Shown: in pieces, positions 1 to 33,631 of the stretch
Numbering within the stretch: the first letter of the stretch is position 1
Layout: every line of letters begins with the position of its first letter
Source: an uncultured Lachnospiraceae bacterium
GTDB taxonomy: Bacteria; Bacillota; Clostridia; Lachnospirales; Lachnospiraceae
Reading direction: 5' to 3'
Length of the DNA: 33,631 nt
Assembly: GCA_902781895.1 (NCBI GenBank)
Contig: CACZLA010000022.1
Coordinates: 1-33,631, forward strand
Made by a program: the position numbers and the translations under genes
The notes under the pieces: model-generated
The model's database searches: none
What the model saw: the letters and a program-made list of their open reading frames with translations, nothing else
What the model was told of the DNA's origin: nothing

Positions 1-1173
1 GATAAGATGGCTATGCAGAGACTTAAGGAAGCTGCTGAGAAGGCTAAGAAAGAGCTTTCATCTCAGACAGTTACAAATATCAACCTTCCATTCATCACAG
101 CTACAGCTGATGGTCCTAAGCACTTTGATATGGATCTTACAAGAGCTAAGTTTGATGAGCTTACAGATGAACTCGTTGAGAAAACAAGAGGTCCTGTTAA
201 TCAGGCACTTGAAGATGCAGGTCTTTCAGCAAATGAGATAGATAAGGTTCTCCTTGTTGGTGGTTCAACACGTATCATCGCTGTTAAGGATGCAGTTAAG
301 ACAATCACAGGTAAGGATCCATTCCAGGGAATCAACCCTGATGAGTGCGTTGCTATCGGTGCTTGTATCCAGGGTGGTAAGCTTGCAGGAGATGCAGGTG
401 CAGGAGATATCCTTCTTCTCGACGTTACACCACTTACACTTTCTATTGAGACAATGGGTGGTATCGCTACACACCTTATAGAGAGAAATACAACTATTCC
501 TACACATAAGAGCCAGATATTCTCAACAGCTCAGGATAATCAGGATGCAGTTGATATCAATATCGTTCAGGGTGAAAGAGAGTTCGCTAAGGATAATAAA
601 TCACTTGGTAGATTCCGTCTTGATGGTATCGCTCCGGCTCGTAGAGGTGTTCCTCAGATCGAGGTTTCATTCGATATCGATGCAAATGGTATCGTTAACG
701 TTTCAGCTAAGGACCTTGGTACAGGTCGTGAGCAGCACATCACTATCACATCCGGAACATCACTTTCAGATGATGATATCGAGAGAGCTATGAAGGAAGC
801 TGCTGAGTACGAAGAGCAGGATAAGAAGCGTAAGGAAGGCGTAGAAGTACGTAACGACGCTGATGCTATCGTATTCCAGACAGAGAAGGCTCTTCAGGAG
901 GTTGGTGACAAGCTCGACGGAGATGACAAGAAGAAGGTTGAGGATGATCTTGCTTCACTTAAGACTATCCTTGATGGAACTGATATAGAGAATCTTTCAG
1001 ACTATGACATTGAAAAGCTTAAGGCCGGTAAGGAAGCTCTTATGGAGTCAGCACAGCATCTGTTTGAGAAACTTTATGAGCAGAATGGTCCTGGAGCAAA
1101 TGCAGGAACAGGAGCAGGTACTCCTAACTTTAGCGACGATGACGTAGTTGATGGAGACTTTAAGGAAGTTTAA
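1..1173 (+). CDS. dnaK: Molecular chaperone DnaK (Hsp70), 3' part only
   Basis: The reading frame is open from base 1, so this is the C-terminal 390 residues or so of a protein normally about 610-630 long; its start lies before the window. DnaK binds unfolded peptides in an ATP-driven cycle with DnaJ and GrpE in the cytoplasm. What is visible: the last part of the actin-like ATPase domain (the VLLVGGSTR phosphate-binding motif near base 247), the inter-domain linker ([12 protein letters not shown]), the beta-sandwich substrate-binding domain, the helical lid, and an acidic Gly/Ala-rich tail ending in [12 protein letters not shown], typical of bacterial DnaK. dnaJ follows after 18 bases in the same direction, the usual heat-shock operon order. 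Any hrcA, grpE or CIRCE operator would be upstream and cannot be seen. Codon use is strongly biased, as expected of a highly expressed gene. Confidence 0.98.
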
Positions 1174-1191
1174 TCATAAAGGTGGATAAGT

Positions 1192-2358
1192 ATGTCAGAA
1201 GAAAGAAGAGATTTATATGAGGTTCTTGGTGTATCCAGGAATGCTACAGATAATGATTTAAAGAAAGCATACAGAGTTCTTGCTAAGAAGTATCATCCGG
1301 ATGCAAATCCGGGTGATAAAGAAGCTGAGGCAAAATTCAAGGAAGCTTCTGAGGCATATGCTATCCTTTCTGATCCAGCTAACAGACAGAAATACGACCA
1401 GTACGGATTTGCTGCATTTGACCAGAATGGTGGTCCCGGTGATGGCGGATTTGGATTTGATTTTGCTGATATGGGAGATATTTTCGGAGACATTTTCGGA
1501 GATATGTTCGGAGGCGGATCAAGATCAAGACAGTCAAATGGTCCTGTTAAGGGTGCAGATATCAGAACTACTGTTCGTGTTACATTTGAAGAAGCTATTT
1601 TCGGAACTCAGACAGAGATAGAGCTTCCTCTTAAGGATGAATGTCCTGTTTGTAAGGGTAGTGGTGCTCAGCCTGGTCATGCTCCTGAAAACTGTACTAA
1701 GTGCGGTGGAAAAGGTCAGGTAGTTTATACTCAGCAGTCACTTTTCGGTATGGCAAGAACCGTTCAGACATGTCCTGATTGTACCGGTAGTGGTAAGATA
1801 ATTAAGTTTAAATGTTCGAATTGTGCCGGTTCCGGATATGTAAAGAGCAAGAAGAAGATTCAGATAAAGGTTCCTGCAGGTATTGATAACGGTCAGTCAA
1901 TCCGTCTGCGTGAGATGGGCGAGCCGGGTATCAATGGTGGAGAAAGAGGAGATCTGCTTGTTACTATACTTGTAGATAAGCATCCTGTATTCCAGAGACA
2001 GGGATATGATATTTATTCTTCAGAGCCTATATCATTTACTCAGGCAGCTCTTGGCGGCAAGGTTCAGCTTAATACAATAGATGGTCCTTATAACTATGAT
2101 ATAGCTCCGGGTACTCAGACTAATACAAAGGTTAAGCTTAAGGGTAAGGGAGTTCCTACACTTAAGAATAAGACAGTTCGTGGTGATCACTATGTTACAC
2201 TTGTTGTACAGGTTCCTGAGAATCTTACCGATGAGCAGAAGACCATTCTGAATCAGTATGAACATGCTTCAGGTCCTGCCGTAAATACAAGATCTTCGAC
2301 AGATTCAGCCGGAGACTTCTCATTTGGCGGACATAAGAAGAAAAAATTCAGAAAATAG
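1192..2358 (+). CDS. dnaJ: Chaperone protein DnaJ (Hsp40)
   Basis: Co-chaperone that delivers clients to DnaK and stimulates its ATPase. At 388 residues it has the full family length. Domains in order: J domain with the diagnostic HPD (in YHPDANPG, about residues 35-37); a Gly/Phe-rich linker (about 78-115) with repeated GDIFGD/FGGG; a zinc-finger domain with four CxxCxGxG repeats ([32 protein letters not shown]); then the two beta-rich client-binding domains and a basic C-terminus. The start has a GGTGG ribosome site about 7 bases upstream. It lies 18 bases after dnaK and a clear terminator follows, so the two end one operon. Confidence 0.98.
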
Positions 2359-2373
2359 TTATGTAATGAGATT

Positions 2374-2411
2374 ATAACGGTTTGCAACTCTTGTTGCAGA
2401 CCGTTATTTTT
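2374..2411 (+). terminator. Rho-independent terminator of dnaK-dnaJ
   Basis: Inverted repeat with arms at 2374-2388 and 2393-2407 (one G-U pair), a 4-base TCTT loop and a T run at 2407-2411. It lies 15 bases after the dnaJ stop. Confidence 0.9.
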
Positions 2412-2492
2412 GATATACTGATTAAGTTGTTACAGAATATAAATATATAATTATATTTAAGTTTTTATCTATAATGTGAGGGTAAATAGGAA

Positions 2493-3653
2493 ATGATCTG
2501 GAAGAAATTTTCGATAGAAACAAGTACTGAAGTGGTAGATATCTTATCTGAGTTTTTAAGTGAAAAAGGGATTGAGGGAATTCAGATAGAAGATAATGTT
2601 CCTCTGACAGATGATGAAATAAAACAGATGTTTGTAGATATACCCCTTCAACTTGAAACTGATGATGGAAAAGCCGTTGTATCATGTTATCTGAATGACA
2701 GCTTTGATGATAATGCAATAAATAAGCTAAAAAAGCATGTTCATGATGAGCTTATAAGACTCAGTGAATTTCTTCCTGTGGGAACAGGCAATATATCTGT
2801 AGAAAATACAAGTGATGATTCAACCTGGAATGATAAGTTTAAAGAAAATTTCAAACCTATAAGGCTTTATGACAACATTGTTATTATGCCTGTTGTTGAT
2901 GAGGAGTCTGAAAACTATGATGTAACAAAAGCAGCGTCAAATATAAACGGATTTGAAATAAAGCCTGATGACAAGATAATAAAGATTGAAACAGTTACTG
3001 CTTTTGGTACAGGAACTCATGAAACAACCAGGCTGTGTCTCGGACAGATACATAAGTATTTAAATTCCAATGATGAAAAGTCAGATGATTCGGAAGGCAA
3101 ATCTGTATTTGATGTGGGATGCGGAAGCGGTATACTGGCCATAGCGGCGTGTCTCTTGGGGGCAGGCTATGTGCATGGTCTTGATATCGATCCCCAGGCT
3201 GTGAGAGCAAGTAAGATAAATGCAGCTGCCAGCGGTCTTGATCCTGGCAGAATTGACTTTTCATGTGGTAATTTACTTGCTGATAATAGAATTGCAGAAA
3301 ATTATTTATCCAGGGATAAAAATAGAGAAAAAATGGAAAAAGCTAGTCTGGGATCCGGTATAGCTTCTCCGGTAAATCCGGATAATGCTGCTATGATGGT
3401 TGATATCCAGCTGGGAGAATCCGATCCGATTCCTGCAAGAAAGTATGATATAGTTGTTGCGAATATTCTTGCGGATGTTATAATACCGCTTTCAACTATG
3501 ATTAGGGAATATATGACTGAAAGTGGCGTTTTTATAGCTTCAGGAATCAGTGAAAACAAGGCTGATGCGGTTAAGGAAGCTCTTGCTGAAAATGGATTTG
3601 AAATAATCGATATCATACAGGAAAATGAATGGGTTTGTATTGTTGCTAAATAA
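2493..3653 (+). CDS. prmA: Ribosomal protein L11 methyltransferase PrmA, with insertions
   Basis: SAM-dependent enzyme that trimethylates lysines and the N-terminus of ribosomal protein L11. The N-terminal substrate-recognition part starts MIWKKFSIETSTEVVDILSEFL. It is followed by TVTAFGTGTHETT, the Rossmann SAM motif DVGCGSGILAIAA (about residues 207-219) with GLDIDPQAV after it, and the PrmA-type ANILADVI. At 386 residues it is well above the usual 300-315. The excess is mainly a charged segment near residues 190-202 and about 50 residues (about 265-315) between CGNLLAD and YDIVVANILA, sites where loops would be tolerated. The start is supported by GAGGG at 2478-2482. rsmE follows, the dnaJ-prmA-rsmE order common in Firmicutes. 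I see no convincing promoter in 2412-2492. Confidence 0.93.
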   Translation: MIWKKFSIETSTEVVDILSEFLSEKGIEGIQIEDNVPLTDDEIKQMFVDIPLQLETDDGKAVVSCYLNDSFDDNAINKLKKHVHDELIRLSEFLPVGTGNISVENTSDDSTWNDKFKENFKPIRLYDNIVIMPVVDEESENYDVTKAASNINGFEIKPDDKIIKIETVTAFGTGTHETTRLCLGQIHKYLNSNDEKSDDSEGKSVFDVGCGSGILAIAACLLGAGYVHGLDIDPQAVRASKINAAASGLDPGRIDFSCGNLLADNRIAENYLSRDKNREKMEKASLGSGIASPVNPDNAAMMVDIQLGESDPIPARKYDIVVANILADVIIPLSTMIREYMTESGVFIASGISENKADAVKEALAENGFEIIDIIQENEWVCIVAK

Positions 3654-3692
3654 TAAATAGCCATAAGAATACATTTGAGGTGAAAAAGTTTT

Positions 3693-4484
3693 ATGCACAG
3701 GTTTTACGTAGATGGGTGTTCAGATACTGATAAACAGATAAGAATAACCGGTGAAGATGTAAATCATATAGTAAATGTACTTAGACTTGGGAAAGGTGAT
3801 GAAATAGTAGTAAGTGATGGTAGTTCCAGAGACTATAATTGTCGAATATCTGAGTTAAATACAGATGGTGAGGGATATGTACTTGCTGATATAGAAGATA
3901 TATCTATGAGTGCAGCTGAACTGCCGGTCGATATTTATCTGTTTCAGGGCGTTCCTAAGGGCGACAAGATGGAAACGATAATACAAAAATGTGTTGAACT
4001 TGGTGTTTACAGTGTTATTCCTGTTATGATGGAACGAACCATAGTAAAACTGGATGATAAGAAGAAAGAAAAGAAAATATTAAGATATAATTCTATTTCC
4101 GAATCTGCTGCCAAGCAGTCGCGTAGAGGGATAATACCAAAGGTACTGGACTATCTGAGTATGAAGGAAACTATCAGCTTTGCCCAGTCTCATATGGATA
4201 TCGTTCTATTTCCTTATGAAGCAGCTGAGGGGATGGATGAGAGCAGAGGCATTATTGACGATCTTAGAAATCAAGTAAAACTTTCTAAGGTTAGCTCTGC
4301 TGAGGAATATGAAAAGCTGTCTGTAGGTATTTTTATTGGTCCTGAAGGTGGTTTTGCTGATTCTGAGGCTGACGAACTTGTAGAAATAGGAGCTAAGATT
4401 CTGTCACTTGGACATAGAATACTCAGAACGGAAACAGCCGGACCGGCTATAATGTCTATACTTAGTTTTTATCTTGATGAATGA
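3693..4484 (+). CDS. rsmE: 16S rRNA (uracil1498-N3)-methyltransferase RsmE
   Basis: SPOUT-class methyltransferase that methylates U1498 of 16S rRNA in the 30S subunit. At 263 residues it is close to the family length of 245-255. It opens MHRFYVDG with an N-terminal PUA-like domain (HIVNVLRLGKGDEI). The knot domain carries QGVPKGDKMETIIQKCVELGV, SAAKQSRRG, GPEGGF (about residue 215) and LGHRILRTETAGPA near the end, all RsmE hallmarks. It sits 39 bases after prmA, probably in the same transcript. A GAGGTG ribosome site precedes the ATG. Confidence 0.95.
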   Translation: MHRFYVDGCSDTDKQIRITGEDVNHIVNVLRLGKGDEIVVSDGSSRDYNCRISELNTDGEGYVLADIEDISMSAAELPVDIYLFQGVPKGDKMETIIQKCVELGVYSVIPVMMERTIVKLDDKKKEKKILRYNSISESAAKQSRRGIIPKVLDYLSMKETISFAQSHMDIVLFPYEAAEGMDESRGIIDDLRNQVKLSKVSSAEEYEKLSVGIFIGPEGGFADSEADELVEIGAKILSLGHRILRTETAGPAIMSILSFYLDE

Positions 4485-4584
4485 TCCTATAAATCCACAG
4501 AAAAAGGTTGTTGTAGAATTGAAATAGTGATTATGATACAATACCCCGTGGCGCAAAAATTATTATGATTGGTGAATGATTATT

Positions 4585-5736
4585 ATGGAAGTATATTTTG
4601 ACAACAGTGCAACTACGAGAGTATATGATGAGGCCATTAATCTTATGGTAAAGGTTATGAAGGAAGATTACGGAAATCCTTCTTCACTTCATTTGAAAGG
4701 GCTTGATGCGGAACATCTTATAAATGACTCAAAGAATATTATTTGCAGACAGCTTAAGTGTCTTCCGGAAGAGGTGATATTTACCTCAGGAGGAACAGAG
4801 TCCAATAATATGGCTATAGTGGGTTCAGCACTTGCAAAGAGACGTTCGGGAAAGCATATAGTAGTTTCATCTGTTGAGCATGCATCTGTTTCTGCCGTTA
4901 TGCAGTTTCTTATAAGAGAAGGCTACGAAATCACATATATACCAAGTGATGAAAATGGAATTGTTTCCCCCGAAGCTTTTAAGGAAGCGGTGAGAGATGA
5001 TACTATACTTGTTTCATGTATGCATGTAAATAATGAGATAGGATCTGTAATGCCTGTTCAGGAGATAGCGAAAGCAGTTAAGGCTAAAAATCCAAGTGTC
5101 TATTTTCATGTTGATGCAATACAGTCATTTGGTAAGATAGAAGTGATTCCAAAAAATATCGGATGTGATCTCCTGAGTGTTTCCGGACATAAGATACACG
5201 GACCGAAGGGTTCCGGATTTTTGTATATTAAGAAGGGTACACTTATTAGGCCTATCATTTATGGTGGCGGTCAGCAGAAGAATATGCGTTCCGGTACGGA
5301 AAATGTTCCGGCTATAGCGGGTCTTGGTGTCGCCGTTGAGAAAACATTTGATGGCTTCGATGATAAGATAGCACATATTCGCGGTCTCAGAGACAGACTG
5401 GTAAATGGACTCACTGAGATTGATGAGGTATATACAAACACAGATCTGGAAAACGGAGCACCTCATATTGCCAGCATGAGCTTCGTTGGAGTAAGAGCAG
5501 AGGTTATGCTTCATGCTCTCGAGGATAAAGGAATATATGTTTCTTCGGGATCAGCCTGTTCTTCAAATAAAAGCAAGGAGTCGGCAGTGTTATCTGCCAT
5601 AGGACTGGATAAGAAGAGACTTGAATCCACACTGAGATTCAGTTTTGGTGAAGATAATACAGAGGAAGAGGTTGATTATGCCATAGATACCATAAAGCAG
5701 CTGCTTCCGATGCTGAGACACTACGTTCGCGGATGA
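4585..5736 (+). CDS. Cysteine desulfurase (NifS/IscS family), thiI partner
   Basis: PLP enzyme that takes sulfur from cysteine as a persulfide and hands it to acceptors, here probably ThiI. It begins MEVYFDNSATTRVYDEA. The PLP lysine lies in SGHKIHGPKGSGF (about residue 203); HVDAIQSFGK precedes it, and the catalytic loop SSGSACSS places the active Cys at about residue 325. It is about 383 residues, normal for the class. I chose the ATG at 4585 over the in-frame ATG at 4576 because GGTGA at 4571-4575 abuts 4576 but is 9 bases from 4585. thiI follows after 42 bases, the desulfurase-thiI pair known from Bacillus (nifZ-thiI). No Fe-S scaffold gene is adjacent, supporting a tRNA-thiolation role. 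Confidence 0.93.
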   Translation: MEVYFDNSATTRVYDEAINLMVKVMKEDYGNPSSLHLKGLDAEHLINDSKNIICRQLKCLPEEVIFTSGGTESNNMAIVGSALAKRRSGKHIVVSSVEHASVSAVMQFLIREGYEITYIPSDENGIVSPEAFKEAVRDDTILVSCMHVNNEIGSVMPVQEIAKAVKAKNPSVYFHVDAIQSFGKIEVIPKNIGCDLLSVSGHKIHGPKGSGFLYIKKGTLIRPIIYGGGQQKNMRSGTENVPAIAGLGVAVEKTFDGFDDKIAHIRGLRDRLVNGLTEIDEVYTNTDLENGAPHIASMSFVGVRAEVMLHALEDKGIYVSSGSACSSNKSKESAVLSAIGLDKKRLESTLRFSFGEDNTEEEVDYAIDTIKQLLPMLRHYVRG

Positions 5737-5778
5737 ATATATCAGTAGTGTAAAATGAATTATGAAAAGGAATAAAGC

Positions 5779-6975
5779 ATGAATAATATAAAAATGTTTC
5801 TTGTTAGATATGCCGAGATAGGAACAAAGGGAAAAAACAGATATGTTTTTGAAGACATACTTTGTAAAAGAATAAGAAGAAGACTTGAGCCCATGGGTGA
5901 GTTCAAGGTATGGCGTGATTTCGGTCGTATTTATATAGAGGCTTTGTCTGATTATGATTACGATGAGGCTGTTGAAAAGCTTACAAAAATATTCGGAATA
6001 GTTGGTCTTTGCCCCGTAACAGTTGCGGATGAGCTTACTTATGATGCATTAAGAGATGCAACGTTGCAGCATTTTGAAGATACATGCGGGGATAAAGGAT
6101 ATGACTTTTCTTTCAAGGTACATACCAGAAGAATAAATAAGAACTTCCCTATGAATTCCATGGAAATAGACATGGAGATAGGCCATGATCTTCTTGAAAA
6201 ATTCGAGGGTGAAGGGCTTCATGTTGATGTTCATAAGCCTGATGTTATGGTTGAAGTTGAGCTTCGAGGTGAAAACGGATATGTATATTCCAAGATCATT
6301 CCGGGCCCCGGTGGACTTCCTGTTGGTACAAACGGAAAAGCTATGTCGCTTCTTTCAGGTGGTATAGACAGTCCTGTAGCTACCTATATGATAGCTAAAA
6401 GAGGCGTTGAAATGGAAGCTGTTTACTTTAATTCGCCTCCTTATACATCTGCAAGAGCACTTGAAAAGGTTCAGAATCTTGGAACCATAGTTTCACAGTA
6501 TGCCGGTCCAATAAAGCTGCATATAGTCAATTTTACGGATATTCAGCTTTGTATCTATGATAATTGTCCTCATGATCAGCTGACAATAATAATGAAGCGC
6601 ATATTCTTCCAGATAGCCGAAAGACTTGCTAAGGAAAATGATTGCGATGCGATAGTAACAGGTGAATCCATAGGTCAGGTATCATCACAGACCATGCAGA
6701 GCCTTGCGGTAATAGATGCTGCAGTTACCTGTCCCGTATACAGACCCGTTATCGGTATGGATAAGCAGGAGATAGTAGAGTACTCACAAAGAATCGGCAC
6801 ATTTGAGACATCTATAGAGCCTTACGAGGACTGCTGCACAATATTTGTAGATAAACATCCCGTTACCAAGCCAAAGATGAAATCTATAGAAAAATCAGAA
6901 AGTCATCTTGTCGGAAAGGTGGAAGAACTTATAGATAAAGCTGTTGAAACAGCTGAAGTTGTATGGCTGAAATAA
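5779..6975 (+). CDS. thiI: tRNA 4-thiouridine sulfurtransferase ThiI
   Basis: ATP-dependent enzyme that adenylates and thiolates U8 of tRNA; in many bacteria it also supplies sulfur for thiamine. At 398 residues it has the short form of the family. An N-terminal ferredoxin-like region is followed by a THUMP RNA-binding domain (about residues 60-165) and the PP-loop SGGIDSPVATYM (about residue 191), then GESIGQVSSQT and PYEDCCTIFVDKHPVTKP, whose Cys pair matches the sulfur-transfer site. The C-terminal rhodanese domain of the E. coli enzyme is absent, as in Bacillus, so a dedicated desulfurase is expected, and one lies 42 bases upstream. AAAAGGAA precedes the ATG. Confidence 0.96.
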   Translation: MNNIKMFLVRYAEIGTKGKNRYVFEDILCKRIRRRLEPMGEFKVWRDFGRIYIEALSDYDYDEAVEKLTKIFGIVGLCPVTVADELTYDALRDATLQHFEDTCGDKGYDFSFKVHTRRINKNFPMNSMEIDMEIGHDLLEKFEGEGLHVDVHKPDVMVEVELRGENGYVYSKIIPGPGGLPVGTNGKAMSLLSGGIDSPVATYMIAKRGVEMEAVYFNSPPYTSARALEKVQNLGTIVSQYAGPIKLHIVNFTDIQLCIYDNCPHDQLTIIMKRIFFQIAERLAKENDCDAIVTGESIGQVSSQTMQSLAVIDAAVTCPVYRPVIGMDKQEIVEYSQRIGTFETSIEPYEDCCTIFVDKHPVTKPKMKSIEKSESHLVGKVEELIDKAVETAEVVWLK

Positions 6976-7002
6976 GTTATAGTATTAATTTAAAAAAAGT
7001 AC

Positions 7003-7031
7003 TTGCATTTCATTCACAAGTCTGTTATTAT
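7003..7031 (+). promoter_or_regulatory. Promoter of tRNA-Glu
   Basis: TTGCAT at 7003-7008, a 17-base spacer, then TATTAT at 7026-7031. The predicted start falls about 10 bases before the mature tRNA. An exact 8-base inverted repeat, ATTCACAA (7012-7019) and TTGTGAAT (7040-7047), brackets the -10 element. Confidence 0.65.
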
Positions 7032-7049
7032 AACATTCGTTGTGAATAT

Positions 7050-7121
7050 GGTCCGTTGGTCAAGCGGCTAAGACGCCGCCCTCTCACGGCGGAAACAGGG
7101 GTTCGATTCCCCTACGGACTA
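7050..7121 (+). tRNA. tRNA-Glu (anticodon CUC)
   Basis: A full cloverleaf of 72 bases can be drawn. The acceptor stem is GGTCCGT with ACGGACT (G-U at the first pair). The anticodon stem CCGCC/GGCGG (7076-7080/7088-7092) encloses loop CTCTCAC, with the anticodon CTC at 7083-7085 reading GAG. The T arm is AGGGG/CCCCT around TTCGATT and the discriminator base is A7121. CCA is not encoded. The sequence is close to Bacillus tRNA-Glu, but with CUC instead of UUC, so it is probably the second glutamate isoacceptor. A promoter lies upstream and a terminator hairpin directly follows; the 3' end is copied downstream at 7267-7283. Confidence 0.96.
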
Positions 7122-7137
7122 CAAAAAATCAGTTACA
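7105..7137 (+). repeat. Direct repeat copy 1: tRNA-Glu 3' end and terminator base
   Basis: The 33 bases from the T loop of tRNA-Glu through the discriminator and into the terminator 5' arm. They recur at 7267-7298, differing only by one A in the A run. The centres are about 162 bases apart, with module A between them. Confidence 0.9.
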
Positions 7138-7161
7138 CACAAAGTGTGTAGCTGATTTTTT
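7123..7161 (+). terminator. Terminator hairpin 1, directly after tRNA-Glu
   Basis: Arms 7123-7140 and 7144-7161 pair over 18 positions (one G-U) around the 3-base loop AAA; the 3' arm ends in six Ts. The A-rich 5' arm makes it potentially active on both strands. It shares its basal sequence with hairpin 2 (7285-7324), while the apical pairs differ in a compensated way. Confidence 0.85.
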
Positions 7162-7169
7162 AGTATCAA

Positions 7170-7273
7170 GGGAATCGAACAGCGAGACTGCAGCTTTGCT
7201 GCAAGAATGTCCCAGTGGGACATTCGAGTCGAAGCTCGGCCTGAAAGGCGGCTATGCCGCCGGTGGGATTCCC
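7170..7273 (+). other. Structured module A (tRNA-linked triloop hairpin array)
   Basis: Non-coding segment. A closing helix GGGAATC (7170-7176) with GATTCCC (7267-7273) encloses a branched set of hairpins: 7189-7194/7198-7203 (loop TTT), 7205-7213/7217-7225 (9 pairs, loop AGT) and 7247-7252/7256-7261 (GGCGGC/GCCGCC, loop TAT). GACT/AGTC and CGAG/CTCG helices can enclose the first two. Module B repeats the framework with compensated base changes. It could act as RNA (a processed tRNA trailer or small RNA) or as DNA (cruciform or a small mobile repeat); I do not recognise it as a named family. Confidence 0.6.
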
Positions 7274-7298
7274 CTACGGACTACAAAAATCAGTTACA
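7267..7298 (+). repeat. Direct repeat copy 2: orphan tRNA-Glu 3' tail
   Basis: A 32-base copy of 7105-7137 (one A shorter), containing the T-arm 3' strand, acceptor 3' strand ACGGACT and discriminator, but no tRNA body upstream. The bases before it (GGTGG) differ from the tRNA (GGTTC). Such a copy resembles the att duplication left by elements that integrate at tRNA 3' ends, or a module that carries the tail with it. Confidence 0.9.
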
Positions 7299-7324
7299 TG
7301 CATAGCATGTAGCTGATTTTTTTT
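7285..7324 (+). terminator. Terminator hairpin 2, after the orphan tRNA tail
   Basis: Arms 7285-7301 and 7305-7321 (17 pairs, one G-U), 3-base loop ATA, T run to 7324. It has the same basal stem as hairpin 1 (AAAAATCAG/CTGATTTTT) with a different but fully paired apex. Confidence 0.8.
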
Positions 7325-7327
7325 GTA

Positions 7328-7546
7328 GGGGAATCGAACAGCGAGACCGAGATGCGAAGCATCGAGAGAACATCCCGGTGGGATGTTCGAGTCGAAGCCC
7401 GGCCTGATTAAGCTCACGATTCGAAGAATCGTGGGTCTGTCGAAGACAGATACGTTCCACGTAGTGGAACCAAGACTTGCTTGTCAAGTCTTGCAAGCTT
7501 GCGTAGCAAGATTGGTACAAAGGCGGCAGTGCCGCCGGTGGGATGT
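7328..7546 (+). other. Structured module B (expanded triloop hairpin array)
   Basis: Second copy of the framework of module A: GGGGAATCGAACAGCGAGAC (7328-7347), a hairpin at 7351-7355/7359-7363 (loop GAA), a 9-pair hairpin at 7368-7376/7380-7388 (loop GGT), then GTCGAAGC-CCGGCCTGA, and finally GGCGGC/GCCGCC at 7522-7527/7531-7536 (loop AGT) and GGTGGGAT. Relative to A it carries about 110 extra bases (about 7409-7519) holding five more hairpins: 7415-7422/7426-7433, 7436-7441/7445-7450, 7454-7460/7464-7470, 7472-7479/7485-7492 and 7498-7502/7506-7510. Only the fourth has a loop other than three bases. There is no credible reading frame with a ribosome site. Function unknown. Confidence 0.6.
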
Positions 7547-7581
7547 GATAGAGACCAAATGTTGCCTCTATCTCTTTTTTT
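7547..7581 (+). terminator. Terminator 3, end of the tRNA-linked array
   Basis: GATAGAG (7547-7553) pairs with CTCTATC (7566-7572), with an inner CAA/TTG helix, and is followed by TCT and seven Ts (7575-7581). It would end any transcript that reads through from the tRNA promoter. No gene lies between it and the ribosome site at 7669. Confidence 0.75.
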
Positions 7582-7684
7582 GTATATAATGACATAAATG
7601 TCATAGGTCAATATAAGTTCATGCTTGCACGAAAAACTTTATGGCCTACATCATCGTATCTATAATATTAAGGAGCTTATTTAT

Positions 7685-9583
7685 ATGAGTGATGAAAATG
7701 AAGTATACAACGGACCCGAGTCTTTATCACAGGACCCTTCACATCAGGCTTTAATCCCTGAAGAGGAGAAGAAAAAGCAGAGCAGTAGTTCGCAGGTAAA
7801 TAATCCTTTTGCACAGCCTCAGAGTCCATATGGACAGCATTCATCCGGATATCCCGGAAATGTACAGCAACCATACGGTCAGCCTATGAACGTACAGCAA
7901 CCATACGGTCAGCCTATGAACGTACAGCAACCATACGGCCAGCCTATGAATGTACAGCAACCATACGGTCAGCCTATGAACGTACAGCAATCATATGGTC
8001 AGCGTGGGAATGTACAGCAGCCATATGGTCAGCCTATGAATAATCAGAGACCATACGGCCAGCCTGGGAATTCTCAGCCACCATATGGTCAGGCATCAAG
8101 GAGTCAAGTTCCGTATTCGAATCAGAACAATACCTCACAGAGTGAACAGTGGGCTCCAAGACCTCAGAATCCATATGCTGATTCCCGGACGCATCAACCT
8201 GTAAGCAATCCACAGGTTGTACCTAAGCCCGGTAGTACCCCCGGGGTAACAACACAGCAGTCTGAAACGTCGCATGATAATTCACAGCCTGAAAGCACTT
8301 CGCGTGTTTCACAGCAGCCTATGGGTAAACCTCAGATGACATATAATCCGACTCCTGTGCAAAATACGTATCCCCAGCGTCCTGTACCCGGACCGGTGCT
8401 TGATACGGTAAGATCTGACGATAATAAAAAAGGAAAGAAGAAGTTCTGGATAATATTCAGTATTTGTGCCGGAACATTTTTAGCTGCTGCTGCATTAATA
8501 ATTGTATTTGTTTTTATGGCAGGACCTAAAGAAACTGATGGGGCAAATAAACCTGATGATATAGCTCTTGCGTATATTGATGCATACAATAAGGGTGATG
8601 CTTCCAATCTGAAATACTATATTTCAAATGAAGTTAATGATGAAGAGAAAGAAAAATTCGTTAATAATGCAAATAACCTTATCTCATCAGACAAAGAGTT
8701 TGTAAAGGAATATGATAAAACATCTGCTGTGATAACTAATGGTTCTGCATATTCAGAATCCGACAGATATGCCATTTTAACAAAATGGAATTACAAAAAG
8801 GATAAAGCTGATGAAGTAAGAGACCTGACCATGACGGTTAATTTTACAGATTATAATTTTAAAAAGGATGCCGGATCAAGTACTTTTACTTTTAAAGTAA
8901 TGAAGGTGGATGATAAATGGTTTCTTCTGGAGTTTAATGAAGATTCCTATCAGACCTTTGAAGAGGAGTCAGAGAATACTGGTAATACAGTTACCGGATC
9001 CGTGACCGACGACAAAGATGAAGATACTGAGGAAACTACTGAGGCACAGGCTGATCCAACAGATTTATCTGATGATCCCTATTCAAAACAGTTCAGTCTG
9101 GATGGTACGGTATATGTTATTCCGTTTGATTATTCAAAAATCAGCGACAAATATACATTCAGTCTTGAGGATTATGGATATGATGAAGAGGAAGGGTATG
9201 AGCTTGCCCCCGGTGACAGAGTTTCAGGAACTATAGCTCTTTCAAGTGAGGATATGGATAATGAAGTAGATTTCTGGGTTGGATTTGTAAATAACTCGGA
9301 AGAGAAAAAAGATATCAGGGACTGTCAGATAACTTCCGTTTCTCTGGATATCAGATGGTCCAAATCAAAGAAGTATCCTGAATTTATCCTTCCGGGCGGT
9401 ATAACCTGGGGTAGTACAGTTGAAGATGTTGAGGCCGTGTTTGGAAAGCCGGAAACAGAACCATATAGATCCGATACGCTGAAATACTGGGATTATTCTT
9501 ATAAGGATGATAATGGTTACTATATCGAAATTACCATCTATGATGATAAGGGTGTGACCAGAATAGAGCTTAAAGATTATTAA
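7685..9583 (+). CDS. Single-pass membrane protein with Pro/Gln-rich tandem-repeat N-terminus
   Basis: Unrecognised 632-residue protein. Residues 1-250 are hydrophilic and rich in P, Q, Y, N and G, with a tandem decapeptide NVQQPYGQPM (residues 59-138). A basic stretch (KKGKKKFW) then leads into one membrane helix (about 255-280, IIFSICAG...IIVFVFMAG), giving N-inside/C-outside topology. The outer part starts with a helical segment (DDIALAYIDAYNKGDASNL) that recalls DUF4878/SnoaL-like lipoprotein domains. It continues with an acidic linker (about 450-470) and ends with a domain containing GGITWGSTVEDVEAVFGKP, reminiscent of BamE/SmpA-like small folds (inference). I chose the ATG at 7685 because AAGGAG (7670-7675) lies 9 bases before it; the upstream TTG at 7625 has no ribosome site. 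Its neighbours give no functional hint. Confidence 0.8.
   Translation: MSDENEVYNGPESLSQDPSHQALIPEEEKKKQSSSSQVNNPFAQPQSPYGQHSSGYPGNVQQPYGQPMNVQQPYGQPMNVQQPYGQPMNVQQPYGQPMNVQQSYGQRGNVQQPYGQPMNNQRPYGQPGNSQPPYGQASRSQVPYSNQNNTSQSEQWAPRPQNPYADSRTHQPVSNPQVVPKPGSTPGVTTQQSETSHDNSQPESTSRVSQQPMGKPQMTYNPTPVQNTYPQRPVPGPVLDTVRSDDNKKGKKKFWIIFSICAGTFLAAAALIIVFVFMAGPKETDGANKPDDIALAYIDAYNKGDASNLKYYISNEVNDEEKEKFVNNANNLISSDKEFVKEYDKTSAVITNGSAYSESDRYAILTKWNYKKDKADEVRDLTMTVNFTDYNFKKDAGSSTFTFKVMKVDDKWFLLEFNEDSYQTFEEESENTGNTVTGSVTDDKDEDTEETTEAQADPTDLSDDPYSKQFSLDGTVYVIPFDYSKISDKYTFSLEDYGYDEEEGYELAPGDRVSGTIALSSEDMDNEVDFWVGFVNNSEEKKDIRDCQITSVSLDIRWSKSKKYPEFILPGGITWGSTVEDVEAVFGKPETEPYRSDTLKYWDYSYKDDNGYYIEITIYDDKGVTRIELKDY
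7859..8098 (+). repeat. 30-base in-frame tandem repeat (8 units)
   Basis: Eight units of 30 bases, each encoding a decapeptide of the type NVQQPYGQPM: four perfect at the protein level, one NVQQSYGQRG, one more perfect, then NNQRPYGQPG and NSQPPYGQAS; a ninth (RSQVPYSNQN) is decayed. The first units are almost identical in DNA, so copy number probably varies by slippage or recombination. Confidence 0.95.
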
Positions 9584-9601
9584 GGCTCATATTCTGATTC
9601 A

Positions 9602-10900
9602 TTAAGCAGTTATAATTTTATTTATATATTCATCGGGATTTTCACCTTCCGATACGAGACTATTTACGGGGATGTCAACAAGTACATATCTTGTTGTATG
9701 TCCCCTAAAGTATTTTATTCCATCCTTTGTAATGATTTCTTCGATAAGAACTTCCTGTTTTTTGTCTGCAAAAATGTCTTCAAATTTTTCCTTTTGAATT
9801 TTATTCAGTTCAAGGAGACGGTTGCGGCGTGTGGTCTTTATCTGTTCATCAATCTGGTCGGGCATCTTGTCTGCAACGGTGCCTTTTCTTCTGGAGTATT
9901 TAAATACGTGCATCTCATAAAGCTTCAGTGCTTCAAGATGACGGTATGTATCCTCAAAATCCTCGTCTGTTTCACCTGGGAAACCAACTATAACGTCTGT
10001 GGTTATTGCGGGATTATCAAAATATTTTCTGATAAGCGCTACAGATGACATATATTCTTCGATAGTATAATGACGATTCATAGCTTTGAGAGTCTTATTG
10101 CATGCACTTTGGAGTGATAAATGGAAATGGGGACAAAAGCTGTCAAGAGATGAAACAGCCTGAAGAAAATCCTCAGTAATTATCCTTGGCTCCATAGAGC
10201 TGAGTCTTATTCTTTTTATCCCTTCTGTGGCTGCAACACACTGGATAACATCCTTTATCCTATATTCATTATCTTCATAGCTGGATACATTTATTCCGGT
10301 AAGTATAATTTCCTTAACTCCGTTTGATGCGAGTACCTCGGCTTCCTTTTGTATATCTGAAAGCTTACGGCTTCTGATACGGCCTCTGACATAAGGAATG
10401 ATACAGTAAGTGCAGAAGTTATTGCATCCGTCCTGAATCTTCATATATGCTCTGGTGTGATTCTCAGGAATGATAACGGACATATTTTCATAGTTGCAGT
10501 CTTTATTGATATCGATAAAGTTATCGTCTGCGGAACCATTTTCAATATATTCGGAAAGAATACGAGCTACATCTTTTTTTCGATTATTACCGATAATAAC
10601 GTCAACTATACCTCTGTCTTTTAACTCATTTCCGCTTGCCTGGATATAACAGCCTGTTGCGGCTATAATTGCATTTTCGTTCTGACGACGCATCTTATTT
10701 ATCATCTGTCTGGATTTTCTGTCAGCCATATTAGTGACGGAACAGGTGTTTATGATATATATATCGGCGGGAGTATCGTTATCAGCCCGAACACATCCGT
10801 TTCTCTCAAGTTCTTCAAGCATGGCGTCTGATTCGTATTGGTTGACCTTACAGCCGAGAGTGGTTATATGTATTTTTTTGTTTTTAAGATTGCTGAACAT
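9602..10900 (-). CDS. mtaB: tRNA t6A37 methylthiotransferase MtaB
   Basis: Radical-SAM enzyme that converts t6A37 to ms2t6A in ANN-reading tRNAs. The N-terminal UPF0004 domain begins KKIHITTLGCKVNQYESDAM; the CKVNQ form of the first Cys motif points to MtaB rather than MiaB. The radical-SAM cluster motif is CNNFCTYCIIPYVRGRIRSR (about residue 145), followed by VGFPGETDEDF and a short C-terminal TRAM-like region. From the chosen start it is 432 residues, within the family range (B. subtilis YqeV is about 450). I prefer the ATG at 10900 to that at 10918 because GGAG sits 8 bases before 10900, inside the longer frame. It converges with the repeat protein gene (18-base gap); no strong terminator is visible between them. 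Confidence 0.94.
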   Translation of the reverse strand: MFSNLKNKKIHITTLGCKVNQYESDAMLEELERNGCVRADNDTPADIYIINTCSVTNMADRKSRQMINKMRRQNENAIIAATGCYIQASGNELKDRGIVDVIIGNNRKKDVARILSEYIENGSADDNFIDINKDCNYENMSVIIPENHTRAYMKIQDGCNNFCTYCIIPYVRGRIRSRKLSDIQKEAEVLASNGVKEIILTGINVSSYEDNEYRIKDVIQCVAATEGIKRIRLSSMEPRIITEDFLQAVSSLDSFCPHFHLSLQSACNKTLKAMNRHYTIEEYMSSVALIRKYFDNPAITTDVIVGFPGETDEDFEDTYRHLEALKLYEMHVFKYSRRKGTVADKMPDQIDEQIKTTRRNRLLELNKIQKEKFEDIFADKKQEVLIEEIITKDGIKYFRGHTTRYVLVDIPVNSLVSEGENPDEYINKIITA

Positions 10901-10945
10901 ATCAGATACTCCGATCATAGCGTGTTTTTAGAATAGTTTTGATAC

Positions 10946-10979
10946 TACAGTGATTAGTGACATATATAGTTACACTGTA
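10946..10979. promoter_or_regulatory. Dyad between divergent mtaB and the HPr-like gene
   Basis: TACAGTG (10946-10952) and CACTGTA (10973-10979) form a perfect 7-base inverted repeat with a 20-base AT-rich spacer, 12 bases before the -35 box at 10991. Candidate operator; it could also arise by chance. Confidence 0.35.
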
Positions 10980-10990
10980 AAATGTATTAG

Positions 10991-11019
10991 TTGACATTTT
11001 GAGACATAACTTTTATTAT
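10991..11019 (+). promoter_or_regulatory. Strong sigma-A-type promoter of the HPr-like gene
   Basis: TTGACA at 10991-10996, exactly 17 bases, TATTAT at 11014-11019. A GGAGG ribosome site at 11050-11054 and an ATG at 11064 follow. Confidence 0.85.
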
Positions 11020-11063
11020 TATAGCATAAGAAAAAAATCTGTAAATAACGGAGGTTTATACAC

Positions 11064-11297
11064 ATGACACAGGTAAAAGTTTCACTTAATTCAATGGAAA
11101 AAGTTAAATCATTTGTTAATGATATAAGCGGCTTTAAGGCTGATTTCGATCTGGTATCAGGAAGATATGTTATAGATGCTAAGTCAATTATGGGTATTTT
11201 CAGTCTTGATCTTTCAAGTCCTATACAGCTTAATATATATGCTGACCATGACGAGGAAGCAATAATGGAGACTATCAAGCCTTACGTTGTAGATTAA
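11064..11297 (+). CDS. HPr-like protein without catalytic His (Crh-like)
   Basis: 77-residue protein of the HPr fold. HPr normally carries phosphate from enzyme I on His15 and is regulated by HPr kinase at Ser46. Here the region around the expected His reads KVSLNSMEKVKSF, with no His or the Arg-Pro that follows it, so PTS phosphotransfer is not possible. The Ser46 region is intact: YVIDAKSIMGIFSLDL with Ser41, preceded by Lys as in real HPr. That combination is the definition of Crh, the Bacillus co-repressor of CcpA, but members without His are varied and a CcpA role is only inferred. It is a single gene with its own strong promoter and terminator. HPr itself must be encoded elsewhere if a PTS exists. 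Confidence 0.8.
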   Translation: MTQVKVSLNSMEKVKSFVNDISGFKADFDLVSGRYVIDAKSIMGIFSLDLSSPIQLNIYADHDEEAIMETIKPYVVD

Positions 11298-11337
11298 TGA
11301 TCTTATGATAAGGTTTTAAAGGTGAGAGAATGAAGAC

Positions 11338-11361
11338 TAGGGAGCATATTTATGCTCCCTA
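11338..11361 (+). terminator. Hairpin terminator after the HPr-like gene
   Basis: TAGGGAGCAT (11338-11347) and ATGCTCCCTA (11352-11361) pair perfectly over 10 bases around a 4-base loop. The downstream T content is only moderate (GTTTATGTTT), so termination may be partial. Confidence 0.65.
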
Positions 11362-11381
11362 TGTTTATGTTTGTGATTAAG

Positions 11382-11411
11382 TTGATATTTATCGATGATA
11401 GTTGCTATTTA
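11382..11411 (+). promoter_or_regulatory. Possible weak promoter of the sce7726-type gene
   Basis: TTGATA at 11382-11387, 18 bases, TATTTA at 11406-11411, in the 73 bases between the preceding hairpin and the ATG at 11435. Both boxes are imperfect. Confidence 0.3.
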
Positions 11412-11434
11412 ACGGAAATAGTTGGTGATGTTAT

Positions 11435-12127
11435 ATGCTTGATAAGGATATCAGGGAACCCTTATTTGATTATCTCGATGAGAGATATGGTAAGGTCAGG
11501 ACCATAGAAGAAAAAATAATAAAAAAATCCAGAGCTGATGTGCTGGCAGTGATCGATGGTGAGCTGCTGGGATTTGAAATCAAGTCAGACAGCGATACTT
11601 ATACAAGGCTTAAGACTCAGATAAAGGACTATGATGCCTTTTGTGACAGATGTTATCTGGTTGTTGGTGAGCATCATACCCAGGCGGATAAACATATTCC
11701 CGAGTACTGGGGCATAATTATTGTAAATGAGGAAAATGTTATCGTTGAACGTGATGCTGATCTGTCTCCAAAGGTAAAGCTTTATAACCAGCTTGATCTT
11801 TTATGGCGTAAGGAGCTTCTTAATATTCAGTTAAAGGAAGGGCTTCCCAAGCTTATGAGTACCCGACGGAGACTTATATATGACAGACTTGTAGAAAAAT
11901 GCGGTGAAGACAAGATCAGACATGATATATCTGAGCAGCTCTTTGAACGGGACTATACCATTTATGATTCTCCGGATACGTATAATAAATATGAGAAGAA
12001 AAGTAAAAGAGCTCAAAAGAATAAAAAGACAGTCAGTAAAACAAATAGGAAAACAAATAAAAGAAGAAATATAGAAAAAGAAATGGCACATGTAACAAAC
12101 TATGTGGGAAAACGCAGGAAAAAATGA
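11435..12127 (+). CDS. sce7726-type protein with PD-(D/E)XK nuclease-like core
   Basis: 230-residue protein that resembles the sce7726 family in its opening (IREPLFDYLDERYG) and core (RADVLAVIDGELLGFEIKSDSDT). The core carries the residues of a PD-(D/E)XK nuclease fold: D35, then E48-I-K50, with E25 as a possible extra acidic residue. WGIIIVNEE and a helical region follow. The last 45 residues are strongly basic (KKSKRAQKNKKTVSKTNRKTNKRR), suggesting nucleic-acid binding. The family's role is not established to my knowledge; members occur singly and near phage or defence genes. Here it stands between an HPr-like gene and the ffh operon, with no methylase or helicase partner. A GGTGAT ribosome site is weak. 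A DNA- or RNA-processing role is inference. Confidence 0.7.
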   Translation: MLDKDIREPLFDYLDERYGKVRTIEEKIIKKSRADVLAVIDGELLGFEIKSDSDTYTRLKTQIKDYDAFCDRCYLVVGEHHTQADKHIPEYWGIIIVNEENVIVERDADLSPKVKLYNQLDLLWRKELLNIQLKEGLPKLMSTRRRLIYDRLVEKCGEDKIRHDISEQLFERDYTIYDSPDTYNKYEKKSKRAQKNKKTVSKTNRKTNKRRNIEKEMAHVTNYVGKRRKK

Positions 12128-12151
12128 TATGTAAGGTGACTACAAGATACA

Positions 12152-12177
12152 TATGTCAAGAATTAATACTTGACATA
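12152..12177. promoter_or_regulatory. Operator-like inverted repeat on the ylxM-ffh promoter
   Basis: TATGTCAAG (12152-12160) and CTTGACATA (12169-12177), a perfect 9-base inverted repeat with an 8-base AT spacer. The right arm contains the whole -35 box, so a bound protein would block the promoter. There is no T run, so it is not a terminator. Confidence 0.5.
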
Positions 12178-12198
12178 CCTTGTGGCATCTGATATTAT
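12170..12198 (+). promoter_or_regulatory. Strong promoter of the ylxM-ffh operon
   Basis: TTGACA at 12170-12175, exactly 17 bases, TATTAT at 12193-12198; same boxes and spacing as the promoter at 10991. Confidence 0.85.
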
Positions 12199-12230
12199 GT
12201 CATGGTTGTAAAGGAGAATTACTTTGCACT

Positions 12231-12617
12231 ATGGAAGAACGTTACAGACAATCACTTCTATATGATTTTTACGGCGAACTGCTTAATGAACATCAAAAGG
12301 CTGTTTTTTCGGCAGCTATATTTGATGATATGTCATATTCTGAGCTGGCAGAGGAGTTCGGCTGTTCCAGGCAGGCTGCATTTGATCTGGTCAGAAGGAT
12401 CAACTCAAAGCTGGAAAGCTATGAGACAAAGCTGGGGCTTGTAAGCAGGTTTTCATCTGCAAGAGAAAAAAACAAAGAAGTAGAAGAAATGCTTTCGGAA
12501 ATCTGTGAAAGTCTTGAAGAAATAGATAAAGAAATAAATAAGGATTTCAAGAAAAAGATTAATTATAAACTGGACGAGCTAAAGAAGCTGTCCAATGAGG
12601 TTTTTGAAAAATTTTGA
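12231..12617 (+). CDS. ylxM: YlxM family helix-turn-helix protein (SRP-associated)
   Basis: About 128 residues, small acidic/helical protein always found before ffh in Firmicutes; YlxM has been linked to signal-recognition-particle GTPase control in streptococci. The N-terminal half reads like a sigma-70 region-4 HTH: LLYDFYGELLNEHQKAVFSAAIFDDMSYSELAEEFGCSRQAAFDLV. The rest is a charged, probably coiled-coil tail. I start at ATG 12231; the frame stays open upstream to about 12180, but that part overlaps the promoter. AAGGAG at 12211-12216 is 14 bases from the ATG, unusually far, so initiation may be weak. ffh follows after 10 bases. Confidence 0.88.
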   Translation: MEERYRQSLLYDFYGELLNEHQKAVFSAAIFDDMSYSELAEEFGCSRQAAFDLVRRINSKLESYETKLGLVSRFSSAREKNKEVEEMLSEICESLEEIDKEINKDFKKKINYKLDELKKLSNEVFEKF

Positions 12618-12627
12618 GGTGTAATAT

Positions 12628-13977
12628 ATGGCATTTGACAGCTTAAGTGATAAACTGCAAGGTGTATTTAAAAAGCTGAAAAGTAAGGGTAAGCTTGATG
12701 AGGCTGACGTAAAGGAGGCCATGAAAGAGGTCAAGAGAGCTCTTCTTGAGGCTGATGTTAATTTCAAGGTCGTTAAGGGCTTTGTTAACAGCGTAACTGA
12801 AAAAGCCATTGGCGAGGATGTTATGAAGGGACTTAATCCCGGTCAGATGGTCATCAAGATAGTTCGTGATGAGCTTGTTGAACTGATGGGTTCCGAAGTA
12901 ACAGAACTGAAGCTGCTTCCCAGCAATGAGATAACCATCATTATGATGTGTGGTCTTCAGGGTGCCGGTAAGACAACTTCCATAGCCAAGCTTGCAGGAC
13001 AGTTTAAGAATAAAGGAAAGAAGCCGCTTCTTGTGGCCTGCGATATTTACAGACCTGCTGCCATAGATCAGTTAAAGATCAATGGTGAAAAGGTAGGTGT
13101 TCCCGTATTTGAGATGGGAACTGATCATAAACCTGTTGAGATAGTAAAAGAAGCACTGAAGTATGCAGATCAGCATAATATAAATCTTGTATTTATCGAT
13201 ACAGCCGGACGTCTTCATATAGATCAGGAAATGATGGACGAGCTGAAGGATGTTAAAAATGAGGTTGATGTAACATACACACTGCTTACTGTGGATTCTA
13301 TGACAGGTCAGGATGCGGTAAATGTTGCGACTACATTTGATAAAGAGATAGGTATCGATGGTGTTGTACTTACTAAGCTTGATGGTGATACACGAGGTGG
13401 TGCTGCACTTTCAATAAGAACAGTAACCGGTAAGCCGATAATGTATGCCGGTATGGGTGAAAAGCTTGACAGTCTTGAACCGTTTTATCCGGATCGTATG
13501 GCAAGCCGTATTCTCGGAATGGGGGATGTTGAGACCCTTATAGAAAAGGCTCAGGCTGCCATAGATGAAGAAGCTGCTGCTGAGATGGAGAAGAAGATCA
13601 GGAAGGCGACATTTGACTTCAATGATTTCCTTGTTCAGATGGAGCAGATGGAAAAGATGGGTAGCATGAGTGACATCATGAAAATGATTCCTGGACTCGG
13701 ATCCAAGCTTGGTAAGGTTGAGATTGATGATGATGCAATGACAAAACCGAAGGCTATCATTCAGTCTATGACACCGGAGGAAAGAGCAAATCCCGATCTT
13801 ATCAATGTCAGCAGAAAGAATAGGATTGCAAAGGGTTGCGGACTTGATATTTCTGAGATTAACAGATTCATGAAACAGTTCGAGCAGTCAAGAAAAATGA
13901 TGAAGCAGTTCTCAGGTATGATGGGTAAAGGCAAGAAGAAGAGAAGAGGCGGATTTAATATGCCTTTCGGCTTCTAG
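12628..13977 (+). CDS. ffh: Signal recognition particle protein Ffh (SRP54)
   Basis: GTPase that binds signal sequences emerging from the ribosome and, with 4.5S/6S RNA and FtsY, targets them to the membrane. The full length is 449 residues. N domain helical bundle (residues 1-95); G domain with GLQGAGKTT (about 107-115), DTAGRLHID and TKLDGDTRGGAAL; Met-rich M domain from about residue 325 with repeated MEQMEKMGSMSDIMKMIPG and a basic SRP-RNA-binding region (NVSRKNRIAKGCG), ending in a Lys/Arg-rich tail. GAGGTG precedes the ATG by 6 bases. Second gene of the ylxM operon. Confidence 0.98.
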   Translation: MAFDSLSDKLQGVFKKLKSKGKLDEADVKEAMKEVKRALLEADVNFKVVKGFVNSVTEKAIGEDVMKGLNPGQMVIKIVRDELVELMGSEVTELKLLPSNEITIIMMCGLQGAGKTTSIAKLAGQFKNKGKKPLLVACDIYRPAAIDQLKINGEKVGVPVFEMGTDHKPVEIVKEALKYADQHNINLVFIDTAGRLHIDQEMMDELKDVKNEVDVTYTLLTVDSMTGQDAVNVATTFDKEIGIDGVVLTKLDGDTRGGAALSIRTVTGKPIMYAGMGEKLDSLEPFYPDRMASRILGMGDVETLIEKAQAAIDEEAAAEMEKKIRKATFDFNDFLVQMEQMEKMGSMSDIMKMIPGLGSKLGKVEIDDDAMTKPKAIIQSMTPEERANPDLINVSRKNRIAKGCGLDISEINRFMKQFEQSRKMMKQFSGMMGKGKKKRRGGFNMPFGF

Positions 13978-14059
13978 ATCATTTATATAACATTATAAGT
14001 TAAAAATAAGCTTTCAGCTTGTTAATATATTAATATTTATTATATGGAGGAATTAAAAA

Positions 14060-14305
14060 ATGGCAGTAAAAATCAGACTTAGGAGACTTGGTTACAAGAA
14101 GCATCCTGTATACAGGGTAGTTGTTGCAGACTCAAGAAATGCAAGAGACGGAAAGGTTATCGATGAGATCGGTACATATGATCCTAATCAGGAGCCTTCA
14201 CTTTTCAAGGTTGATGAAGAGGCAGCAAAGAAGTGGTTAGGAAATGGTGCTCAGCCTACAGAATCAGTTGCCAGACTTCTTAAGCAGGCAGGTATTGAAA
14301 AATAA
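14060..14305 (+). CDS. rpsP: Small ribosomal subunit protein bS16
   Basis: 81-residue 30S ribosomal protein S16, full length. It begins [42 protein letters not shown] and contains [19 protein letters not shown], both family signatures. Strong GGAGG at 14046-14050. The 82-base gap from ffh is AT-rich with only a small AAGCT/AGCTT hairpin. khpA follows after 20 bases. Confidence 0.98.
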
Positions 14306-14325
14306 AGACATCCGGAGGTACTGCG

Positions 14326-14553
14326 ATGAAAGAATTAGTTGAATTGATTGCAAAATCTCTTGTCGATAATCCGGACGGTGTTGTTGTTAATGAAACATCT
14401 GATGATACTACAATTAACATAGAGCTTACTGTAGCCCCTGAGGATATGGGTAAGGTTATAGGTAAAGGTGGTAGAATAGCAAAGTCCATCAGAACTGTTG
14501 TTAAGGCTGCAGCATCCAAGGGTGACAAAAAGGTTATTGTCGATATCAGATAA
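14326..14553 (+). CDS. khpA: KH-domain RNA-binding protein KhpA (YlqC)
   Basis: 75-residue single KH domain. The GxxG loop lies in KVIGKGGRIAKSIRTVVKAAA (about residues 44-64). In pneumococci KhpA pairs with KhpB (Jag/EloR) and affects cell elongation; it binds many RNAs. Position between rpsP and rimM is standard for Firmicutes. CGGAGG lies before the ATG. A hairpin at 14562 separates it from rimM. Confidence 0.95.
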   Translation: MKELVELIAKSLVDNPDGVVVNETSDDTTINIELTVAPEDMGKVIGKGGRIAKSIRTVVKAAASKGDKKVIVDIR

Positions 14554-14561
14554 TTATTTTT

Positions 14562-14590
14562 GTAAGCCGTGTTTTTACACGGCTTACTTT
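14562..14590 (+). terminator. Hairpin between khpA and rimM (partial terminator or attenuator)
   Basis: GTAAGCCGTG (14562-14571) pairs perfectly with CACGGCTTAC (14578-14587) around a 6-base loop, but only TTTC follows. It probably lowers rather than stops expression of rimM-trmD. I see no clear new promoter in 14590-14640. Confidence 0.6.
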
Positions 14591-14640
14591 CATAATAAAG
14601 ATTTTGATCTTGTTTTATACAGAAAGTGACAGGAGAATAA

Positions 14641-15144
14641 ATGGAAGATTATTTAAGAATCGGAGTTTTGTCATCACCTCATGGCGTAAGAGGAGAGATA
14701 AGTATATATCCTACAACTGATGATATAAATCGTTTTGATTATCTTGAAAATGCTTTTTTAAAGATAAAAAATGAAATGAAACCTGTACATATTACAGGTT
14801 GTAAATATAAAAAAAATATGCCGGTACTTAAATTTGAAGAGTATGATAATATCAATGATATAGAACCTCTTAAGGGTACTGAAATCTATGTTGACAGGGA
14901 TAATATGGTTCCTCTGGAGGAAGGAGAATACTTCCTTTCTGATGTTATAGGCTTTGATGTGATTTCAGAAGAGAAAAAAATAGGTATCATAAAGGATTAT
15001 ATTGAAAATGAAGCCGACCAGATTATTTTTGTTGTTTCCTGTGATGATGGTACTGAAAAAATGATTCCGGATTTCCCTGAATTTATTAATGAAGTGGATC
15101 TGGAAAACGGCAAAATGTACGTGAAGCTGATAAAGGGTATGTAA
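14641..15144 (+). CDS. rimM: 16S rRNA maturation factor RimM
   Basis: 167 residues, family length. RimM binds bS/uS proteins of the 30S head and helps mature 16S rRNA. The N-terminal RimM domain begins YLRIGVLSSPHGVRGEISIYPTTD, with LKGTEIYVDRDNMVPLEEGEYFLSDVIGFDV at the start of the PRC-barrel. The end motif, MIPDFPEFINEVDLENGKMYVKLIKGM, is also typical. AGGAG precedes the ATG by about 5 bases. trmD follows after 26 bases, its constant partner. Confidence 0.96.
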   Translation: MEDYLRIGVLSSPHGVRGEISIYPTTDDINRFDYLENAFLKIKNEMKPVHITGCKYKKNMPVLKFEEYDNINDIEPLKGTEIYVDRDNMVPLEEGEYFLSDVIGFDVISEEKKIGIIKDYIENEADQIIFVVSCDDGTEKMIPDFPEFINEVDLENGKMYVKLIKGM

Positions 15145-15170
15145 TCTGACTCGAATGTAAGGAAAATAAT

Positions 15171-15872
15171 ATGTTGAATTATTATGTTATGACTCTGTTT
15201 CCCGAAATGATAGAGTCCACACTTGGATATAGTATAACCGGAAGAGCACTTGAGAAAGAGCTTATATCACTTGAGGCAATCAATATACGTGACTATGCTC
15301 AGAATAAATCAAGACATGTGGATGATTATATATATGGCGGCGGATCCGGTATGCTCATGCAGGTAGAACCGGTATGGCTATGTTACAAGGATCTGATGAG
15401 CAGGGTGGATAAGGGTAAGACCAGAGTTCTGTATATGTCACCTCATGGCAGAAAATTTGATCAAAGCTTCGCCCAGGAACTGTCTCAAAGTGAGAATCTT
15501 GTATTTTTATGCGGTCATTATGAAGGAATTGATGACAGAGCTATACAGCTGATAGATCCTGAACTTGTTTCGCTTGGAGACTATGTTCTTACTGGAGGTG
15601 AGCTTCCGTCCATAGTGATGATTGATGCCATCACCAGACTTGTTCCCGGAGTTCTGGGAAGTGATGACAGTGCGGTTTATGAATCATTTTATAATGATCT
15701 TCTGGAATATCCTCAATATACCAGACCACCGGAATATGAAGGTCTGAAGGTTCCCGAAGTACTGCTTTCCGGAAATCATAAGCTTATCGAGGAGTGGAGA
15801 CTTAACGAGGCAATCAGGATAACAAAAGAAAAAAGACCTGATATGTATGAGAAATATATTTCCAAAGAGTGA
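15171..15872 (+). CDS. trmD: tRNA (guanine37-N1)-methyltransferase TrmD
   Basis: SPOUT methyltransferase making m1G37 in tRNAs for Leu, Pro and Arg, which prevents frameshifts. 233 residues. Visible signatures are MTLFPEMIESTLGYSITGRA, the loop GGGSGMLMQVEP, the knot segment LCGHYEGIDDRAIQ and SLGDYVLTGGELP, and a C-terminal domain starting at about residue 160. In many Firmicutes rplS (L19) comes next; here the next gene is a lipoprotein with its own promoter. No good terminator is visible directly after the stop. Confidence 0.97.
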   Translation: MLNYYVMTLFPEMIESTLGYSITGRALEKELISLEAINIRDYAQNKSRHVDDYIYGGGSGMLMQVEPVWLCYKDLMSRVDKGKTRVLYMSPHGRKFDQSFAQELSQSENLVFLCGHYEGIDDRAIQLIDPELVSLGDYVLTGGELPSIVMIDAITRLVPGVLGSDDSAVYESFYNDLLEYPQYTRPPEYEGLKVPEVLLSGNHKLIEEWRLNEAIRITKEKRPDMYEKYISKE

Positions 15873-15910
15873 TTTTAACCATTTTGGATAAACTCCAAAG
15901 ACATGGATTT

Positions 15911-15939
15911 TTGACACCTTATAATATATATGATACAAT
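15911..15939 (+). promoter_or_regulatory. Strong promoter with a palindrome at the start site (lipoprotein gene)
   Basis: TTGACA at 15911-15916, 17 bases, TACAAT at 15934-15939. A perfect inverted repeat TAAGAAAC-G-GTTTCTTA (15939-15955) covers the expected start. The leader then holds a second stem, 15966-15972 with 15988-15994 (one G-U), before GAGGT at 16021-16025. Confidence 0.8.
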
Positions 15940-16033
15940 AAGAAACGGTTTCTTAGGGAAATCGTTGCTGCGGGCTAAATGAGGATACGTAGCAGTAAAA
16001 AATATGATAAAACATGATGAGAGGTAATAGGTT

Positions 16034-16624
16034 ATGAAGAAGAAACTGTTATTACTGTTTATGACAGTACTTATGGCATTTTGTCTTATGGGCTGTGGTA
16101 AGGATGAAGAAAAGGATGATACATCATCTGATACAGGCGTAACTTCACAGGAAGAAATAGTTAAGCTTGTAAATGAAGATCTTCCCGGAATTGCCGCAGA
16201 GCGTGACAGTGCCGTAGCTATATATAATAAGTATTTTGAGAGTGGTGCAGATATTGATTCGGAAGCATGGAAGGATCAGCTTAAGAACGAAGCACTTACA
16301 TCATATGATGCTTATCTCGAAAAGCTTGCTGCACTTTCTTATACAAAGTCTGATGTTCAGAATCTTAAAGATCTTTTTGAAAAGTCTGCAAAATATCAGA
16401 GAGATGCAATTCAGTATGTTATTGATGCTATCGAATCTGTTGACTCAACAAAGCTTAATGATGCTCAGCAGGCAATAGATGATTCAAGAACTTATTTGAA
16501 TATGTATCAGGATGAGCTGAAGAGGCTTTGTGAAAGCTATGGAATTCAGATGGTTGGTGAGTTCCATACAGCAACTATGACTGACGCATCTGCAAGTGAT
16601 GCAACATCAACAGATGGAGAATAA
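16034..16624 (+). CDS. Small lipoprotein of unknown function
   Basis: 196 residues. A classic lipoprotein signal peptide (MKKKLLLLFMTVLMAFCLMGC) puts the lipidated Cys at position 21, followed by a short acidic Ser/Thr linker. The rest is predicted all-helical and charged, with evenly spaced Leu/Ala (for example LKDLFEKSAKYQRDAIQYVIDAIESVD), suggesting a helical bundle outside the membrane. The tail is a low-complexity Thr/Ser/Asp/Ala stretch. I do not recognise the family. It has its own promoter and terminator and lies just before a two-component system, which might make it a sensed or regulated product (inference). Confidence 0.8.
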   Translation: MKKKLLLLFMTVLMAFCLMGCGKDEEKDDTSSDTGVTSQEEIVKLVNEDLPGIAAERDSAVAIYNKYFESGADIDSEAWKDQLKNEALTSYDAYLEKLAALSYTKSDVQNLKDLFEKSAKYQRDAIQYVIDAIESVDSTKLNDAQQAIDDSRTYLNMYQDELKRLCESYGIQMVGEFHTATMTDASASDATSTDGE

Positions 16625-16638
16625 TTAGCAGGTACTAC

Positions 16639-16667
16639 AAGCAGATGTTTATACATCTGCTTGTTTT
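16639..16667 (+). terminator. Terminator after the lipoprotein gene
   Basis: AAGCAGATGT (16639-16648) and ACATCTGCTT (16653-16662) pair perfectly around TTAT, followed by TTGTTTT. Confidence 0.85.
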
Positions 16668-16696
16668 ATACTATTTGATAATTTGGAGGGGGTTAC

Positions 16697-17374
16697 ATGA
16701 ACGATATAAAGATACTTGTAGTTGATGATGAGGAAAGAATGAGAAAGCTCGTCAGAGACTTTCTTGTTAAAAGCGGATATCTGGTTATTGAGGCATCAAA
16801 TGGAAAAGAAGCCTGTGATATATTCAGTTCCAACAAAGATATCTCACTTGTTATCATGGATGTCATGATGCCTGTTATGGATGGCTATGATGCCAGCAGG
16901 GAGATAAGGGCTTCATCTGATATTCCTATTATCATGGTTACTGCAAAGTCTACGGAAATGGATGAGCTTAGAGGCTTTGAGATAGGAATAGATGAATATA
17001 TAACCAAGCCTTTTAATCCTAAAATTCTTGTTGCCAGAGTTGAGGCTGTTCTAAGAAGAACAAGTAGTGATATAGCCGATTCAAATCTTGAGGCCGGTGG
17101 AATAGTCATTGATAAGGTAGCTCATAAGGTTACTGTTGATGGTGAAGAGATAGAGCTTTCTTATAAAGAATTTGAGCTTCTTGAATACTTTTTGAATAAT
17201 AAGGGAAGAGCTCTCACCAGAGACAATATTCTTAACAGAGTATGGAATTATGATTATTTCGGTGATGCAAGAACTATAGATACACATGTTAAGAAACTGA
17301 GAGCAAAGCTTGGAGATAAAGGTTCTTATATAAAGACTATAAGAGCTGTGGGATATAAATTTGAGGTTGATTGA
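16697..17374 (+). CDS. OmpR/PhoB-family response regulator
   Basis: 225 residues. Receiver domain: ILVVDDEERMRKL with acidic D10/D11, phospho-acceptor D55 in VIMDVMMPVMDG, the conserved Thr/Ala of MVTAKS and Lys of YITKPFNP. A C-terminal winged-helix DNA-binding domain (about 130-225) ends with RAVGYKFEVD and contains LSYKEFELLEYFLNNKGRALTRD and DTHVKKLRAKLG. It should bind DNA as a dimer when phosphorylated by the kinase encoded immediately downstream. The ribosome site is a long GGAGGGGG. Target genes are unknown; the lipoprotein gene before it is one candidate. Confidence 0.95.
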   Translation: MNDIKILVVDDEERMRKLVRDFLVKSGYLVIEASNGKEACDIFSSNKDISLVIMDVMMPVMDGYDASREIRASSDIPIIMVTAKSTEMDELRGFEIGIDEYITKPFNPKILVARVEAVLRRTSSDIADSNLEAGGIVIDKVAHKVTVDGEEIELSYKEFELLEYFLNNKGRALTRDNILNRVWNYDYFGDARTIDTHVKKLRAKLGDKGSYIKTIRAVGYKFEVD

Positions 17375-18882
17375 TGGGATTTAAGATCAAACATTCCATA
17401 AGATTTAAAATAGCCATTCTTGTTTTTTCTACAACCCTATGTACCATTTTGATCTCATGGGCAGTCAGCAATCATTTTATTGAAAGATTCTATGTGTCCC
17501 ATACAAAAAGTGAGCTGATAGCAACTTATAAATCCTGTAATGAGTTTTTCTCTAAAGAGGAAAATATTCTCGCTCTTGAGAATGAAGAAATAGTAAGTCT
17601 GTATGGATATGTTGAAAATCAGACAAGTGCTTCCATATATGTTATCAGCCCGGATAATTTCCGTGTTTATTCATCTGTAAAGCTTAACGATAAAACCATC
17701 GTTGCTTTAAAAAGCCTGCTTCAGGATTATAAAGTTGATGATATGATAGCAAATAACGAGGATTATAAGGTTATCAGAAATACCATCAATCCGGTAAATG
17801 ATACCGGTGAATCTAACGGAAGCTATTATGATCTAGTAGGTATATTGAAGAATGGATTTATTGTTGTGCTCCGAACACCTGTTGAGACGGTACATGAAAA
17901 TATAACATTTGCCGCAAGGCTTTTTGCAAGTGTTTCACTGGCACTTCTGGTATTTGAGGTACTTATAGTTCTCATATTTACCAATATGTTCTCCAGACCT
18001 ATCATTCAGATGTCACACGTTGCACGCCGTATGTCAAATATGGATTTCAGTTCCAAGGTTGAGATAAAGACAAAGGACGAGATAGGCGATCTTGGTGAAA
18101 GTATGAATATCATGTCAGAGAATCTTGAGAAGTCTATAACAGAGCTTAAGTCGGCAAACCTGGAGTTGTCCAATAATCTTAGAGAAAAAGAACACATCGA
18201 AGAGATGAGATCTGAGTTTTTATCTCATGCATCACATGAGCTTAAGACTCCCCTCGCCATTATACAGGGTTATGCTGAAGGACTTAAATCCGGTGTCGCG
18301 GACGATAAGGAAACCATGGATTATTACTGCGATGTAATATCCGATGAAGCTACAAAAATGAATCAGCTGGTAATGAGACTGATCGATCTGAATCAGATAG
18401 AAACCGGAAATGATATCAGTATTGAAAGATTTGATATAACTAAGCTTATAGAAGAGGTTATCAAAAATTCTCAAATTCTTTTAAAAGACAGAAATGTAAA
18501 TATTATTTTTAATGAGAAAAATGATAAGTATGTCTGGGCCGACAGCTTCCGTATAGAAGAGGTCATCACGAATTACCTGTCAAATGCCATCCATTATGTA
18601 AAAAAAGATGGTGATATAAAGATATGGTATGAGGAAAAAGAAAATACACTTCGTGTATGTGTTTATAATGACGGTGATACCATAAGCGACGAGGATCTGG
18701 AAAAACTGTTTATCAAATTTTATAAGGTTGATGCTGCCAGAACCAGAAGCTATGGTGGTTCGGGAATAGGCCTTTCCATAGTGGCAGCGATCATGAAGAG
18801 TCATGATAAAGACTATGGTGCTTATAATAAAGAAAACGGAGTTGTATTCTATTTTGAAGTAGATGACAGTTCCGAGATATGA
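17374..18882 (+). CDS. Membrane sensor histidine kinase
   Basis: 502 residues. The ATG overlaps the regulator's stop codon (TGATG), a sign of translational coupling; a TTG one codon earlier is also possible. Membrane helix 1 spans about residues 12-32, with an extracytoplasmic sensor domain of about 145 residues and no recognised fold. Helix 2 lies near 178-202. A HAMP domain (NMFSRPIIQMSHVARRM...) follows, then a short coiled coil and HisKA with SHASHELKTPLAIIQG, in which the phospho-His is H288. The HATPase_c domain has N box NYLSNAIHYV and G2 box YGGSGIGLSIVAA. Complete class I kinase; the signal cannot be read from the sequence. Confidence 0.95.
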   Translation: MGFKIKHSIRFKIAILVFSTTLCTILISWAVSNHFIERFYVSHTKSELIATYKSCNEFFSKEENILALENEEIVSLYGYVENQTSASIYVISPDNFRVYSSVKLNDKTIVALKSLLQDYKVDDMIANNEDYKVIRNTINPVNDTGESNGSYYDLVGILKNGFIVVLRTPVETVHENITFAARLFASVSLALLVFEVLIVLIFTNMFSRPIIQMSHVARRMSNMDFSSKVEIKTKDEIGDLGESMNIMSENLEKSITELKSANLELSNNLREKEHIEEMRSEFLSHASHELKTPLAIIQGYAEGLKSGVADDKETMDYYCDVISDEATKMNQLVMRLIDLNQIETGNDISIERFDITKLIEEVIKNSQILLKDRNVNIIFNEKNDKYVWADSFRIEEVITNYLSNAIHYVKKDGDIKIWYEEKENTLRVCVYNDGDTISDEDLEKLFIKFYKVDAARTRSYGGSGIGLSIVAAIMKSHDKDYGAYNKENGVVFYFEVDDSSEI

Positions 18883-18899
18883 GTTTAAAACATATTTAC

Positions 18900-18928
18900 T
18901 TGATTGTAAGAAAACTGTGTGATAAACT
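18900..18928 (+). promoter_or_regulatory. Possible promoter of the DUF6465-like gene
   Basis: TTGATT at 18900-18905, 17 bases, TAAACT at 18923-18928; both imperfect but correctly spaced and just before AGGAGG at 18955-18960. Confidence 0.4.
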
Positions 18929-18967
18929 ATCAATGTTAAAGTATTTAAAATTATAGGAGGTACTGAA

Positions 18968-19186
18968 GTGAAAGAGAATGTTTATATCGAGTTTTTCGGT
19001 GAGCAGATACTTCAGGCTGATTTAATTGCAGAGGCTAAAAAGATCTGGAAGGATTCCGGAAATAAGGCAGCTGATTTAAAGAAGCTCGAGGTTTATGTTA
19101 AGCCTGAGGACGACAGGGTATATTATGTATTCAATGGAAAAGAATCCGGTTCATTTCCAATTATCAACACAGATAACGATTTCTAA
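18968..19186 (+). CDS. Small conserved protein, DUF6465-like
   Basis: 72-residue soluble protein with a GTG start set by AGGAGG at 18955-18960, 7 bases away. The sequence pattern (NVYIEFFGEQILQADLIAEAKKIW, then LKKLEVYVKPEDDRVYYVFNGKESGSF) resembles the small DUF6465 proteins common in Lachnospiraceae. There the C-terminal VYVKPED-YYV-NG part is the conserved core. No catalytic motif is visible and the function is unknown. A possible promoter and a terminator make it a single-gene unit. Confidence 0.75.
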   Translation: MKENVYIEFFGEQILQADLIAEAKKIWKDSGNKAADLKKLEVYVKPEDDRVYYVFNGKESGSFPIINTDNDF

Positions 19187-19224
19187 ATTTCGTTGATTTG
19201 TTACTTTAAATACGTATCAAAAGT

Positions 19225-19252
19225 AAAACATCCGGCTATGTCTGGATGTTTT
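19225..19252 (+). terminator. Terminator between the DUF6465-like gene and hisH
   Basis: AAAACATCCGG (19225-19235) pairs with CTGGATGTTTT (19242-19252) (one G-U) around CTATGT. It overlaps an in-frame upstream ATG of hisH at 19246, another reason to reject that start. The T run is part of the stem. Confidence 0.75.
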
Positions 19253-19272
19253 GCTGGTATAAAGGGATTATT

Positions 19273-19902
19273 ATGATAGCTATTATTGATTATGATGCAG
19301 GAAATATAAAAAGTGTTGAGAAGGCTCTCGTCTATCTGGGTGCCGATGCTGTGATCACAAGAGACAGAGATATTATTCTTTCAGCTGATGGAACTATACT
19401 TCCGGGTGTTGGTTCATTTGGCGATGCTATGCAAAAACTGAATGATTATGATCTGGTAAGTACCATAAATGATTTTGTCAAAACAGGAAAACCATTTCTC
19501 GGAATATGTCTTGGACTTCAGCTGCTTTTTAACAGCAGTGAGGAGAGTCCCGGTGTCACAGGACTTGGTCTTATAGACGGAGAAATAAAGAAGATACCAA
19601 ATAATGATGATGCGGGAAATGTTTACAAGGTACCTCATATCGGCTGGAACAGTCTTAATGTAAAAAACAGCAGACTACTGGCCGGAGTTCCCGAAGAATC
19701 ATACGTTTATTTTGTTCATTCTTATTATCTTAAAGCCGCTCATGATGAGGATGTTATAGCCAGAACGAATTATAATGTCAGCATTGATGCTGCGGTTGAA
19801 AGAAAAAATGTAATGGCTACTCAGTTCCATCCCGAGAAAAGCTCGGAAGTTGGACTTAAAATCTTACAAAATTTCATTGATATGACAAGGGAGGGTAAAT
19901 AA
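19273..19902 (+). CDS. hisH: Imidazole glycerol phosphate synthase glutaminase subunit HisH
   Basis: Releases ammonia from glutamine and passes it to HisF in histidine synthesis. 209 residues. Class I amidotransferase triad: nucleophile C79 in [10 protein letters not shown], with His and Glu in [11 protein letters not shown] near the C-terminus. The oxyanion/[10 protein letters not shown] segment is also present, and the start [15 protein letters not shown] is standard. I chose the ATG at 19273; the one at 19246 lies in a terminator stem and has no ribosome site. The hisF start overlaps its stop (TAATG), fitting the 1:1 complex. Other his genes are not in the window. Confidence 0.96.
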
Positions 19903-20729
19903 TGCATACAAAAAGAATAATCCCATGTCTGGATGTGAATAACGGAAGAGTCGTAAAGGGCGTTAATTTTGTGGATCTTGTGGATGCAGGGGATCCGGTT
20001 GAGTGTGGAAAAGCATACGATAAGGCCGGGGCAGATGAACTTGTGTTTCTTGATATTACAGCGTCTTCAGATAAACGGCAGATAGTTAGCGATATGGTAA
20101 GAAGAGTTGCCGAAACCGTTTTTATTCCATTTACGGTTGGAGGAGGAATAAGAACCATCGAAGATTTCAGGGCTATACTCAGAGAAGGAGCTGATAAGGT
20201 TTCAGTTAATTCCGCTGCCATAGATAATCCTCAGCTTCTCAGTGAGGCTGCTGATAAGTTCGGCAGTCAGTGTGTTGTTATAGCCATAGATGCACGTAGA
20301 CGCCGTGTGGGAAAGGCTGCAGATCCATCTCTCAGCTACAGCGAGAGTATCAAGATAAATGATGAATGGAAGCCTTCTGACGGTTGGACAGTATATAAAA
20401 ACGGCGGAAGAGTTGATATGGGACTGGACGCCGTTGAGTGGGCTGTCAAAGCCGTGGAGCTTGGAGCCGGTGAGATACTGCTTACCAGTATGGATGCTGA
20501 CGGAACAAAAGCAGGCTATGATATAGAACTGACACGTACTATTGCCGAAGCGGTAGATGTCCCGGTCATTGCATCAGGTGGTGCAGGAACATGCGAACAT
20601 TTTAAGGATGCTCTGGTGGAGGGAAAAGCTGATGCTGCGCTTGCTGCCTCTTTATTCCACTTCAAAGAACTTGAAATAAAGGAAGTAAAAAAATACCTCC
20701 GTAATGAAGGCATTTCTGTAAGATTATAA
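19902..20729 (+). CDS. hisF: Imidazole glycerol phosphate synthase cyclase subunit HisF
   Basis: TIM-barrel enzyme that uses ammonia from HisH to form imidazole glycerol phosphate and AICAR. Catalytic D11 ([14 protein letters not shown]) and D130 (VVIAIDARR) are in their textbook positions. Phosphate-binding segments are [24 protein letters not shown] and VIASGGAG. At 275 residues it exceeds the usual 251-256 because of about 20 extra residues ([20 protein letters not shown]) after D130, in the loop before WTVYKNGGR. The loop is on the active-site face, so it may affect contact with HisH. It begins by 1-base overlap with hisH. Confidence 0.96.
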
Positions 20730-20766
20730 AAATAAGAAAGTGGGGTTCCCCCACTTTCTTATTTTT
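20728..20766. terminator. Bidirectional terminator between hisF and the convergent GNAT gene
   Basis: Perfect 18-pair stem, 20728-20745 with 20749-20766, closed by a 3-base TTC loop and carrying A/T runs on both flanks, so it can end transcripts from either side. It overlaps the hisF stop codon. Confidence 0.92.
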
Positions 20767-20776
20767 ATTCTGTCTT

Positions 20777-21199
20777 TTATTTTTGGATATAGAGGATCAT
20801 TCCCGGACCCAGATTTTCAGTTGGTCTTGGAATGAATCCGTTTTTTTTGTAGAATCCTTCTCGTCCTTTTGCACACATGAGGCAGAGCATGATACGTTCG
20901 CCGTGAGTGGTGAGAGAGGATACATAGTTTTTCAGGTGCATCATGAGTGCAGATCCCACACCATGATGATGATATTCAGGTAGTACTATAAGATCCTGAA
21001 TATAGCAGATGACAGCACCGTCGCCGACTATACGGCCCATTCCTATAAGTTTGCCATCATCATTATATGCAGAGATTGAATACATACAGTTTTCTATAGC
21101 TAGTTCAGCCTGTCTTTCGCTGAGCTCGGCCCATCCCACTGATTTACGAAGGTTTAGATACTCCGCAACGGAGAGCCTGTCCTCACTGAATCTGATCAT
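20777..21199 (-). CDS. GNAT-family N-acetyltransferase
   Basis: 140-residue single GNAT domain, transferring an acetyl group from acetyl-CoA to an unknown amine. Motif A is visible: IQDLIVLPEYHHHGVGSALMMHLKNYV, with the HHGVGSAL pyrophosphate loop (consensus Q/RxxGxG/A, here with H in place of Q/R). Motif B follows as FYKKNGF. The substrate cannot be predicted. A ribosome site AAAGGAA precedes the ATG at 21199. It starts only 13 bases after the end of the giant activase gene on the same strand, so the two are probably co-transcribed. Confidence 0.9.
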   Translation of the reverse strand: MIRFSEDRLSVAEYLNLRKSVGWAELSERQAELAIENCMYSISAYNDDGKLIGMGRIVGDGAVICYIQDLIVLPEYHHHGVGSALMMHLKNYVSSLTTHGERIMLCLMCAKGREGFYKKNGFIPRPTENLGPGMILYIQK

Positions 21200-21212
21200 T
21201 TTATTATTTCCT

Positions 21213-24200
21213 TTATTCCTTATCTAAGTTTTCTCTTGCTGCTGCAAGCATAAGCTTTATACGATTAACCTGATTAACCTCTGATGCACCCGGATCGAAA
21301 TCGATAGGAGTTATGTTTGCATCAGGATAAACATTTCTGAGCTTCTTGATAACGCCCTTACCGATAATATGATTCGGAAGACATGCAAATGGCTGACAGC
21401 AGACGATGTTTGGTGCGCCTTCCTTGATCAGCTCTATCATTTCTCCTGTAAGGAACCATCCCTCACCGGTCTCATTTCCGATGGAAACTATAGGTCTTGC
21501 ATATTCTGCAATCTTAGCTATAGGTGTTGGCGGCTCGAAACGATTACTGCTTTCAAGAGCTTTACTCATAGGCTTTCTCATCTTTTCGAGAATCTTTATA
21601 AGTATATTACTTATCTTTGCAGATTTCTTAGTTTTACCTAAGTATTCATATTTGTAATTACTGTTATAAGCACTGTAGAAGAGGAAGTCAAGAAGATCCG
21701 GCATAACAGCCTCGGCTCCTTCCTGCTCAAGCAGATCAACCAGATGGTTGTTTGCAGATGGAAGGAACTTAACAAGTATTTCTCCTACAATACCGACTCT
21801 TGGCTTTCTTACTGATTCATCAAGAGGAATCTCATCGAATTCTCTGACAATATCTCTGACGATTTTCTTGAAGTTTCTGGATCCTCTGTTAATATCTCTG
21901 ATACAAATCTTTTCCCACTTCTTATGAAGCTTATTTACAGATCCCGGTACCTTTTCGTAAGGTCTTGTTCTGTAAACGACTCTCATGAAGAGGTCACCGT
22001 ACATAACGGCGTGCATAGCACATTTAAGACCTTTGAGATTTACCTTGAATCCGGAATTCTTTTCAAGTCCCTGTGCACTTATTGAGAGGACAGGTATCTG
22101 ACCATATCCTGATTTTTCGAGAGCACGACGGATAAAACCGATATAGTTGGTTGCACGGCATCCGCCACCTGTCTGGGTGATTGCAACGGCTAGTTTATCA
22201 ATATCATATTTACCTGACTGGATAGCTTCCATCAGCTGTCCCACAACTATGATGGAAGGATAGCAGGCATCATTGTTAACGAATCTCAGTCCTTCATCGA
22301 TAGTATTCTTTGTAGCATCCGGAAGCATGATGAAGTTTACATGGAAATGTTTCATAGCCGCCTGAAGCATCTTGAAATGTATAGGAGACATCTGAGGACA
22401 AAGTACGGTGTACTCGTCACGCATTTCTTTGGTAAATTCAACTCTGTTTATAGCTGTTGAACAGTCTATAGGTCTGAACTGTTTTTTTTCTCTGACCTTC
22501 ATTGCAGATAGAAGAGAACGGATTCTTATTCTTGCTGCTCCCAGGTTTGAAACCTCATCTATCTTTAGTACTGTATATATCTTGTTTGAGTTGGAAAGAA
22601 TATCCTTTACGCAGTCGGTTGTTACAGCGTCAAGACCACATCCGAAGGAGAAGAGTTGTACAAGCTCAAGATTGGTTTTGGTCTTTACATAGTTTGCAGC
22701 CTTATAAAGTCTGGAATGATACATCCACTGATCTGATACGATAAGGGGTCTTTCAACATCTGATAAATGTGATATGGAATCCTCTGAGAGAACTGCAACA
22801 CCGTATGAGTTTATAAGCTCAGGTATACCATGATTGATCTCGGGATCAACATGATAAGGACGTCCGGCAAGTACGATTCCGACTTTTCCGTTTTCCTCCA
22901 GATATTTCAGAGTTTCCTCGCCTTTTTTACGTACATCAGCCTTAACCTTGTCAGCTTCTATATATGCTTTGTCTATGGCATTGCTGATCTCATCCTTTGT
23001 AACATCAGTATATTTAGAGAATTCCCTGAACATACGATCCTTAAGGGCAAGCTTGTTGTCCAACGCAAGGAAAGGACGTATATAGGTGATACGCTCCGTT
23101 TCGATTTCTTCCATATTATTCTTTATATTTTCTGAATATGATGTAACTATCGGACAGTTGTAATGATTGTTGGCGTCCGGTGTTTCATTCATTTCATATG
23201 GAATACAAGGATAGAATATCTGCTTTAAGCCCTGCTTAACAAGCCACATAACATGTCCGTGACTGATCTTTGCAGGATAACATTCTGTATCACTTGGTAT
23301 AGATTCAATACCCATCTGATATATATTCTTATCTGACTTCGGTGAAAGAATAACTCTGTATTTAAGCTCTGTAAGGAATGTGAACCAGAAAGGATAGTTC
23401 TCATACATATTAAGAACTCTCGGAACACCGATCTCACCACGAACAGCCGCCTCCTTTGAAAGCGGTTCATAATTGAACAGACGGTTAAACTTATATTCAT
23501 ACAGATTCGGAAGATTCTCTTTGTTCTTTTTAAGACCGAGACCCTTTTCGCATCTGTTTCCAGTTATGAATCTTCTGTTGCCGGTAAATTTATTTATAGT
23601 AAGAAGACAGTTGTTTGTACAACCACCACATCTTGCCATCTGGGATTCGTAGGTAAGCTCATCCACCTCTTTACTTGGAAGAGTGCCGGATACAAATCCT
23701 TCCTCGTAATTATCTCTGGCAATAAGTGCAGCTCCGAATGCCCCCATAATACCTGCAATATCAGGACGGATAGCCTTTGCGCCTGAAACAAGCTCAAATG
23801 CACGAAGAACAGCGTCGTTATAGAAGGTACCACCCTGAACGACGATATTTTCACCCAGCTGTTTAGGATCAGTCAGTTTTATTACCTTAAGCAGGGCGTT
23901 CTTTATAACCGAATAAGCAAGACCTGCGGAAATATCTTCTACAGAAGCTCCTTCCTTCTGAGCCTGCTTTACTTTTGAATTCATGAAAACTGTACATCTT
24001 GATCCGAGATCGATAGGACTCTTTGCGAAAAGAGCTATCTTGGCAAAGTCCTGAACCTTGTAATCAAGAGAGTTAGCAAATGTTTCAATAAAGGAACCGC
24101 ATCCGGAGGAGCATGATTCGTTAAGCATTACATTATCAACAACACCTTCACGAATCTTGATACATTTCATATCCTGACCGCCGATATCAAGGATGGTATC

Positions 24201-25436
24201 AACCTTCGGATCAAAGAAAGCGGCAGCAGTGTAGTGAGCTATAGTCTCAACCTCACCGTAATCAAGATTGAAGGCGGATTTAAGAAGAGCTTCTCCGTAG
24301 CCTGTTGAGCAGCTTCCGGCTATAACCACATTTTCCGGAAGAAGCTTATATATTTCCTTCATAGCTCTTATGGTGGTGTTTACGGGACTTCCGTTGTTGT
24401 TGCTGTAGAAGTCATAAAGAAGTTCGCCTTCCTCACCGATAAGGGCAAGCTTTGTTGTGGTAGAACCGGCATCTATACCAAGGAATACATTTCCTTTATA
24501 GGTAGAAAGGTCACCACGGCGAACCTTATATTTTGACATACGTTTTGAAAATTCATTATATTCATCGTCACCTTTAAAAAGTGGCTCCATACGATTTACT
24601 TCAACCTCTATCTTAAGCTCCGGAGTAAGCTTTTCAGCAAGCTCCTTGAGCATTATAGTCTGTGAATCATCAGCGTGGAGTGCTGCACCTGAAGCAGCAA
24701 ACAAATGTGAATTATCCGGAATGATGGAGTGTTCCTCATCAAGGTTAAGAGTATCGATAAATCTCGCCCTTAACTGATCCAGGAAATGGAGTGGTCCTCC
24801 GAGAAATGCAACATATCCCCGGATGGGCTTTCCGCATGCAAGTCCTGAAATTGTCTGATTTACAACAGCCTGAAAGATAGATGCGGAAAGGTTCGGCTTT
24901 GTAGCACCTTCGTTGATAAGTGGCTGTATATCTGTTTTAGCGAAAACACCGCAACGGGCTGCGATAGGATGGATGGTATCATAATCCTTAGCCAGCTCGT
25001 TAAGACCTGATGCGTCTGTCATAAGAAGCGCGGCCATCTGATCTATAAATGAGCCTGTACCACCGGCACAGACTGAGTTCATTCTCTGTTCGATTCCGTT
25101 CTTAGAGAAGTAGATGATCTTTGCATCCTCACCACCCAGCTCGATAGCTACCTGAGTTTTTGGAGCGAATGTTTTAAGAGCAGTAGATACACAAACAACC
25201 TCCTGCTCAAACGGAACTCCTATAACATTTGAAAGAGCGAGTCCGCCGGAGCCTGTTATATCTGCGGCAACCTCGGTATCGCCTATTTCCTTTATGGCAT
25301 TTTCAAGAAGCTCTCTCAGAGTTTCTTTTATTTTTGCAAAGTGCCTTTTATATTCTGAATAGAGGATGTTATTTTCCTCGTCGATAATAGCTATTTTTAC
25401 TGTTGTTGAACCAATATCGATACCTAAGTGTTTCAC
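21213..25436 (-). CDS. Giant 2-hydroxyacyl-CoA dehydratase activase-type fusion protein
   Basis: 1407 residues with a GTG start (AAGGAG 8 bases upstream). It contains two ASKHA ATPase domains of the BadF/BadG/HgdC type in tandem: the first with [10 protein letters not shown] at residue 5 and the Fe-S Cys C123 in [13 protein letters not shown]; the second with [13 protein letters not shown] at about 318 and C442/C446 in [10 protein letters not shown]. Next is a Cys-rich motif C603-GG-C606-TNN-C610. A DUF2229-type segment follows, and then an HgdB-like C-terminal part (about 1010-1400; [31 protein letters not shown]). Classical activators are homodimers of 260 residues that drive ATP-dependent low-potential electron transfer to a dehydratase. 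This fusion carries two such units plus a putative reductase half, like ATP-dependent double-cubane cluster proteins (inference). Its substrate is unknown. Confidence 0.88.
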
Positions 25437-25492
25437 GTGGTTTACTCCTTATTCTATAATCATAATTTTTATGTTTTGATTGTAGCCCTACT

Positions 25493-25521
25493 ATTATAAT
25501 GCAAAAAAAAGTATATTTCAA
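25493..25521 (-). promoter_or_regulatory. Promoter of the activase-GNAT unit (minus strand)
   Basis: Read on the minus strand: TTGAAA (25521-25516), exactly 17 bases, TATAAT (25498-25493). The GTG start at 25436 lies about 50 bases downstream. Confidence 0.75.
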
Positions 25522-25605
25522 ATATCATTAGTACCAAAGAAAAATACTTTGACAGTATTTGACATACGGAATCCGCATATTTTTAGCAAGATATGAAAAA
25601 AAATA

Positions 25606-25629
25606 AGCAACTTTTGAAAAGTATTTGCT
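25606..25629. promoter_or_regulatory. Operator-like palindrome upstream of the GH3 gene
   Basis: A perfect 11-base palindrome CTTTTGAAAAG (25611-25621) sits within AGCAA (25606-25610) and TTGCT (25625-25629), forming an imperfect longer dyad. It overlaps a possible promoter, TTGAAA (25614-25619), 17 bases, TATGCT (25637-25642). Further AAGTATTT-like words occur at 25510 and 25555. A TATAAT at 25687-25692 lacks a -35 box. Confidence 0.4.
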
Positions 25630-25713
25630 AAATCTCTATGCTACTATGAATAGGAAGGTCATTATAAATAATAGAATATTTGCGTTTATAATGCGCTCAG
25701 AATGGAGATTGCA

Positions 25714-27852
25714 ATGAAAAAAGAGTTTAAGGAAAAAGCAAAATCATTAGTTGATTCCATGACATTGGAAGAAGCTGCATCACAGATAAGATATGACAGT
25801 CCGGCTATAGAAAGACTTGGGATTCCGGCATATAACTGGTGGAATGAAGGACTTCACGGACTGGCCAGGGCAGGAACTGCAACGGTATTTCCTCAGGCCA
25901 TAGCTCTTGCTTCAATGTTTGATAAGGAAATGCTTCAGAAGATCGGAGATGTTATAGCTACCGAAACAAGAGCAAAGTACAATGAATCAAGGAAGCTTGG
26001 AGACAGAGATATTTACAAAGGTATTACACTTTGGTCTCCAAACATAAATATTTTCAGGGATGCCAGATGGGGAAGAGGCCAGGAGACCTATGGTGAGGAT
26101 CCTTATCTTACCGGCAGACTCGGTGTTGCTTTTATAAAGGGGCTTCAGGGGGCAGGAAAATATCTTAAAACTGCTGCCTGTGCAAAGCACTACGCAGTAC
26201 ATTCGGGACCTGAGGCAACCAGACATGGTTTTGATGCAAAAGCAAATCAGAAGGATATTGAAGAAACATATACAGCTGCATTTTATGATGCTGTAAAGGA
26301 AGCTGATGTTGCAGGTGTTATGGGAGCTTATAACAGAGTTAACGGTGAGCCTGCCTGCACAAGCTCAGAGCTTGTAAAGCAGAGACTCAGAAATGACTGG
26401 GGCTTTGATGGTTATTTTGTTTCGGATTTTCTTGCTCTTATGGATATACATGGTGATCATCATGTAACATCAAATGTTTTTGAAACCTGTGCATTAGCTC
26501 TTAAGGCAACCTGTGATGTGAATGCAGGTATTGCTTATCAGAGCATGATGGAAGCATATGACCAGGGACTTGTTACAGAAGAAGAAATCAGAAATGCTGC
26601 TATCAGTGCTTATACAATAAGGGCTGCACTTGGAATGTTTGATGATGACTGCGAATATGACAGCATAGGTATTGAATCCATAGATACAGATGAATCTGCT
26701 GAGCTGTCATATCAGGCAAGTGTAAATGCAACCGTTCTGCTTAAGAATGACGGAATACTTCCTCTTAAGAAGGATGAGATAAAGACTGTTGCAGTTATCG
26801 GACCAACAGCAACTTCCATAGCTGTACTTGAGGGTAATTATAACGGTACATCCTCAAGATATGTAACAAACCTCGAGGGCGTAAGAAATGCAGTGGCTCC
26901 CGGAACCAGAGTGTTATATTCTGAAGGTTCACATCTCTTTGGTGATAAGGTACAGAATCTTGCAATGGATGACGACAGACTCAGTGAAGCTGAAACTGTT
27001 GCAAAAGCAAGTGATGTTGTGATTCTTTATGTCGGACTTGATCCCAGCATAGAGGGCGAGCAGGGAGATACGGGAAATGCATTCGCCGGCGGAGATAAGA
27101 TATCTCTTTATCTTCTTGAACCACAAAGAAGACTTGTTGACAGAGTTGTCAGTACTGGAAAGCCTGTGATTCTTGTTTGTAATACAGGTAGTGCTATGGA
27201 TCTCAGTGCTGAAAGCGAAAAGTGCAATGCAGTGATTCAGAGCTGGTACAGCGGACAGGCCGGCGGACAGGCAGTTGCAGATATTATATTCGGTGATGCT
27301 GTTCCCGGTGGAAAGCTTCCTGTTACATTTTACAAGGATGAAACCCAGCCTCCTATGGACGATTACAGCATGAAGGGAAGAACCTACAGATATTTTGACG
27401 GAGATGTTGTTTATCCATTCGGATACGGACTTTCATATTCGACATTTGAATATTATGATCTCAGCATTACCGAAAACGGTGCAATCATAACTGTTAAGAA
27501 TACAGGCAATGTTAAGGCTGATGAGATAGCTGAGCTCTATATTGATAAAATGCCTGCAGAAAAGCTTGAAAATGGACTCAACACTGACATATCCGATCTG
27601 GATAAACTTCTTGATCCATCCAATCAGCCGAAATACAGTCTGGCGGGATTTGAAAGAGTTACTCTTGAACCTGGAGAGTTCAAGGTTATTCAGTTTGATT
27701 TTAACAGCAGACTTTTCAGTACAGTGCTTGAAAACGGAAAAAGAGTTAATCTGAAAGGTAAATACAAGATTTACGTTGGCGGTCAGCAGCCTGACACAAG
27801 AAGTAAAGAACTGACGGGTAATGACTGCCTTGAAGGTGAAATAATTCTATAA
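25714..27852 (+). CDS. Glycoside hydrolase family 3, probable beta-xylosidase
   Basis: About 712 residues. Cleaves terminal beta-linked sugars with retention. N-terminal barrel: [24 protein letters not shown], a signature common in GH3 beta-xylosidases, [20 protein letters not shown] (about residues 153-172) and the nucleophile Asp at about 238 in [10 protein letters not shown] (SDF where SDW is usual). The second alpha/beta domain starts at about 345 (NDGILPLKK) and a fibronectin-III-like C-terminal domain follows ([13 protein letters not shown]). No signal peptide, so it works inside the cell on imported oligomers. Start: GGAG lies 6 bases before ATG 25714; the in-frame ATG at 25702 overlaps that site and is less likely. 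First gene of a pentose cluster. Beta-glucosidase activity cannot be excluded. Confidence 0.9.
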
Positions 27853-27869
27853 TTAAACGGAGGAAAGAA

Positions 27870-28523
27870 ATGAAATTCTTTATTGACACAGCAAATGTAG
27901 ATGATATCAGAAAAGCAAATGATATGGGAGTTATCTGCGGAGTAACAACCAATCCTTCACTTATAGCTAAAGAAGGAAGAGATTTTACGGAAGTAATTAA
28001 AGAGATAACATCAATAGTTGACGGACCTATCAGCGGTGAGGTTAAGGCTACAACAGTTAATGCTGAAGGTATGATAAAAGAAGGACGTGAGATAGCAGCC
28101 ATTCATCCTAATATGATCGTAAAGATCCCTATGACTGTTGAAGGATTAAAGGCGGTTAAGGTTCTTTCTGCAGAAGGAATAAAAACAAATGTTACTCTTA
28201 TCTTTTCGGCAAATCAGGCACTTCTTGCTGCAAGAGCAGGTGCAACCTATGTTTCACCTTTCCTCGGAAGACTTGATGATATAAGTTCACCGGGTATCGA
28301 ACTTATAGAGCATATAGTTCAGATCTTCAGCAATTATGATATTTCTACTGAGATAATTGCTGCAAGTATCAGAAACACTGTTCATGTAACTGAGTGTGCT
28401 CTTGCAGGTGCTGATATAGCTACAGTACCTTATGGAGTTATCGAGCAGATGACAAAGCATCCGCTTACAGATCAGGGTATTGTAAAATTCCAGGAAGACT
28501 ACAAAAAGGTTTTCGGTGAGTAA
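27870..28523 (+). CDS. Small transaldolase / fructose-6-phosphate aldolase (TalC/FSA type)
   Basis: 217 residues, the short class-I aldolase subfamily. It begins [36 protein letters not shown]. The Schiff-base Lys lies in [15 protein letters not shown] (about residue 86), followed by [32 protein letters not shown] and the late motif [16 protein letters not shown]. Bacterial proteins of this length are either transaldolases (pentose-phosphate pathway) or fructose-6-phosphate aldolases; sequence reading alone does not separate them. Next to xylulokinase, a transaldolase role in pentose flux is the simpler guess. It follows the GH3 gene by 17 bases with GGAGG before the ATG. Confidence 0.93.
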
Positions 28524-28559
28524 TATAAATCTAAACTATAGTTCAAGGAGGATACAAAA

Positions 28560-30041
28560 ATGGAAAATATGCCTACAGTAAAGTTGGGAATAGTAGCTGT
28601 CAGCAGAGACTGCTTCCCTATGAGTCTTTCAGAAAGCAGACGCGAGGCTGTCGTTGCAGAGTATACAAAGACTTATGGTGAAATATATAACTGCAAGACA
28701 ACAGTTGAAAATGAGATTGATATGAGGAAAGCTCTTGCTGAGGTTAACAATGCAGGATGTAATGCACTTGTTGTATTCCTTGGAAACTTCGGACCGGAGA
28801 GTTCTGAGATATTACTGGTTAAAGAGTTTAACGGGCCTTCAATGGTTGTTGCTGCTGCTGAGGAAGCAGGAGAAAAGCTCTGTGATGACAGAGGAGATGC
28901 TTACTGTGGTATGCTGAATGCAAGCTATAACCTTTATCTTAGAAATCTTAAGGCTTACATTCCTGAGTATCCGGTTGGTACAGCTGAAGAAATAGCTGAT
29001 ATGATAAATGATTTCAAAACCATTGCCAAGGTTAAGATAGCACTCAGCAATCTTAAGATTATAGGCTTTGGTCCAAGACCACAGGACTTCCTTGCATGTA
29101 ATGCTCCTATCAAACAGCTTTACAATCTCGATGTTGAGATAGAAGAAAACTCTGAGCTTGATCTGTTTGAAGCATTTAATAAGCACGCTGACGATCCTCG
29201 TATTGCTGAGGTCGCAAAGGATATGGCTGAAGAGCTTGGAAGCGGAAATAAGAAGCCTGAAGTATTAAATAAGCTTGCTCAGTATGAAATAACCCTTCTT
29301 GACTGGATCGAGGGACATAAGGGCAGCCGTGAATTTACCATAATAGCAGGAAAGTGCTGGCCTGCATTCCAGACACAGTTCGGATTTGTTCCATGCTATG
29401 TAAACAGCCGTCTTGCAAAAAGAGGAATACCTGTTTCATGTGAGGTTGATATTTACGGAGCACTTTCAGAGTATATAGGACAGCTGGTTAGCGATGATGC
29501 CGTAACACTTCTTGATATCAACAATTCTGTTCCGAAGGATATGTATGAGTCAGAGATCAAGGGCAAGTTTGATTATGATTATACTATTAAGGATACATTC
29601 ATGGGCTTCCATTGTGGAAATACATGTACTACAAAGCTTGCATTCCATGAGATGAAGAATCAGAAGATAATGGCAAGAACTCTTCCTGAAGAGGTTACAA
29701 ATGGTACTCTTGAAGGAGATCTTATTCCGGGTGAGGCAACAGTATACAGACTTCAGAGTACATCTGATGCAAAGCTTCGTGCATATGTTGCTGAGGGAGA
29801 GATACTTCCTGTAAGAACAAGATCCTTCGGTTCCATCGGAATATTTGCTATTCCTGAGATGGGAAGATTCTACAGACATGTACTGGTTGAAAAGAATTAT
29901 CCTCATCATGCAGCTATAACCTTCCACCATAACGGAAGACTTCTCTTTGAGGTATTTAAGTTTATCGGAGTTGAGCTTGATGAGATAAATTACAATCAGC
30001 CTGCCGGAGTCAGATATCCGTCTGAGAATCCATTTAGTTAA
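28560..30041 (+). CDS. FucI/AraA-family sugar isomerase (COG2407-like)
   Basis: 493 residues. The overall layout matches the L-fucose/L-arabinose isomerase superfamily: an N-terminal Rossmann-like part (LGIVAVSRDCFPMSLSESRR; ALVVFLGNFGPES), a central domain and a C-terminal barrel. Likely metal ligands are the Glu in SCEVDIYGALSEYIG (about residue 300), the Asp in TLLDINNSV and the His in FHHNGRLLFEVFKFIG. It is not a classical FucI (about 590 residues) or AraA. Such proteins convert aldoses to ketoses. Its place between a transaldolase and xylulokinase, with no xylA in the window, suggests that it isomerises xylose or another pentose here (inference; arabinose and fucose are alternatives). 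AAGGAGG precedes the ATG. Confidence 0.8.
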   Translation: MENMPTVKLGIVAVSRDCFPMSLSESRREAVVAEYTKTYGEIYNCKTTVENEIDMRKALAEVNNAGCNALVVFLGNFGPESSEILLVKEFNGPSMVVAAAEEAGEKLCDDRGDAYCGMLNASYNLYLRNLKAYIPEYPVGTAEEIADMINDFKTIAKVKIALSNLKIIGFGPRPQDFLACNAPIKQLYNLDVEIEENSELDLFEAFNKHADDPRIAEVAKDMAEELGSGNKKPEVLNKLAQYEITLLDWIEGHKGSREFTIIAGKCWPAFQTQFGFVPCYVNSRLAKRGIPVSCEVDIYGALSEYIGQLVSDDAVTLLDINNSVPKDMYESEIKGKFDYDYTIKDTFMGFHCGNTCTTKLAFHEMKNQKIMARTLPEEVTNGTLEGDLIPGEATVYRLQSTSDAKLRAYVAEGEILPVRTRSFGSIGIFAIPEMGRFYRHVLVEKNYPHHAAITFHHNGRLLFEVFKFIGVELDEINYNQPAGVRYPSENPFS

Positions 30042-30082
30042 GAATAAAAAATATATGATAAATATATAACAACAAAGGGATG

Positions 30083-30115
30083 GGGGTAGGTTTTGTCTTC
30101 GCTGAAACCTGCCCC
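30083..30115 (+). other. Stable hairpin between the isomerase gene and xylB
   Basis: GGGGTAGGTTT (30083-30093) pairs with AAACCTGCCCC (30105-30115) (one G-U) around an 11-base loop containing CTTCG. No T run follows, so it is more likely an mRNA processing or stability element than a terminator. It lies 31 bases before the xylB ATG. Confidence 0.6.
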
Positions 30116-30145
30116 ATATTTCATGTTTGAATCAGGAGGTTAAAA

Positions 30146-31603
30146 ATGTATATAGGAGTTGATTTAGGTACATCTGCAGTAAAACTGCTTGCAATGAGTG
30201 AAGATGGAAAAATACTTCGCACAGTTTCTGTTGAATATCCTATAAGCTTTCCGAAAAGCGGATGGTCAGAGCAGAGTCCCGAAGACTGGTATAAGGGTAC
30301 TATAGAAGGTATCGGTAAACTTCTGGATGGAATGGAGGACAGAACCGTTGACGGCATAGGTGTCGGCGGACAGATGCATGGTCTGGTAATCCTTGATGAA
30401 AATGATGAAGTTATCCGTCCTGCCATACTTTGGAATGATGGCCGTACAACAAAAGAGACAGATTATCTCAATAATGAGATTGGAAAAGATAAACTGTCAG
30501 AATATACGGGTAATATAGCATTTGCCGGATTTACAGCACCGAAGGTACTGTGGGTTAAAAATAATGAACCTGAAAATTTTGCCAGAATAAAGAAGGTTAT
30601 GCTTCCTAAGGATTATATAGTTTTCAGACTTACAGGTTCTTACGTATCTGACTATTCCGATGCATCAGGTATGCTTCTGATGGATGTAAAAAACAAAAAA
30701 TGGTCAGAGCAGATGCTTGAAATCTGCGGACTTACAGGTGTCGAGATGCCTGAGCTTCATGAAAGCTTTGATACGGTAGGTACAGTAAAGGGTGAAATAG
30801 CAGCACAGCTTGGTATCAGCGGACAGCTTAAGGTTGTTGCAGGAGCAGGGGATAATGCGGCAGCTGCTGTGGGAACAGGTACTGTAGGAGCCGGTGGATG
30901 TAATCTTTCTCTCGGTACATCCGGAACATTGTTTATTTCAAATGATAAATTCTCTGTTGATGATAAGAATTCACTTCACTCATTTGCACATGCTGATGGC
31001 GGATTCCATTTGATGGGTTGCATGCTTTCTGCTGCATCCTGTAATAAGTGGTGGATGGATGAAATCCTGAAGGACAAGGATTATGCAGGCAGTCAGACCG
31101 GAATCACTAAACTGGGTGAGAATAATGTTTTCTTCATTCCTTATCTTATGGGTGAAAGATCTCCTCATAATGATCCTCTTGTAAGAGCCGGATTCCTGGG
31201 AATGAGTATGGATACAACCAGAGAAGATATGGTTCAGGCAGTTCTTGAAGGAGTTGCATTCGGACTGAGAGATTCACTTGAGGTTGCAAGATCTCTCGGA
31301 ATCGAAATAAAGGTATCTAATATCTGCGGTGGCGGAGCAAAGAGTCCGTTATGGAGAAGGATTATCGCAAATGTTATGAATATCACTCTTGAAATACAGG
31401 AAAATGATGAAGGTCCTGCTCTCGGAGGTGCAATACTTGCTGCAGTAGGCTGTGGAAAATATCCGGATGTAATTACTGCTTCAAAGAGTCTTGTAAATGT
31501 TGTGGAAACAGTTGAACCTGAAGCTGATCTTGTTGAAAAATATGAGAAGAAATATCAGGAGTTCAAAAAAATATATCCAACTATAAAGGGGTTATATCAA
31601 TAA
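30146..31603 (+). CDS. xylB: Xylulokinase
   Basis: FGGY-family sugar kinase, 485 residues, phosphorylating D-xylulose to xylulose 5-phosphate. The N-terminal half begins MYIGVDLGTSAVKLLAMSEDG with a phosphate-1 motif, followed by WSEQSPEDWY, GVGGQMHGLVILDE and RPAILWNDGRTTKE, diagnostic of xylulokinase. The C-terminal half has AGAGDNAAAAVGTG (with the catalytic Asp in GAGDN), LGTSGTL, YLMGERSPHNDP and ICGGGAKSPLWRRIIAN. CAGGAGG is at 30132-30138. galM follows after 16 bases. Confidence 0.95.
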   Translation: MYIGVDLGTSAVKLLAMSEDGKILRTVSVEYPISFPKSGWSEQSPEDWYKGTIEGIGKLLDGMEDRTVDGIGVGGQMHGLVILDENDEVIRPAILWNDGRTTKETDYLNNEIGKDKLSEYTGNIAFAGFTAPKVLWVKNNEPENFARIKKVMLPKDYIVFRLTGSYVSDYSDASGMLLMDVKNKKWSEQMLEICGLTGVEMPELHESFDTVGTVKGEIAAQLGISGQLKVVAGAGDNAAAAVGTGTVGAGGCNLSLGTSGTLFISNDKFSVDDKNSLHSFAHADGGFHLMGCMLSAASCNKWWMDEILKDKDYAGSQTGITKLGENNVFFIPYLMGERSPHNDPLVRAGFLGMSMDTTREDMVQAVLEGVAFGLRDSLEVARSLGIEIKVSNICGGGAKSPLWRRIIANVMNITLEIQENDEGPALGGAILAAVGCGKYPDVITASKSLVNVVETVEPEADLVEKYEKKYQEFKKIYPTIKGLYQ

Positions 31604-31619
31604 ACAGGAGGTTGAAAGG

Positions 31620-32669
31620 ATGAAAGAGGTTTTTGGTAAAACCGGAAATGGGGATGTGGTAAATGCATATACTATATCAAATAAATCCGGAATGTCGGCA
31701 ACTATTATCGATTTTGGAGCAACAGTCGTAAAGCTTGAGGTTCCCGATAAGCAGGGGAAGCTCCGTGATATTCAGCTTGGATATGATGATGTTAAATCAT
31801 ATGAAGAAGGTTCAACCTTCTTCGGTACAATCATCGGAAGAAATGCAAATCGTATATTCGAGGGAAAGGTTACTATAGATGGCGTAACCTATCAGATGGA
31901 TCAGAATGATAATGAGAATAATCTTCACAGCGGATATAACGGTATAGACAAAAAGATGTGGACTGCACTGTTTTATGATGATTCATCTGTATCATTTATT
32001 TGTAAATCCGATGATATGGAACAGAAGCTTCCGGGGGATGTAACCATCACAGTTACATACAGCGTTTCAGATGATAATGAGTTCAAAATTGCATATGATG
32101 CTGTATCAACTAAGAAAACAGTTATTAATCTGACAAGTCATATGTACCTGAACCTTAACGGACATTATAAGGGAAGTATTGAAAATCATGTTCTTACCAT
32201 CAATGCTGATTACTATAATCCGGTAATTGATTCTAAATCCATACCGACGGAAGAGAATGCTCCTGTTGAAAATACGGTGTTTGATTTCAGAACACCCAAG
32301 GTGATAGGTGAGGATATTAATAAATCCGAAATACAGCTGGAATATGTTGGCGGATATGATCACAATTACATTATAAATGGTGTAACAGGAAATATAAGAC
32401 ATTTTGCAACTGTATATTCACCTGACTCAGGTATATGTATGGATCTTTTCTCAGATCAGACAGGTACACAGTTCTATTCTGGAAACTTTGTGGGTGAGCA
32501 AAAGGGAAAAGGCAGTTTTGATTATCATAACAGATCGGGTATGTGTCTTGAACCCCAGTATATACCTAATGCAATGAACTTTATTCCGGAGGATGATATA
32601 GATTCACCGATCTTTAATGCGGATGAACGTTATCATACTGAAAGCATATATAAATTCTCTGTTAAATAA
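31620..32669 (+). CDS. galM: Aldose 1-epimerase (mutarotase)
   Basis: 349 residues, standard length. Interconverts alpha and beta anomers of aldoses, speeding entry of sugars released by GH3 into the isomerase step. Motifs: TIIGRNANRI (about residue 72), NNLHSGYNGIDKKMW with the conserved His, VINLTSHMYLNLNG with the catalytic His, and GYDHNYII. The catalytic Glu is in MCLEPQYIPNAMN near the C-terminus. The sugar is not fixed by the sequence (galactose mutarotases also act on glucose, xylose and arabinose). Last gene before a clear terminator; strong AGGAGG before the ATG. Confidence 0.94.
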   Translation: MKEVFGKTGNGDVVNAYTISNKSGMSATIIDFGATVVKLEVPDKQGKLRDIQLGYDDVKSYEEGSTFFGTIIGRNANRIFEGKVTIDGVTYQMDQNDNENNLHSGYNGIDKKMWTALFYDDSSVSFICKSDDMEQKLPGDVTITVTYSVSDDNEFKIAYDAVSTKKTVINLTSHMYLNLNGHYKGSIENHVLTINADYYNPVIDSKSIPTEENAPVENTVFDFRTPKVIGEDINKSEIQLEYVGGYDHNYIINGVTGNIRHFATVYSPDSGICMDLFSDQTGTQFYSGNFVGEQKGKGSFDYHNRSGMCLEPQYIPNAMNFIPEDDIDSPIFNADERYHTESIYKFSVK

Positions 32670-32688
32670 AGCATTTGCTTTTAAAATG

Positions 32689-32725
32689 ATAAGTCAATGG
32701 GGACTGTCCTCATTGACTTATTTTT
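32689..32725 (+). terminator. Terminator of the pentose operon
   Basis: ATAAGTCAATG (32689-32699) and CATTGACTTAT (32711-32721) pair perfectly, extended by GGAC/GTCC-like bases inside; five Ts at 32721-32725. Confidence 0.9.
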
Positions 32726-32815
32726 ATGACAGCAAATTTTGCTAAATGTCAGTTACTTAGCAATATATGTTAAAAGAACCGCAATTTATGATAAGAGTTT
32801 TTGTATATTATTTAC

Positions 32816-32821
32816 TATAAT
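32816..32821 (+). promoter_or_regulatory. Possible -10 box of the solute-binding-protein gene
   Basis: Consensus TATAAT at 32816-32821, placed after the operon terminator and about 95 bases before the ATG. No recognisable -35 box lies 16-18 bases upstream, so an activator may be needed. Confidence 0.45.
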
Positions 32822-32831
32822 GTTTACAGTC

Positions 32832-32870
32832 AGGGAAACAGGGAATACCTGTTCCCTAATGTGTACACAT
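32832..32870 (+). promoter_or_regulatory. Leader hairpin and palindrome before the solute-binding-protein gene
   Basis: AGGGAAACAGG (32832-32842) pairs with CCTGTTCCCT (32848-32857) with one bulged A. Two bases later ATGTGTACACAT (32859-32870) is a perfect 12-base palindrome. Neither has a T run. They could be an operator pair or mRNA 5'-end stabilisers for a highly expressed binding protein. Confidence 0.5.
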
Positions 32871-32910
32871 AATTGGGATGATTTTTTATATTATCTAGGA
32901 GGTTTCAAAA

Positions 32911-33631
32911 ATGAGAAAAATGAAACGTTTTGCTGCTGCAGCACTTAGTGCATGTATGGTAGCATCACTCGTTACCGGATGTGGTGACAAAGATGACTCA
33001 AGCAAGGAAGAGACAACAACAGCTGCTGAGTCAACTACAGAAGCTGCTAAAGATGATGCTTCAAGCGGAGATTCAGAGAAGAAGGAAGAGAGTTCAGGTC
33101 CTGTTGGTGAAGGCGAGACTATCAACGTTTGGTCATTCACAGACGAAGTTCCTAACATGATTGACAAGTTTAAGGAATTACATCCTGATTTCAAGTATGA
33201 GATCAAGACTACAATCATCGCTACTACAGAGGGTGCTTATCAGCCGGCTCTCGATCAGGCACTTTTAGCAGGTGGAGAGGATGCTCCTGACATCTATTGT
33301 GCAGAGGCTGCATTCGTACTCAAGTATACACAGGGCGATATGGCATCTTATGCATGTCCATATGATGATCTTGGTATCGATACTCAGAATGAGATTGACG
33401 CAGCTAAGATAGCTCCTTATACAGTTGATATCGGAACAAATCCTGATGGTAAGGTAGTTGGTCTTGGATATCAGGCAACAGGTGGTGCTTTCATCTACAG
33501 ACGTTCAATCGCTAAGGATGCTTTCGGAACAGATGATCCGAAGGAAGTAGCTGAAATCATTGGTGCTGGATCACAGAATTGGGATAAGTTCTGGGAAGCA
33601 GCTGAAACTCTTAAGGGCAAGGGCTATGGTA
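32911..33631 (+). CDS. ABC transporter sugar-binding lipoprotein, 5' part only
   Basis: Open to the window end; 240 residues are visible of what is usually 430-480. Signal peptide MRKMKRFAAAALSACMVASLVTGC with lipobox LVTGC and lipidated C24. A low-complexity acidic Ser/Thr/Glu/Lys linker (about 25-64) follows as a cell-wall spacer. The family-1 binding fold begins at INVWSFTDEVPNMIDKFKELHPDFKYEI, with PALDQALLAGGEDAPDIYCAEAAF, as in extracellular oligosaccharide-binding proteins. Strong AGGAGG at 32897-32902 and highly biased codons indicate abundant expression. Two membrane permease genes would be expected beyond the window. A xylo-oligosaccharide ligand is inferred from the neighbouring cluster only. 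Confidence 0.92.
   Translation, partial: MRKMKRFAAAALSACMVASLVTGCGDKDDSSKEETTTAAESTTEAAKDDASSGDSEKKEESSGPVGEGETINVWSFTDEVPNMIDKFKELHPDFKYEIKTTIIATTEGAYQPALDQALLAGGEDAPDIYCAEAAFVLKYTQGDMASYACPYDDLGIDTQNEIDAAKIAPYTVDIGTNPDGKVVGLGYQATGGAFIYRRSIAKDAFGTDDPKEVAEIIGAGSQNWDKFWEAAETLKGKGYG

Follow-up and report, generated by a model that had tools for sequence, protein, structure and literature searches.

The window, the whole stretch of 33,631 nucleotides from an uncultured Lachnospiraceae bacterium that was analysed here, carries a tRNA-Glu (CTC) gene followed by closely packed hairpins (Table 1). An earlier note on this DNA had listed 13 of them at 7123-7536 as one array of inverted repeats, nearly all closed by three bases. 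We found it to be made of several parts: two terminators (hairpins 1 and 5), six hairpins (2-4, 6, 7 and 13) that belong to two copies of a module that we call A, and five (8-12) that form a module that we call B. The inner stem of the second terminator (T2) differs from that of the first (T1) on both sides (ACAC/GTGT to ATGC/GCAT). The second copy of A (7329-7545) is interrupted by module B between CGGCCTGA and AAAGGCGGC and has lost the direct copy of the tRNA end on its right, and the hairpin that follows it is probably the original terminator of the tRNA gene. Farther downstream, a 652-residue frame (7625-9583, + strand) without a Pfam match contains tandem repeats at about 7840-8080 (CAACCATACGGTCAGCCTATGAACGTACAG).

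Table 1. Features of the locus behind tRNA-Glu, in positions of the window
Feature	Position	Strand	Basis
tRNA-Glu (CTC), host gene	7050..7122	+	ARAGORN; Rfam tRNA 63.3 bits
Copied segment D, nt 57 to 3' end of tRNA-Glu, GATTCCCCTACGGACTAC	7105-7122	+	sequence
T1, terminator-like palindromic hairpin belonging to the tRNA gene (AAA loop)	7123..7161	+	sequence
Module A copy 1, about 105 bases	7170..7273	+	model R1, 112.9 bits
A copy 1, left arm D' (GGGAATC)	7170-7176	+	sequence
A copy 1, core	7177-7266	+	hairpins 7189-7203, 7205-7225, 7247-7261
A copy 1, right arm (GATTCCC)	7267-7273	+	sequence
D, direct copy of the tRNA-Glu 3' end	7267..7284	+	23/23 identical, continuing into the terminator copy
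T2, T1 copy whose stem carries paired changes (ATA loop)	7285..7324	+	87% identical to T1
D' of A copy 2, GTAGGGGAATCGAAC	7325..7339	+	perfect inverted copy of tRNA-Glu 7101-7115 (15/15)
Module A copy 2, left part; hairpins 7351-7363, 7368-7388	7329..7407	+	R1, 72.4 bits
Module B, REP-like array of five hairpins, loops GAA, GAA, GTA, CTTGT, GTA	7408..7518	+	
Module A copy 2, right part; hairpin 7522-7536	7519..7545	+	R1, second half-match (L001:1814-1926)
Distal terminator-like hairpin	7548..7580	+	RNA fold

Scanning loop lengths of 1-11 bases, we found 14 perfect hairpins with three-base loops and arms of at least 5 bases in 7123-7536, 12 of them non-overlapping; loops of 2, 4 and 6-9 bases gave zero, five-base loops one (7471-7493), and loops of 10 and 11 bases one each. 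Four hairpins had one-base spacers, of which at least two are the same palindromes as listed triloops. The number of triloops expected from 1000 dinucleotide shuffles of this region was 0.38 on average and 4 at most, ruling out chance palindromes. The arms and loops listed earlier, all within these 414 bases, are present and, as had been claimed, exceed what random DNA gives; the 18-base arms reported for 7123-7161 do form a stem, but it carries a mismatch and its perfect inner arms are 7 bases long. Across the whole window, 10 of the 23 non-overlapping triloops with arms of at least 6 bases fall in this region, which is 1.2% of the sequence, compared with just 1 of the 81 hairpins with loops of 4-8 bases. 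The RNA fold of 7040-7600, a check proposed in the earlier note, is far stabler than shuffles on either strand (z = -13.2 and -15.9), and the DNA folds of the first A copy (z = -4.4 and -4.1 on the two strands) and of module B (z = -7.4) are stabler than shuffles as well. Elsewhere in the window, a lone hairpin at 20726-20768, with loop TTC and perfectly paired arms of 20 bases, may be a terminator.

Arrays like module B were found at tRNA-free loci elsewhere in the window's genome (L004-L007, L010, L013), and some of them belong to REP-like elements, e.g. TGTCATTCTGAGCGAAGCGAA in L006. The suspicion that triloops might turn up in ordinary DNA is thus half borne out, by B-type arrays away from tRNA genes in the same genome. 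The converse suspicion, that the array would be absent from relatives, is not: module A recurs in them, nearly always behind a tRNA or tmRNA gene where enough upstream sequence is available. B-like triloop arrays also stand directly 3' of tRNA-Arg(CCG) in L117 (G009), L179 (G065) and L107 (G075). Those of L117 and L179 contain the sequence GAACGAAGTGAG, with A absent from the 150 bases shown, and in L107 the array precedes A.

Searching with the array, we first found partial relatives scattered in its own genome and genus. From 11 aligned copies of A and their structure, which comprises a closing 7-bp stem (P1), two short stems and three hairpins, we built a model, R1. A proved to be a single alignable family of 108 positions with scores up to 133 bits. 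R1 matched 27 of 61 genomes of the genus, at 40 places, and 10 of 299 genomes in a sample of the family, namely that of the window plus a single genome from each of nine further genera. A degenerate pattern of the right half of A picked 115 stretches from a collection of named genomes, and R1 confirmed 76 places in them, 50 in 80 loci and 26 in the other 35 (L301-L335). The 50 were kept from 52, two weak matches in Devosia and Phycisphaerae records (L253, L255) being left out; the other 35 loci also entered the truncation scans, and of their 26 matches 17 were new and form a later set. By their titles, the confirmed records among the 80 are of Lachnospiraceae, Eubacterium, Acetatifactor, Blautia and other Bacillota/Clostridia, mostly metagenome assemblies and frequently of rumen origin; records of Lachnospiraceae bacterium AD3010 and G41, which carry A, are not marked as metagenome assemblies. 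With 39 of 41 matches of one set tabulated (contig-cut L021 and L081 were left out), all 16 of another and these 50, 105 hits reduced to 85 distinct matches, two of which (L001:1814-1926 and L092:975-1090) are second halves of copies interrupted by B (A+B copies). The total is 102 distinct matches, in Lachnospiraceae and other Bacillota records, and we regard the family as solid.

The right-half pattern gave zero matches in viral contigs and a copy of A gave zero in plasmids and phages, on which grounds phage or plasmid cargo was rejected. Only the tRNA itself reached the Rfam gathering score in the window, and at E up to 1 every non-tRNA match in 6900-7700 stayed under its gathering score, so a known RNA family was rejected. 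A coding function was also rejected, the 104-residue antisense frame having no Pfam match at E 0.001, and no gene-bearing versions of A were noticed in the loci scanned. Searches of open-licence PMC papers turned up no description of A. The hairpins behind tRNA-Glu are two copies of this small element of Lachnospiraceae, which is apparently undescribed and probably mobile.

A same-strand tRNA or tmRNA gene lies upstream of A in 86 of the 102 distinct matches (72 of 85 in the first set, 14 of 17 in the later one). The hosts of the 72 are tmRNA (27) and the tRNA genes for Ser (15), Arg (9), Glu (7), Gly (3), Leu (3), Val (2), Lys (2), Met (2), Thr (1) and Trp (1), i.e. ten amino acids and tmRNA overall. 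The tRNA and A are 16-64 bases apart in 62 of them. In the remaining 10 the distance is 120-313 bases; these are second copies, second halves of A+B copies or copies that lie beyond another insert. No tRNA gene was found on either strand within 450 bases of 13 of the 85 matches. Eight of these have less than 200 bases of upstream contig, L079 and L249 among them showing a tmRNA 3' end; L073, L295, L262, L251 and L236 have more than 200 bases, yet no tRNA gene was found. The remaining 3 of the 17 later matches also have less than 200 bases upstream, and 11 of the 16 matches without an upstream tRNA are near contig edges. Inspected by eye, A was present at 8 of 50 tRNA-Arg(CCG) sites examined in the genus (50 of 51 places covered). 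At tRNA-Glu(CTC) (50 of 54 places covered), a complete or B-bearing A was seen at 5 of 48 sites and a remnant at two; two of the 48 sites had at most 10 bases downstream. Empty tRNA-Arg(CCG) sites (L095-L124, L173-L192) often have an open frame close 3' (MARNRKKEVK... or similar) that looks conserved, so that A there parts the tRNA from the gene; by eye, an obvious terminator between tRNA and frame is often missing.

The layout of an occupied site is the tRNA ending in D, a terminator or spacer, an inverted copy of D (D'), GAAC, the core, GGNGG and a direct copy of D. We compared both ends of A with the host in the 72 matches with an upstream tRNA or tmRNA. The left inverted copy of host nt 57-63 was exact in 49 and the right direct copy in 59, with 35 mismatches on the left and 28 on the right over 72 x 7 bases, compared with means of 92 and 84 and minima of 74 and 68 when host labels were shuffled 5000 times. 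Without the two second halves of A+B copies, exact ends numbered 49 on the left and 58 on the right of 70. In a held-out test on 12 of the 17 new matches (two, in L318, lie behind a tRNA whose T-loop was not recognised and three had no tRNA), 11 left and 12 right ends were exact with 1 and 0 mismatches, which 0 of 5000 shuffles reached. This strengthens the claim that A is a family and leaves our odds on the mechanism unchanged. Unusual T-arms are followed too: GTTCAAGTCCC and GTTCAACTCCT of Leu and AACTCCC of tmRNA are copied at both ends, and GAGCCCC of Val/Lys with one mismatch at the left end; an Arg gene with GTTCAATTCCC is matched by the left end of its A but not by the right. In 51 of 72 matches the right direct copy stops no more than 2 bases short of the tRNA end. 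A gap-free inverted copy of full length is found on the left in only 6 of 72, and D' could therefore alternatively have been kept complementary by maintenance of the stem after insertion. Beyond the 7 bases, with gaps allowed, the left spacer scored a mean of 8.9 against the inverted end of its own tRNA and 6.6 against shuffled ones (0 of 300 shuffles). Just 3' of tRNA-Arg in L100 (G067), CAGGGAATCCC stands in place of the A of relatives, as would result if A had been lost and the D' and D arms had joined.

An empty site and its occupied orthologue were found in two species. In G051 the tRNA-Glu gene is followed by its terminator and a gene, and in G058 two 161-base units, each of D', A, D and terminator, lie between the same tRNA and gene. 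This pair shows an insertion in which the tRNA 3' end and terminator were duplicated, and dates the event only loosely, since the terminator stems of the two species differ; the terminator duplication is clear in only 15 of 62 first copies. Tandem A units were also found in L048, L091, L160 and L257. A+B composites with the same junctions occur at tRNA-Glu and tRNA-Arg in the window's genome (G000) and at tRNA-Arg and tRNA-Gly in G048, with a shortened one at tRNA-Arg in G016; in their alignment B is nearly constant and the stems of A differ by paired changes. Copies at Val, at tmRNA and at a third, contig-cut site of G294 are identical over 44 junction columns. Overall, the similarity of junction bases was 0.80 between copies of one genome and 0.77 between copies at the same tRNA type in different genomes. 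This is a modest signal, equalled in 18 of 1000 shuffles, and G294 alone gives 15 of the 27 pairs; whole-core identity was 0.72 within genomes versus 0.69, a comparison blurred by the fast-changing stems.

Copies cut on the right and anchored on the left were seen at at least 14 sites, including L048, L067, L078, L079, L082, L084, L126, L168, L170, L171, L283, L296 and L301, with L022, L126 and L131 sharing one site. By eye, no copy among the flagged rows was clearly cut on the left except the local tandem L249 and the contig-cut L269, the other rows so flagged having a divergent left part or being A+B copies or chance matches. The scan pattern sits in the right half of A and would therefore favour right-anchored pieces. 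L315 was flagged as well, but on its minus strand, at about 2350-2600, two divergent copies of A with full-length R1 matches lie behind a tmRNA with the AACTCCC T-arm, and near them A-like pieces are repeated around an unrelated-looking insert. In L249, at about 200-330, a tmRNA 3' end is followed by a tandem repeat, spaced at about 47 bases, of the right end of A with the start of D. The palindrome GTGAGTATATAGGGACGGTTCTGTTTTACTC and its reverse complement were found at or near a truncated A at tRNA-Glu in two species (L131 in G064, L126 in G075).

The pairing of A was examined in an alignment of 69 distinct copies fitted to the model. Both sides change in 26 of 33 pairs, with 398 double-change cells, and 95.5% of cells pair; the model-free alignment of 11 copies gave 41 double-change cells and one G-U. 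In the stems of A, G-U accounts for 23 and A-C for 22 of 2198 cells (1.0% each), and because an A-C cell is a G-U on the opposite strand, neither strand is RNA-like. As a control, 64 tRNAs from the same loci had 58 G-U and 2 A-C in the 768 cells of their acceptor and T stems (7.6% and 0.26%). Judged from these alignments, the pairing of A looks like one that arose or is kept up at the DNA level, and perfect stems made by fold-back would look alike. Counting only copies where the hairpin in question was found, the three hairpins of A keep a three-base loop in 48 of 61, 64 of 69 and 66 of 68; in DNA, triloops of the form C-GNA-G have exceptional stability. The conserved unpaired bases GAAC, CGGCCTGAAAGG and GGNGG point to recognition or to recent spread. 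The earlier note had proposed either fold-back copying or a system recognising triloops as single-stranded DNA or RNA. These proposals are partly supported: the fold and its three-base loops are conserved, and the copying of ends together with the strand-symmetric pairing speaks for fold-back at the DNA level. The direction was right, but the composite array, the tRNA-linked family and the tRNA-matching ends had been missed.

As for enzymes, reverse transcriptase (PF00078) occurs in 10 of 27 A-bearing and 13 of 34 other genomes of the genus (Fisher p = 1.0), being absent from 17 of the 27, and Y1_Tnp (PF01797) in 17 of 27 and 18 of 34 (p = 0.45), indicating no association in either case. Ten A-bearing genomes lack PF01797, including G017 (100% complete) and G052 (99%), and 7 of the 27, most of them incomplete, have neither. 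Dependence on a reverse transcriptase or Y1 transposase was rejected on this co-occurrence. In 16 of 36 A-bearing genomes, which we chose and whose often short contigs kept the search from being exhaustive, no tyrosine recombinase lay nearer to A on the same contig than about 25 kb (nearest in G005 and G057). The whole genome of G294, with six copies of A, gave one tyrosine recombinase match.

Family, position and ends are observed, and from them we infer the manner of spread. We give slightly better than even chances to the reading that the array consists of two tandem non-coding copies of A, the second cut by B, and that A spreads by fold-back, template-switching DNA synthesis. A strand ending in the terminator hairpin would fold back and copy the T-arm, producing D'. 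Synthesis would switch through GAAC/T-arm homology onto an existing A, copy it, and return through the T-arm homology at the right end of A to nt 57 of the target itself, whereupon the tRNA 3' end and terminator would be copied a second time. Early exits from the A template would leave copies cut on the right, and the same copying would keep the stems perfect. Fold-back with a switch to a donor A would account for D', the duplicated D and terminator, the right truncations, the T-arm specificity and the perfect stems. The terminator is often missing at tRNA-Arg sites, where there is only a short spacer (6 bases in L092), and fold-back would therefore start on the spacer there. Template switching, as outlined by Monttinen and Loytynoja (2022, PMC8794818), yields perfect hairpins and compensatory changes in one step, and the mutations they describe share with A the perfect stems, the two-sided changes without G-U intermediates and the inverted adjacent copies; A carries this signature in its own inverted adjacent copies and in 398 double-change versus 23 G-U cells. 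Such mutation is a local process (PMC8794818), whereas here a specific core of about 90 bases recurs at many tRNA genes, which additionally requires a donor template. Some enzyme that works on A in its folded, single-stranded form may take part. We regard as possible, though on the doubtful side, that A is a selfish DNA hairpin with neither gene nor enzyme that parasitises replication behind tRNA genes through homology to the universal T-arm sequence and with the terminator hairpin as fold-back primer.

It is unlikely that a tyrosine recombinase, crossing over in the T-loop, instead moves A in trans as a miniature integrative element whose direct D copies would be attL and attR. The 3' ends of tRNA and tmRNA genes are the usual integrase targets, and the islands that tyrosine recombinases insert at tRNA genes are flanked left and right by direct repeats of the tRNA 3' end. 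A is bounded in the same way (59 of 72 exact, held-out 12 of 12), the repeat reaching within 2 bases of the tRNA end in the 51 of 72 given above, and the tandem units of L048, L091, L160 and L257 fit this explanation too. However, it predicts neither an inverted, target-specific D' on the left nor a single family at many tRNAs with ends fitting each. Unlike such islands, the A unit has about 160 bases, no gene, an extra inverted end copy and, in the genomes checked, many of which have short contigs, no integrase nearby.

We consider improbable an RNA-mediated element, read antisense and inserted by target-primed reverse transcription, the left-anchored truncations then being 5' truncations. 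One-sided truncation polarity and long target duplications, both seen in A (at least 14 left-anchored sites and, by eye, no clear right-anchored one but the L249 tandem), are typical of non-LTR retroelements. Yet reverse transcriptase shows no association with A and is missing from most A-bearing genomes of the genus, G-U is tolerated on neither strand, and an RNA from another locus would carry the D' of its donor, not that of the target. We assign just as little probability to the idea that A is transcribed by read-through from the tRNA promoter and maintained by selection as a structured RNA or cis-regulatory domain. Strong covariation, which A shares with structured RNAs, the conserved unpaired GAAC and CGGCCTGAAAGG, and the fixed orientation relative to the tRNA would suit this; however, G-U is no commoner than A-C, no Rfam match was obtained, the presence of A is patchy, A is often separated from the tRNA by a terminator, the points at which copies are cut are arbitrary, and triloops are the rule. 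That A is no family of its own, only ordinary REP-type palindromes or decayed terminators, is very improbable: module B and the terminators are of this kind and B-type arrays also occur away from tRNA genes, so the reading stands for B, but for A it is contradicted by an alignable family of 108 positions that was found in ten genera by the genus and family searches and is tied to tRNA genes.

REP repeats are thought to move as folded single-stranded DNA. Module B resembles them, and A, too, has in common with REP repeats and RAYT (Y1), as presented by Di Nocera (2013, PMC3733652), that it is a small palindromic non-coding repeat; unlike them, A sits at tRNA genes with ends that match the host and shows no association with Y1_Tnp. 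Small mobile repeats such as MITEs (PMC10969869, PMC2229807 and the Haloquadratum paper, PMC3119063), as these sources depict them, are like A short and gene-less, with terminal inverted repeats and some target duplication, whereas the terminal inverted repeats of A match the target tRNA and not a fixed element end. A also recalls integron attC sites, which are folded single-strand hairpins with a variable hairpin region, recombined behind a fixed site; the GTTRRRY/RYYYAAC cores of attC were, by eye, not seen in A, and the ends of A are target-specific. A works somewhat like REP repeats, MITEs and att-bounded islands, and fails a defining test of each; we place it in the broad class of small non-autonomous palindromic repeats.

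Termini that match each target on both sides, one of them inverted, do not fit cut-and-paste, integrase or ordinary retroelement models. If fold-back synthesis is the route, each new copy of A is written with the end of the target tRNA itself on both sides, and A would be a mobile element that moves by template switching, a mode of mobility that its target-matching ends would make testable. The equal lack of G-U and A-C offers a simple way of telling DNA-level hairpins and structured RNAs apart when genomes are scanned. For the Lachnospiraceae of rumen and gut, A accounts for the clusters of perfect triloops behind tRNA and tmRNA genes.
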